DNA from: a virus
Virus record (IMG/VR): IMGVR_UViG_3300006109_000001
Span: 1-49,597 of that record
Length of the DNA: 49,597 bases
Strand: one strand, 5' to 3'
Shown here: one piece after another, positions 1 through 49,597 of the stretch
Layout: every line of letters starts with the position of its first letter
Numbering within the stretch: the stretch's first letter is position 1
The notes under the pieces: generated by a model
What the model saw: only the letters and a program-made list of their open reading frames with translations
Database searches by the model: none
What the model was told of the DNA's origin: nothing
Translations under genes and position numbers: made by a program

Positions 1-2340
1 CTTTATGTCTAGTACCACTGCCTTTGGTTCAGGTGGCGCTTCAATCATACGGCGCAGCTCTGACTTGCTATGAGTTTTAGCTACCTCAGGATCAGCAAAG
101 ATACGCTTCTTGTTCGGTTGGTCAGCCGATGCAATGCGGCCACAATCAATCCAACCAGCTTCTTTAAGCGCATGAAGCAATGCAGACTGCGGTACTTTGC
201 TACGGCCAAGGCCAGTAAGATCAGCAATCCGGTCACATACATGATGGAATGGTGAGCCAATTGCGCCCCTAGCAAACTCACCAGCGCGGTGACGGATCAT
301 CTCAACAATAGTGGACTCAAGGCTACTCATGCCAGACTCTAGCAAGTTCAGTTTAAATTCTGTCATAGCTGGAGCTGCACCCGGATTGAATTTCGATACG
401 TCACGACTATGCAGCCATGCACCAATATGCTCGAAGTTGCCTTGCCTATACCAGTTGTATAGCGCAAGACCAGAACCGGGCTTAATGCGTTCCATTGGTT
501 GTGCTTCAGAGTTAATGCAAAACCAACGGCGATCTTGTGAAGATAAGCTGATAGGTATTTGCTCGTTAGAGAACGCTAAAACAAACAAACGATTGGCCAT
601 CTTGTATGGGTCTTTGCCCTTGCGATTGATGTCCAGCATATCAGGTGGCGCAGCAATGATAGGCTTGAGTTTGTTAGCCAATGCTCTACGAGCTGCCGAG
701 TCTGGCTCTTTCAACTCATTAAGTACCAAGACTTCAGCTTCAAGATGGTAAGTGAAATTGGATTGCAGCTTATCGCTATCCACAATAGATAAGTTCTTGG
801 AATCGCTACCGCAGACTGACCAGATGAACGGCATCCACATCAAATCCTTACCGCAACCCTCATCGCCAACGTGCAGCACTGCATGATTGATCTTGGTTGT
901 AGGATTTTGGAGCTTGAATGCCATCATATCCCAAACGTGATTGCGCTCTGATTCGTTTGGTACAAGATGTTCGCAATGGTTAATCCAAGGGCTAATATTT
1001 CCACTTTTTGATGTAATGGCAGGGCGGCCATCAGTCCAGCGATTACCAAACAACTCACCACTTTTCCATACCAAAGCTGTATCGCCAGCGGCATAGGTTA
1101 AACCGGTCAGTATTTTGGCTGCATGGGCTTGACGGTTCTCATCATAGGATACTGACGCCTCAACGCGACGGCCAGTATGAATAGATTTGCATGAAATATG
1201 CCGATAAATAGCATTGAATGTACCGCGCCCAATATCGTTGCGCTCAACGAGGTCATAGTAAGAATCATCCGATTGGATGTATGCGAACCTGTCGTACCAT
1301 TCTTCCTTTTCTATGCGCCCAAGCTCCTTGCGCTCGACTTCAGCCAGCATCTTCTCAGGTGTCAGCTCAAACATTTTGGATGGGGTAATCTTTTCTAATG
1401 CTTTAACGAACGCATTGGTCAATAGCTCTGGGCGAACACCCGGCTCATGCTTGGCAGCGCCATTTTCAAAAGCCCACGCCAGATACTCGCGTGAGCCAAA
1501 GCCAGCGCAATGCTCATGGTAGCAGCAGTAGGCACGATTGACCGGATGGTAACGACCCATTGGATTGCCGTCGCTATGCTCATTAGAATTAGGACAAACC
1601 ACGCCATACCAACCAGACTGATTGGCGTTTTCTAATAACATTCCATTGTCATCAATCCACTGCAAGATGTCATCATCGCCATCGTCTTTAAGATGGATTG
1701 AGCGCACTGAGGCAGTGTCCGCCTCCTCTGGATTGACGCCTAGCGCATCACAAATTTGATCTAAGGTAAACTCGCGCTCTGGATGGAACTCAATGAGCTT
1801 AGAAGCAAAATGTTCTTTGCCGGGCTTGAGATTGACTGAGCCGGGCAAGCGAAAGTTACGCACTGCGTTGATAGCCCCACCATCAGTAAAGCCAGCATCC
1901 GCAATCGCTTTGATCGCAGCAGTGAACTCACCCTTGGTTGGCGCGGCCTCGCAATCAAATACATAGCCCCACTGGTAATTATCAGGGGAAGTTTCCATGA
2001 TCCATGTAGGCTCAATGGTAGGAATTTTAGATTTAGTGCCGATGTCATCTAACACCATCACTAAAACAAATTCGCAGTTGGCGGCTGAAGCAGAGATTTT
2101 GCCGTCTTGAAAGCGATCAATAATGAATGAGCCAGTGTTGCCATACCAAGCTCCAGTAGGCTTGTAACGCTCAGGCAAGAACGCTGGCCAACTGTATTTC
2201 AAAGTGCCGTCATTGTGCATGGCTTGATTGCCATCGACCATAACAGGCTTTTGTCGCACTATTATAAAGGTTTCGCCTTGGGCGGCTAGTTTAGTGAGGT
2301 ACTCAACGAATTCAATATTTGTTATACTCAGCGCAGTCAT
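1..2340 (-). CDS. Primase-polymerase/helicase replication protein (start and main part; 3' end at 49466-49477)
   Basis: The frame opens at an ATG (2340-2338), stays open to position 1 and continues across the circular junction to a TAG at 49466, giving 783 residues. The N-terminal ~200 residues look like an archaeo-eukaryotic primase (AEP/PrimPol) domain: an acidic patch LDDIG at 98-101 and RNFRLPGS near 161-168. Cysteines and histidines at 249, 255, 272-278 suggest a zinc-binding element. A C-terminal SF3-like (DUF5906/NrS-1 polymerase type) helicase follows, with Walker A GDEGCGKD at 492-499 and Walker B-like VLVLNEL at about 537-543. It would prime and unwind DNA for the polymerase encoded just upstream (84 bp gap). 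The AEP catalytic residues are less certain than the helicase motifs. Confidence 0.88.
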   Translation of the reverse strand, partial: MTALSITNIEFVEYLTKLAAQGETFIIVRQKPVMVDGNQAMHNDGTLKYSWPAFLPERYKPTGAWYGNTGSFIIDRFQDGKISASAANCEFVLVMVLDDIGTKSKIPTIEPTWIMETSPDNYQWGYVFDCEAAPTKGEFTAAIKAIADAGFTDGGAINAVRNFRLPGSVNLKPGKEHFASKLIEFHPEREFTLDQICDALGVNPEEADTASVRSIHLKDDGDDDILQWIDDNGMLLENANQSGWYGVVCPNSNEHSDGNPMGRYHPVNRAYCCYHEHCAGFGSREYLAWAFENGAAKHEPGVRPELLTNAFVKALEKITPSKMFELTPEKMLAEVERKELGRIEKEEWYDRFAYIQSDDSYYDLVERNDIGRGTFNAIYRHISCKSIHTGRRVEASVSYDENRQAHAAKILTGLTYAAGDTALVWKSGELFGNRWTDGRPAITSKSGNISPWINHCEHLVPNESERNHVWDMMAFKLQNPTTKINHAVLHVGDEGCGKDLMWMPFIWSVCGSDSKNLSIVDSDKLQSNFTYHLEAEVLVLNELKEPDSAARRALANKLKPIIAAPPDMLDINRKGKDPYKMANRLFVLAFSNEQIPISLSSQDRRWFCINSEAQPMERIKPGSGLALYNWYRQGNFEHIGAWLHSRDVSKFNPGAAPAMTEFKLNLLESGMSSLESTIVEMIRHRAGEFARGAIGSPFHHVCDRIADLTGLGRSKVPQSALLHALKEAGWIDCGRIASADQPNKKRIFADPEVAKTHSKSELRRMIEAPPEPKAVVLDIK

Positions 2341-2423
2341 GCAAATCCTCTAGTTTGTTTTGATTAAAAAGGCTTGGCTCTTATCGGGGTCAGGCCTTTT
2401 GCTTTTATTGGACGATCAGTTTA

Positions 2424-4370
2424 CTACTTCCCATACCGAAGCATGGCTTTTACTTCTACATTTAAGGGTAACTCCTTACACCAATCTGGAGGCGTACACA
2501 TCACCGCCGTCATTTCTTTAATGATCTCATCTGGGCTATCAGTTTCTACCACGATCTCATCGTGGACATGAAGAACAACATTATCCAACTGGCGTAAAGA
2601 ATGACGCAATAAATCATTAGCAACAGCTTGAGTAATGTTCTCACACGCAAGGCCTTTCCATAGTCTAGCCCTTGGCCATTCTGTAGCGTCGGCAGCCGGT
2701 TTCCACGCAGCTTTGGCGTAAGTAACCCCCTCCGAGTCGAGCTTGGCATAGGGATAGCATAACACCCTTCCAGACGGAAGTGCGTACCAAAGATGTTGTC
2801 TGTCATACATATAAACGATGCGGCCAGCAGAGAATTCGTAGCCCGGATTACGCAGAGCTGCGGTATAGGCTTCTTCTAAATCTTGCCAATATCTTACAGC
2901 CCAAGAGTTTGCGCGACGCCACGCATTAACGGTACGCCGAGCATCGGATTCGGGAAGTACCACTCCATAGTTACGACCCATCGCAGCAAAAGCACCAATG
3001 CCACCACCATAACCACATGAAAGGATAGCGACCTTTCCAATCTGTCTTTTGCTATCAGTAACTTCATCTTCTGAACAGCTAAATATACTCGCAGCTTCCC
3101 TAACATAGATGTCCCTATTCTTTCTGAATACGTCCAATACAGTATCAGCGTCAGGCTGATTTGACAACCAAGGATTGCAGCGCGCCTCAATGCCAGACCA
3201 ATCAGCTACGACTAGGTATTTACCCTTGGCTGGTATCAGTGTAGGTCTGAGCATCCCCTTGAGGACATCGGTGACACGTTTTCCGAATTCTGGAACAATG
3301 CTTTTTCCATCAACCATTGCTGCTCTAACAAGATCAGGTTGTTTAACGCATTTTCTAGTGAAATTGTGGACTTGCGCTCCATACGAGGAAGCGCGACCTG
3401 TGGCGCTCCCGCCAGCAAAGACAAACGCGCCGCGAACTCGGTGATCCTCCTCATCAGAAAGCTGTGCAAGGCGGCTGAACTTCGCAACCGATGACGCCCA
3501 GAGATCGTCCGCACATTGGATAACGTCTGCGACATCGGTGGGAACTTGATCTGGGTTCTCATCAGCAAAGATAAGGAGGTTGGCGCGGACTGTTTTATCA
3601 ATACTATATTTTTTCTCGCCATCTTTATATTTCTCCATCAATTTGAGGGCATCCTCGCCTACGCGAGCCATCACCCATTGTTTCATCTTGGAACTTCTAA
3701 CGCTAGTGATCTCGCCCTGCGTAATCTCATCTACCAAGTTCTCGATCTCGCCTAGCTCGGTAGAGGCATAGCGCAAGGCGGCCTCTGCAAGTCGTACATC
3801 AACCAGTACGCCTCTGTCGTTAATCTTCTCATTGATATGGTAATCGAGCAACTCATCCGGTGACAGCGGGCGCATGGATTGGCTAACCAATCGCATAACT
3901 TTGACATCTTGCTCGCAATAAGCAATCATCTCAGCCATCAGCTCAGGTTCAGTGCCAAACGAGCCATCAGCGCGTGGAATGGATAGCAGACGGATCAATT
4001 GACTGCCTCGGTGATCCTTACGCATAGATGCGCCAGCAAAGCGCCCTACGTCCTCTAATGAGCCGGGAGCGCAATTGGCTCTGGCCTGTGTAGCGGTGCA
4101 ATAGAATTGCTCTAGCTTAAAGTTAATCTGTAAGACATACCAGAATATCAAACGCTCAAAGGCAGCATTGTGGGCGTAGATTAAACCAGTATGTTCGCGC
4201 ACTTCTTCTGGGAAAGCATCGTGAGGCAGCCAAGTCTTGACTTCCTCATCATTGAACGCATACGACATACAAAGCACTTCCGTACTCGGATCTTGGGCGT
4301 AGTTATATACACCGTCAGTCAAGAGGTTACAGCGACTACGCGTTTCAAAATCAATGTATAAAATAGTCAT
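2424..4370 (-). CDS. Family A DNA polymerase with 3'-5' exonuclease
   Basis: A 648-residue replicative polymerase. The N-terminal DnaQ-like proofreading domain shows YIDFET (D7, E9), HNAAFE (N68-E72) and YCEQD (D155). The palm shows motif A VVADWSGIEA (D390), motif B around RQIGKVAILSCGYGG (R442, K446) and motif C HVHDEIVVE (H603-D604-E605). The length matches phage T7-like single-subunit polymerases. It sits in the leftward replication operon between a putative ssDNA-binding protein and the primase-helicase, so these genes probably form the phage replisome. No 5' nuclease domain is present. Confidence 0.95.
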   Translation of the reverse strand: MTILYIDFETRSRCNLLTDGVYNYAQDPSTEVLCMSYAFNDEEVKTWLPHDAFPEEVREHTGLIYAHNAAFERLIFWYVLQINFKLEQFYCTATQARANCAPGSLEDVGRFAGASMRKDHRGSQLIRLLSIPRADGSFGTEPELMAEMIAYCEQDVKVMRLVSQSMRPLSPDELLDYHINEKINDRGVLVDVRLAEAALRYASTELGEIENLVDEITQGEITSVRSSKMKQWVMARVGEDALKLMEKYKDGEKKYSIDKTVRANLLIFADENPDQVPTDVADVIQCADDLWASSVAKFSRLAQLSDEEDHRVRGAFVFAGGSATGRASSYGAQVHNFTRKCVKQPDLVRAAMVDGKSIVPEFGKRVTDVLKGMLRPTLIPAKGKYLVVADWSGIEARCNPWLSNQPDADTVLDVFRKNRDIYVREAASIFSCSEDEVTDSKRQIGKVAILSCGYGGGIGAFAAMGRNYGVVLPESDARRTVNAWRRANSWAVRYWQDLEEAYTAALRNPGYEFSAGRIVYMYDRQHLWYALPSGRVLCYPYAKLDSEGVTYAKAAWKPAADATEWPRARLWKGLACENITQAVANDLLRHSLRQLDNVVLHVHDEIVVETDSPDEIIKEMTAVMCTPPDWCKELPLNVEVKAMLRYGK

Positions 4371-4453
4371 AATTAGGCGGGGCTAGACAGTCTTTTTAGT
4401 CTGAAATCTCTGCGAGCCATAGAGCTGAATAGTGTCAGCCTAACCCCTATTCG

Positions 4454-5128
4454 TTACACTGCTGCGCGGCGGCGGCGGGCTGGAGCTGCTGGAGCTTCTT
4501 CTACTTCAGCAATAGAAGGTTCTTCCAATTCCAATTCAGGAGCTTTTGCACTTTCTTCAGCATTCATATCCATCCAGTCAATCACTTCAAAGATTGGTGT
4601 ATAGATACGGCCATAAGACTTGTGGGAATAATGCTCTTTACCCAAAGTAATGATAGCTACAGGCTTAGTAGGATCTTTCTCGATCTGAGCTGCGATCAAC
4701 GCGCCCAAAGTTTGAACAGCACGTTTACCGCCTACAGAAGTAGTTGTAAAGCGAGCTTCCATTCCTTCATCTTCACCAGATACGCACTTGATAGACAAAC
4801 CAACTTGGGTTTCCCAACCACGTTTAGCACCAACTGGAGCTGGCTCTAGTTCAGGCAATGGCTGTGAAATGCCAACCATCTTCTCGCCCAATACATCGCC
4901 ATCGCCCCAAGCGATAAAGCCATGCACGAATGAGAATGGGTTAACCGCCCATTCAGAGCCTTCTTCTACTTCGGTTTGATCTGCGCCAAATACCCAATGA
5001 CCGGTTTTGTCCATCTTAATGATGACGCTGCCAGCTTCGGCTACTTTAGGGAGATTAGCCTTGAGCGCACCGGCTAAGTCTTTAACTGCTGGCAAACCTG
5101 CCGCTTTAAATGTTGTCAAATTAGACAT
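4454..5128 (-). CDS. Putative ssDNA-binding / replication accessory protein
   Basis: A 224-residue protein with a compact N-terminal domain (about 1-185) and a low-complexity tail that is acidic and then ends in ARRRRAAV. A good Shine-Dalgarno (AAGGAAAT) precedes the ATG. It lies between the Cas4-like nuclease and the DNA polymerase. In many phages that place is held by a small beta-rich ssDNA-binding protein of the DUF2815 type, and the acidic tail recalls SSB tails, although here the last residues are basic. The role is inferred from position and architecture; I do not recognise a diagnostic motif. Confidence 0.55.
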   Translation of the reverse strand: MSNLTTFKAAGLPAVKDLAGALKANLPKVAEAGSVIIKMDKTGHWVFGADQTEVEEGSEWAVNPFSFVHGFIAWGDGDVLGEKMVGISQPLPELEPAPVGAKRGWETQVGLSIKCVSGEDEGMEARFTTTSVGGKRAVQTLGALIAAQIEKDPTKPVAIITLGKEHYSHKSYGRIYTPIFEVIDWMDMNAEESAKAPELELEEPSIAEVEEAPAAPARRRRAAV

Positions 5129-5142
5129 GATATTTCCTTACT

Positions 5143-6282
5143 TTAGTTTAGTTTAGAGAGGACAGCGCTGAGTTGCCGCCCGATTTGTAACACCGCTGGC
5201 CTTGGATCAGAGTCCTCAACCAACGTACTACCAGAGGAGATAGCAACAACTAACTCCTTCGGTAATTCTTTTTTCTTTGCCTTCAACAGCTTTTCAGCTT
5301 GTGCAGGAGAAATAATTTTTTTAGTGTATAAAACATCGCTGCCTAACCCCAATGTGTAATTGAGCAAAGATTCACCATTAGCTAATGCTGCATCAGACCA
5401 TTGGCGTGTAGCGCGCTTTGCCACCAGCTTGTAGCCCGGTACACGAATGTCAGCCTCTAGCATCTGATGAGCTAATGAGCGTAAATCAGTGACCCATTGC
5501 TCGATCACATCGGCTTGGGCTAAGTAATGAGCAATCTTTGACGGCTCTAAGTCTTTTAGGGCAAGCTGCGTAGCCCGATCTACTGCGCCGGTCATCAGCG
5601 GGCAAGTAGGCTTGGCTGCACACCAACGGCAATGGCTACCAGAAGCCATCGGTGCGTCAGGCTTTTGGGATTCTTTGACAGCAACTCGCAGCTCACGCTC
5701 GAATTGCTTGAGGCGATCAATGGTAGTTGTCCAACGACGGATTTCAGGCGGCTGAATAATAATGACTTCGACTTCATCGACATCATCAAAAATCCATTGG
5801 CACTTAGGGGTACGCATGGCAGCGCAAGCATAGAACATGGCCTGATCGTTTTCTTCGGCTTCAACTATTACGCCATCTCCAAATTTCCAATCAAGCACAA
5901 TAGCTTTGCGGGCTGTCTTACCTAGCAAGTCTGCTGATCCAAACGCGCCTTCGATATAGTCACCAAAGTCAACCTCAGACTCAACCATGTATTCCATCTG
6001 AAAGTCAGGATCAACTTCATTCAAACGCATGAGAGCTGGCCAAATCTTACGCTCCAATAGTTCTTGAGTCATAACATGAGTTTTATATTTCATGCCAATC
6101 GTATCTTCGGGGCGTAGGTCTTTTTCAAGAATCTCTGCTATCACGTTATGACAGAGAGTGCCTTCGTCAGCATACTTGCTGGAGGGCTTGGGTGGCATCT
6201 TCGCTACTAAAGCGACTGATGCTGGGCAGTTGATAACTCGTTTAGCGGTTGAGCCGCCGACGATGCTTGAATGCTTTGCCAT
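5143..6282 (-). CDS. DUF2800-type Cas4/RecB-like exonuclease
   Basis: A 379-residue PD-(D/E)XK nuclease. Visible motifs are EGTLCH (helix I, near 41-46), GSAD followed by IVLDWKFGDG (the D...DxK catalytic core, about 133-150), and QAMFYACAA (the QxxxY helix). A cysteine in INCPASVAL near the N-terminus plus HCRWCAAKPTC near 220-230 match the 4Fe-4S cluster ligands of Cas4/AddB-like proteins. It is the first gene of the leftward replication operon. It probably processes DNA ends during recombination-dependent replication. SD AAGGACACAAATG is seen at the start. Confidence 0.85.
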   Translation of the reverse strand: MAKHSSIVGGSTAKRVINCPASVALVAKMPPKPSSKYADEGTLCHNVIAEILEKDLRPEDTIGMKYKTHVMTQELLERKIWPALMRLNEVDPDFQMEYMVESEVDFGDYIEGAFGSADLLGKTARKAIVLDWKFGDGVIVEAEENDQAMFYACAAMRTPKCQWIFDDVDEVEVIIIQPPEIRRWTTTIDRLKQFERELRVAVKESQKPDAPMASGSHCRWCAAKPTCPLMTGAVDRATQLALKDLEPSKIAHYLAQADVIEQWVTDLRSLAHQMLEADIRVPGYKLVAKRATRQWSDAALANGESLLNYTLGLGSDVLYTKKIISPAQAEKLLKAKKKELPKELVVAISSGSTLVEDSDPRPAVLQIGRQLSAVLSKLN

Positions 6283-6322
6283 TTGTGTCCTTAATTTAGA
6301 TTACTTTACCTTTTGAACGTCC

Positions 6323-6350
6323 AGTGTAACACAAGAATTGTATAGCGCAA
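6323..6350 (-). promoter_or_regulatory. Candidate promoter for the leftward replication operon
   Basis: On the minus strand, TTGCGC (6350-6345), a 16-bp spacer and TACACT (6328-6323) resemble a sigma70 promoter. The predicted start would leave a leader of about 35 nt before the ATG at 6282. It is found by eye only. Confidence 0.35.
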
Positions 6351-6368
6351 TACTTTTTGTGATATTAT
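6338..6368 (+). promoter_or_regulatory. Candidate promoter for the rightward early block, possibly leaderless
   Basis: TTGTAT (6338-6343) and TATTAT (6363-6368) are separated by 19 bp. The -10-like element ends only 7 bp before the ATG at 6376, and no Shine-Dalgarno is present, so a transcript from it would be leaderless. The spacer is longer than ideal. Confidence 0.25.
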
Positions 6369-6375
6369 TTTTTAC

Positions 6376-6666
6376 ATGACTAAAAAAGAATTAGAACGCG
6401 ACATTGAAAAGCACTTTATTTGGGTGGTTGAAACCAGCGGGGGTAAGACCTATAAGTTTAAATCAATTACCCAGCGTGGCGTGTCAGACCGCATAGCGTG
6501 TTTACCTAATGGACAAACTTGGTTTGTTGAGTTAAAGCGAGCCAAAGGTGAGTTGTCAGCCATGCAAGAAATCTTTGCTGCGGACATGGTTGCCTTAAAG
6601 CAACAGTACGCTTGCCTATGGAGTAAAGAGCAAATTAATGAATGGCTGGCCAAGTGTTTAAGCTAA
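6376..6666 (+). CDS. VRR-NUC domain nuclease
   Basis: A 96-residue single-domain nuclease of the VRR-NUC (PD-(D/E)XK) superfamily. The characteristic line is GVSDRIACLPNG, then TWFVELKRAKGELSAMQ, giving the catalytic D and the E-x-K pair plus the conserved Q. Stand-alone VRR-NUC proteins are common beside phage SNF2 helicases and are thought to act on branched or flapped DNA. The gene opens the rightward block, overlaps the helicase gene by 25 bp and has no visible Shine-Dalgarno. The two proteins probably work together. Confidence 0.9.
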   Translation: MTKKELERDIEKHFIWVVETSGGKTYKFKSITQRGVSDRIACLPNGQTWFVELKRAKGELSAMQEIFAADMVALKQQYACLWSKEQINEWLAKCLS

Positions 6667-7994
6667 GAGATTATCAAGAGAAGGCCGCCGACTTTATCTT
6701 TGAGCGTGATAGGGCTATGGTATTGGCCTCAGTGGGCGCAGGTAAAACCGCCATTACATTGACAGCCATGAAGGAAATGATTGATGCTGGCCATGTCAAA
6801 CGCTGGCTAGTCCTAGCCCCCAAGCGTGTCTGCACTGACGTATGGCCAGTAGAGCTACCCAAGTGGGCTGCCGGGCTAACCATGTCGATTTGTATCGGTA
6901 CGCCAAGAGAACGTCTAAAGGCCTACGCTGCGGATACCCATGTCATGGTCATCAATTACGACAATTTGCAATGGTTGACTCAATTAAATTTAAACTTTGA
7001 CGGCGTGGTATTTGATGAGTTGACTCGCCTCAAGAACCCATCAGGCGCGCGATTTAAAGCACTATTAAAAGTAATTGAGCCGATGAAAATACGCTGGGGG
7101 TTGACCGGCAGCTTTACCAGCAATGGCTTAGAGGATGTTTTTGGTCAATGCAAGATTGTGGATCAAACCTTGTTAGGCCGTAGCAAAGGAGCGTTCCAGC
7201 AGCAGTATTTTGTGTGCGTCAATCGTGATTTTGGCCAATGGGAGCCTAGAGTTGGCTCACTAGAGAAGGTCATGAATGTGATTAAGCCAGCGACATTCTT
7301 GCTGGAATCATCAGAGTATAAGGATACGCTGCCACCACTGCACACCGTAGAGATGCGTTGCGATCTGCCAGATCGTGAGCCATACGAAAAGATGAAGAAG
7401 GATTTTGTTTATCAATTTCCAGATGCCAAAGCTATTGCAGCTAACGCTGCGGTGGTTACTCAAAAGCTACAGCAGATGGGGTCAGGCTTTATCTACATCT
7501 CTGATCGTAAACCAGACCCTACTAGCCCCGGCAAATTTATCATGAATCAACAGCCGGTGTGGTTTTCCAGCCACAAGTTTGAATTGCTTGATGATTTGCT
7601 GGCAGAGAACCAGCGAGCCAATACCATTATTGTCTACAACTACAAAGAGGAGCTGGCTGAATTACAGCGCAGATACCCTCATGCTCAAACGATTGATGCG
7701 CCCAAAGCCATCGAGCGTTGGAACGAAGGCAAAATCGAGCTACTCCTTATACATCCTAAGTCTGCGGGGCATGGCCTCAATTTACAATATGGCGGTAACA
7801 AGATTGTGTTTGTGTCTTTACCTTGGAGTTTAGAGCTGTATGAACAAACTGTAGGGCGTCTACATCGTGGCGGTCAAAAGCATGAAGTCTGGTGCTATAT
7901 CCTGTTAACTAACAAAACAATTGATGAAAAAGTCTGGGCTGCTTTGGCCGATAAAAGGGCTATTTCAGAGATTGCTTTAGAAGAATTGAAATAA
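6642..7994 (+). CDS. SNF2/SF2-family helicase
   Basis: A 450-residue SF2 ATPase. Walker A is ASVGAGKTA (29-37), the DExx box is VVFDELTR, motif III is GLTGSFTSNG and motif VI is EQTVGRLHRGGQ, the arrangement of phage SNF2-like helicases. It starts inside the VRR-NUC gene, suggesting translational coupling. A role in DNA repair, replication restart or recombination with the VRR-NUC protein and the Cas4-like nuclease is likely. Confidence 0.92.
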   Translation: MAGQVFKLRDYQEKAADFIFERDRAMVLASVGAGKTAITLTAMKEMIDAGHVKRWLVLAPKRVCTDVWPVELPKWAAGLTMSICIGTPRERLKAYAADTHVMVINYDNLQWLTQLNLNFDGVVFDELTRLKNPSGARFKALLKVIEPMKIRWGLTGSFTSNGLEDVFGQCKIVDQTLLGRSKGAFQQQYFVCVNRDFGQWEPRVGSLEKVMNVIKPATFLLESSEYKDTLPPLHTVEMRCDLPDREPYEKMKKDFVYQFPDAKAIAANAAVVTQKLQQMGSGFIYISDRKPDPTSPGKFIMNQQPVWFSSHKFELLDDLLAENQRANTIIVYNYKEELAELQRRYPHAQTIDAPKAIERWNEGKIELLLIHPKSAGHGLNLQYGGNKIVFVSLPWSLELYEQTVGRLHRGGQKHEVWCYILLTNKTIDEKVWAALADKRAISEIALEELK

Positions 7995-8050
7995 TTGTTT
8001 TACATTACAAATAAATCTGTTACATTTAATGAACTTTGAAAGGATTAGCA

Positions 8051-8272
8051 ATGAAATGGTTTAAAAAAGATGAAGTTCCAGTAAAGGCCTATAGCTGGAG
8101 ATCATTAACAGATATTCTGTCTACTTTGAGTGAAGCTGAAGTAGAGAGCCTGTTAGAAAAAGAACTTGAAGGTGAGAAGCGATGGTCAATTGTCCAGCGC
8201 TTACACCAACGGTACACCGTTCTTCGTGCGGCGAGAGAACGGAAAGAATTAAAGAAATTAGTAGCCGCTTAA
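8051..8272 (+). CDS. Small hypothetical protein
   Basis: A 73-residue charged, mostly helical protein beginning MKWFKKDE. I chose the ATG at 8051 because AAAGGA (8039-8044) is ideally spaced before it; an upstream in-frame TTG at 8036 overlaps that ribosome site. No family is recognised. It follows the helicase after 56 bp. Confidence 0.65.
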   Translation: MKWFKKDEVPVKAYSWRSLTDILSTLSEAEVESLLEKELEGEKRWSIVQRLHQRYTVLRAARERKELKKLVAA

Positions 8273-8296
8273 TTTGATTTAACTAGAGGAAAAATC

Positions 8297-8515
8297 ATGA
8301 GAACACCTAACGTACCTTATATTTGGACTGCATCTGGCACTGACATTACGACACGATGGCGCAATCAATATGGCTGGACACCGCCATCAGAGTTGCAAGA
8401 GTACCGCGATAAGTGGAAGTATTACCAAGAGTTGCCATTACGCGCATTAGATGACGGCGCTAAAGAACTGTATGAGCAAACCTTAAAACGTGCCAAAGTA
8501 GCGAGGATCAAATGA
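8297..8515 (+). CDS. Small hypothetical protein
   Basis: A 72-residue protein rich in Trp, Tyr and charged residues, beginning MRTPNVPYIW, preceded by AGAGGA at 8285-8290. Its TGA overlaps the ATG of the next gene (ATGA). No function is recognised. It begins a chain of overlapping small genes that runs to 10641. Confidence 0.65.
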   Translation: MRTPNVPYIWTASGTDITTRWRNQYGWTPPSELQEYRDKWKYYQELPLRALDDGAKELYEQTLKRAKVARIK

Positions 8516-8679
8516 ACACACTTCTAACTGATATCGCTCACGCTCGTCAGCTTATTAACCAAATCGAAATACTGTGTAATAACCAGCAGATCAATGGCCG
8601 CAAGCCTATTTACGATAAGGTTCAAGAGCTACAGACTTATGTTCAATTGCTATTACTCAAGACGGCAGACTACGCGTGA
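8512..8679 (+). CDS. Small hypothetical protein
   Basis: A 55-residue helical protein (MNTLLTDIAHARQLINQIE...) whose ATG overlaps the previous stop as ATGA and whose TGA overlaps a GTG start as GTGA. The heptad-like leucines suggest a short coiled coil. Support comes mainly from the tight start/stop junctions at both ends. Confidence 0.55.
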   Translation: MNTLLTDIAHARQLINQIEILCNNQQINGRKPIYDKVQELQTYVQLLLLKTADYA

Positions 8680-8777
8680 GCTGGGCTGACAAAGTGGCCA
8701 TTGCCACCATTGCTATAGCTGCCGTCATTTTGATGTCAGTCCTTCGATTGGCCATTCGTATAGGGGGCTTAGTATGA
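8676..8777 (+). CDS. Single-span membrane peptide
   Basis: A 33-residue peptide starting at GTG (GTGA overlap). It consists of one hydrophobic helix (VAIATIAIAAVILMSVL) followed by two arginines. It ends in an ATGA overlap with the next gene. The function is unknown. It is supported by junction spacing and membrane character rather than similarity. Confidence 0.45.
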   Translation: MSWADKVAIATIAIAAVILMSVLRLAIRIGGLV

Positions 8778-8869
8778 CCGAGTTATTATTTCTTTTTTTA
8801 TTAATTAGCGGTATAGCTGCTTGGGGTTTTATACTTTATATTTTAATTAAAGTAATAACACAATCATGA
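8774..8869 (+). CDS. Single-span membrane peptide
   Basis: A 31-residue peptide that is almost wholly hydrophobic (LLFLFLLISGIAAWGFILYIL) with ATGA overlaps at both ends. It resembles the tiny membrane peptides common in early operons of phages. The function is unknown. Confidence 0.45.
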   Translation: MTELLFLFLLISGIAAWGFILYILIKVITQS

Positions 8870-9036
8870 CTACTTGGACACTTTCAGAATTAGGTTGCAA
8901 TGGTAATTGCCAACAAGGGCGCTTGCCTTGCAACTGTCAAGAACCTATACCGTTCTTGGGCTGGATGCGATACGAGCCAGTAGTAATTGTTGAAAGCGGT
9001 GCAAGTGTTATGCCTAAACCAGAGGAACAAAAATGA
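8866..9036 (+). CDS. Small Cys-rich protein
   Basis: A 56-residue protein with cysteines in GCNGNCQQGRLPCNC near residues 10-24. This cysteine spacing around a QGR core recurs in short phage proteins in my memory, and may bind zinc. ATGA overlaps join it to its neighbours. The role is unknown. Confidence 0.5.
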   Translation: MTTWTLSELGCNGNCQQGRLPCNCQEPIPFLGWMRYEPVVIVESGASVMPKPEEQK

Positions 9037-9584
9037 TCTATCTAATTTATGCTTTATTAGTACCTATTAGTTTAATTTTGACTGTTATTTCAATACCTTT
9101 AGCTCCCATTTTGGTATTGTTTGCTAGGCCGATATTGGGCTGGTGTGATAATCATAGCTATGAGGCAGTAGAGCCACGATTGCCGACCTGTTTAGACTGG
9201 TTTATGACGCCAGATAATTCACTTAATGGCGATGCTACTTTTCAAACAATGTTTCCGCCGGGTCAATGGTGGTCACAAGTTCATTGGCTATGGCGCAATC
9301 CAGCGTATAGCTTCGCGTTACGCTATTTAGGAACTCCTTATACCACTTCGGTACAGGGCGATAAAACAATTAAGGACAACGACAATGCGAAAGCGGGCTG
9401 GTGTAAGGTATCAGTTAATGGACTATTTCAATTTACTCTTGTTACCCCTATTGGTTTTAGCCGTTGTATCTATGTTAATTTGGGCTGGAATATTCGTGGT
9501 CTGGTGGATGATAACGTCCAGCCTAAGCCGGATATTTGGCAAGCAACGTATGTTTTCTCGCCAAGAATCTCAGGATTCAGATAA
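9033..9584 (+). CDS. Membrane protein, DUF7338-like
   Basis: A 183-residue protein with a hydrophobic N-terminus (about 1-35) followed by a soluble domain containing TPDNSLNGD and WLWRNPAYSFALR, which I associate with the uncharacterised phage family DUF7338. The C-terminal third also carries a second open frame with its own Shine-Dalgarno (9385-9591). Start and stop overlap the neighbours (ATGA and TAATG). The function is unknown. Confidence 0.7.
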   Translation: MIYLIYALLVPISLILTVISIPLAPILVLFARPILGWCDNHSYEAVEPRLPTCLDWFMTPDNSLNGDATFQTMFPPGQWWSQVHWLWRNPAYSFALRYLGTPYTTSVQGDKTIKDNDNAKAGWCKVSVNGLFQFTLVTPIGFSRCIYVNLGWNIRGLVDDNVQPKPDIWQATYVFSPRISGFR

Positions 9585-9591
9585 TGGATGA
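9385..9591 (+). CDS. Candidate nested membrane protein in a second frame
   Basis: A 68-residue frame lying inside the 3' third of the preceding gene. AAGGA (9372-9376) sits 8 bp before its ATG. The protein has a basic start (MRKRAGVR), a hydrophobic stretch of about 30 residues and a polar tail, as expected of a type II single-span membrane protein. Its stop at 9589-9591 overlaps the next gene's start. It could be chance; the ribosome site and membrane topology favour a real overprinted gene. Confidence 0.4.
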   Translation: MRKRAGVRYQLMDYFNLLLLPLLVLAVVSMLIWAGIFVVWWMITSSLSRIFGKQRMFSRQESQDSDNG

Positions 9592-9748
9592 AATAGAGAT
9601 TGCTAAGTTGCAAGAAAAGTTGGCTAAGGCTTTAGCTGATGCTGATTATTGGCGTCTAGCGTATGACAAGCTCATGAAGCATATCGACCATCAAAATAGC
9701 TATGTACGCCATTTAGAGCAGCAAGTTTGGGGAGGAAAAACATTTTGA
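9584..9748 (+). CDS. Small coiled-coil protein
   Basis: A 54-residue helical protein (MDEIEIAKLQEKLAKAL...) with coiled-coil character. The ATG at 9584 overlaps the previous TAA by one base; an upstream in-frame start at 9536 would lie well inside the previous gene. Its last codons hold the GGGGAGG ribosome site of the next gene. The function is unknown. Confidence 0.55.
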   Translation: MDEIEIAKLQEKLAKALADADYWRLAYDKLMKHIDHQNSYVRHLEQQVWGGKTF

Positions 9749-10095
9749 ACATTGGTGATGTGAATAGCACTGAAAAAGGCTCAGGCGCTCGTTATAACGC
9801 AGGTAAGCCTGATTTAAGCCTCATTCCTCTTTGTACGCTTGAAGATGAAGCCAAAGTGTGGATGTATGGCAAACAAAAGTACGCTGCATGGAACTGGGCT
9901 AAAGGAATGGATTGGTCTGTACCCTTGGCTTGTGCCTTGCGCCACCTGTCTAAATGGCAAGCTGGTGAGGAGAACGATGAGGAGTCGGGGCTACCCCACC
10001 TTGCTCATGCTATGTGCAATCTACGGATGCTAACGCTGTTTTCTAAGACATATAAAGAAGGCGATGATCGCCCGCCATCAGAATTCATGCCATGA
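9745..10095 (+). CDS. dATP/dGTP diphosphohydrolase-domain protein (DUF5664/PF18909-like)
   Basis: A 116-residue protein containing GARYNAGKPDLSLIP, YGKQKYAAWNWAKGMDW, RHLSKWQAGEENDEESGLPHLAHAMCNL, the signature of the phage family named after the N-terminal part of the cyanophage S-2L MazZ enzyme. Family members are expected to pyrophosphohydrolyse dNTPs; the conserved E/D/H residues fit metal binding. I chose the TTG at 9745 (TTGA overlap) because GGGGAGG lies 9 bp upstream. There is no PurZ homologue here, so a 2-aminoadenine genome is not indicated; nucleotide-pool adjustment is more likely. Confidence 0.8.
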   Translation: MNIGDVNSTEKGSGARYNAGKPDLSLIPLCTLEDEAKVWMYGKQKYAAWNWAKGMDWSVPLACALRHLSKWQAGEENDEESGLPHLAHAMCNLRMLTLFSKTYKEGDDRPPSEFMP

Positions 10096-10274
10096 CTGCA
10101 AATGAACTAGCTGAAGATTTAGAAGGCGCTAAGTTAGTAATTTTAAGACTTAACGATATGCTACGCCAGCAACAAGCTGAAATAAAGGCGTTGAAAGCAG
10201 AAAAAATTAGGGCTTATGACAATGGATATGAAGATGGTAGAAAACCTAATACAAATAAGGCACAAGAGAAATGA
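10092..10274 (+). CDS. Small coiled-coil protein
   Basis: A 60-residue protein with a leucine-heptad coiled coil (about 5-40) and a polar end containing YEDGRK. ATGA overlaps connect it to both neighbours. No family is recognised. Confidence 0.6.
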   Translation: MTANELAEDLEGAKLVILRLNDMLRQQQAEIKALKAEKIRAYDNGYEDGRKPNTNKAQEK

Positions 10275-10501
10275 GTCAAACTAGACTAGGTTCGTTTATT
10301 GAAGCATGGGTGAATGTACTGATAGGGTTTACTATTAATTACATCGCCAATTTGTTGATATTTCCGCTGTTTGGCTTTCACATTAGTCTGTTAGCTAACT
10401 TCTATATGGGTCTGCTATACACTGTCATCTCAGTAATTCGTAGCTATGCTGTTAGGCGTTGGTTCAATGCAAGATTGCATCGTTTATTGGCCAATATATG
10501 A
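10271..10501 (+). CDS. Inner-membrane protein, DUF7220-like
   Basis: A 76-residue protein with two to three membrane segments. The opening MSQTRLGSFIEAWVNVLIGF and the IFPLFGF motif fit the phage family DUF7220, whose function is unknown. The ATGA overlap at its start and the ATGA junction at its end continue the chain of coupled genes. Confidence 0.7.
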   Translation: MSQTRLGSFIEAWVNVLIGFTINYIANLLIFPLFGFHISLLANFYMGLLYTVISVIRSYAVRRWFNARLHRLLANI

Positions 10502-10641
10502 GCAGTTGGTTAATTGTTCTTACAGGCTTAATCTACGCTTATATAGCGGCAGAACAGCTTTTCAAAGGCAATCCATATATGACGGTTGTATATGGCGGCT
10601 ATGCTTTCTCTAACATCGGGCTGTATTTGTTGGCTAAATAA
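10498..10641 (+). CDS. Small membrane protein
   Basis: A 47-residue protein with two hydrophobic helices (WLIVLTGLIYAYIAA and VVYGGYAFSNIGLYLLA). The start at 10498 makes an ATGA overlap with the preceding stop and is preferred over an in-frame ATG at 10459 inside the previous gene. It is the last gene of the rightward block. The function is unknown. Confidence 0.55.
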   Translation: MSSWLIVLTGLIYAYIAAEQLFKGNPYMTVVYGGYAFSNIGLYLLAK

Positions 10642-10793
10642 AAAAAGTTTCCCGAACAGGAAGAATGTATGAAAAAGTGCATGAAATATCAATAAAGTTA
10701 CCGATCGGGGTATTTTGTACGAAAAGTCAGTAGCTTAAAAATGATTCATTAATAAGGCTTTATACATATACGGACTGCGTATTGAGCCATTAA

Positions 10794-10846
10794 CTTTACA
10801 ATCCAATGTCAACAACTTTACAATCAGCCGTCAAAACTTTACAAAA
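10794..10846 (+). repeat. Three direct repeats (iterons) CTTTACAATC
   Basis: Copies lie at 10794-10803 and 10816-10825 (identical, extended to AACTTTACAATC) and at 10837-10846 (CTTTACAAAA). Spacing is 22 and 21 bp, i.e. two helical turns. The reverse complement of the same motif forms the array at 48963-49016. Confidence 0.8.
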
Positions 10847-10899
10847 ATGTTAACAAAACTGTTGATATGGCTACTTTTTGTCAATAACTGTACATATAG

Positions 10900-10926
10900 G
10901 TATCAATATGTATAAAAAATTGATAC
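10900..10926. repeat. Inverted repeat GTATCAAT / ATTGATAC
   Basis: Perfect 8-bp arms at 10900-10907 and 10919-10926 around an 11-bp A/T-rich centre, immediately beyond the iterons. It could be a protein-binding site or a cruciform. Confidence 0.6.
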
Positions 10927-10943
10927 TTATAAGTTACATTTTG

Positions 10944-10973
10944 TTACTAGACACAAAATTATTTGTCTAGTAA
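10944..10973. repeat. Inverted repeat TTACTAGACA / TGTCTAGTAA spanning a gene end
   Basis: Perfect 10-bp arms with a 10-base loop overlap the last codons and stop of the HslV-like gene. The sequence could act as a terminator hairpin for either block, but there is no immediate U-run. Confidence 0.6.
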
Positions 10974-11387
10974 TGAATAAGTTTTTATAGGCTCATGGCT
11001 TTTTAAATCTACATTGCAAGCCCATTTAACTGCTTCTTCTGCGGACAAGCCCATTCTCATGCAGACTTCGGCTGCCATTGCACCAGAACCAATAGCCATA
11101 AAGGTTTTAGCGCGTTCCCATTCAAGATCGTCACCACAATAAAAAAGACCTTCTTTAGTTAGCCTAATAAAAGAACTATCAGGCTTGAGCTTTGGTTTAA
11201 CTTTGCTTTTCTTATTGATGTAATCCACTACTTTTTCGCAATCGCTCCAATTGCCGGCCACGCCTAACCACCCGCCATCTATTGCGACAATTTTTTCTTC
11301 AAAATATTTAATGCCAGTATCTTCGTCTGAAAATTGACTATCCGATACCAAGATTTTTTTGTCCCAATCACCAACGATAGTAGTCAT
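10959..11387 (-). CDS. HslV-like (proteasome-type) Thr peptidase
   Basis: A 142-residue Ntn-hydrolase resembling bacterial HslV. The start at 11387 gives MTTIVGDWDKK, the same opening as E. coli HslV, where removal of Met exposes the catalytic Thr1. Counting from that Thr, D15 (SDSQ), K31 (FEEKI) and the IGSG motif align with HslV D17, K33 and the S125 region; AGNWSD matches AGGTAD, and GLSAEEAVKWAC matches the C-terminal helix. The ATG overlaps the previous stop (ATGA), so it is preferred over the GTG at 11402. No HslU ATPase is encoded. It may recruit the host unfoldase, act alone, or be an inactive relative. Confidence 0.8.
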   Translation of the reverse strand: MTTIVGDWDKKILVSDSQFSDEDTGIKYFEEKIVAIDGGWLGVAGNWSDCEKVVDYINKKSKVKPKLKPDSSFIRLTKEGLFYCGDDLEWERAKTFMAIGSGAMAAEVCMRMGLSAEEAVKWACNVDLKSHEPIKTYSLLDK

Positions 11388-12367
11388 ACTTTTGTTATGC
11401 ACCCACGAAATTCTATTTCTCCGTTTTCTTCATCGGACACCATAATCATCTCTGGCATTAGCATCCGGCCTTGGTCAAAGGATAGCATCACAAAGCCACT
11501 GCGCCAATCTTTAGGAGAATCCTCGCAATACTCGAAGGTACTGGACATCGGATCGGCCAAACAACCGGTCTGGATGCCCCAAAATGTGCCTTGAAAATTG
11601 GAAATCGGCTGGCAAGCAAGGACGTGCGTATGGCCAGTGATAATGTTGGTATTACCCGCCGCCAGCAAATTGCTGTAGCCAGCGGTGCGGCCACCTTTAA
11701 ACCGGTGTTTTACTACGGTATCTTCGCCAATCCAGAATGACCAACAAGTTTCCCAGTTGGGGAAATGGTACTTTAATGAGAAGCCATCTACACCGCTGTA
11801 TTCGGGGACTTTATTGACTAGCCAAGCCTCGTATCTCATATCATGGTTACCCAACGTCCATATTAGTCGGCAGCCAGCAGGTCTATGTTTCTCGATTTCA
11901 TCTAAATGCTGACGGCAAGCCTTGAGTTCTTCTAGGACACTAGGCTTTTGATCGTAATTAATGCTTGGAAAACGGCTTAAAACCTGCCCATCGAACGCAT
12001 CGCCGTTGCAGATGATGACCTCTGGCTTGAATTTTTTAATCATCAACAGGAGGGCTTTAAAGGCCGTTGTGGTGGTGTCGGTAAAGTGGGCATCTGAGAA
12101 CACAATGATGCGTTTGACTTTATCTACCTCAATACCCCTTCGGACATTGTGAGCTGCCAACTCAACCTTTTTAGGTTTAGGCTTAATTTGATCGCGTTGG
12201 GAATTATGGGTAGCCAATTTAATGCCAAGCCGGGTTTCAATACTGCTTCGCCTTCTCATGACACTAGAAGAAGCAACACCCAGCTTTTCAGCCATTAAGA
12301 CAGGAGAGCCTAGTTTAGCCCAAAGGTCTATAAATTCTTGATCTGTGCATACAAGTTTCAGTGCCAT
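11384..12367 (-). CDS. Calcineurin-like metallophosphoesterase with N-terminal HTH
   Basis: A 327-residue protein with all metal motifs of the metallophosphoesterase superfamily: FSDAHF (D92, H94), NGDAFDG (D123), LGNHD (N174, H175, D176), VVKHRF (H221) and TGHTH (H246, H248). Residues about 15-50 look like a helix-turn-helix, suggesting DNA contact. Such phage enzymes may be nucleases or phosphatases. It is transcribed with, and translationally coupled to, the HslV-like peptidase, at the very end of the structural/lysis block. Confidence 0.88.
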   Translation of the reverse strand: MALKLVCTDQEFIDLWAKLGSPVLMAEKLGVASSSVMRRRSSIETRLGIKLATHNSQRDQIKPKPKKVELAAHNVRRGIEVDKVKRIIVFSDAHFTDTTTTAFKALLLMIKKFKPEVIICNGDAFDGQVLSRFPSINYDQKPSVLEELKACRQHLDEIEKHRPAGCRLIWTLGNHDMRYEAWLVNKVPEYSGVDGFSLKYHFPNWETCWSFWIGEDTVVKHRFKGGRTAGYSNLLAAGNTNIITGHTHVLACQPISNFQGTFWGIQTGCLADPMSSTFEYCEDSPKDWRSGFVMLSFDQGRMLMPEMIMVSDEENGEIEFRGCITKV

Positions 12368-12443
12368 AAGTACCCTTCTTCTTCTTGTTGTAATCGGATA
12401 CTAACCGAACATTGTGTAAATACAAAGACTTATAGGTTATAGC

Positions 12444-12656
12444 TTATCTTTTACCTGTAATTTTCTTGAATTTTTGTTCTAGCTCGTAATCTTCACGACA
12501 TTCAGCAGAACAAAATCGTCCTTCTGGTACTGCTTCATTACAGCAAAGGCAATGGCCAGAAAACTTTTCTTGCCCTCTTGCTCGTATTGCTTTAATGGCT
12601 AATTCTCGATGCAAGGCTTCTAAATCCGAAGCATCGTCAAAAATATCGCTGCTCAT
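12444..12656 (-). CDS. Small zinc-finger protein
   Basis: A 70-residue protein with a helical N-terminus and a treble-clef-like C4 element, HCLCCNEAVPEGRFCSAECREDYE (two Cys pairs). Such short zinc-ribbon proteins of unknown function are frequent in phages. Its start overlaps the endolysin stop (ATGA), so it is part of the lysis operon. Confidence 0.7.
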   Translation of the reverse strand: MSSDIFDDASDLEALHRELAIKAIRARGQEKFSGHCLCCNEAVPEGRFCSAECREDYELEQKFKKITGKR

Positions 12657-13102
12657 GCTACTGTTCCACCTACGTTTTCATAATAGGCTTTTAAGTGTTC
12701 CATGTCGTTGACGTGTTGGCCATATTTTGCACCGGGCAGACTTGCCCAGCGCGTACTGCATTTATTAACTGCTTGCTCAAACTGGCCATCATTAATCAGA
12801 TGGTCAGCGCCGACTTCCTTAATCATCTGCATTGCAATCTGGTCTTGAGAAGCGGGGGAGAAATCTATTAACTGTAATTGTTTCTTGTAGGCATCGAAAT
12901 AGCGCTCTAGGATTTGATAGCGCCCGGCTGCGGTACTAGAAAGCCCATTGACTGTAATCAGTTTGCGAGGATGGTCAGCATAGCTTGAGAACAGTGTTCC
13001 GCCAAGCAAAACATTGTAGCCATTATCAGACTTGGCCAAAAGCGTTCTGCCGATCTCGGAGAAACCAATAGTGTCTAAAAGGGCTTTCTCGTTCTTTGTC
13101 AT
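12653..13102 (-). CDS. Lambda R-like lytic transglycosylase endolysin
   Basis: A 149-residue murein-degrading enzyme closely following the lambda R pattern: LLDTIGFSEIGR with catalytic Glu16, GYNVLLGG, LFSSYADHPRKL, SSTAAGRYQI, DFSPASQDQIA and RWASLPGAKYGQ. It cleaves the glycan strands of peptidoglycan. No signal peptide or SAR segment is seen, so it needs a holin for release. The start overlaps the Rz stop (ATGA). Confidence 0.95.
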   Translation of the reverse strand: MTKNEKALLDTIGFSEIGRTLLAKSDNGYNVLLGGTLFSSYADHPRKLITVNGLSSTAAGRYQILERYFDAYKKQLQLIDFSPASQDQIAMQMIKEVGADHLINDGQFEQAVNKCSTRWASLPGAKYGQHVNDMEHLKAYYENVGGTVA

Positions 13103-13527
13103 TTACTTATCGCATCGTATTGGGCGTAACAGGCTTGGAGTCCTGACCTAATTTCGTCTGCTCTGGCAGCTTCCCTAATAAGAAATCCTGCATCTTCGGC
13201 ATAAAGGGTTGACCCAGTTCCACCCGATCTAGTTGCGGTAGTTTCGGTTCTACTGGGACGTGAACGCAACTGCATAAGAGCGTCAGCAAGCTGATCGTTA
13301 ATAGCTTTAATTTGAGCATTTTTGTCTTTCTCTATTTGGTCTGCGGCAGATTGATGTTGGTCTTGGAGCTTTTGAGTTTGCGCGGCTTGTTCAGCTTTAT
13401 AGGCTTTAAAATCCAAATCGCGTATATGCCAGCCAACATAAATGCAGCCAAGTATGCCAAGGATTCCGGCAGCAATCTTGACGTAGTTAAAATACCCATT
13501 TAAAAGCCCTAACGCTTTTGACCACAT
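13099..13527 (-). CDS. Rz: Rz-like inner-membrane spanin
   Basis: A 142-residue protein with one N-terminal membrane helix (about 17-34, VKIAAGILGILGCIYVG), a long Ala/Gln/Asp-rich coiled coil (about 45-90) and a C-terminal L..CYAQYDAI segment, as in Rz-type i-spanins. It would pair with the outer-membrane lipoprotein encoded inside it in another frame to fuse the two membranes at lysis. Confidence 0.88.
   Translation of the reverse strand: MWSKALGLLNGYFNYVKIAAGILGILGCIYVGWHIRDLDFKAYKAEQAAQTQKLQDQHQSAADQIEKDKNAQIKAINDQLADALMQLRSRPSRTETTATRSGGTGSTLYAEDAGFLIREAARADEIRSGLQACYAQYDAISK
13107..13319 (-). CDS. Rz1: Rz1-like outer-membrane spanin lipoprotein, nested in Rz
   Basis: A 70-residue frame wholly inside the Rz gene. 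It has a lipoprotein signal (MLKLKLLTISLLTLLCSC, with the second Cys at 18 the best lipidation site) and a Pro-containing mature part. Size, signal and nested position are typical of Rz1 o-spanins. The mature protein would sit in the outer membrane and contact Rz. Confidence 0.85.
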   Translation of the reverse strand: MLKLKLLTISLLTLLCSCVHVPVEPKLPQLDRVELGQPFMPKMQDFLLGKLPEQTKLGQDSKPVTPNTMR

Positions 13528-13757
13528 TATCTATCCTCAGTCTTTTGAGTCGCTGCTTTAGCCCCGATCATTACGCCTGATCCGCCAAGGACTGTACCAA
13601 TCCCTACGCCGAGCTGAGAAAAATCAATATCTCTACCATGTAAGACATGAATAATAGCGATAGCCAAAAACCCAAAAATAGAAGCAATAGCTCCAACACG
13701 CGCAGCACAATAGGTTTGGTTATCATCTTCTGTAAGGATATCCTTAAAGAGTTTCAT
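13527..13757 (-). CDS. Putative holin (two membrane segments)
   Basis: A 76-residue protein with two hydrophobic helices (about 20-40 and 50-68, GVGIGTVLGGSGVMIGAKA) and charged ends. It lies directly upstream of Rz/Rz1 and the endolysin, where a class II holin is expected. It overlaps Rz by one base (TAATG). The family is known from proteobacterial phages, but holin function is inferred from topology and position. Confidence 0.65.
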   Translation of the reverse strand: MKLFKDILTEDDNQTYCAARVGAIASIFGFLAIAIIHVLHGRDIDFSQLGVGIGTVLGGSGVMIGAKAATQKTEDR

Positions 13758-13951
13758 TTTTTCTTGGTTGTTGGCTTTTTAGCTACTTTGGTAGCTATCT
13801 TGGCAACAGTCTTTTTGACTGCTGGTTTGCGAGCTGTGGCTTTTTTAACCGCCGGTTTTTTTGGCTTTGCTGGTACTTCTACTGGGAAGTCAGGCAATTT
13901 TGCTTCTATTGGTTTGCGGCTTAATAGAGCGCAGATTTTACGGAAGATCAT
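13754..13951 (-). CDS. Lys/Ala/Pro-rich histone H1-like basic protein
   Basis: A 65-residue protein whose second half is a repetitive tail of AKPKKPAVKK and AVKKTVAKIATKVAKK type, closely resembling histone H1 C-terminal or bacterial H1-like nucleoid tails. The first 20 residues include a short hydrophobic stretch (IFRKICALLS). It is embedded in the lysis cassette between a membrane coiled-coil protein and the putative holin. It may bind nucleic acid or anionic envelope polymers. The role is not known. Confidence 0.6.
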   Translation of the reverse strand: MIFRKICALLSRKPIEAKLPDFPVEVPAKPKKPAVKKATARKPAVKKTVAKIATKVAKKPTTKKK

Positions 13952-13954
13952 AGT

Positions 13955-14224
13955 TCATCCCATCTTATCTTGTTTATTATCTAGCTTTATCATGATCTGA
14001 TCGAGGATATGCTCTATGCGGGATAGCCTGTAATCCAAATCAGTCTTTTTGACATAGTCATTTGGTAGCTTTACTTCTAAATGCTGGAGCTTCTCTGTAA
14101 GGATTTTTTGGTCAGCTACTAAGGTGTCTTGGTTTTTGGATATCTGATTAACCCAATAACTAATAATTCCGTTAAATATCGTAACTATTATTGCTGCGCC
14201 GCCTACTATAGCTGACCAATCCAT
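13955..14224 (-). CDS. Membrane-anchored coiled-coil protein of the lysis region
   Basis: An 89-residue protein with one N-terminal membrane helix (about 5-24, IVGGAAIIVTIFNGIISYWV) followed by a coiled coil (35-85) containing LPNDYVKKTDLDYRLSRIEHIL. Similar short proteins accompany lysis genes in many phages, sometimes annotated as holins or holin regulators. The topology would also fit an additional spanin-like factor. Confidence 0.6.
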   Translation of the reverse strand: MDWSAIVGGAAIIVTIFNGIISYWVNQISKNQDTLVADQKILTEKLQHLEVKLPNDYVKKTDLDYRLSRIEHILDQIMIKLDNKQDKMG

Positions 14225-14226
14225 GA

Positions 14227-14424
14227 TTATTGGATTACTTCTACTGGAGCTTCTTCAGTTGGCGCTGGAGCATTAGCAGCTTCGGCTTCTTGAATTGCTT
14301 GGAATTGTGGGCTACAAGTTTGACCTAGAGCAGTCAGTAGTTGAAATACCTCTTTAGCTGGGCGGGTTTCAAGATATTGAAATACGGCCAATACTAAGTC
14401 TGCGTTAATCTTAATTTCGTTCAT
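14227..14424 (-). CDS. Small hypothetical protein
   Basis: A 65-residue protein with a helical domain (MNEIKINADLVLAVFQYLETRPAKEVFQLL) and an Ala/Pro/Glu-rich tail. Similar small proteins sit between tail fibre and lysis genes in other phages, with no known role. SD AAGGATAAACCG precedes the ATG. Confidence 0.55.
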   Translation of the reverse strand: MNEIKINADLVLAVFQYLETRPAKEVFQLLTALGQTCSPQFQAIQEAEAANAPAPTEEAPVEVIQ

Positions 14425-14459
14425 CGGTTTATCCTTAATTGTTGGGCATCATTGCCAGT

Positions 14460-14915
14460 TCAAACTATATCATTTAATTGCTTTTTGTACAGAAAATCTA
14501 CTACAACATCAGGTGTTACAAATCGTTCTGCTTTATGCTCTATAGAGTCCCACCATAAGAACTGATTAACTGCTAGATTATCGCGACTCTTTAGTAGATT
14601 CCAGTTTTCAGGATGACCGTAGATTAATGGATCAGATACAGACCAAAGCACTATGCCCGGCTTGCCTTCATCCCATGCAAGGTGCTGGAAGAAGCTATCT
14701 ATGCCAACCCATGTTCGACATTCGCGGATTAATTGACGCAGCTCAGACATGGGTAAATTTTTCCTGAAATCATCAACAAGTTGCGTTTCACCTTCTACCC
14801 CAATCTGGATAATCGGCTCATCAATTGAGCTGATTAATTCTTTCCAATAAGGATAATTTTTAGGGTTTTCCCTAGTATTCATTAACGGTTTAGCATAAGG
14901 GTGAATAAGGATCAT
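14460..14915 (-). CDS. GT9-like glycosyltransferase, C-terminal half
   Basis: A 151-residue protein that matches only the C-terminal, donor-binding Rossmann half of family 9 (heptosyltransferase-like) glycosyltransferases: HPYAKP near the start, WVGIDSFFQHLAW, GKPGIVLWSVSDP and YGHPENWNLL. The missing N-terminal half appears at the end of the upstream protein (VVLNSGLGDHIVF). The genes overlap as ATGA, so the two halves probably assemble, or a frameshift split one enzyme. It may modify host surface sugars or virion fibres. Confidence 0.65.
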   Translation of the reverse strand: MILIHPYAKPLMNTRENPKNYPYWKELISSIDEPIIQIGVEGETQLVDDFRKNLPMSELRQLIRECRTWVGIDSFFQHLAWDEGKPGIVLWSVSDPLIYGHPENWNLLKSRDNLAVNQFLWWDSIEHKAERFVTPDVVVDFLYKKQLNDIV

Positions 14916-15895
14916 AGATAGAGTTTCCTGTAAGCATTTTCTAGGCTATCTTTCCACTTCCATTGATCCATCTTCTTGTAAATGCTCCACTGGTCTAGGC
15001 TGCCGAATAAATGCTGCGCCTCCGCAATAGACCGCCCCGGTACGATCTCAGGATAGCAAGTGAAAACCATTGGGTTTTTAATTTCAGGCAGTACATGGTT
15101 AAAGACAATGTGATCGCCTAACCCGCTATTTAAAACCACTATAGTATGATTTTGGTATATTAAAGTGTTCTTGAATATGTACTCATCGTGGTAGTACATC
15201 TCTTGTTTGGTTTCACTGCGAATGCCGCCTTGTGGATTTTTCATGTGCCAAGTAATGGCGTCTGGTACGGCCAAAATGACATAGCCCTTTTGGTGTAAGC
15301 CATAGGTGAATAGCGTTTCTTCACGATGCGCCACTCTGGACAGCCCCAGATTGTAGTCATGTACCCCAGCGCGATAGAGGAATGAACAATGCAGATGCTC
15401 TACTTCTTTAGAGCGTGTAATTTGACCCCATTGGATATTAGGCTCTGTATCTACATTGTTGATACGGCCAGTGACTTTGCGAGTATCTGGCATATTGGGC
15501 GGCGTTAGAATAGACCCACCAACTGCCCCGACTTTCATGCCCGCATCGCCAAGCTCTTTGGCATAGGCTGACAAGCGTTCTAAAACATTAGGCTCAGGAA
15601 TAGCGTCATCGTCTACCCGCCAAACCCACTCGTAGCCCATTGTATTAGCTCGCTGGTGGATATGATGTTGGCCTTTCTTTTCGGCAAATAGCCATTCCCA
15701 CTTAACACCCTTGATGTCTAACATCTGAAAAAAGTAGCTGTAGATCAGCTCTTTTCGCATATCCTGTGGCTCGTCATTATCATCAAAAATTACCAGCTTA
15801 TCTGGTAATCGGGTTTGGTTAATGATGGCGTTAAGGACTAAGGGCAGCGTTGTAAAGTAACGCCCCCTAGTGGCTACTGAGCAGAGTATTTGCAT
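14912..15895 (-). CDS. GT-A glycosyltransferase fused to a GT9-like N-terminal half
   Basis: A 327-residue protein (ATG at 15895 preferred over a TTG at 15910). The first ~225 residues form a GT-A fold glycosyltransferase with WVWRVDDDAIPEP as the metal-binding DxD site. The last ~80 residues begin IVVLNSGLGDHIVFNHVL, the N-terminal motif of GT9 enzymes, whose other half is the next gene. It overlaps the upstream gene by 22 bp. It presumably glycosylates a surface or virion polymer. Confidence 0.7.
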   Translation of the reverse strand: MQILCSVATRGRYFTTLPLVLNAIINQTRLPDKLVIFDDNDEPQDMRKELIYSYFFQMLDIKGVKWEWLFAEKKGQHHIHQRANTMGYEWVWRVDDDAIPEPNVLERLSAYAKELGDAGMKVGAVGGSILTPPNMPDTRKVTGRINNVDTEPNIQWGQITRSKEVEHLHCSFLYRAGVHDYNLGLSRVAHREETLFTYGLHQKGYVILAVPDAITWHMKNPQGGIRSETKQEMYYHDEYIFKNTLIYQNHTIVVLNSGLGDHIVFNHVLPEIKNPMVFTCYPEIVPGRSIAEAQHLFGSLDQWSIYKKMDQWKWKDSLENAYRKLYL

Positions 15896-17154
15896 AGCAT
15901 TAGATTGCAATTGTTTCCAGCTCCTAGTGGCGCAGGGGTATCGCTAATCTGCCCCGCTTCATTAATATAATTAAATTCAAAGCCGGGAAAGTCTGCTTCG
16001 GTTAAGCCATGCAGCTTATGGTGATGCCCCCAAAAGCCTACCGGTTCATTTAAAGGTACAGTAATTAATAGTCGTTTGCAGTGCTTTTTAAACTTTTTAA
16101 CAAGCTCCAAACCGTTGTCTAAATGCTCAATCACTTCAAAGGCAACAATCGTATCGTATTGCCCTAGCTCATATTGATTGATATCGGCATGAGTAAAAGT
16201 GTTATCAACCCCATCCCAGCCTTGTTCATTGGCCACGTCAATAATAATGGCGTCATAATCTACGCCTACATAGCTAATATTTAAAAGAAAAAATTGCCTT
16301 CCATAGCCAGAAGTGCAACCTAGCTCAAATAGCGAGCTACCCAGTATATTTTTGGCCGCCCACTCGTAGCGTGTACGCTCGCGGGAAAAGCCAACATCAT
16401 CGCCTTTTAAAACTACAGCTCGTTCGTAATTGTTAGTCAGCAAAAAACGATAGTAATTAGGATTGTATTTTTTGGCTAATCTGAGGGAATTTTTTGCAAA
16501 AATGCTTTCCCAATTTTGAACTAGCTCTGGGTTATGAACAGTACCTTCGCCCTGATGGTAGATCGGAAAGCCACCGGTGAATAGATTGCCGCCCCAATGC
16601 TTTTCAAAGACCTCGCAAACTTCAAAGCCAGCGTTCTCGGCCTCGATGCAGAACTCGGTATCTTCGCCAGCCCCTACGCCATACTCCTCATTGAGTAAGC
16701 CAATCGCATCAAATACTTTGCGGTGAACCATGACGCAAAAGAAAATGGCAAAATCACGTCCAGCAGCCTCAGAGTGCGTCTTAATAATGCAAGAAATACC
16801 GCACTGAGGATTAGCCCTAAAGGGGTTATCTAGGATTTCTAGCCATTGATCTTGAGGCTGATCGAGCAATACGGTGTCATTGTTTAGCAAAATGATTTTA
16901 TCGGCTGTACAGATCTTAATGCCCTCATTGGTGGCCTTAGGGTAGCCCAATGGCTCATCACTCCAAACCACCAGCAATCGCGGTACGATGGTGCTGAGAT
17001 AGTTCAAATACGGCAAAGTATTGTCTGTACAGCCGTTAGCAGAAATGACCAACTCTACGTCGGTCATTTCAGTGTATTTGAGTATGGACTCTATACAGGG
17101 CTTTAAATATTTTTCGCAGTTATTGTAAGTGGGTATTACTATACTGACTTTCAT
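15874..17154 (-). CDS. Bifunctional GT2 glycosyltransferase and SAM-dependent methyltransferase
   Basis: A 426-residue two-domain protein. Residues 1-230 are a GT2/GT-A domain (VSIVIPTYNN, ILLNNDTVLL, GAGEDTEFCIEAENAGF). Residues about 270-420 are a class I methyltransferase (LFELGCTSGYGRQF as the SAM-binding loop, VGVDYD, FTHADI, YDTIVAFEVIEHL). Such fusions build or cap methylated glycans. It has a clear SD (AAGGAAG). With the next two genes it forms a sugar-modifying cluster between the tail fibre and lysis genes. Confidence 0.82.
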   Translation of the reverse strand: MKVSIVIPTYNNCEKYLKPCIESILKYTEMTDVELVISANGCTDNTLPYLNYLSTIVPRLLVVWSDEPLGYPKATNEGIKICTADKIILLNNDTVLLDQPQDQWLEILDNPFRANPQCGISCIIKTHSEAAGRDFAIFFCVMVHRKVFDAIGLLNEEYGVGAGEDTEFCIEAENAGFEVCEVFEKHWGGNLFTGGFPIYHQGEGTVHNPELVQNWESIFAKNSLRLAKKYNPNYYRFLLTNNYERAVVLKGDDVGFSRERTRYEWAAKNILGSSLFELGCTSGYGRQFFLLNISYVGVDYDAIIIDVANEQGWDGVDNTFTHADINQYELGQYDTIVAFEVIEHLDNGLELVKKFKKHCKRLLITVPLNEPVGFWGHHHKLHGLTEADFPGFEFNYINEAGQISDTPAPLGAGNNCNLMLCKYSAQ

Positions 17155-17196
17155 GGCTTCCTTGTAAGTGATATTGCATCATAAATATCCTACAAA

Positions 17197-17415
17197 TTAT
17201 TTTACTGCGTTTTCAAATGGCGTTAAATCATGTTCGCCATAAAACTCTGCACCCTTAGCAATTTGAATTTCAAGGTGGTCTTTATTACGCTTGACTGTAT
17301 CTGCCCAATCTTCATCAGTCATATCTTCAGGCTTACCAGCGTTTAATAGGTTTACGCTGTCCATGGCTGCTTTGTATGATTGTGCTACTTCTTGTTCTTT
17401 AGTCAATTCAATCAT
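17197..17415 (-). CDS. Small protein after the S74 fibre, possible fibre chaperone
   Basis: A 72-residue acidic helical protein (MIELTKEQEVAQSYKAAMDSVN...) starting 3 bp after the S74 fibre gene stop. Small proteins in this place often help fold or attach fibres. No motif is recognised. Confidence 0.5.
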   Translation of the reverse strand: MIELTKEQEVAQSYKAAMDSVNLLNAGKPEDMTDEDWADTVKRNKDHLEIQIAKGAEFYGEHDLTPFENAVK

Positions 17416-17417
17416 TT

Positions 17418-18812
17418 TTATGCTCCTAATTTAGCTTTGAGTGCGCTTACTTCTGCGGATAGTTCTTTTACTGCGTTAATTAAATGCCATGTGATATTGC
17501 TTGCATCTACAGACATTACACCAGTAGATTCTGTTTTTACACAGTCTGGCAATACTAAAGCAAGTTCTTGCGCTATTGCGCCAATTTGAACGCCTTTAAT
17601 ATCTATAGCAGATTCTTTTGGCAAATCGGTTACTTCATCTGCTGTGCGGTATTCAAAGTTTCTTACTTGAATTGCATTGATTGCAGAAAGACCTACTGTG
17701 TTATCAACAATATTCTTTTTCAACCTTGCATCAGAAGTAATTGACCATAAAGTAGAGTTATTGCCTTGATATACACCACCACCATTGGGCTGAATAAAAC
17801 CAGTATTTGCACCTTTTCCAGCAGAAGCAACAGTATTGATGTTTATTTCGTTACTAACGCTTGCACTAGAGGCAACAGGATTTACTCCAAGATAAATATT
17901 ATTTCCGCCAGTAGTAATATTGTACCCAGCTTGAATTCCAATACAGGTGTTATTAGTTCCAGTAGTATTACTATACCCTGCCTGATAACCTACTGCGGTG
18001 TTGTAAGATGCGGTGGTGTTTGAGACTAAAGCCTGTCTTCCAACAGCAGTATTGTATGAGCCTGTATTGTTATATAAAGAAGCATGACCAAAAGCAGCGT
18101 TAGATGTTCCAGTAGAATTTAAATTTAATGCATTAAAACCAAAAGAAGCATTATAAGAGCCTGTTGTATTTGTTCCACCAGATAAAGAACCAAAATAGGA
18201 ATTTTCAGCACCAGTAGTATTGTTATAGCCTGATTGGTAACCAACAGCTACAAGATTAGTGCCAGTCGTATTACTATACCCAGCTTGGTAGCCTACTGCG
18301 GTGTTATTAGATGCGGTGGTGTTTGCTTGAAGTGATTGAACACCCAAAGCTGTATTGTTACTTCCTGAAGTATTTGCAGTTAAAGCATTTACACCAACAG
18401 CCACATTTAAATCACCACCATTATTTGTCAATGCTCCATACCCAATAGCAGTTAAATTTGAGCCTGTTGTGGTATTTTTTAACGCATTCCCACCAATAGC
18501 GGTTGAGTAGTTTGTTGCACCATTAGCAGAAGATAAAGCGCTATTACCAAATACAGTATTACCAGCAACAGAACCACCACCCTTACCAACAATAAGACCT
18601 GATATAGAGGCGTCATTAGCTGTAGTAAGTGTAGCTAAAGTCATGCTCGCGCCAGCACCAATTAATTGAATTGGAGTACCTGAAGCATTACCTACCCATA
18701 ATTTCTTATCGGTAATATTCCACGCCGTTTCGCCTTGCACCAATGAAGATGGCGTATTACCAGTAGTAACACTGTTAAATAGTATTGAGGGTGTGTATCC
18801 AGTAGCCGCCAT
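17418..18812 (-). CDS. Tail fibre with YadA-like head repeats and C-terminal S74 chaperone
   Basis: A 464-residue fibre. Residues about 85-310 consist of roughly ten repeats of 20-25 residues of the type NTTGSNNTAVGYQAGYS, as in trimeric autotransporter head repeats, which fold as a beta-roll trimer. Residues 357-464 form an intramolecular chaperone of peptidase family S74: SDARLKKN with the expected Ser360/Lys365 dyad, QIGAIAQEL and a C-terminal coiled coil. The chaperone should cut itself off at Ser360 after trimer folding. The first 60 residues (GETAWNITDKKLWVG) are the attachment region. Confidence 0.88.
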   Translation of the reverse strand: MAATGYTPSILFNSVTTGNTPSSLVQGETAWNITDKKLWVGNASGTPIQLIGAGASMTLATLTTANDASISGLIVGKGGGSVAGNTVFGNSALSSANGATNYSTAIGGNALKNTTTGSNLTAIGYGALTNNGGDLNVAVGVNALTANTSGSNNTALGVQSLQANTTASNNTAVGYQAGYSNTTGTNLVAVGYQSGYNNTTGAENSYFGSLSGGTNTTGSYNASFGFNALNLNSTGTSNAAFGHASLYNNTGSYNTAVGRQALVSNTTASYNTAVGYQAGYSNTTGTNNTCIGIQAGYNITTGGNNIYLGVNPVASSASVSNEININTVASAGKGANTGFIQPNGGGVYQGNNSTLWSITSDARLKKNIVDNTVGLSAINAIQVRNFEYRTADEVTDLPKESAIDIKGVQIGAIAQELALVLPDCVKTESTGVMSVDASNITWHLINAVKELSAEVSALKAKLGA

Positions 18813-18840
18813 AATTAAATTCCTTTTTTAGCCATTATAT

Positions 18841-21800
18841 TTAAAAAGTTCCGCCATTGATACCGCCAGTGATGGCATTAGTGGCTGCGTCATACGTTAA
18901 ACCTGTATTGACATAGTGAGTTTGGCTTCCCGATGTTCCCGCAACAAATACAAGATAAGTTGGATTGGTTGTAGTATTGGTTGCAACTACTGGCGTAATG
19001 CCACTGTAGCCTGAGATACCAGACCATCCAGAATAGCCAGAGATGCCTGATCCAGAATAGCCAGAGATACCTGACCCTGAATAGCCGCTAATACCAGACC
19101 AGCCAGAGTATCCGCTGATACCAGAGCCACTATAACCACTGATACCAGACCAGCCAGAATAACCGCTGATACCTGACCAGCCAGAATAACCTGATACGCC
19201 TGATCCGCTGTAACCACTAATACCAGACCAGCCAGAATAGCCGCTGATGCCTGAGCCGCTGTAGCCACTGATACCTGACCAACCGCTGTAACCAGAGATA
19301 CCTGATCCACTATAGCCACTGATGCCAGACCATCCAGAATACCCCGAAATGCCTGAGCCAGAATAGCCGCTAATACCTGACCATCCAGAGTAACCGCTGA
19401 CGCCAGAACCAGAATACCCGCTAATGCCTGACCAACCAGAGTAACCGCTAATGCCTGACCAACCAGAATATCCGCTGATGCCAGACCAGCCAGAGTAACC
19501 GCTAATCCCGCTACCAGAATAACCAGAGATACCAGACCCACTATAGCCAGAAATACCGCTATATCCGCTGATGCCACTATAGCCAGAAATACCGCTGTAG
19601 CCTGACTTCCCGCTATAACCAGAGTAACCTGATTGCCCATACATTACTTGTGTTGCAGTAAATATTACAGATGGAGTTTCAGGATAGGTTGCACCAGCCG
19701 CTAAAGTTTCTAAATAAACAGAAGTATTTGTTGTTTGCCAATAAAGTTCTACATAATCATTTGCATTAACATTAAATACAAAATTAACAGTTAATATTTC
19801 AGATGCAAAGGCACTTCCTTGTTTATCTGGCACATCATAATGAGAATTACTATCAGCAATATTTGTGCCATTTTTCTTTAACCAAACTTGTGTAGTGCCT
19901 AAAGCGGTACTGTGATTAGTAAATTGAATTGAAAAAGTAAGGCTATAAGTTCCAGCATTAGCAAAAGTTACTTGTGAACCACTTACCGACACTCCAGTAT
20001 TATTTGCATCATAAGAATTAAAAGTAATTGCTGTTGGAGTATTGGCAGTTGTTGTTTGGGTTGTAGTATCCCAAAATGATCCCCAGTTACCAATAGTTCC
20101 ACCAGCGCCTACAGCGCCGGAATAACCGCTGATACCAGAATAGCCAGAGATGCCGCTGTAACCGCTAAAGCCTGAATAACCGGATACACCTGAGCCTGAG
20201 TAACCGCTAATGCCACTGCCGGAATAACCGCTGATACCAGACCAGCCGGAATAGCCACTGATGCCACTATAACCACTTATGCCGCTAAAGCCACTGTAGC
20301 CAGAAATACCAGACCAACCGCTGTAACCGCTGATGCCAGACCAGCCACTATAGCCACTAATTCCAGACCAGCCACTATAGCCACTAATACCAGACCAGCC
20401 ACTATAGCCACTGATACCGCTATATCCACTAATACCACTGTAACCGCTAATTCCGCTAAATCCAGAATAGCCACTGATACCCGAATAGCCGCTAAAGCCA
20501 CTGATGCCACTAAAGCCACTAATACCATTGGCAATCGCAAAAATAATAGCTTGGTTATTAAGAAAGCCAGTTGTTCCTGATCCAGTAGAAGATACCAAGG
20601 AAACTGGGATGGTGAAATAGCTACCCACATTCGTTGGTGTAGAGGTAATTTTCCACGTTTGGGAATTCGCGCTATTGCTTTGATCTTGAATAACTACTTC
20701 TTCAGTTGTGGCCAGCAAAGCCAAGAACACACTGATATCAACGCTATTGGCTGTTAGATTGCTAACATTCAATTGAGTCGCGCTAGTTTGTATTAGATTG
20801 TTCCAAAGCAGATAGTCAGCGCCCGGATCACCGCTAGTCGCTAAAGCATTCGCTTTATAGAAGTAGTAGCTACTGGATATACCGCTTGCGCCTGAGTATC
20901 CGCTGATGCCAGACCAGCCTGAATAGCCAGAAATTCCGCTATATCCTGAAATGCCAGAATAGCCTGAAATCCCGCTAAAGCCAGAATAGCCGCTGATGCC
21001 GCTATAGCCTGACTCTCCAGAAAAGCCAGAGTAACCAGAGATACCTGAGAAACCTGACTCACCAGAAAAGCCTGAATAACCCGATATACCTGAAAATCCA
21101 GAGTAACCAGATTCTCCAGAGAATCCGCTATAGCCTGAAATACCGCTAAATCCTGATTCGCCTGAAAGTCCTGAATAACCCGAAATCCCGCTATCACCAG
21201 AATATCCAGAGATACCACTATAGCCAGACTCGCCGCTATAGCCGGAAATTCCGCTATAACCGCTGATGCCTGAAAATCCAGAATAGCCGCTAATACCAGA
21301 ATCACCAGAAAAACCGCTGATGCCAGAGTCACCAGAAAAACCGCTGATGCCAGAGTCACCAGAATAACCAGAGATGCCTGACCAACCGCTGAGGCCAGAA
21401 TCGCCAGAATAGCCTGAGATACCAGAATATCCGCTTTCACCAGAATAGCCAGAAATGCCAGAACCCGAATATCCAGAAAAGCCTGAATAGCCCGATACAC
21501 CGCTTCCGGAATATCCGCTAATACCAGAATAGCCAGACTCACCAGACCAGCCAGAATAGCCGCTGATGCCAGAGTCACCGCTATAGCCAGACTCGCCACT
21601 GTAGCCCGATATGCCTGAACCAGAGTAACCGCTAAAGCCTGAATAGCCAGAGAAGCCAGAATAGCCAGAATTGCCTTGGCCAGTTAATTGAGTAAAGGTA
21701 ATTGGTGTATGGTCGATGTAGCCCACTTCAGGAACAATCGCTACCCAGCCAGTGTTGGCATTTACACCGCCATTAATAATAAAAGTAAACGCGCCGGGGA

Positions 21801-22455
21801 CTTCAGCCCAGACGGCCATATCCGCAGCTCGCGCCCATGCGCCAGATGAAGCTATATAGATGCCGTTGTAATTTGCATTGTCTTGATTTTTAACTAAGAC
21901 GCGATCTTGATCTACAGTTTGGTAACCATCAATAATTGGAAAACCAGATAAATCAATGTTTCCTTCCAATGGCGTAGTAGCGCACTGGCATTCTGGTTTT
22001 GGGCTAAAGCCAACAATGACGCTATCTAAATAAGCCTTATTCACTAAGTCAGTAGGATTTACTGGTACAGAGTCAACTTGACCTGTAGTAGTCCGCATAT
22101 TATCAAAATAAGCTGACAGTTCACCAGTCAATAATTGTGGGAATTGAACAAACGCATCACCAGTGCCAGCAGTCATTAAGTTGACTGCAAAATCGCCAGC
22201 CTTCCAAGCTCTAGGCGTTGTACCTTCTTGGCCGCGAACGACAGTCAGCGCATCGCCAACAACGGCGGTAACCAAAACAATCTCAACGATGAGGCTGTTT
22301 AACGCATCAACTAAAGTGAGCTTAAAGGCTTCATCTACACCGGGATTCGGAAAGTAGGCTGCCGTACCACCCGCGACATAAAGCGTTGTTGCAGTGCTAG
22401 TAGCAGGGTAAGCTAAAGTAGTTTGAGCTTGGTTCGCAAACAGTAGGATTGTCAT
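18841..22455 (-). CDS. Giant tail fibre with three collagen-like Gly-X-Ser blocks
   Basis: A 1204-residue fibre. Residues 1-105 are an anchor domain shared with the proteins at 22456-23091 and 23688-25181. Residues 106-263 form a globular domain. Three Gly-X-Ser blocks (X mostly Y, I, F, W, E or D, almost no Pro) cover residues 264-527, 644-780 and 943-1152. They are separated by globular domains at 528-643 and about 781-942; the latter (TAITFNSYDANNTG..., FANAGTYSLTFSIQF, VWLKKNG) resembles a C1q/TNF-like jelly roll. A 50-residue tip follows. The blocks should form triple-helical stalks in a trimer carrying receptor-binding knobs. Confidence 0.88.
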   Translation of the reverse strand: MTILLFANQAQTTLAYPATSTATTLYVAGGTAAYFPNPGVDEAFKLTLVDALNSLIVEIVLVTAVVGDALTVVRGQEGTTPRAWKAGDFAVNLMTAGTGDAFVQFPQLLTGELSAYFDNMRTTTGQVDSVPVNPTDLVNKAYLDSVIVGFSPKPECQCATTPLEGNIDLSGFPIIDGYQTVDQDRVLVKNQDNANYNGIYIASSGAWARAADMAVWAEVPGAFTFIINGGVNANTGWVAIVPEVGYIDHTPITFTQLTGQGNSGYSGFSGYSGFSGYSGSGISGYSGESGYSGDSGISGYSGWSGESGYSGISGYSGSGVSGYSGFSGYSGSGISGYSGESGYSGISGYSGDSGLSGWSGISGYSGDSGISGFSGDSGISGFSGDSGISGYSGFSGISGYSGISGYSGESGYSGISGYSGDSGISGYSGLSGESGFSGISGYSGFSGESGYSGFSGISGYSGFSGESGFSGISGYSGFSGESGYSGISGYSGFSGISGYSGISGYSGISGYSGWSGISGYSGASGISSSYYFYKANALATSGDPGADYLLWNNLIQTSATQLNVSNLTANSVDISVFLALLATTEEVVIQDQSNSANSQTWKITSTPTNVGSYFTIPVSLVSSTGSGTTGFLNNQAIIFAIANGISGFSGISGFSGYSGISGYSGFSGISGYSGISGYSGISGYSGWSGISGYSGWSGISGYSGWSGISGYSGWSGISGYSGFSGISGYSGISGYSGWSGISGYSGSGISGYSGSGVSGYSGFSGYSGISGYSGISGYSGAVGAGGTIGNWGSFWDTTTQTTTANTPTAITFNSYDANNTGVSVSGSQVTFANAGTYSLTFSIQFTNHSTALGTTQVWLKKNGTNIADSNSHYDVPDKQGSAFASEILTVNFVFNVNANDYVELYWQTTNTSVYLETLAAGATYPETPSVIFTATQVMYGQSGYSGYSGKSGYSGISGYSGISGYSGISGYSGSGISGYSGSGISGYSGWSGISGYSGWSGISGYSGWSGISGYSGSGVSGYSGWSGISGYSGSGISGYSGWSGISGYSGSGISGYSGWSGISGYSGSGISGYSGWSGISGYSGSGVSGYSGWSGISGYSGWSGISGYSGSGISGYSGWSGISGYSGSGISGYSGSGISGYSGWSGISGYSGITPVVATNTTTNPTYLVFVAGTSGSQTHYVNTGLTYDAATNAITGGINGGTF
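19000..19629 (-). repeat. Collagen-like minisatellite, block 3
   Basis: Encodes residues 943-1152. The triplet register is broken repeatedly by GYSGSGIS, where one residue is missing (Gly-Ser-Gly), at nearly regular intervals. Confidence 0.9.
20116..20526 (-). repeat. Collagen-like minisatellite, block 2
   Basis: Encodes residues 644-780 as Gly-X-Ser triplets, many in a GISGYSGWS pattern with nearly identical 27-36 bp units around 20330-20410. Confidence 0.9.
20875..21666 (-). repeat. Collagen-like minisatellite, block 1
   Basis: Encodes residues 264-527 as Gly-X-Ser triplets with varied synonymous codons. Around 21300-21360 a 27-bp unit is repeated exactly in tandem, showing recent duplication. 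Confidence 0.9.
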
Positions 22456-23091
22456 TTAGAATCCTGATGGCTGGATTGAAGTAGAAATTACGCTCCAATA
22501 TACTCCATCCGATTGCAACAGACATGAAGTGCCAACCACATTACTTAAAATCGCTGTGCCAGCGGTAGTTGTTCCAGAAGGAACTACATTACCAGACGCG
22601 CTAGTGATCGTGTTTCCGTTCGGATTTTTAATCCACAATGTTGTACCGTAATAGGCCGCCGCGTTTAAAAGTGTCAATACGACATCAAACGCCGTTTCAA
22701 TAATTAAAGTCGTATCGCTTGTTGTTTGCGAATAGAACGCATTAGTCACTTTGGTGACTGTAGGTGTATTAGTGGTAATCTGAGCAAAAGAGCCGGCAGC
22801 GCCCGCTGTGAAATAGTTAGAAGCAATATCGCCCGCAGTCCATCCAAGGGCTGTAGTACCCTCTTGAGCGCGAACAATCGTGCATACGTCAGCAGACCGC
22901 GCAGTACAAAGCACAATCTCATCAAGTGTGCCTGTAGCCGCGTCGGTGAAGGTCATTTTGAAACCTTGACCTGCGCTAGGATTAGGAAACTTTGCGCCTG
23001 TACCAGTTGCTAAAACGCAAGAAGTAGCCGCCGATGAAATCGGGGCTGCTAGGGTAGTCTGAGCATTATTAGCAAATAGAAGGATGGTCAT
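22456..23091 (-). CDS. Tail fibre/baseplate-attached protein sharing the fibre anchor domain
   Basis: A 211-residue protein. Residues 1-105 (MTILLFANNAQTTLAAP..., IVRAQEGTTALGWTAGD, YFTAG) are paralogous to the N-termini of the 1204- and 497-residue fibres. The remaining ~100 residues form a small beta domain (TTLWIKNPNGNTI, SDGVYWSVIS) common at the tips of short phage fibres. Its stop abuts the start of the giant fibre gene. Confidence 0.75.
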   Translation of the reverse strand: MTILLFANNAQTTLAAPISSAATSCVLATGTGAKFPNPSAGQGFKMTFTDAATGTLDEIVLCTARSADVCTIVRAQEGTTALGWTAGDIASNYFTAGAAGSFAQITTNTPTVTKVTNAFYSQTTSDTTLIIETAFDVVLTLLNAAAYYGTTLWIKNPNGNTITSASGNVVPSGTTTAGTAILSNVVGTSCLLQSDGVYWSVISTSIQPSGF

Positions 23092-23109
23092 GTAAAGTTC
23101 CTAGACTTT

Positions 23110-23376
23110 TTACAAAATGCTGTAGGTATCGTTTGCTACACCAGTGAATTTAACGGTTTTTACTGGAAAATTCAAGACATAATAAATTTGGCCGGTCATT
23201 GACCCAGTTGGTGTTGCAGTGTAGTAATTAGCGCCATCAAAAGAAAACTCAATCTTTTTTCCGCTATCAGTAGTGTTTAATGCAATTGACATTGGATATT
23301 GAGTTGCCACTACATTAACTATTGCAGTAGTAGTAGTAAGTGTGCCGGTGATTGGGCTACCGTAATTTGTAGTCAT
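23110..23376 (-). CDS. Small beta-rich virion-associated protein
   Basis: An 88-residue Thr/Asn/Val-rich protein (MTTNYGSPITGTLTTTTA..., IEFSFDGANYYTATP) that looks like a compact beta-sandwich. It lies among fibre genes and may be a fibre or baseplate decoration. No family is recognised. Confidence 0.5.
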   Translation of the reverse strand: MTTNYGSPITGTLTTTTAIVNVVATQYPMSIALNTTDSGKKIEFSFDGANYYTATPTGSMTGQIYYVLNFPVKTVKFTGVANDTYSIL

Positions 23377-23378
23377 AA

Positions 23379-23681
23379 TTAAAATCCTTTTGGTTTAGGA
23401 AACTTAGCTTTTATAGCTAAACATTTTTGTCTGTATTCTTCTAGTGCCGCATCATCTTGCTTTACCCAAGCATCTACAAATTCGCCTAATTCTGGATAGC
23501 TATAAAGACGTTTACGATAGTAATCTTGAGCATCAAACATAGCTTGCGTTTGAGCTTCAACTAATTTGTCTTTTTGCTTATCGGTAATTAGCTTATGAGT
23601 TTTAGGAATAGCGTGATCTTGCGAGCCATCGGCTGCATAAGCATAAACAAGACCATCTTTACCTTTATAGTGTTTCATCAT
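23379..23681 (-). CDS. Putative tail fibre assembly protein
   Basis: A 100-residue protein with an N-terminal YKGKDGLVYAYAADGSQ strand region and a helical C-terminus (RLYSYPELGEFVDAWVKQD, CLAIKAKFPKPKGF). The YPELGEFVDA...KAKFPKP pattern resembles small phage fibre-assembly or chaperone proteins. It has an SD (AAGGATAA) and sits directly after a fibre gene. Confidence 0.55.
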   Translation of the reverse strand: MMKHYKGKDGLVYAYAADGSQDHAIPKTHKLITDKQKDKLVEAQTQAMFDAQDYYRKRLYSYPELGEFVDAWVKQDDAALEEYRQKCLAIKAKFPKPKGF

Positions 23682-23687
23682 TTATCC

Positions 23688-25181
23688 TTATATTAACTCG
23701 TACCAACCTAGCGCGCCGCCGCCCATATTAGCCAGCATATAAGTAGCCCCGGGAGGCACAATACAAGGCATATTAACTGAGTAGCCGCCGCAACCGTTAA
23801 ACTGTGCAGCCCAATGAGAAATTAAAACGCCATTGATATAAATGTATCCTTGACCACCGCCATTACAACCAAAGTTACCTTGAACTTGAATAAATTTACC
23901 AGTGGTATTAGTATAAGTAACGCCTTGTGATCGTGAGCCTGTTACATCAGTCCAAGTAGAACCGATTACTTGCGCTGGCACTGGCGCTTGTGAAGTCCAA
24001 GTAGAACCATTAGATGTTAGAACATTGCCTACGTTTGAAGGCGCTACGGTTTGCGGTGCAGAAATGCCATTGCCCAAAAGGACATTGTTAGCCGTCAAAG
24101 TGTTAGTGCCAAGGCCGCCAGAGGCAACTGCTAAAGGAGGTACAAGACCTGAAATCGCGCCACCAGTAATGCTTACCGCATTAGAATTTTGAGCTGCCAT
24201 TGACCCCAAAGACGCTGGGTTAAAGAATGGGTTTAGCAAAATCCACTTACCATACACGCTGCTATAGATCATTTCACAAACATAGCCAGCGCCGGGTATA
24301 TCGCCGGGCAATAGTGGCAGATTGTTACCCTTGACGATAGTAGTCGTGGCTGTAGCAGTGCTGCCCAAAGTCAAAGTTAAATTTGGAGTAGTCGTACCGT
24401 TGGCAAAGCCCGCCTTAAACATCAAGAACAAGCCGTCAGATAGCGCAGTCAAAGTTGAAAGAATTGTTACCGCGATAGTATCTGATGCGCCGGTAGCAGT
24501 AGCATAGGTATAGAACTGTTCTTGCAATTGAGCTGGGCTTAACGCAGAAGATTCACCTGTCGCTGGGTTCAAAAGAACATAAGCATCATAGACAGGACTC
24601 CACGCCATCCACATTGGATATCCACTACTTGCAATATCGCCAGCAATTAAAGGCTGGTTATTGGATTTAACGATTGCTTTGGTTGCTAAAAGCGTAGAAC
24701 CAATGGTTAAAGCCAATGTTGCACCGCTGGTATTGGTAGACGCAGCTTGCAAGGTAAAGGTGAAATTGGTAGGAATGGTTGATAAATTCGATGGAATCGT
24801 AGCGGCTAAGGCGTTAGCGCTGCCGGTTGCAATTGCAAAGTCATAAGTACCATTCTGATACTGGTCAAGCTGGATGTTATTCTGAATACTTCCAGCAGTG
24901 AAATACATTCCAGCCAAGTCATTCGCCAGCCAAGATTGAGCAGTAGTGCCTTCTTGAGCGCGAACAATAGTTAGGGTATCCCCTGATCTAGCTGTCACCA
25001 ATACGATTTCGTTCAAAAGACCAGTGGCATTATCCACAAAAGTCATCTTAAAGCCTTGTCCAGTAGTAGGAGAAGGGAATAATGAGCCTGTACCTGAAGC
25101 AAGGACAGCAGTAGTCGATACGCTAGAGAGAGGCGCGGCTAGAGTTGATTTAGCATTATTAGCAAATAAAAGAATAGTCAT
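23688..25181 (-). CDS. Tail fibre with shared anchor and internal duplication
   Basis: A 497-residue fibre. Residues 1-105 are the same anchor domain as in the two downstream fibre proteins. Residues about 110-320 contain a tandem duplication of roughly 100 residues: TLALTIGSTLLATKAIVKSN...YDAYVLLNP and LTLTLGSTATATTTIVKGN...YGKWILLNP. A glycine/valine-rich linker (SGGLGTNTLTANNVLLGNG, typical of phage fibres) leads to a C-terminal beta domain ending GGGALGWYELI. It is the fibre gene closest to the baseplate genes and may be the adaptor onto which the others attach. Confidence 0.78.
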   Translation of the reverse strand: MTILLFANNAKSTLAAPLSSVSTTAVLASGTGSLFPSPTTGQGFKMTFVDNATGLLNEIVLVTARSGDTLTIVRAQEGTTAQSWLANDLAGMYFTAGSIQNNIQLDQYQNGTYDFAIATGSANALAATIPSNLSTIPTNFTFTLQAASTNTSGATLALTIGSTLLATKAIVKSNNQPLIAGDIASSGYPMWMAWSPVYDAYVLLNPATGESSALSPAQLQEQFYTYATATGASDTIAVTILSTLTALSDGLFLMFKAGFANGTTTPNLTLTLGSTATATTTIVKGNNLPLLPGDIPGAGYVCEMIYSSVYGKWILLNPFFNPASLGSMAAQNSNAVSITGGAISGLVPPLAVASGGLGTNTLTANNVLLGNGISAPQTVAPSNVGNVLTSNGSTWTSQAPVPAQVIGSTWTDVTGSRSQGVTYTNTTGKFIQVQGNFGCNGGGQGYIYINGVLISHWAAQFNGCGGYSVNMPCIVPPGATYMLANMGGGALGWYELI

Positions 25182-25191
25182 CGCAAATCTC

Positions 25192-25884
25192 TTAGAAAGT
25201 TACGTTGTAAGTATAGCCGATTGGGAGCTGTAAAACACCTGCCTTAATGGCAGATTCCAAAATTGGAGCTAGATCGGTAGGAATTAATGGGGTATATAAA
25301 GTTGGCGCGTTTAATGGCACTTCATTCAAATCAAAACTATCTAAAAGCGCTCCGCCCTTCTTAATGCTGACACCGGGCGCAATACGAATTGTGACTACAT
25401 CCATAGCATCCATAGTGACGCTAATTTGATAGGTTTCGTCAATATTGTGAGATACGCCATTAACGCCAGACAAAAAGCGAGCTACGCGGCGTTTTAGCCA
25501 GTTGATCGTAAACTGAAAGCCATCGCCTTTATAGAAGTTCCAAGTAATGCAACGCTTGAAAATATCGTCGGTGACTTGATAAAAGTCAGTAGGGGCTATT
25601 CGCACATTTTGGTTATAGGGGACTTCATTTAGATGAATGGTGTTATAAACGCCTTTATCGAAATAATCCCCTTTTGGTAATACAGGGCGGGTAAAGCCAT
25701 ATAGCCCTAAAGCAATCCACTCCAATAAAACACCACTCTTAGTAGTGTAAATCGGTAGATTTAGCGTGTTTATCTTATCTAGATTGCTTTGTGATAGCTC
25801 ATTATAGGCGGTGAAAAACGCTTCTAAATCAGGATCACCATTGTATTGTTGGTATAGATAGCTAGGAAGAATCTTGCTAATCAT
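25192..25884 (-). CDS. Baseplate wedge protein (tail protein I / DUF2612-like)
   Basis: A 230-residue protein beginning MISKILPSYLYQQYNGDPDLEAFFTAYNEL, with an N-terminal helical domain followed by beta structure containing IFKRCITWNFYKGDG. It directly follows the baseplate J-like gene and precedes the fibres, the place of P2 gpI and its equivalents, which link baseplate wedges to fibres. The family assignment is by context and size. Confidence 0.6.
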   Translation of the reverse strand: MISKILPSYLYQQYNGDPDLEAFFTAYNELSQSNLDKINTLNLPIYTTKSGVLLEWIALGLYGFTRPVLPKGDYFDKGVYNTIHLNEVPYNQNVRIAPTDFYQVTDDIFKRCITWNFYKGDGFQFTINWLKRRVARFLSGVNGVSHNIDETYQISVTMDAMDVVTIRIAPGVSIKKGGALLDSFDLNEVPLNAPTLYTPLIPTDLAPILESAIKAGVLQLPIGYTYNVTF

Positions 25885-25887
25885 CTA

Positions 25888-27285
25888 TTAGCCTTGAGTA
25901 ATAACAATAGAAGCGTTGTTTGTTTCAAAGTAAGACTCAGGATCGCCATAAATCAGGCCTGTGCCGGCGTCTGGCGGTACGTCAATACCGTTAATTGCTA
26001 CCGTAAAGACCATGCGTGAAAGCAATGGAGGCGGAATAACCGCTGCGATTGCTGTCTGAAATACGTTTTGCAATTCAAATACGTTGATTGGCTGGCCGAC
26101 ATAAATGCTGTTAATGTAGTTTGCCAAGGCGGGCTGGCCTAGTTGAGCCACTGCTGTTGGGGATACATAGTTGGTTGAAGTTGTATTCCAAGTCAAAGCA
26201 ATATTGACGGTTTGCTGCGGTGGGCTTACAAACGTGATTTGATAAGTATCCGGATAATCATTAATGGATACAGTGATATTGCGTAAGTTTGGAGTGACCA
26301 CGCCGCCGCCAGTATAAGTGGCATAGCTAGTAGTGTTTACCCCTAGACTGAAAGTTGTTTCGGAAAGAACCGTAATAGTATAAGTGCCGTTGTAGGCTGT
26401 AACGGCTGATCCGCTAATTTGAATTACTTGGCCAGTAGCATAGCCATGATTTAAGTTGGTGGTTACTACGCCCGGATTGGCCTTCGTAATAGACGTTGCC
26501 AACAATACCGAGCCAATTAAATCGCCTAAATCGAACAAACCTTTAAAAATGGCGTTGGCCACTTCATAAGGATCACCGCCGCCGACAATAATGGTATACA
26601 AGTCACCAGAAGCCTTGATTGCGATCAAACGCTGCTGAACGCCAGAAATGCGGCCTAGCAAAGTTTTGAGCAATGTTGGTGTGCCTTGGCATACTGCTTG
26701 TCCAGCTTGAATTACTTGAGCTTGATAGGCTTGTAAAGTTTGAGCTGCTTGGCCGGGGACACCGGTGACTTGGTTTGTACAAGTAACAGTGATACCAGAC
26801 GGAATAGAGGTAACAACTTGGGTGACAGTGCCTACTGGAACAGCCCATGAACCTTGCTGGACAGCCAAACAATAGAGAGCTGCGCTTTGGCCAGAAGTTC
26901 CAATGATGCCGCCATCTTGAACGGTATATTGATGCGTACCATCGGATACAGTAAAACCTACTGGGATTACAAAACCAGCATCGCCAATAAAAGTTACATA
27001 AACAGAAGTATTTGCGCCTATGCCGCGTTCAACACCATAGACCGCGCCTAATTGATAAAGCAAGAAAGCATTGGCAGTGTAAGGGCTAATAGAGTTAATC
27101 AAATCAACATAGGCCTGATCTTGAATAACTGCTGCACCCGCAGCCGTAGACGCCATATCTTCAACTAAAGAACCGGGAAGATTGGCTGTAAGGCCGGGGG
27201 ATAGTGTAGTAGCAACAGCAACTAATTCATCACGAATGACGGTAGGATCGGTTGTAACTGCACCTGCGCTTGTCAATGTACTCAT
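25888..27285 (-). CDS. Baseplate J-like wedge protein with inserted Ig-like domain
   Basis: A 465-residue protein with the features of P2 gpJ / gp6-like wedge proteins: PGSLVEDMASTAAGAAVIQDQAYVDLIN, ANAFLLYQLGAVYGVERG and a C-terminal FTVAINGIDVPPDAGTGLIYGDPESYFET. Residues about 264-332 are an insert (LNHGYATGQVIQISG, YNGTYTITVLSETTF) of the small beta domain often matched to E1 FCCH-like folds. A related insert occurs in the tail sheath. It forms the ring that triggers sheath contraction. Confidence 0.85.
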   Translation of the reverse strand: MSTLTSAGAVTTDPTVIRDELVAVATTLSPGLTANLPGSLVEDMASTAAGAAVIQDQAYVDLINSISPYTANAFLLYQLGAVYGVERGIGANTSVYVTFIGDAGFVIPVGFTVSDGTHQYTVQDGGIIGTSGQSAALYCLAVQQGSWAVPVGTVTQVVTSIPSGITVTCTNQVTGVPGQAAQTLQAYQAQVIQAGQAVCQGTPTLLKTLLGRISGVQQRLIAIKASGDLYTIIVGGGDPYEVANAIFKGLFDLGDLIGSVLLATSITKANPGVVTTNLNHGYATGQVIQISGSAVTAYNGTYTITVLSETTFSLGVNTTSYATYTGGGVVTPNLRNITVSINDYPDTYQITFVSPPQQTVNIALTWNTTSTNYVSPTAVAQLGQPALANYINSIYVGQPINVFELQNVFQTAIAAVIPPPLLSRMVFTVAINGIDVPPDAGTGLIYGDPESYFETNNASIVITQG

Positions 27286-27606
27286 TTATGTTGCCACCTG
27301 TGATTGAACGACTGTTCCATTTTGGAAAATTGCTGAGATATTGTAAGTCGGATTGGCTGCGTTTAGTTGTTTCACAACAGTCAAAGTAGCGAAATAAGGC
27401 GCATACTGAGATTGCGTTCTGTTAACCGCAGCGTCCGGTGCAATTTGACTCATTACAGAATCATGGGCTGGAAGGCCGTAGTTCCCATAAAAAGGGCTTT
27501 CATTCTGGTTAAGACGCAAAGTTTGAGCCAATGTAGCCAGCCAAATATAGCCAATTTCATTAACTTGAACCCATTGCCCAGTATTAGTTTTACCGTAAGT
27601 TCTCAT
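27286..27606 (-). CDS. Putative small baseplate wedge protein (gpW/gp25-like position)
   Basis: A 106-residue protein (WLATLAQTLRLNQNESPFYGNYGLPAHDSV...) located between the spike and the J-like protein, where P2 gpW or T4 gp25 counterparts sit in contractile tails. Size and the C-terminal strand pair fit a sheath-initiator type fold, but the EPR motif is not evident. Its ATG overlaps the spike gene end. Confidence 0.5.
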   Translation of the reverse strand: MRTYGKTNTGQWVQVNEIGYIWLATLAQTLRLNQNESPFYGNYGLPAHDSVMSQIAPDAAVNRTQSQYAPYFATLTVVKQLNAANPTYNISAIFQNGTVVQSQVAT

Positions 27607-28337
27607 GTTGGCGTTCCTGTAGTACCACCACCAGTTTGTACCCCACCATGCGTATGAGTGCTACCGACAGCTTTACCATTATTTGTAAGTGTGCCAGTTT
27701 GGGTGAAGTTACCAGTTTGATTGATATTTCCAGTTACGTTCATAGTTCCGCCAGTTCCGCCACTGATTGCAAAACCATCATTGCCAGTAATGAGGCCATT
27801 AACCGTCAAATTACCGTTCATTGTGGTATTGCCATTATTTACAATTAAATTACCGCCAGCAAGGTCTATTATAATTCCATCGTGATTTAAAGTCAGCTTT
27901 ACATCTTGGTCTTTGGTAGTTATTTCAACGCCATTGATGCCATAAAGAACCAAATATGTACCATCTACAGTAAACCAATTCTTATTGCTAATTGGTACGA
28001 AAACAAGGCCGCCAAGGTTACTTGGGCTACTCAAGGGGGCTAACCCTAATCCAAGTCCTGAAATGCCGCCTAGCCTCGTATTGGCTGCAATGCAGATACC
28101 TTTATCGCCGATTTGTACAGGTAAGCGGGTATATTCGCTTTCGGCAATTGGACAAGTTACTGGAGGAATTGTGATGTTTTCACTATCTACTTCAAAGTTG
28201 ACCGTTACGATTGCGCCATCTACGGCCACAACGGAACAAGGCAAAATCTTACCAAGGCCTTGTTGATGATCCTCAATTTGACGTTCAACCGTATTATTAA
28301 GCGATACGGCAAAAGGGACTTTTTGGGCTAAACTCAT
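27603..28337 (-). CDS. Baseplate central spike (Gp138/gpV-like)
   Basis: A 244-residue spike. The N-terminal OB-fold region (about 25-115, LPCSVVAVDGAIVTVNFEV) is followed by a beta-helical stalk (NLIVNNGNTTMNGNLTVNG..., INQTGNFTQTGTLTNNG). The C-terminal tip GSTHTHGGVQTGGG contains the HxH motif that binds iron at the apex of P2 gpV and phi92 Gp138 spikes. It is the membrane-piercing point of the contractile tail. Confidence 0.9.
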   Translation of the reverse strand: MSLAQKVPFAVSLNNTVERQIEDHQQGLGKILPCSVVAVDGAIVTVNFEVDSENITIPPVTCPIAESEYTRLPVQIGDKGICIAANTRLGGISGLGLGLAPLSSPSNLGGLVFVPISNKNWFTVDGTYLVLYGINGVEITTKDQDVKLTLNHDGIIIDLAGGNLIVNNGNTTMNGNLTVNGLITGNDGFAISGGTGGTMNVTGNINQTGNFTQTGTLTNNGKAVGSTHTHGGVQTGGGTTGTPT

Positions 28338-29327
28338 TTATAGAATTCCAGATGGTAGTGGGCTTGGTATTACACAATTTACTACAGTTACCCAACTATT
28401 AGCATCAGCTTGTCTACTACTTCCAACATGACGGATTTTACTAATTTGAAATACGCCTTGAAAAGAAATATTATCTCGATTCTGAGAAAAACTATTAATA
28501 ATGTTGGTTGTTGGTGTTCCTTTTGGAAACGTGATGTAATCATTGACGTTCAAATCGCTTCGCATGACCAACTTGGCTTGGATTTCGCTTACGTTAAGCC
28601 AAGTCAAGTTTCCGATGATATCGGTAAATTTAATATTGTTTCGCGTTGCCGTTTTAGCTGTACCATCGCTTAAATTAAAACCATCTGGTGTTAGGGTAAT
28701 CCCTACCCCTAAATAACTTTTATCTGTAATGATGGCTTTGCTGTAATCATACATTTGCTTTGAGAATTTCACTAAGCTATCGTATTTACCTTTTTGATCT
28801 TCGGTATAGATTAAATTTGGGCTAAGAGTACCGCTAATTGGTACATTGGGATAAGCAATGCCAAAAGCTGTCCGAATGGCTGATTCTAATGTATCGCCTT
28901 TTGTCCATGTCCAAGGTAAGTTCACTGGATTAACTGGTGATCCAATAGCCGAGCCAACCACCAAATCAAGGCTAATCTCATTACCTTGCCAATTGGCAAA
29001 GGCTTGCAAAATCACGCCATCAATTACTAAGCCCGCTTGGGACGGCTGGGCAAAAGGCAAGCCTTTAGTCATACCTACTGAAATCTTAATCTTGGCAAAA
29101 TTATTGGCCTGATAGTCAGGATTCAAATTTGAAATTTGACTGATATCTGCATACGAGATGCCATAGATTCTAAGCCAGCTATTTTGCGCTGTTTGATGAT
29201 AAAGCTGCTGATAAAGGTCTAACTCCACTCGCAGCGCAGCCCCATTATTGGTTCTTGAGCTACTTAGCGTTGAATAAGTAATTGGCTTACCCGAAATTGG
29301 GGCTATGGCAATTTCATAAAAACGCAT
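28338..29327 (-). CDS. Baseplate hub protein (gp27/gpD-like)
   Basis: A 329-residue beta-rich protein (MRFYEIAIAPISG..., ALRVELDLYQQ, WLRIYGISYADISQISNLN, IVNC-terminal VVNCVIP). It sits between the plug and the spike genes, where the trimeric hub that holds the spike is encoded in simple myoviruses. Function is assigned by position and general character. Confidence 0.65.
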   Translation of the reverse strand: MRFYEIAIAPISGKPITYSTLSSSRTNNGAALRVELDLYQQLYHQTAQNSWLRIYGISYADISQISNLNPDYQANNFAKIKISVGMTKGLPFAQPSQAGLVIDGVILQAFANWQGNEISLDLVVGSAIGSPVNPVNLPWTWTKGDTLESAIRTAFGIAYPNVPISGTLSPNLIYTEDQKGKYDSLVKFSKQMYDYSKAIITDKSYLGVGITLTPDGFNLSDGTAKTATRNNIKFTDIIGNLTWLNVSEIQAKLVMRSDLNVNDYITFPKGTPTTNIINSFSQNRDNISFQGVFQISKIRHVGSSRQADANSWVTVVNCVIPSPLPSGIL

Positions 29328-29599
29328 TATGGGGTTATCTCAAAATTTTGGCTGCTTACACGATAGAGCAGCGTTGAAGTTGTAAAATAGCCAAAAAGCA
29401 GGTTTATATCCGCTTCATTAGGTGACCCAATAATTGGACGGCTAAAAATCAAATTGCGCGCATTGTCATAAATAGAAATGTAATAGCGTTGGCCATAGGC
29501 GTTCCAAGTGCAAATCGCTACATAAGTAATTCCATCCAAAGTTGGATTGAATTGAAAATTTGCAGTTGACGAAGGATTAAAGTTAATTAGCGTAGTCAT
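29327..29599 (-). CDS. Baseplate plug protein (Pam3 gp18-like)
   Basis: A 90-residue protein with NFQFNPTLDGITYVAICTWNAYGQRYYISIYDNARNLIFSRPIIG, matching the small 'baseplate plug' family known from freshwater cyanophage Pam3 (F-x-F...LDG..Y...W...R-Y-Y). It would seal the hub below the tube. It overlaps the hub gene start by one base. Confidence 0.78.
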   Translation of the reverse strand: MTTLINFNPSSTANFQFNPTLDGITYVAICTWNAYGQRYYISIYDNARNLIFSRPIIGSPNEADINLLFGYFTTSTLLYRVSSQNFEITP

Positions 29600-29601
29600 A
29601 G

Positions 29602-30240
29602 TTAATCCGCAAAAGAATTAATATCTATAGGTGGGGTTTCCGCCCAGCTTAGATTGGTTGCGCTAATTGGTAGGCCATTAGAAAATTTATTCATCAGGTT
29701 GCCCAAGACTTGTTGCGCGCCTGATTGGGTAATCAAAGGCTGCACAAAATCCCATTGATACATCAATTGAACTTGCTTATCACTTGGGCTACTGATATCG
29801 CGTAGATTGGTTAGTAAGCAATTGGTATAGGTGTACGCGGGGGTAATAACAGTGAAACTACCGCCAGCCAAAATATGGGAGTCAAGCGCAGTCTTGAAAG
29901 CGGTCATAATCGCTTGTTTTAGGGGGTAGCCACCGCCGTTTTGAGCTGGACATACCATGAGCAGAGAAATCTTCAACGGCATCTGTATGACCGCATTAGC
30001 GGCCATTTGCAAATTGGCAAAGGGATACTCGGCTACTGCCCATTCTTCTAAGGTACTGCCGGGCAAAGGCTTGTAATGAGCAAAAAACTCTTTATTCTGA
30101 AGGCCGGGGATATCAATAATTTCGGTCAAAAGCGTAATTGGCAATACACTGCCCGGCATGAACTGAGCCAAGCCATTTTGCAAAATGATCGGCGATATCT
30201 CATACGCCGCTTTAAAAATGTCTTTTACTAAAGTGGTCAT
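29602..30240 (-). CDS. Putative baseplate/tail-tube terminal protein
   Basis: A 212-residue protein (MTTLVKDIFKAAYEISPIILQNGLAQFMPGSVLPITLLTE...) between the tape measure and the plug gene. In simple myoviruses this position encodes a hub-proximal protein joining the tube to the baseplate. Overlaps the tape-measure end by 4 bp. No clear motif is seen. Confidence 0.55.
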   Translation of the reverse strand: MTTLVKDIFKAAYEISPIILQNGLAQFMPGSVLPITLLTEIIDIPGLQNKEFFAHYKPLPGSTLEEWAVAEYPFANLQMAANAVIQMPLKISLLMVCPAQNGGGYPLKQAIMTAFKTALDSHILAGGSFTVITPAYTYTNCLLTNLRDISSPSDKQVQLMYQWDFVQPLITQSGAQQVLGNLMNKFSNGLPISATNLSWAETPPIDINSFAD

Positions 30241-31847
30241 CTGTTATTTGCTCCCGGTGCTGCGGCTGCATTAGCGTTAATATCTGCGCCTGTAGAAGTA
30301 GTCACGTTCAACTGTATAGATTGGGCAATCCGCAATCTATCAGCCAATTCCTGATCTGGATTACGAGGCCGTTCATAGGCGATACCCGCCCTAGTAGCTT
30401 CAGTGATGTTGGTTGCCCTTCTTAGCTGCGCGCCCGCATCACGTTCATTGTTTTGTAACTCATAGTTTACAAAAGCTAATTGTTCTTCAAAAGTGGAATT
30501 TTTAATACTGTGCTTAAACAGCTTTTCAAATTCAGCCTGACGATCTGGATGCCATTGGGCAATACCCATAGCTTTGCCGCTATCGCCGAGGGCTTTAGGA
30601 TCAAAACCACTTTCTCTTTCAAGGTTAGCCGTCAAGCCAATAGCTTGAGTTGAAGTCCAACCTTGCTTAGTAAAGTAGTCAATAGCCTGTAGGCGCTTAT
30701 CTTTGCGATCTTGGGCTACACCTTTTACAGCATAATCCGGCATCCAAAAAGGCAATGTTTTACGCGTATCTTCAACTTCAGCCGGCGTTACTTGAGCTTT
30801 TTTATCAATCAAGCCAAAGAATATTGCAGCATTGTAAGTAGCTTCGCCTAGACGTTTAAGGGCTGTTAAGAATACGCCAACATCTTGCTTAAATTCAGGT
30901 GAGCTAAGATATTTGGCAAAGTCATCTAAAGCCTGTTTTACCCTATCGCTACCTAAGAAAGCGTCTAAAGCCTTAGCAACGGCATCTGATATCTTAATTA
31001 ATTCAGGCGTTAATTCCTTCAAATTCTTTATGAAAGAAGTTTCAATTGTATTGCCAGAGCGTTTTAACTGAACCCAAAAATCTTGCCATGCGCGGCTAGT
31101 AGTGTCATCGACTGCCAATAATTCTCTATCGGCCTTAAATTGGTCAATTGTTTTCTTTAATTCATCTTCAGTCAAACTAGACATACGGCGTAATTCTTCC
31201 AAACTAAATACTTGGGTTAGCCCCATAGCTTCAGCAAATTGAGAGGTTTGGCCACCAGCCTTAAATTGGCGGACTGCATTGGTCATTACTGTAGACAACA
31301 TATCGGCTGGGTTCTGACCCGGTGCGCCGCCTAAACGGCCTAAAATTTGCCGTCTGGATAAATCGGATTGAATATCTGCAATATTACCTAAAGCGGCTTC
31401 AGGGTTGATATATCGGCCAAAGTTTACGTTGGCTGCGCGGAGCTGCCCAGTAGATACGCCAAAGCCTTGTGCTTGACGGCGTACATCGCTGGCGCTGGCA
31501 GCCAAGCCGCCTAAACCAAAGCCACCGCCGATAGCACCTAAGGTCAGCCATTTAGCAACAGAGATGGCGCTAGAGGCCATATTGCGAGCAATGTTGGCTG
31601 TTGTACGCTCAACATTGGTTAAGCCTGTGGCGCTATCTTTTAATTCTTTATTAAAAGTCTTTTGCTGGTCAGCTAATTGCTTCCAATATCTCTGAAATTT
31701 AGAACCCGCTTTTTCAGCTTCTTCACTTATTTTTTTAGAGTCGGCAGACGTGGCTTTAACAGCCTTTTGCAATTTATCAAATTCTTTTGCAAACGCTTGA
31801 AATTTCTCGTCAAGAATGTCAATCTCAATAACCGACTTTGTTGCCAT
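30237..31847 (-). CDS. Short tape measure protein with tail-tip lysozyme domain
   Basis: A 536-residue protein: N-terminal coiled coil (10-75), hydrophobic segment (about 88-117, SVAKWLTLGAIGGGFGLGGLAA), helical middle, and a lysozyme-like domain near 390-490 (IDYFTKQGWTSTQAIGLTANLERESGF, GIAQWHPDRQAEF) of the phage tail-lysozyme type, with Glu410/Glu412 as possible catalytic residues. It is short for a tape measure; at about 0.15 nm per residue the tail would be at most about 80 nm. It sets tail length and helps cut peptidoglycan at entry. Confidence 0.85.
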   Translation of the reverse strand: MATKSVIEIDILDEKFQAFAKEFDKLQKAVKATSADSKKISEEAEKAGSKFQRYWKQLADQQKTFNKELKDSATGLTNVERTTANIARNMASSAISVAKWLTLGAIGGGFGLGGLAASASDVRRQAQGFGVSTGQLRAANVNFGRYINPEAALGNIADIQSDLSRRQILGRLGGAPGQNPADMLSTVMTNAVRQFKAGGQTSQFAEAMGLTQVFSLEELRRMSSLTEDELKKTIDQFKADRELLAVDDTTSRAWQDFWVQLKRSGNTIETSFIKNLKELTPELIKISDAVAKALDAFLGSDRVKQALDDFAKYLSSPEFKQDVGVFLTALKRLGEATYNAAIFFGLIDKKAQVTPAEVEDTRKTLPFWMPDYAVKGVAQDRKDKRLQAIDYFTKQGWTSTQAIGLTANLERESGFDPKALGDSGKAMGIAQWHPDRQAEFEKLFKHSIKNSTFEEQLAFVNYELQNNERDAGAQLRRATNITEATRAGIAYERPRNPDQELADRLRIAQSIQLNVTTSTGADINANAAAAPGANNR

Positions 31848-31865
31848 GTTTCTCTTTCCAGTTGG

Positions 31866-32021
31866 TTAAAAAATTGACTTATTATTGATCGCTCTAATTA
31901 TATGGCGGTTTCGGTATTCTTCTACGTCGATCCACTTTCCGCCATTTTCCTTCATAAATTCACTGAAACCAGCATTGCTAAAATAGTCTAAGAGATAAGC
32001 GACGATTCCTTCGCTTTCTTT
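31866..32021 (-). CDS. Tail chaperone extension reached by probable -1 frameshift
   Basis: In the -1 frame relative to the chaperone gene, codons from 32021 to 31869 encode 51 residues (KESEGIVAYLLDYFSN..., GGKWIDVEEYRNRHI) ending at TAA 31866. The chaperone frame contains T-GGA-AAG at 32024-32018, one base off lambda's G-GGA-AAG slippery site, just before its own stop. A G/GT-type pair immediately upstream of the tape measure is the classic arrangement. The fusion would be about 235 residues. Confidence 0.6.
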   Translation of the reverse strand, partial: KESEGIVAYLLDYFSNAGFSEFMKENGGKWIDVEEYRNRHIIRAINNKSIF

Positions 32022-32572
32022 CCAATAGGCTCTTTTTTGGTCAATATCGGTAAACCATTCTGATACTCCATAGAGTCCAATGAGGTAAGTTCCCAGTTCC
32101 TTAGCGCTCCCGCCATCTCCAAGAAAGAATTTTTTAAATCCTTGGGCGCGACCTTGGAGATTGCTGTAAAAAAAACTAGCGAACTGAGAACCTCAGCTTC
32201 CTCATCTTCATCTAATATTTCACGTTTAACTGCTACATCTAAAGGCAAAGTTTCCCAACCTTTTTCAGTTGCCACTAATACGTTGGTCAAACGAACAATC
32301 TCATTGACCAGACCGAATTTAACCCCACCTGCGCCGTCCCAGTTCCCCGCCTTAGTCGCAATTGACTTTAGGGCTGGGTAAGCTAGTTGGGGCGCAGATA
32401 AAGCTAAATGCGCTTGATTCACACTATCAAAGCATTGGCTAAATACTTTGCCTAATTCCAGATAAAACTGTTCAAAAACCGACCTGCCTATAGATGCCGA
32501 ATGTACATGAACTGTTCCATTCTTGGCGGTTTGAACTTGCATCACTAAATTCAAATTCCGATCAATTTTCAC
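31988..32572 (-). CDS. Tail assembly chaperone
   Basis: A 194-residue protein located between the tail tube and tape measure genes. It contains LGKVFSQCFDSVNQAHLALSAPQLAYPAL and ends in KKAKESSLIS. Position and size match lambda gpG-like chaperones that coat the tape measure during tail assembly. A frameshifted longer form is proposed separately. SD AAGGATAAAAGTG precedes the ATG. Confidence 0.72.
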   Translation of the reverse strand: MKIDRNLNLVMQVQTAKNGTVHVHSASIGRSVFEQFYLELGKVFSQCFDSVNQAHLALSAPQLAYPALKSIATKAGNWDGAGGVKFGLVNEIVRLTNVLVATEKGWETLPLDVAVKREILDEDEEAEVLSSLVFFTAISKVAPKDLKNSFLEMAGALRNWELTSLDSMEYQNGLPILTKKEPIGKKAKESSLIS

Positions 32573-32584
32573 TTTTATCCTTTA

Positions 32585-33028
32585 TTAAGACGCTGCAAAT
32601 AGAGTTGCGTTGATAGAGTAGATGCCACGCAAGCGGATAATTAAACCAGCAGTTGTGCCATCGAAAGCCACTTCTTGAACGCTCTGCAATACGCAGTTGT
32701 TCAATTGAAAAGCGGATAGAGCTGTTGAATCAGGATAAACGGTTACTGAACCCATAGTCGTATTGTTCTCGATTTGGGTTTTATAAGCGTTACCTAAAGA
32801 CTGAGTACGCAATAGATGGATTGTTGCAGTTCCATAAATGTACGGCTCAGGGCTAGTAACAGCGCCAGTTAATGTACCAATCAATTGTGATGTATCGCCA
32901 TCAAAGCCAAGAGAAATTGCTTCCTTGGCCAAGTATGGTGAAGTTACGTTCAACTGGGGAAAATCTGCATAAACTACACTGGCTAGTAGTCTATTTAATG
33001 TACCTTGTACAACTTGTGGATTAGACAT
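32585..33028 (-). CDS. Tail tube protein
   Basis: A 147-residue protein (VVQGTLNRLLASVVYADFPQLNV..., AISLGFDGDTSQLIGTLTGAVTSPEPYIYGTATIHL) following the sheath gene. The pattern is that of the DUF3277-type tube proteins of myoviruses with DUF3383-type sheaths. It stacks as hexamers to form the inner tail tube. Confidence 0.82.
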   Translation of the reverse strand: MSNPQVVQGTLNRLLASVVYADFPQLNVTSPYLAKEAISLGFDGDTSQLIGTLTGAVTSPEPYIYGTATIHLLRTQSLGNAYKTQIENNTTMGSVTVYPDSTALSAFQLNNCVLQSVQEVAFDGTTAGLIIRLRGIYSINATLFAAS

Positions 33029-33037
33029 TGTTTACTC

Positions 33038-34333
33038 CTAGACAGGGATGTTAGATGCGGTTAAGTAGATCGTAATCGACGTGAAGCCACGCAATGGTAC
33101 GAAAGTTACGCTTAATCCGTTGTAAGTACCAGTTGCATAATCGCCCGGATGCTGACCAACATAAGTGGTAAACGATACGGCGGCTACGCTTGCTGGAGAA
33201 AGAATCAAGCCAAAAGAAATACCGTTGTTGACAGTAGCTTGAGCCACTTTCTGCAAAGTATTGATACCAGCTTGGTTGTAGTACAAAGGATTTGTAGGTA
33301 AGTTGCTACCATTAATGATCGCGGCAGCCAAGGCTTGTGCGACGTTAATAGAGAGCCAATCAACTGAATACCAGTAGTTGAATGGATACTTATCCATGAA
33401 CGTACCCCAGAGGATGATGGTATTACTAATGCCACCCTCAGCGCCAGTTCCGATCCAGTTAGCACCAGCAGCTTTTAGTAAAGTTTGTTGGGTATTGGTC
33501 AAAACATAAGGCGTTACACTATACACATAAGTGAACGATAGCGGATGTGCTAAATTGCTGGCATTTGGGTCATAGCTCAAAGTTGTCCAGAAAATCGCAG
33601 CGGCGCTAAATTCAACTTTAGGTGCAACAGGGCTTGGTAAAGTCAAGAATACTGACTTGATACCTGTCCAAGCAGAGTAAGTCGCTAAAGTAGACGATAC
33701 ATAGAAGTAAGTCTGAGCTGTAGTGCCTTCATACTCTTTAAACAAATCTACCGCAGTTGATTCAGTATCCCAAGATGTAGGCAAAAGATAGCTATAGAAT
33801 TTTACGGTAGGATTGATTAAATAGGCGGTCAAAACAGTTACGCCAGAAGCAGGGCTACCAGCGCCAAGCTCAAGAATGTAAACAGCTAAGTTTGCGCCTT
33901 GGGCAAAGAAGGTAGTTGCCATAGCAACCAACTCAGATACATCTTCCAAAGTGAAAACACCCGGAGTCACTAAAGAACCCGGATCACCAGTTAATGGATA
34001 GGTAAAGGTATTAGTACCAGTTGAAGTAACTTCAAAAGTGCCGTTATACCCAACAGGGCTACAACCAGCGATAACGCCTAAAACTGTTTCGCCACTTGGA
34101 ATACCATGAGGAGTAGTTGTAGTTACAGTAACTACGTTAGTTGCCCATACCATTGAAGTGATATCAACTGAACCAGTAAGAATGCTGCTCAAATCGCTTA
34201 ATTGGGTAATTAATTGAGTTGTACCAGCGGCTAAAGTAGTCGCACCTTGAGAAACTAACGCGCCTGTTCTTTGCAGTTGAGAAGGCGCACTAGCTACTTG
34301 CTGTGTGACTGATACATTGACAATATTTGGCAT
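33038..34333 (-). CDS. Tail sheath protein (DUF3383-like) with inserted Ig-like domain
   Basis: A 431-residue contractile sheath protein. The start VNVSVTQQVASAPSQLQRTGALVSQG and the C-terminal part with VSFTTYVGQHPGDYATGTYNGLSVTFVPLRGFTSITIYL fit this family. Residues about 56-125 (PHGIPSGETVLGVIAG, YNGTFEVTSTGTNTFTYPL) are an inserted small beta domain related to the insert in the baseplate J-like protein; it probably projects outward from the tail. The tube gene follows after 9 bp. Confidence 0.85.
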   Translation of the reverse strand: MPNIVNVSVTQQVASAPSQLQRTGALVSQGATTLAAGTTQLITQLSDLSSILTGSVDITSMVWATNVVTVTTTTPHGIPSGETVLGVIAGCSPVGYNGTFEVTSTGTNTFTYPLTGDPGSLVTPGVFTLEDVSELVAMATTFFAQGANLAVYILELGAGSPASGVTVLTAYLINPTVKFYSYLLPTSWDTESTAVDLFKEYEGTTAQTYFYVSSTLATYSAWTGIKSVFLTLPSPVAPKVEFSAAAIFWTTLSYDPNASNLAHPLSFTYVYSVTPYVLTNTQQTLLKAAGANWIGTGAEGGISNTIILWGTFMDKYPFNYWYSVDWLSINVAQALAAAIINGSNLPTNPLYYNQAGINTLQKVAQATVNNGISFGLILSPASVAAVSFTTYVGQHPGDYATGTYNGLSVTFVPLRGFTSITIYLTASNIPV

Positions 34334-34350
34334 ATACGCCCCCTAGTTAA

Positions 34351-34665
34351 TTAATTGAAGCTAACAGAAACAGTGCCAGTTGGAGGAGGAGTAATAGTAA
34401 TTCCTACGCCGCATGGGAAATCAATTACATAAGTCCCAACAGTTTCAGGAATTACGGCTACTAAATTAGCTGTTACAAGACCGCTTGTTGAAGCATGGTC
34501 AAATACAGTACCAACAGATGATCCAGCGATAAGTACATTAACAGTACAAATACGACCCGGAGTGGTTTTAATAACTGTTGTAGTTGTGATATTTAAAAAT
34601 GAATGTGTGCCTGTTCCAACTGAAACAGCGCCATTTTGAATGGTTGGGTTTGAGGTAATTGCCAT
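34351..34665 (-). CDS. Small virion-associated beta protein
   Basis: A 104-residue Thr/Val/Gly-rich protein (MAITSNPTIQNGAVSVGTGTHSF..., GVGITITPPPTGTVSVSFN) that looks like a single beta-sandwich domain. Located between a neck gene and the sheath; a decoration or collar protein is possible. SD AAGGAGT is strong, which fits a highly made structural protein. Confidence 0.55.
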   Translation of the reverse strand: MAITSNPTIQNGAVSVGTGTHSFLNITTTTVIKTTPGRICTVNVLIAGSSVGTVFDHASTSGLVTANLVAVIPETVGTYVIDFPCGVGITITPPPTGTVSVSFN

Positions 34666-34684
34666 TTGAAACTCCTTTTTTACA

Positions 34685-35683
34685 CTAGGTTGGGTTGACT
34701 GCTGGGGTAACGCTAATAAATGCGTGTTCGATATACTTACGAGCTATATCTTGAACGCGGCTTTGGTAATAACTTACTTCAAAGGTAATACTTTTCTTCA
34801 TTGCAATAATTCCGAAATCCGACTGCGTAACTTTTTCGTCTTGAATTACCGGCATATTGAGCAAGCCAATATTGTCAGTATCAATACTGTATTGAAGCAC
34901 ATAGTCTTGGAAATCCAAAGCATTGTAGTTCCGAGTTCCATATATTGTAATCTTAACCGTATCCTTTACCAACTGGTAATGGGAGCTATTTCGCGTAATT
35001 AATGGCGCAGATTGCAAAGCAATGGTCTGTCTTGGATCAATATCTACCGATGCGTATGGAGGGGCAATATTCTGCCCTACCAAATATGAAGGGTACATTG
35101 GGAAGTATTGATTCAAAGTCAGCCAGATTGGTAAGCTATTGGATACAATAACATTTTCGGTATCGAATCCGGTCATGGAATCAATAAGTTGAGTATCCAT
35201 GATGGAATACAAAGCATGGCCGCGATAATGATAAAGATCAGCAGCCTTATAAAAGTTGGCTCTGGTGTTAAATGCAAACTTCATGCTTTCAAAAGTACCG
35301 ACATACATCAATGAAGGATTTACTTCATTAAAGTCTGTAATAGGCTGCAAAGAAGTAAAAATGATGTCGTTAAATGATGCTTGACGATCTTCAAGCTGAT
35401 TTACTTCAGTCGCATAATGCAACGATCCTTGAGCCGTTATTTGCCGCTTAGGAAGCGGAGTTGGCGGATTGTCGTATTCCAAACGGTTATATTGGGTAGC
35501 GTTATAAAGCGCCGAATCAGTCAAAAGGCTGGCATTTACCCAAAATACATATCCGTCAAGGGGCAAAACCATTTTCACATAGAGCGTAAAATTAACGGTC
35601 TGATTTTCTGAAATTGTATTGACGCCTTGCGCCAAACCAGAGGCAAGTTGTCCTTTACCGCCCGCGGCTTCAATAGCGCTCAT
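34685..35683 (-). CDS. Putative neck / tail terminator structural protein
   Basis: A 332-residue protein. The N-terminal half (ISENQTVNFTLYVKMVLPLDGYVFWVN) and the C-terminal half (TIYGTRNYNALDFQDYVLQYS, FEVSYYQSRVQDIARKYIEHAF) both look structural and beta-rich. It lies between connector-like genes and the sheath, where the tail terminator is encoded. The family occurs in myoviruses with this gene order, but no function is known to me. Confidence 0.5.
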   Translation of the reverse strand: MSAIEAAGGKGQLASGLAQGVNTISENQTVNFTLYVKMVLPLDGYVFWVNASLLTDSALYNATQYNRLEYDNPPTPLPKRQITAQGSLHYATEVNQLEDRQASFNDIIFTSLQPITDFNEVNPSLMYVGTFESMKFAFNTRANFYKAADLYHYRGHALYSIMDTQLIDSMTGFDTENVIVSNSLPIWLTLNQYFPMYPSYLVGQNIAPPYASVDIDPRQTIALQSAPLITRNSSHYQLVKDTVKITIYGTRNYNALDFQDYVLQYSIDTDNIGLLNMPVIQDEKVTQSDFGIIAMKKSITFEVSYYQSRVQDIARKYIEHAFISVTPAVNPT

Positions 35684-36147
35684 GTGCTAACCCATGTTTT
35701 AAGAGAGGCTTCAAATACGCCAGAATAAATAAAGGACGGACGGCGAGCGCCCTGTACTTTCTTGAATTTCTGACCTTTACGAACTTTTCCTACGGTTTTA
35801 CCGCCAGCAGTTCTAAGGGTTAATCCTTCCAAAGCCGCTTGGGTTGGAATACCTTGCTCACCATATTGGCCAGCAACTTGTTCGATTTCTTTGGATGTAA
35901 TGAAGTAATGAAATTTATTATCAATTTCTTCAGTAGCATTCCCAAAGGGGTCACTTATTGGGTTGCCATTTAACATATTTGTTAATGCGCGCCCAGCATC
36001 TTCCTCTAATTCTTTAGCAATGAACTTCTCATAAGTGTTGTAAAACATCGAAAAAACGCCATAGCGTTCCTCCAAATCCTTACCTACGGTATAAGATGTA
36101 CCGCCTTCTGGTTCTGGAACTTCAATAACACCTAAATGCAATTTCAT
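35680..36147 (-). CDS. Putative head-tail connector protein (HK97 gp10-like position)
   Basis: A 155-residue protein, starting at ATG 36147 (TAATG overlap) rather than an upstream in-frame start at 36162. It contains GVFSMFYNTYEKFIAKELEEDAGRAL and a basic C-terminus (KVRKGQKFKKVQGARRPSFIYSG). The gene lies between other neck genes. The role is assigned by position. Confidence 0.5.
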   Translation of the reverse strand: MKLHLGVIEVPEPEGGTSYTVGKDLEERYGVFSMFYNTYEKFIAKELEEDAGRALTNMLNGNPISDPFGNATEEIDNKFHYFITSKEIEQVAGQYGEQGIPTQAALEGLTLRTAGGKTVGKVRKGQKFKKVQGARRPSFIYSGVFEASLKTWVST

Positions 36148-36605
36148 TAAGACAATCCCCACAAAGTGCCGAGGCTTTGCATAAAGGCAATAGCTTGACG
36201 GCCATAAGGGTTTTTGATTGCTTGTAAACTAATTAAATCTAAATTCTGTAAGCCTTGGCCTACAGCCAAAGTTTGGCTAGTAGATACATCAGAAGCAGAG
36301 CTAATAACACCGGCAACAAAGCCATTCATGTTGTAATCTCTGCGTAAATCTTCAAAATATGTCTGTCCGGGCTGATCTTGCTGCCATTGAATCAGTAAGC
36401 TACCACCCATGTTGTACACCGTTAAAGTGTAAATATCTGGGGACATCTTAGCAAAATCCAAAGGAACGAGGTCTAAAGCTACCTGATACGCATACGCATA
36501 GCCGGGCGCATTGACCGGCATCACAATGGTAGAAAGCCCCATGACAGCTCTAGTCCAGTTTTCAAACCCGGCTAATGATGGAGGTGAAGTAATTGGACTT
36601 GTCAT
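36147..36605 (-). CDS. Putative head-tail adaptor (DUF4054-like position)
   Basis: A 152-residue protein with YAYAYQVALDLVPLDFAKMSPDIYTLTVYNMGG and a C-terminal NPYGRQAIAFMQSLGTLWGL, reminiscent of the ending of DUF4054-type adaptors. It sits after the capsid genes with the other neck genes. The assignment is tentative. Confidence 0.5.
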   Translation of the reverse strand: MTSPITSPPSLAGFENWTRAVMGLSTIVMPVNAPGYAYAYQVALDLVPLDFAKMSPDIYTLTVYNMGGSLLIQWQQDQPGQTYFEDLRRDYNMNGFVAGVISSASDVSTSQTLAVGQGLQNLDLISLQAIKNPYGRQAIAFMQSLGTLWGLS

Positions 36606-36636
36606 AGGGGCATTGTACCTTTGGATTATCTAAAAA

Positions 36637-37146
36637 TCATCTGCTTTTTGGGCGGCCTCGTCCTTTGATTGGTTGTACACCTTCGCGGACAACTTCAATG
36701 GTCTGATTAAACTTAGGCTCATTATCCGCTGCATTCTTCTTATCTTCAATGATTTCTACTTCCAAACCAGATTTTTGCTTTAAGCCCATTTCTTGGGCTT
36801 TATTTTGCAAAATTTGATCGGCAGCAGCAGCGGTAGCATTACGAGCTTGTTGGGCGCGGTCAACCATCTCTTGCTCAGATTGAGTAAAGCCATTTTGGAT
36901 AGCTTCAATACTGATTGGTTTATCAATCGCATAACAAAGAGCGCCAAAGCCTTTTTTAACCTTTTTCGCTTCCATGAGGCCGTAAATAGAGTGCTGGCTA
37001 ACCACTGAGTCAATCTCAGGTTGATTGCCAGTAATCTCAATTTGGCTTCCCGCGCGGATGCTATGGGAAAAAGGACGTGGATTTTCAGGAAGCATATAGG
37101 TAAAAAGATGTTCCTGTTTACTACAGTTGGCTACATAAAGTTTCAT
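36637..37146 (-). CDS. Hypothetical protein of the capsid-neck region
   Basis: A 169-residue protein with a small beta-rich N-terminus (KLYVANCSKQEHLFTYMLPE..., IRAGSQIEITG), a helical middle with many Ala/Gln residues, and a basic C-terminus (IKGRGRPKSR) like an AT-hook (GRGRP). It may touch DNA at the portal vertex, but that is speculation. Confidence 0.55.
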   Translation of the reverse strand: MKLYVANCSKQEHLFTYMLPENPRPFSHSIRAGSQIEITGNQPEIDSVVSQHSIYGLMEAKKVKKGFGALCYAIDKPISIEAIQNGFTQSEQEMVDRAQQARNATAAAADQILQNKAQEMGLKQKSGLEVEIIEDKKNAADNEPKFNQTIEVVREGVQPIKGRGRPKSR

Positions 37147-37253
37147 TTAATTCTCCCAAAAGGGGTGGGGAAACCGATGATGCGGGGTCTTTTGAACCCC
37201 CGGCCTCCCCATAGAAAACGTATCGGCATCACACGATGTTTTATTACTATAAC

Positions 37254-37279
37254 AAAAAACCACCCCGGAAGGTGGTTTT
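37254..37279 (-). terminator. Rho-independent terminator after the capsid gene
   Basis: Stem CCACC / GGTGG with a 6-base loop, flanked by AAAAAA and TTTT, so it can work in both directions. It lies 19 bp beyond the major capsid stop and may set the capsid:neck transcript ratio. Confidence 0.8.
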
Positions 37280-37297
37280 CTGTTTTAAAGCTAATGC

Positions 37298-38323
37298 TTA
37301 GTATGCAGCGGAAAGAATCGTCAATGCTTCTGGACGGATACCCCAGCCTGAAGTGCTACGCATTGTGTACAGTGTAGTAATACCACCGTCAGCAATTGGA
37401 GTAGGGATTTCAGTTGGAGCTGATACGTCTGTCAACATCAATGAAGTTGCTGTCATATTTGGTGTCAAAGTAGCAAATACGTTGGTGTTAATGTTGTTGT
37501 TTGCTTTAGGAATCTTTAATTCTGGAGCAATTAACAAAATAGCATCAGTACCGCCAGCGCCTTGACCGATCAAAGTGTCATCAGCAGCAAAAGATACATC
37601 ATCGCCACCTGCCCACTGAGCAACTGTTTCTACCAAGCCAGCAGCAGTTTCAACACCAGCGCCGATACGTTGGAATTGTGTCAAGGACACTACGCCAGAG
37701 TAAGAGATTTGGCTAATAAAACGCTGAGGAGCAAGGAAAACCAAGCGCAATGGTTGACCGATTTGAAGTGTACGAACCTTCAAAGCGCCAATCATGTTCA
37801 ACATATATTGAGCAAGCTGACCGCTATCCCAAGTGCTGTAACCAACATTACCATTGGTATCAGCGCCTAAGTTAGCTGTAGTAGCGCCATCAGTATTGAG
37901 CAAGCCTTCGCCGTTAGCTGGGTTGTAGCCGTAGAGGAGAGCGTTACGCAATTGTTGAGCGATACCTTGACGTGCAGCCAAACGCATAGCTTGTGGCAAT
38001 GCGTAGCCCCATGCACCAGTAGCAGCTTCATCGAAGTTGTCATACTGAGCGCGTGTCTGAAGGCGATAAGTAGCTGTACTCATCATCGAAGGAATAACCG
38101 ATGCGCTAGGCAATTGGTTAGCAGTCGATTGGTTAGCTGAAACCTGAGTTGTCAACTGAACTTTTTTAGCGTACACATACAAATCAGCTTCACCAAGGCG
38201 TGGCATTGGATTTTCTGTTGCAAGTGTTGTGAAAGCACCAGAAGCCAAGCTGTACTGCATAATCAGCTCAGGCATCATGAAATGCGGATTTACTGTTACA
38301 AATGAAGGTGCGAAGCCTGACAT
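37298..38323 (-). CDS. Major capsid protein (DUF2184-like)
   Basis: A 341-residue protein with the features of HK97-fold capsid proteins of the DUF2184 type: AARQGIAQQLRNALLYGYNPANGEGLLN, LGQPLRLVFLAPQRFISQIS... and SGWGIRPEALTIL at the end. It follows the scaffold/protease and decoration genes and is followed by a terminator. No obvious long N-terminal delta domain is seen, which fits a separate scaffold domain in the upstream fusion protein. Confidence 0.87.
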   Translation of the reverse strand: MSGFAPSFVTVNPHFMMPELIMQYSLASGAFTTLATENPMPRLGEADLYVYAKKVQLTTQVSANQSTANQLPSASVIPSMMSTATYRLQTRAQYDNFDEAATGAWGYALPQAMRLAARQGIAQQLRNALLYGYNPANGEGLLNTDGATTANLGADTNGNVGYSTWDSGQLAQYMLNMIGALKVRTLQIGQPLRLVFLAPQRFISQISYSGVVSLTQFQRIGAGVETAAGLVETVAQWAGGDDVSFAADDTLIGQGAGGTDAILLIAPELKIPKANNNINTNVFATLTPNMTATSLMLTDVSAPTEIPTPIADGGITTLYTMRSTSGWGIRPEALTILSAAY

Positions 38324-38338
38324 AGTAATTTTCCTTTA

Positions 38339-38947
38339 TTAAATTTGCACTAAGGCAACGTAACCATCGGTAACCCAGTTAGCATTACCTGTCATCCCAT
38401 TATAGGAAACGGTTTTGTTATTACTGGTGCTAAGTTTCAATACTTTAACAGGCAAAGCTGCTTGTCCTACTGAAGGAATAGAAGCTGTTAACCAGTTATT
38501 TGTGTAATCAAAATAAACGGTTGTGCTTACTAATTCGCCTTCTAAAGTTACTGAAGCTGGATCGAGTGCGAGTGGAATACGCGCGCCAGAGCCTAAACGA
38601 TAGTAATTTACAGTCATGCCGGGGGAATACAAAGGAGCAGTAGACTGAGGAGTTGTGATACCAGCAAATGCTTGGTTAAATACGCAAATAGCTTGTGGTA
38701 CTGCTTCGCTATCAGCTTGCAAAATTGTAGAGCCTAAAACGCTACCACTTGCAGGTACAAATTCTTGAACAGGAATACCACCCCAAAGTGGAGTAGTGGC
38801 TTCGGTGCTAAGAACGCCACCAGCTAACGCAAACTTAACTGCTGGATCGTCTTGTGCATCACCTTGGGTAAAACCATTGCTGTTAGTCGAAAATAGACCT
38901 TTAGCATTGGTTGTAGCCATTGGATTTAAAGAAATTTGTGCGGACAT
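38339..38947 (-). CDS. Putative capsid decoration protein
   Basis: A 202-residue beta-rich protein (DPAVKFALAGGVLSTEATTPLWGGIPVQEFVP..., YVALVQI) between the protease/scaffold and capsid genes. A structural cement protein is usual there in this gene order. SD AAGGAATAAACC is present. Confidence 0.7.
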   Translation of the reverse strand: MSAQISLNPMATTNAKGLFSTNSNGFTQGDAQDDPAVKFALAGGVLSTEATTPLWGGIPVQEFVPASGSVLGSTILQADSEAVPQAICVFNQAFAGITTPQSTAPLYSPGMTVNYYRLGSGARIPLALDPASVTLEGELVSTTVYFDYTNNWLTASIPSVGQAALPVKVLKLSTSNNKTVSYNGMTGNANWVTDGYVALVQI

Positions 38948-38957
38948 GGTTTATTCC

Positions 38958-41009
38958 TTATCTTTGGTTGTTAGAAGTATGGAACTGTGTCGCGCGCATA
39001 GGAGGGACTTTAAAATCATCCAGCCAAGCAGACATAGCGCCTTTGAATTTAGTGATTGTACGACCAGCACGATCCTTCTCATTAATTTCAATGAGTTGGT
39101 CAGCAGCGAACATTGTTGGTGACTTAGCAGCTACCAATGCGTCAGCAAAGATTTGCTTTTCAGCCAAGGCCAATAATTTTGCATCTTTGATCGAATTCAA
39201 ATTCACTTCTTTGTATGAATCGGAATAAGCCTGTAAACCACGCAATAAACGCTTACGGTAAGACATCAAAGCCTCACCAGACAACGGACGTGAAGCAGAT
39301 TTGCCGAAAGCAGCAAGAACGGAATCAGCTTTAGCTTGAGCGTCAGCATATTTCGCTTCTTCTTCATCAGCCTTAGCAGCTTCTTCTTCTTCATCTTCGT
39401 CAGATTTTGCATCTTCGTCTGGCTTAATTTCACCAGCTTGACCATGAACTACTGGATTAGAGCCTTCTGAATCTTTTTTGGCTTCTTCATCTTCGTCTTT
39501 TTTGGCTTCTTCTTCATCTTCGTCTTTACGGGATTTAGATTCATCTTCGTCTTTACGCTTCTTGTCAGACGCAGTAACCAACGGTTCAGCAGGCATATTC
39601 TTTTCCATGCTGTCCACGCGAGTTGCTAGGCTGCCAATTGCTTGCAGGATTGCATCAAGTTTTTCGCCTTGGGCATCTGCCTTTGGCTCAATCATTTCTT
39701 TTGTCATATCAGACACCTCAGGGTTAGTTAAAAGTACTCCAGCAGCATCGCCACCTTTGTCCCATACACCTTTAGATCCTCTTGCTTTCGTGACGATAGC
39801 AATATGATCTAAAAGGAATGGTACACCTTCTATCAAGAGTGGCTCGCCATTCTCAGTAGTAAGTGTAGTGTTTCCAGCAGTATTGTCAAATACTACTGAC
39901 GGGGATGTGCTAACTTCTTCGCCGGGTATCAACCCTCTTGCAATTTCTTCCATTGCAGGCGCATCATAAATCTTAGCAATACCCCAAACTTCGTCGCCTT
40001 TAATGTAAGGCAACATAACACTTCCGATAGCGCGATCTTTAAATTCTTCAGTTGTTAAAACTGCGCTTTCAGGATGATCCATAATGACTGTTAGGCCATT
40101 ACAGCGTTGTAAAAATTCTTCGTTCAAGTATAAAGATGGGTCACGCCAAACGTGTTCTCCAATAGATGAACGGTATGCCAAGCCAGTGCCAGTAATACGA
40201 ATAGCCAACAAGTGCATATTGGCATAAGGCTGGGGACTTGTAAGGATATCTTCACGCATAAGCTGGGCTACATCGAACTCAGTCTTAGCACCAGCAATTC
40301 GGAATGAATACTCTAGGCCGGGGTGAATAGGTCTTGGGGCATCGTCGGGCGCGCACCATACAAAACCAGTTGATTCATCACAAATCTGTACGTCAAATTT
40401 AGGTACTTCGCGCGCAATGTAAGTAGCAAACTGGCCGTCATCGTGAAGCAACTCAAGAGCGCCTTCATACTTTAGACCAGTTTCCTCAAGGGCTTCGCGG
40501 CGCGCAGCATCTTCTAATGTTTCGCCTTCTTCTTGATGGCCGCCGGGCAAACCAAAAGTGCCGGGATAATCGCCGCCATTGCCGCGGCGCATCAATAAAG
40601 TTTCGCCTTCAAGCGTTAGAAACATAATTCCAGCAGCGCGGCCAGCAGCGCCAGCTTGTGGAGCGATTGGGACTGCGGCATCTAATACGAAATGAGAGCC
40701 TTCGCGGTTGCCACCATCATCTTCGTCATCTTTACCGGCCACTATTAGTGCGGGGGCGGGCGCGAGGCTAGAATCTTCTTTTAGCTCTAATTCAGGAGTA
40801 GACAATACGGTAGGTTCTTCGGGTATATCTTTTGAATCATCTGGCTTAATCATTTCAGCTAAAGCTACTTTTTCCAGCCATTCACCTTGCGCTTCATCTT
40901 CGCCTTTAGTGAATTCTTTACCAACCGATTGAGGAACGCCACCAAAGCCACCCGGAGTATGAGCTGCGGCTTGCATTAAGCGTTCTTGCGCGGGGCTGGT
41001 TGCTGGCAT
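38958..41009 (-). CDS. Nudix hydrolase - DUF2213 prohead protease - acidic scaffold fusion
   Basis: A 683-residue multidomain head morphogenesis protein. Residues 1-35 (MPATSPAQERLMQAAAHTPGG, VPQSVGKEF) are a short phage-specific segment. A Nudix domain spans about 122-236 with a complete Nudix box (G157, E163, R171-E172, E175-E176, G178). A DUF2213-type protease-like domain follows (about 265-430, with TVIMDHPESAVLT around H312). Residues about 480-560 are strongly acidic (KDEDEEEAKKDEDEE), then a helical scaffold-like end. The protein probably shapes and matures the prohead; the Nudix part may act on nucleotides. Confidence 0.85.
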   Translation of the reverse strand: MPATSPAQERLMQAAAHTPGGFGGVPQSVGKEFTKGEDEAQGEWLEKVALAEMIKPDDSKDIPEEPTVLSTPELELKEDSSLAPAPALIVAGKDDEDDGGNREGSHFVLDAAVPIAPQAGAAGRAAGIMFLTLEGETLLMRRGNGGDYPGTFGLPGGHQEEGETLEDAARREALEETGLKYEGALELLHDDGQFATYIAREVPKFDVQICDESTGFVWCAPDDAPRPIHPGLEYSFRIAGAKTEFDVAQLMREDILTSPQPYANMHLLAIRITGTGLAYRSSIGEHVWRDPSLYLNEEFLQRCNGLTVIMDHPESAVLTTEEFKDRAIGSVMLPYIKGDEVWGIAKIYDAPAMEEIARGLIPGEEVSTSPSVVFDNTAGNTTLTTENGEPLLIEGVPFLLDHIAIVTKARGSKGVWDKGGDAAGVLLTNPEVSDMTKEMIEPKADAQGEKLDAILQAIGSLATRVDSMEKNMPAEPLVTASDKKRKDEDESKSRKDEDEEEAKKDEDEEAKKDSEGSNPVVHGQAGEIKPDEDAKSDEDEEEEAAKADEEEAKYADAQAKADSVLAAFGKSASRPLSGEALMSYRKRLLRGLQAYSDSYKEVNLNSIKDAKLLALAEKQIFADALVAAKSPTMFAADQLIEINEKDRAGRTITKFKGAMSAWLDDFKVPPMRATQFHTSNNQR

Positions 41010-41018
41010 GGGTTAACC

Positions 41019-41819
41019 CTATGTAATTTTCTTGGATTGTAACGCTTCTTTACCTTTAGCTGTCAACATTTCTTCTGGCAGCTTTCCGACATGATAGATG
41101 TACTGATATCTACACCGGCAATAAACCTCTTCGCCCGGAGTCGTAATATCGTCAGTATATCCACTTATCGGCTTGATGTATCCTTTTTCCGATGCCCAGT
41201 TACCTTTAATGAGATAAATATTCTGGTCACGTTCCTTGTGATCTTCGCGATAGTCATAGCCTGATTGCTTCCAGTTGCTATGCCATTTACCCGCGATTGC
41301 TCCGCCATCAACTGCCACAATGTCACGAATATTAGCAATCAATTTGTGAGTCTGGTCAATTACAACGCGGCGTTCTTTGAACGGCATCATAGCCAAATCT
41401 TTACGAATGGCTTTTTTCTCTGCGACTTTATCTACGGCCTCTGTTCCACCAATCGGAATTGAGGTAGCCCACCCCGCGAAGCGGCGCAGTGTATTGCTAA
41501 TCGTTTCTTCGCGATTAAATTGGATCAATTTGGCGCTTGCCATGATGCGACGGTCTAATTCTGCCCGCATTTTAGGCGATAGCTTCTCAACAGTGAACTT
41601 ATCCACGCCTTCTTTGACAAGGCCGCCTTTGGTCACTAAACGGTTAAAAGCAGTGTGCAAAGAGCGTTCAATATCTTTTTGCATCTGTTTTTCTGTAATT
41701 AGTGATTTTACAGCCGATTCTCGGAGCTTTTTTATCCAAGAATCTATGCGTTTTTGGCTATCAAAGCCATAACGCATGAAATCATTGATTGCCGCAGTGA
41801 GGCATTCGTAGAATGTCAC
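41019..41819 (-). CDS. Head morphogenesis protein (SPP1 gp7 / Mu gpF-like)
   Basis: A 266-residue protein with a helical N-terminus and the C-terminal signature WHSNWKQSGYDYREDHKERDQNIYLI..., PGEEVYCRCRYQYIY, the conserved D..R..H and CRC elements of minor head protein family SPP1 gp7/F. It is encoded directly after the portal and likely enters the prohead bound to it. Confidence 0.85.
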   Translation of the reverse strand: MTFYECLTAAINDFMRYGFDSQKRIDSWIKKLRESAVKSLITEKQMQKDIERSLHTAFNRLVTKGGLVKEGVDKFTVEKLSPKMRAELDRRIMASAKLIQFNREETISNTLRRFAGWATSIPIGGTEAVDKVAEKKAIRKDLAMMPFKERRVVIDQTHKLIANIRDIVAVDGGAIAGKWHSNWKQSGYDYREDHKERDQNIYLIKGNWASEKGYIKPISGYTDDITTPGEEVYCRCRYQYIYHVGKLPEEMLTAKGKEALQSKKIT

Positions 41820-41821
41820 GC

Positions 41822-43234
41822 TTATTCCTTACTTGGTGGCTCAGTCGGTGCGGAGAGGGGTACAGGTGGTTCGTACTCAGCAATTTCATCAATATCGAGC
41901 TGCATGGTGGATTTGAACATCTCAGGCATCTCAGCCAAGTTGTCTTGCGCCCACTGAATCGCCAATGCTCGGTTTTCTGGATTAATGACTGGCAATAGGG
42001 TACGCAACATTTCAGTCATACCCTCTAATTTGACTTTTTCGATCTTGACCTTCTCGCTTGGGGTTTCCTCAATGAGATTTTCCCAAGAGGGCTTGAAGGC
42101 GTCTTTCCACAAGTAGAAAGTTTCCTCGTAGGTCTTATTGGCATAAATGTCAGGGTACTTATTTTGCACCGCCTCAAAGAACTGCTTATTCCAAGCTCTG
42201 TGCATTACGATCTTGTCAAAGAAATCAAACAGGCTTCTCATGTCATTACGAATACCAGTGACATACTGGGCAATAGCTTTAGAGTCCTCAGTACCTTCAG
42301 CGAAGGCATTAGTAAAGGCTTCATCTTTAAGCAGTAGGGCAGGGGTGTCAGTTGCAGCAGCGATGTTGGCGATAATGTTGTCGCGCGCGGTAGTCATCGC
42401 TGTATCGGTATTGTTTAGGTCAATAGACTCAATATCTTCATCTACGTCAATGGACAATACGTTACCAGTTGTACCTTGTTGTAGATATCCGCGTTTAATA
42501 CCCGATGCTTGTTGCATCAGCCGATTGACAATTGACCCAGCGGCTTTTTGTTTAATAATCAAAAGACCCGCTTTCGTTGTCACCATATCGTCAGTAATCA
42601 TTGACTGAACGAATGATTTGAGAGGGTACAGGGCGCGCTGGAATACAGAACGGCCAGTAAAGCCAAAGCCTGAAGATTGGAATGCCAAATAGATCGGCGT
42701 GTTGTTAAACACAATACAACTGCGACTTGGGTGATACGGTTGACCGGCAGCAGTAATAAAGGCTTTAGGCTGTTGGAAGTCAGGCGCGTTCGGATTCTGG
42801 TTGGTGACTGTTGAACCAGCCAAGTTCAATGGATCGAGCTTATTAATGTAGATATTTAAGTCAGGCAACAACCAAGGATCAATTGGCTGGTCAGTCGGTA
42901 TGCCTTCAGCGCCAAAGACTACAGCGGCCACGCCGTAGGTGCGCTTCAAAAAGGTTACGTCACGAATGATGTTGGTTACATCTAGGTTATGCCATTCATC
43001 CATAAAGGCTTTGATGAGCATTTCTTTTGGCTGCATATCCACCGTAATGACGCGGGGTTTGGATAGCGCCAATACGATTGGCTTTTCAATGATTTTGGCT
43101 GACAGCGGGTGGTATTCAAAGATGATTTTGCAAAGCTCGTAGCCCGCAGGTGTACCCGGCTCAATTGCATCAGCATTTAGCAGTTGCATTAGTTGTGAAG
43201 GTAAATTGCTGCTATTTACGCTGATTTCGGCCAT
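41822..43234 (-). CDS. Portal protein (DUF1073-like)
   Basis: A 470-residue portal. Its features are PAGYELCKIIFEYHPLSAKIIEKP, LKRTYGVAAVVFG, QRALYPLKSFVQSMITDDMVTTKAGLLI, ATDTPALLLKDEAFTNAFAEGTEDSKAIAQYV and a C-terminal helical arm. Gene order (terminase, portal, gp7-like, protease, capsid) supports it. It forms the dodecameric DNA channel at one vertex. Confidence 0.88.
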   Translation of the reverse strand: MAEISVNSSNLPSQLMQLLNADAIEPGTPAGYELCKIIFEYHPLSAKIIEKPIVLALSKPRVITVDMQPKEMLIKAFMDEWHNLDVTNIIRDVTFLKRTYGVAAVVFGAEGIPTDQPIDPWLLPDLNIYINKLDPLNLAGSTVTNQNPNAPDFQQPKAFITAAGQPYHPSRSCIVFNNTPIYLAFQSSGFGFTGRSVFQRALYPLKSFVQSMITDDMVTTKAGLLIIKQKAAGSIVNRLMQQASGIKRGYLQQGTTGNVLSIDVDEDIESIDLNNTDTAMTTARDNIIANIAAATDTPALLLKDEAFTNAFAEGTEDSKAIAQYVTGIRNDMRSLFDFFDKIVMHRAWNKQFFEAVQNKYPDIYANKTYEETFYLWKDAFKPSWENLIEETPSEKVKIEKVKLEGMTEMLRTLLPVINPENRALAIQWAQDNLAEMPEMFKSTMQLDIDEIAEYEPPVPLSAPTEPPSKE

Positions 43235-43245
43235 TATCTATTCCT

Positions 43246-44535
43246 TTAGAACCCAAGTTTGTTGCCCACACCAATCGCAATACTATATATCGCTGCGTCC
43301 AATAAGTCATCCGATCTTTTGGCGGCGTCTTTGTCCCCAATTCTAAACGATGCCAATTGATTTAGTAAGTGATTGCGCGATTGGCCTTTAAATTTAACTA
43401 CTTTGTCGTATGCCCACTGGCTAATCTTAATTTTTTCTTGATGATAGTAGCCCGACACGCTGATTGCTCGCTCGTCTTTACCCGCTTGCGTTAATTTGCT
43501 ATCAATCTCATGCACATTCCAGCCTCGATTGCGGCCTTGTTGCAAGAGGATCGAGCCAGCAGCCGTATCTTCAATGAATGTACCCACCACGCCATGTCGG
43601 GCGCGGGTCACTTTGGCCAATTCTTCTAGTCGGCTGAACACGCTAGGAATCCACGTTTCGAGCAGCGCTCCGTCGATTTGAACGATGTCCCAATCAAGGA
43701 TGGTGATCGGAATACCCAAGTGGGCGTTCATCGCGCAGTAGACGATGGCTGTTCCGTCATGCTCTTTGCCACCTTTGACCGCGCAATCCATTACGGCGTA
43801 CACGCCATCGCATCTATCAGGGTAGGGTACTGGCTGTTGGTTTACCAGCAATTTATCAATTGAGAAGAACGCCACTCCAGACCAGTCAACGAACTCGGCC
43901 AGATACTCTTGGCGGAACACCATTGGGTGGTTGCGGACGCGCTCGCGTTCCAACTCATCAAGCGGAACATAAGGGTTTGTACTGGTAGGCGCATGGAAGG
44001 AACTAAAGCCCATCCCTTCATCATTACACGCTGCCCAGAAGAAGTTGTCGGGGTCTACGCCATTGGGCGTACTGAATACCCATGCAATCCCGCGAGTTGT
44101 CAGCATGGTTGGCTTGATGGACTTGTACCAAATCTCCTCTTTCATCTGAGGTGACTTGGTGAACCCCGCTTCGTCGATCAGCGTTAGGTCATACTCGCGC
44201 CCCCGCCCGGCCAGTTCATTATCGTTTAATGCCCAGAAGTCGATCTTACCGCCGCCGATCAATTTGATCGTACCGTCATTGCGGTTGGCACTTTTGACGA
44301 TGGGATCAAGCATATCGCGCAGGTGATCCCAAGGCTCGGCAAGCTGTTTGTGTTCGGGCGCGAAAATGCCAACGGACAGGCCATTACTTCCGCCTCTGGC
44401 TGCAAGCCATTCTAAAAAGCGTGTCTTACCCCAGCGCCGTCCGCAGCGAGTGACATTTAGCCTTTCTTGCTGTAAAAACAGGGCTTCTTGCCCTGAATGT
44501 AACACCGGTAATTTAACCCTGCGGGTATCTGCCAT
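43246..44535 (-). CDS. terL: Terminase large subunit
   Basis: A 429-residue packaging motor. The ATPase domain has Walker A CGRRWGKT (31-38) and Walker B LTLIDEAG (117-124), with FSTPNG as the coupling motif. The RNase H-like nuclease domain has VMDCAVKGGKEHDG, TFIEDTAAG and RSDDLLDAAIYSIA, supplying the three acidic residues. The ATG overlaps the small subunit stop by one base (TAATG). Confidence 0.95.
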   Translation of the reverse strand: MADTRRVKLPVLHSGQEALFLQQERLNVTRCGRRWGKTRFLEWLAARGGSNGLSVGIFAPEHKQLAEPWDHLRDMLDPIVKSANRNDGTIKLIGGGKIDFWALNDNELAGRGREYDLTLIDEAGFTKSPQMKEEIWYKSIKPTMLTTRGIAWVFSTPNGVDPDNFFWAACNDEGMGFSSFHAPTSTNPYVPLDELERERVRNHPMVFRQEYLAEFVDWSGVAFFSIDKLLVNQQPVPYPDRCDGVYAVMDCAVKGGKEHDGTAIVYCAMNAHLGIPITILDWDIVQIDGALLETWIPSVFSRLEELAKVTRARHGVVGTFIEDTAAGSILLQQGRNRGWNVHEIDSKLTQAGKDERAISVSGYYHQEKIKISQWAYDKVVKFKGQSRNHLLNQLASFRIGDKDAAKRSDDLLDAAIYSIAIGVGNKLGF

Positions 44536-44936
44536 TATTTTTTCTGGGTTGGATCAGGTAGCGTATTTTCCACAATAATGCGAATTTCTTGATTGGCTTC
44601 ACCTTCTGGTTTGGCAGCAACCCAGCCATGCTTATGCTTGAGTATTTCTAACGCTGCTTTAGTGTCACCGCCCAAAGCATTGCGATTGAGTGCAGTGCTA
44701 ATTTGCGCTTCATTATCAGCTTTACCCTGAATAGCCGCTAATTCTGCTTGTGGGTCAGATTGGCACAAAATGGCAAATTCTTTAGGTAGAAACCCTGCCT
44801 TAATAGCCAAAGTATCACCGGTTAATCCGCAGAACGCGGCATCGTAAATTCTTTCAATTTCATCTTCTGTCGCTCTAATTCTGGTAGCTTTGTACTCAAT
44901 AGAATAGAACAGAGGGTCAGGTGTAAATCGACGCAT
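44535..44936 (-). CDS. terS: Putative terminase small subunit
   Basis: A 133-residue protein directly before terL. It has a helical, HTH-like N-terminal region (ATEDEIERIYDAAFCGLTGDTLAIKAGFLPKEF), a middle helix and LEILKHKHGWVA, which recurs in phage small terminases. SD AGGGGG precedes the ATG. It probably recognises the packaging site, perhaps in the adjacent 900-bp gap. Confidence 0.75.
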   Translation of the reverse strand: MRRFTPDPLFYSIEYKATRIRATEDEIERIYDAAFCGLTGDTLAIKAGFLPKEFAILCQSDPQAELAAIQGKADNEAQISTALNRNALGGDTKAALEILKHKHGWVAAKPEGEANQEIRIIVENTLPDPTQKK

Positions 44937-44964
44937 AGAACCCCCTAAAAGTTAAAGATGCTTG

Positions 44965-44992
44965 ATCTTAGCACAAACCCTATAAAGTGCAA
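44965..44992 (-). promoter_or_regulatory. Candidate promoter of the structural block
   Basis: On the minus strand TTGCAC (44992-44987), a 16-bp spacer and TAAGAT (44970-44965) lie about 30 bp before the terS ATG. The sigma70-like match is moderate. Confidence 0.4.
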
Positions 44993-45206
44993 ACTGGTTG
45001 ATTTTAGCTATTAAGTTAGTGCTTACTAACATAGTTTTAAATTTCCTAAAATTTTTTTGGGGTTTTGTAAAAGACTTTTTTGCATAGTGCTGTGTTCTAA
45101 AAAGCGCCCCCATGCGGTGGGTATAAAGTAATGACCCCCTTTTTCGATTTTGATAGGCAAAAAAACCCCCTATAGATTTTGCTTAAAGCTGACGGCTTGC
45201 GTATAA

Positions 45207-45383
45207 CCGGTATTATGTCAAATAATAATAGGTCAAATTGCCATTAAGAATAAAGCGGGAAAACTGTTAGCTGATAGCCGGGGCGCTGAAAATTTAAAGC
45301 TAAAGGGCGGCGAGATCAAAATTCACCTTTTAGCACTTAACCCCCAAAGTATGGCCGCTTATCATTGCGTAAACATGGGTTAA
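45207..45383 (+). pseudogene. Startless open frame, possible decayed small gene
   Basis: An open frame encodes about 58 residues (GQIAIKNKAGKLLADSRGAENLKLKGG...NPQSMAAYHCVNMG) with coding-like composition but no ATG/GTG/TTG near its beginning. An ATG at 45215 lies out of frame just before an AATAATAATA run, so a one-base slip there could have broken a gene. It may also be chance. Confidence 0.3.
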
Positions 45384-45845
45384 ATTGTAATCAGCAAACC
45401 TATACCTACAGTACCGCAATATAACTACTGTATATATATACAGTATATTATTAAAAGTTTATGAGTGTATAAGATCCGATAACCTATTTAACCCATAACA
45501 CTAACCCCAAGCCCGCCCCATATAGCCCTTGCCATAGGTCAACGCCCTATTTTTGCATGACCCAACAATGACCTATATGCTCAAAATTTAAGCAAAATTA
45601 TGACCCATTACAAACCCTTAAAAATAAACCCTTAAACCCGCCCGCCTGACAATCTGACCTAGGTCATTTTGACGCCCTGCAAATTGCCCTTTTTAGGGCT
45701 ATGTTTTTATACCTTATGACCCATAGTTTTATTAGGGTAAACCCTAAGCAAAAATAACTTAAAAATATTGCAACAAATAGCTTTACAGGCTAAAAGTTTT
45801 GGGGGTAAAATCTAGCTATCGCAACACTTTGACAATATGACCTAT
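45229..45845. repeat. Dispersed TGACC(T/C)A motif cluster
   Basis: Copies in either orientation lie at 45229, 45535, 45558, 45569, 45601, 45655 (a 12-bp palindrome TGACCTAGGTCA, 45655-45666), 45717 and 45838. The density is far above chance for 600 bp. Confidence 0.55.
45426..45445. promoter_or_regulatory. Perfect LexA (SOS) box
   Basis: TACTGTATATATATACAGTA is identical to the E. coli 20-bp SOS consensus and is a full palindrome. Host LexA of gamma- and betaproteobacteria would be expected to bind it and release it after DNA damage. It lies between the divergent blocks. Confidence 0.8.
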
Positions 45846-45859
45846 AAGGGGTATCAAAA

Positions 45860-45967
45860 ATGGAAAACAAAAAAATAACAGTTTTGGATTTTTTGGGCGC
45901 TTGCATTATGGGCGCAATTCTTGGCGGCATGATTGCCGCCGCAATCTTAGGGGGGGTTTTAATATGA
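45860..45967 (+). CDS. Small membrane peptide
   Basis: A 35-residue peptide (MENKKITVLDFLGACIMGAILGG...) with a single Gly/Ala-rich membrane helix. AAGGGG lies 8-12 bp before the ATG, and its TGA overlaps the next start (ATGA). It opens the accessory block. The function is unknown. Confidence 0.55.
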   Translation: MENKKITVLDFLGACIMGAILGGMIAAAILGGVLI

Positions 45968-46860
45968 AAACTGTATTTTCTAGCCATTCAGAATGCGCGC
46001 ATATTTGGGCGTCACAATCACAATATGAAGGCCGCGCAAGCCGCGTATTTTTTGAAAGCGGCGTGATCTATTCATACGGCCGTCATTTTCCGGTTGCCCG
46101 CTTCGCGCCTGAATACGGCGATATCGTTTTATTCACTAACCGGGGCTATTCATCATCAACCGGAAAGCATAAGGGCGTTATTCGCGCCGCTATTCCGTCA
46201 AAATATGCCGTTATATATTGCGACGATGTAACGCGCAACGCTGACCACAATTTAAAAATATGGGAAAACGCCGCCGCCCGCTTGCGTCGAGATTTTGACG
46301 AAAAAACCCATAAAATGACGCGCGGCAATTTGGCCGTTGAAATAAATATGCAAACAAGCGCGGCCGCCGCGTATTGTGACGCGTTAAAAATTGCCCGCCC
46401 GGCGTGGCTATTGGCCACAATACCGGAAGAAAAAGCGCGCGAATATATCAGCGAAGCCCTAATAAAACGTAATGAAAAGGCCGCAATTCGCCGCGCTGAA
46501 TATGAAAAGGCCGCCGCCCTTGACGCAAGCGAGCGCCTGACCTTATGGCAAGCGGGCGAGAATGTGCCGCAAAATAATTTTAATTATTGCGATACCCTAT
46601 TAAGAATTAAGGGCGAGCAAATACAAACAAGCCGGGGCGCGAATATTCCGGTGGCCGACGCGCTCGCATTGTGGCCGCTATTGTTGCGCGCTAAACGTAC
46701 CGGCAACAAACTAGAAGCCGGCTTGCATTCTATCAATTTGGGCGCGTATCGTTTTAATTCATTCGACGGCATTACCTTAATTGTCGGATGTCATTCGATA
46801 GCATGGGCGCAAATTGAAAAAATGGCCATTCAATTAAATTTAACAGAAAAGGCGGCATAA
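45964..46860 (+). CDS. Uncharacterised YSYG-HFP family protein (DUF8033-like)
   Basis: A 298-residue protein, starting at the ATG that overlaps the preceding stop. It contains HIWASQSQ, VIYSYGRHFPVARF and LFTNRGYSSSTGKHKG near residues 15-70. I associate this motif set with an uncharacterised family found on phages and plasmids (DUF8033-like). The middle is a charged helical region (about 155-185) and the C-terminus is a second small domain. Codon choice (GCC, CGC, GGC rich) differs visibly from the structural genes. The function is unknown. Confidence 0.7.
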   Translation: MKTVFSSHSECAHIWASQSQYEGRASRVFFESGVIYSYGRHFPVARFAPEYGDIVLFTNRGYSSSTGKHKGVIRAAIPSKYAVIYCDDVTRNADHNLKIWENAAARLRRDFDEKTHKMTRGNLAVEINMQTSAAAAYCDALKIARPAWLLATIPEEKAREYISEALIKRNEKAAIRRAEYEKAAALDASERLTLWQAGENVPQNNFNYCDTLLRIKGEQIQTSRGANIPVADALALWPLLLRAKRTGNKLEAGLHSINLGAYRFNSFDGITLIVGCHSIAWAQIEKMAIQLNLTEKAA

Positions 46861-46862
46861 AA

Positions 46863-47204
46863 ATGGAAAATCCTAAAATGATAGAAAAATTACAAGCGGC
46901 GCAAGCGCTTATATATGAATTGCTCGATAATCGAGCGCTTGATAGTGAAGCCAATAGCTCGCTGTATTGTGCTGATACTTGTATAGGTGAAGCCGTCGAA
47001 TATTTACGCGCGGCCTCTAAGCCCTTGGCAACTGTTTATTTTCAGTATTTTGACGCCGTATTAGGCGGCCTTAGGGAAGATCAAGCCCCCTTATATGCCA
47101 ATAAAACCCCCGAGGAATGCGCCCGCGCTGAATTAAAAAAGCATATTGAATATGACCGGCGCAAGCTCGAATTAGTAAAAATAAACTTTATCCAAGGGGC
47201 GTAA
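46863..47204 (+). CDS. Hypothetical helical protein
   Basis: A 113-residue, mainly helical protein (MIEKLQAAQALIYELLDNRAL..., CIGEAVEYLRAA) starting 2 bp after the previous stop. No family recognised. It shares the Ala/GC-rich composition of the accessory block. Confidence 0.6.
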   Translation: MENPKMIEKLQAAQALIYELLDNRALDSEANSSLYCADTCIGEAVEYLRAASKPLATVYFQYFDAVLGGLREDQAPLYANKTPEECARAELKKHIEYDRRKLELVKINFIQGA

Positions 47205-47208
47205 GAAA

Positions 47209-47412
47209 ATGAAAGAATATTCACTTATTGAGATAGCAATAGAATGCGCGTGGCAAATTGGCGATAGTTTAGAAGATAGCCCGCGCGCTGAAAGCCGGTG
47301 GCGCGTTGCTGATATTGTGCAAGATATTATAAAAAGCGGGATTATCAAGCCAAAATCCGAAGATATAGATGAAATAATTGCGGCTTATTTAACTGAAAAA
47401 GGTATAAATTAA
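47209..47412 (+). CDS. Small hypothetical protein
   Basis: A 67-residue acidic helical protein (MKEYSLIEIAIECAWQIGDSL...). It starts 4 bp after the previous stop. Function unknown. Confidence 0.6.
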   Translation: MKEYSLIEIAIECAWQIGDSLEDSPRAESRWRVADIVQDIIKSGIIKPKSEDIDEIIAAYLTEKGIN

Positions 47413-47413
47413 A

Positions 47414-47740
47414 ATGATTACATCCGAAGATTTTACAAGGGCAAATAATGACGTTAACGGCAACCCGCGCTATATTTGCCATTTTTTGAGTTTTACCGTT
47501 CCGAACGATTTAGAGGGCTATTTAGGGTTAGATAAGATCACGCAAAAATATAACTTAGCGCTCGCAAGGGCGCGCAAATTAGGCGGGAAAAAATACCATA
47601 ATAAGCAATTTGGCGGCGGGATTGTTTTTACTACTTATAACTTGCGCGAATTGTGCGAGCAAATAAACGCGATACGCGCGGCCTTATTGCCGCCGCCGGC
47701 CGAAGCCGTAAACCCCAAGCAATTAGAATTTGAATTCTAA
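47414..47740 (+). CDS. Hypothetical protein
   Basis: A 108-residue protein with two conspicuous conserved-looking parts, NPRYICHFLSFTVPN and ARARKLGGKKYHNKQFGGGIVFTTYN, and a C-terminal LEFEF. The KYHNKQFGGGIVFTTYN stretch suggests a small alpha/beta fold, possibly nucleic-acid binding. It ends the first part of the accessory block just before a terminator. Confidence 0.6.
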   Translation: MITSEDFTRANNDVNGNPRYICHFLSFTVPNDLEGYLGLDKITQKYNLALARARKLGGKKYHNKQFGGGIVFTTYNLRELCEQINAIRAALLPPPAEAVNPKQLEFEF

Positions 47741-47757
47741 AATTATCAGTTAAAATG

Positions 47758-47781
47758 CCCGGCCGTTGCGCCGGGTTTTTT
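47758..47781 (+). terminator. Rho-independent terminator
   Basis: Stem CCCGGC / GCCGGG with a 6-base loop and TTTTTT immediately after, 17 bp past the preceding stop. Confidence 0.85.
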
Positions 47782-47823
47782 GGCGGGTAATTTTGCCCGG
47801 TTTTAATTCTAGAGGGTTAAACC

Positions 47824-48570
47824 ATGCACAAGATCAATTTTTATTTAGAGTCACGCCTTGCCGCCGTCAAAAAACGCGCGGCCGAATGGCAAAAACATAA
47901 CCCCGCCGGGGCGTATAAATCAGCGCTAGATTATCAGGTGAAATATGCTCGCCCCGGTTATCGCCGTTATGATACGGCAAACCATTACAACGCGGCCGGG
48001 GATTTATGCGCCGAAAATTTGCGGGGTTATGACGCGACGCCCTTGCAAGATATCGCGCCGCGCGCTTATCAATATACCGGCTATTATGCCGACAATTTTC
48101 AGCACGAATTGATTAAGCCATATATTGTCAAGATTAAAACAAGCCGGGGCGCTCTTATTTGCCCGGCCATTGCTTATTCTGATAGCGATACGGCCACGAT
48201 TTACTTTAGCCGGGGGCAATTTGCGCCGAATGACCCCCAAAATATAGAGCATGACGCGGCCGTATATGACGCGGCGCGCATTGCTGACCATATAGCCGAG
48301 CGCGAAGCCGAGCAAGAGCGCGAAGCCGACGCACAATTTCAAGCCGAGCAAGAAGCCGAAAACATAGCGGCGGCCATTGCCGACGCCCGGCAAACAGCGC
48401 GCGGCCTGATAGCCGCTATCAAGGCGCAACGCCGGGCGGGCATTGATCTAAAGGGCGCAATTTGCGACGCGTTAACAGATAAATTGCGCGAATATAGGCG
48501 CGAGATTATCGACGCAAGAGAGCGCCGCGAAGCCCTAAAGGGCAATTTTTGGTTAAGTGTAGAGGGTTAA
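47824..48570 (+). CDS. Hypothetical protein with long acidic helix
   Basis: A 248-residue protein. The first ~145 residues form a Tyr-rich domain (ARPGYRRYDTANHYNAAGDLCAENLRGYDATPL, YIVKIKTSRGALICPAIAYSDSD). Residues about 150-190 are a charged Ala/Glu coiled-coil helix and the end is helical. The ribosome leader AGAGGGTTAAACC before its ATG is repeated exactly before the next gene. No family is recognised. Confidence 0.6.
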   Translation: MHKINFYLESRLAAVKKRAAEWQKHNPAGAYKSALDYQVKYARPGYRRYDTANHYNAAGDLCAENLRGYDATPLQDIAPRAYQYTGYYADNFQHELIKPYIVKIKTSRGALICPAIAYSDSDTATIYFSRGQFAPNDPQNIEHDAAVYDAARIADHIAEREAEQEREADAQFQAEQEAENIAAAIADARQTARGLIAAIKAQRRAGIDLKGAICDALTDKLREYRREIIDARERREALKGNFWLSVEG

Positions 48571-48573
48571 ACC

Positions 48574-48738
48574 ATGAGAATGCAAAATTTACGCGGCACG
48601 AATTTAGCCCTTAACCGGTTATTGCTTAGGAATAAATTAAACCGGTTACATGATAAAAACATAAAAAGCGATAAGGGATTAAACCGGCGCGAGCTGGCCG
48701 CCCTTAAGTATTTATCTAAATTATGGGATCACCAATAA
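48574..48738 (+). CDS. Small basic protein
   Basis: A 54-residue basic protein (MRMQNLRGTNLALNRLLLRNKLNRL...) with regularly spaced Leu, Arg and Asn residues, as in short nucleic-acid-binding helices. It has the same AGAGGGTTAAACC leader as the preceding gene and is followed by a terminator. Function unknown. Confidence 0.55.
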   Translation: MRMQNLRGTNLALNRLLLRNKLNRLHDKNIKSDKGLNRRELAALKYLSKLWDHQ

Positions 48739-48755
48739 GCAAAAAATAAACCCTT

Positions 48756-48783
48756 GCCGGCCTTGTGCCGGCTTTTCTATTTT
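48756..48783 (+). terminator. Rho-independent terminator of the accessory block
   Basis: Stem GCCGGC / GCCGGC with a 5-base loop followed by TTTTCTATTTT, 17 bp past the last gene. Confidence 0.8.
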
Positions 48784-48962
48784 CGCAATAGCTAAGAGGC
48801 CGCCGGCATTGCCGCGCCCTTAGCGGGCTATTGTCGCAAGTATCGCGGCCGTTATCAGGCGGGCGGGATTATTGCGAGAGTATCGCCCGCGCTATTTAAT
48901 GGCCGGCGCTTATTTTAGGCGGCGCGGCCATTCGCGCCCGCGTCATTCATTAAAAAATTAGG
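48784..48962. other. GC-rich intergenic region with inverted and direct repeats
   Basis: No convincing gene. The left part can fold as a large imperfect hairpin (GCAATAGCTAAG facing CTTAGCGGGCTATTGTCGC). Two related units, GCAAGTATCGCGGCCG and GCGAGAGTATCGCCCGCG, follow. The strings GGCC, GCGC and CCGG are unusually dense. It may be part of the origin next to the iterons. Confidence 0.45.
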
Positions 48963-49016
48963 GATTGTAAAGCCACGCCGGCCGGATTGTAAAGCCACGC
49001 CGGCCGGATTGTAAAG
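48963..49016 (-). repeat. Tandem 22-bp iterons with core GATTGTAAAG
   Basis: GATTGTAAAG lies at 48963-48972, 48985-48994 and 49007-49016, exactly 22 bp apart. The first two units are identical over 22 bp (core plus CCACGCCGGCCG). The core is the reverse complement of the repeats at 10794-10846. Confidence 0.9.
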
Positions 49017-49242
49017 CCGCGCGCCTTGCGTATAAATAATGGATAAAGTCTATATAAATCAAGGGTTTAGCTGATTTTGGGATATTATGTAAAGGAAGCA
49101 GTGCAGCATTTTACCCAAAAAATGACGATTTTAAGGTTTTACAGGGAAAAAGCGGGGGCTACTCACATTTTCTTAATCGGCTACGTCCTCACAACGCATT
49201 GGAATTAAATGCTTTCGCCCCCTAAGAGGAGAGTACAACTCT
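49017..49242. other. Intergenic region downstream of the replication operon, with hairpins
   Basis: No gene is seen. Beyond the end of the small basic gene, the minus strand has a short hairpin (AGAGT/ACTCT, 49230-49242). A GGGGGC arm (49222-49217) then faces a GCCCCC arm (49159-49154), followed by GCTTTTT. This may be a structured terminator or small RNA. Confidence 0.35.
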
Positions 49243-49404
49243 TTACTTGGGCGTGTGACCGCCGCCCTGTTTACCGTTCTCTCTTGCTGCTTTAACTTTA
49301 GCTTCAGAGTTGGACTTACCGCCCTTTGAACCCATAGCTTTACCAGCCGAAGAAAGATTCGTATATTTAATTGAACCTGAATCGTTGCGTGTTGGTGTAC
49401 TCAT
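49243..49404 (-). CDS. Small Gly/Lys/Ser-rich protein with KGG motif
   Basis: A 53-residue protein (MSTPTRNDSGSIKY..., KAMGSKGGKSNSEAKVKAARENGKQGGG). The SKGGK...KAARENGKQGG pattern resembles small KGG-motif proteins of bacteria and phages, which are poorly understood and may bind nucleic acid. SD AAGGATACGGAT precedes the ATG. It is the last gene of the leftward replication operon. Confidence 0.6.
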   Translation of the reverse strand: MSTPTRNDSGSIKYTNLSSAGKAMGSKGGKSNSEAKVKAARENGKQGGGHTPK

Positions 49405-49427
49405 ATCCGTATCCTTAAATATATTCT

Positions 49428-49445
49428 AGCCCAAGCGTTTGGGCT
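49428..49445. repeat. Inverted repeat AGCCCAA / TTGGGCT
   Basis: Seven-base arms with a 4-base loop lie between the primase stop and the small KGG gene. Without a U-run it is a weak terminator or attenuator candidate. Confidence 0.4.
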
Positions 49446-49465
49446 GGGGGGTATAGCCCATGTTA

Positions 49466-49597
49466 CTAGGCACTTCTCTTTATGTCTAGTACCACTGCCT
49501 TTGGTTCAGGTGGCGCTTCAATCATACGGCGCAGCTCTGACTTGCTATGAGTTTTAGCTACCTCAGGATCAGCAAAGATACGCTTCTTGTTCGGTTG
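49466..49597 (-). CDS. Primase-helicase, 3' end across the circular junction
   Basis: The frame from position 1 continues here: positions 49478-49597 repeat 1-120, and 49477-49466 add Arg-Ser-Ala and the TAG stop. Unbroken translation across the join supports circularity of the assembly. Confidence 0.85.
   Translation of the reverse strand, partial: QPNKKRIFADPEVAKTHSKSELRRMIEAPPEPKAVVLDIKRSA
49478..49597 (+). repeat. Terminal 120-bp direct repeat of positions 1-120
   Basis: Exact copy of the first 120 bases. It lies inside the coding sequence of the primase-helicase, so it most likely marks assembly overlap of a circular or circularly permuted genome rather than physical terminal repeats. 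Confidence 0.9.

Follow-up and report, generated by a model that had tools for sequence, protein, structure and literature searches.

Why would a tailed phage carry, in two separate gaps between converging genes, short arrays of one and the same asymmetric 10-bp site? We asked this question for the phage genome contained in a window of 49,597 nucleotides (the window being the whole stretch of DNA analysed). Bases 1-120 of the window are identical to bases 49478-49597, and these identical 120-bp ends indicate that the genome is circular, with a length of 49,477 bp. It belongs to a tailed phage, and among its genes are those for terminase, portal, tail, polA, primase and nuclease functions; a Limnohabitans phage has one gene in common with it, at 36% identity. 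The array-bearing phages may be from freshwater habitats, to go by the IMG numbering. The motif GATTGTAAAG was found exactly five times in the whole window, always within two mutually inverted arrays (10794-10846 and 48963-49016), with spacings of 22/21 bp in array 1 and 22/22 bp in array 2. The arrays and the features next to them are the following:

10794..10803, minus strand: array 1 copy 1, exact GATTGTAAAG, which reads CTTTACAATC on the plus strand
10816..10825, minus strand: array 1 copy 2, exact match, 22 bp from copy 1
10837..10846, minus strand: array 1 copy 3, degenerate TTTTGTAAAG (8/10), 21 bp beyond copy 2
10847..10868, no strand: imperfect palindrome ATGTTAACAaaacTGTTGATAT, adjoining array 1
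10959..11402, minus strand: HslV-peptidase-like gene (phrog_1040), 3' end towards array 1, given for context only
48963..48972, plus strand: array 2 copy 1, exact GATTGTAAAG
48985..48994, plus strand: array 2 copy 2, exact match, 22 bp from copy 1
49007..49016, plus strand: array 2 copy 3, exact match, 22 bp from copy 2
49243..49404, minus strand: small KGG-repeat protein, from translation, 3' end towards array 2, given for context only

The five exact sites, the near copy at 10837 and the 21-22 bp spacings had been reported by a first-pass annotation and were confirmed, as was the location of both arrays at convergent gene blocks flanking the replication genes; the separation of 11.3 kb that it gave holds on the 49,477-bp circle. 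The genome-wide motif count that it had asked for revealed nothing beyond the two arrays and no scatter, and sites with one mismatch are single, dispersed and at about chance level. Both arrays sit in convergent gaps. Array 1 is followed by the palindrome and a short ORF, and array 2 is found on the far side of the primase gene, which spans the circle junction. The palindrome is retained beside the array in six relatives (L032, L034, L042, L043, L045 and L062). We also noticed a perfect 10-bp inverted repeat, TTACTAGACA...TGTCTAGTAA, at the 3' end of the HslV-like gene (10944-10973), which is probably a terminator.

We then looked at how widely the arrays occur, scanning IMG/VR for two motif copies 18 to 26 bp apart. 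At least 119 stretches, many of them from records that are fragments, carried GATTGTAAAG pairs 21/22 bp apart, versus 8 stretches with the reversed-motif control, and three perfect copies were present in 25 stretches. Among the matches listed the period was 21 bp in 73 cases, 22 bp in 60 and another value in five (133/138 at 21/22 bp). When the flanks were clustered with the motif masked, the 21/22-bp arrays fell into 23 clusters, and the phage types that carry them are unrelated. Contigs mostly held one array and almost no further motif copies in their whole records; the paired inverted layout of the window, to which the first-pass annotation had drawn attention, is therefore incidental. One contig (L042; G014:5884-6118) has two arrays about 180 bp apart within a single gap.

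We gathered 80 polA relatives of the window phage blind to the motif and scored pairs of at least 18/20 at spacings of 15 to 30 bp; every such pair had a spacing of 21/22 bp, and the rest of this range gave none. They were confined to 4/80 relatives, the closest ones, while 76/80 were without arrays, and the element is therefore dispensable on many hosts. Comparison with close relatives, from which the arrays might have been absent, found both of them retained (L124). The array-2 locus is also syntenic in the more diverged L125 (primase about 83% identical in nucleotides) and G008 (about 68%), where, compared with the window, the cores are conserved and the spacers have diverged. Cores retained between diverged spacers, and copies that change in concert, would fit direct repeats that are needed for function.

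The placement of the arrays proved to be variable. They occur within genes as well as in gaps and upstream of genes, in either orientation, and the genes bearing them include a gp59-like helicase loader (T4), a CobS-like AAA protein, a NUDIX/head-protease, polA (antisense), a tail-fibre gene and others, the array being sense to the host gene in some and antisense in others. T4-like contigs illustrate this well: the array is in gp59 in G002, G005, G025 and G031, in CobS in G015 and G022, whose own gp59 shows no trace of it, and in a third gene in G027, where CobS lacks it. Array position is thus exchangeable in T4-like phages. Judging from these contexts, position and strand seem irrelevant, which would make it likely that the arrays serve in DNA binding and unlikely that they act as RNA or as ordinary promoters. 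We gathered gp59 homologues by their protein similarity; at the same codons some have GATTGTAAAG x2, some GATTGTATACTTA x2 and some GATTGTAAACTTA x2, and others are without a repeat. Both copies of a pair shift jointly to GATTGTAAAC or GATTGTATAC, and this joint change points to a shifting binding specificity. Pairs of the GATTGTAAAC class were also found 21/22 bp apart in unrelated phages, and 21-bp pairs of the GATTGTATAC class were seen in gp59 only.

Which protein could bind these sites? All-against-all clustering of 17 array contigs, the window and one bacterial contig (L203) gave no phage-encoded binder common to the phage types. An exact-motif scan of 84,980 genomes returned 27 stretches, chiefly coding or satellite repeats, and L203 alone, a contig of a Burkholderiaceae metagenome-assembled genome (G041), had the right form. 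It carries the following gene:

L203:1398-2417: P0001, a 339-aa wHTH-GHKL-DUF4325 protein

Pfam assigns to P0001 a winged HTH of the MarR type, a GHKL ATPase and, at the C terminus, a STAS-like DUF4325 domain. The best PDB match to its confident AlphaFold2 model (pLDDT 87) is the anti-sigma kinase SpoIIAB (E 1.1e-5), so that, as modelled, P0001 combines the winged HTH, the SpoIIAB-like GHKL fold and the C-terminal STAS-like domain that define this architecture. Upstream of the gene, CTTTACAATC-N11-CTTTACAATC stops a few bases short of the start codon; the 10-mer pair in phages is identical to the tandem operator of this one DUF4325 gene. The form CTTTACAATC-N10-13-NTTTACAATN has one site in 393 Burkholderiaceae genomes, at the P0001 gene, and the looser tandem TTTACAAT has 9 sites in 399 Burkholderiales genomes, 4/9 of them at DUF4325 genes (twice in G041, and in G525 and G716, corresponding to three intact genes and one truncated paralogue). 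The tandem operator in G716 ends in CTTTACAAAAAT, the same degenerate last copy as in array 1 of the window. The truncated second copy in L203 (991-1240) has its own operator pair, differing by one base, and is probably a tandem duplication.

The association extends to the family as a whole. A 10-mer repeat (at least 9/10) at 21/22 bp was found in 27/49 distinct DUF4325 upstream regions versus 2% of controls, which were real composition-matched windows from the same loci (p ~6e-33), and periods from 15 to 40 were otherwise not enriched; shuffles served as a further control. Upstream of a DUF4325 gene the array classes would be expected to read CTTTACAATC, GTTTACAATC or GTATACAATC. At L311, L312, L314, L315 and L337 the tandem motifs upstream of DUF4325 differ (GTTTACAAAAA, TGTTTACAT, ACGTTTACAAGA and others), and the specificity of the family is therefore diverse. 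DUF4325 genes were found in 28/399 Burkholderiales genomes and on 27 IMG/VR contigs; the regulator is sporadic, often prophage-borne, and in its build resembles components of immune systems. Most of the genes stand alone, with no defence genes beside them in the stretches covered. HMMs for the DUF4325 protein or its HTH found none in phage loci, those fetched for DUF4325 aside; PADLOC gave nothing for the protein past a weak HTH similarity, a literature search on DUF4325 returned incidental mentions only, and one on the motif gave, among the matches listed, unrelated ones only.

Taken together, these results led us to consider, as the best-supported reading, that the arrays are operator-mimic DNA decoys directed against the wHTH-GHKL-DUF4325 family, a proposal based on sequence to which we give an even chance. 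As the motif matches a DUF4325 self-control operator, the phage copies are probably decoys soaking up the protein. The layout, 2-4 copies of an asymmetric 10-bp site (CTTTACAATC/GATTGTAAAG) with a 21- or 22-bp period, would mirror the putative autoregulatory operators upstream of solitary bacterial or prophage wHTH-GHKL-DUF4325 genes, the window phage itself being without the protein. Replicating phage genomes, each with two or three sites, would sequester the host or prophage DUF4325 regulator and so blunt whatever it does against the phage. The arrays are independent of place and strand, and each replicating genome has one or two of them; titration is therefore the most parsimonious mechanism. 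We infer, then, binding of the phage arrays by a DUF4325 protein, a cognate member of which the hosts would have, and that it would act against phages and be countered by titration. DUF4325 proteins are not known as anti-phage, which weighs against the decoy proposal, and if the protein were an autorepressor only, titration would raise its expression and not neutralise it. Also against it stand the PADLOC result, the solitary setting of most of the genes, the 76/80 polA relatives without arrays, the finding of exact CTTTACAATC operators at DUF4325 in one genome only, and a tandem pair of the 10-mer in Peptoniphilus (see below).

A more general form of the proposal, which we hold tentatively and at somewhat less than an even chance, is that several virulent phage types carry counter-defence arrays sequestering single-chain wHTH-GHKL-STAS regulators or effectors, with arms-race switching of specificity by concerted change, and that this class is widespread and previously undescribed; the arrays would sit, again tentatively, in intergenic gaps or within permissive stretches of essential genes. 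To our knowledge, the counter-defences described for phages are mainly proteins and RNAs, and a DNA-only, position-independent decoy chiefly from the aba element. If the proposal is true, DNA decoys would be common in virulent phages and discoverable by sequence alone, the arrays would point to the uncharacterised DUF4325 wHTH-GHKL family as an anti-phage factor, and selection would be able to shape the codons of an essential gene into a DNA-binding array.

The closest known parallel is indeed aba, which silences the prophage defence protein BstA, an abortive-infection KilA-N protein (Owen et al. 2021, PMC8585504). This element is 63 bp long with CCCGCC ends and overlaps bstA of the same prophage; it acts as DNA, only on high-copy replicating DNA, its direct repeats are essential, and with cognate specificity it shields the phage bearing it (PMC8585504). 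The arrays are similarly short direct-repeat DNA and look like the 5' region of a gene that is sporadic, prophage-associated and codes for a DNA-binding domain. Such a resemblance between an element and the upstream part of the gene whose product it suppresses is found again at L203, the suppressed protein presumably being DUF4325. With their different motif and protein family they are not aba proper (KilA-N BstA with a 63-bp CCCGCC element). Unlike aba, they consist of 21/22-bp tandem operators of another family, lie in phages without that protein, have lineage-specific placement and specificity switching, and are known here from sequence alone. What is new could plausibly be described as an aba-like DNA immunity of unusually wide and shifting distribution.

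DUF4325 proteins also hold the same module set (GHKL, STAS-like, wHTH) as CapK/CapS and VapKSC, in which a GHKL kinase, a STAS protein and an autoregulating wHTH repressor control immune operons upon DNA damage (PMC13373217); VapKSC protects against a phage (EMBO J 2026, PMC13373217). Those systems have two or three genes with an immune operon downstream, and their TTAA operators are palindromic, whereas DUF4325 proteins are single-chain (wHTH-GHKL-STAS-like) and solitary, with direct-repeat operators. They do not belong to CapK/CapS, defined by capK (HTH-STAS-GHKL) with capS (STAS-wHTH) and, in most cases, an immune operon after it, being single-chain and solitary in the stretches seen. The abortive-infection factor IbfA, an ATPase+TOPRIM protein, is set apart by its domain description. 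Stoperators of cluster A mycobacteriophages, as outlined in PMC6550527 and PMC9283540, are likewise short asymmetric repressor sites away from promoters; according to the same outlines they are numerous single sites that bind the phage's own repressor and halt transcription, unlike the arrays, usually one per genome and with no phage-encoded binder found among the clustered contigs. Synthetic DNA sponges and transcription-factor decoys resemble the arrays in that multicopy sites titrate a regulator, as their abstracts describe (PMC7686491, PMC7826281); they are engineered, and these abstracts mention no natural phage version.

Other readings of the arrays have to be weighed against the DUF4325 decoy. 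The arrays could bind another host protein, such as an OmpR/PhoB-type activator or a nucleoid protein, that is titrated or recruited, the DUF4325 match being a convergent -35/-10-like sequence. This is unlikely in our view, even though two CTTTACAATC copies 21/22 bp apart spell out a sigma70-like promoter, TTTACA-N17/18-TACAAT, a sequence on which operators placed on promoters would converge. The same 10-mer pair lies upstream of pstS in Peptoniphilus, and other regulators are therefore able to use such sites; moreover, neither the 84,980-genome scan nor the 393 Burkholderiaceae genomes gave the exact operator, or the exact cognate DUF4325, in a demonstrated phage host, a single genome having the exact CTTTACAATC pair at DUF4325. 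However, DUF4325 genes stand at four of the nine tandem TTTACAAT sites although only some millionths of the sequence belong to their promoters, array 1 and a DUF4325 promoter have the degenerate third copy CTTTACAAAAAT in common, and there is no in-between 11-bp repeat of the Pho-box kind. The arrays do not correspond to a Pho box or OmpR-type box, having no copy at 11 bp and annotated contexts unrelated to phosphate genes. The Peptoniphilus pair (L208:1748-1779), before pstS/pstC-like genes, is likely a Pho-type box and was set aside as a DUF4325-like match. The sigma70-like reading, which suits the 21/22-bp period, also raises the idea that the arrays are promoters or operators used by the phages themselves, a host regulator (DUF4325 or other) driving an antisense RNA or a small ORF. 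The array of the ATGGCAACTAAA group directly 5' of a start codon, and the palindrome and short ORF after array 1, are in line with it. We consider it quite improbable, as arrays are found in sense and antisense orientation, many are inside unrelated coding genes, those of the window would fire against the adjacent genes, and the copies remain identical with no divergence into -35 and -10 roles. In one polA relative (L138:15996), tandem AACTTTACA repeats with a 22-bp spacing immediately precede the rightward operon and may represent the motif in a promoter-type form.

The first-pass annotation had favoured a function in replication or segregation, as origin iterons, as a termination system or as a partition site, and the iteron-like 22-bp period, the position of array 2 beyond the primase gene and the flanking of the replication genes would fit. 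Nevertheless, the same arrays are found in unrelated phages and replicons, in varied genes and both orientations, and this shifting among genes does not fit any of the three; no conserved initiator is nearby, and GC skew, computed to locate an origin or terminus, tracks gene strand only. What the motif matches is the operator of a bacterial regulator family, and nothing that is encoded close to the arrays. Origin iterons are defined by one conserved locus with an initiator gene, and here the locus varies between and within lineages. We therefore regard such roles as very unlikely. What stands of the earlier interpretation is that the arrays are functional direct repeats with helical phasing, and not ordinary promoter operators here; its origin, terminus or segregation part does not. 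We find it scarcely credible that the arrays are chance or a by-product of protein repeats (DCK / KIVK / TLQS): the Ancylomarina match and a few IMG/VR matches are coding repeats, but the arrays occur in varied reading frames, on both strands and between genes, their 22-bp spacing breaks the frame, the control gave 8 stretches against at least 119, and gp59 variants are concerted. In conclusion, the array is real, conserved in close relatives and not an origin, and a role as anti-defence decoy is plausible. The polA relatives have quite different iterons in another gap, which also speaks against an origin at the arrays. These 11-bp iterons lie in the divergent gap that precedes the late operon and form a system separate from the arrays; they are lineage-specific (TGTGGGTCATG x3 with inverted or further copies, at L163:11224, L167:16531, L175:17325, L131:6860, L132:7485 and others) and are possibly the relatives' own origin or regulatory region.
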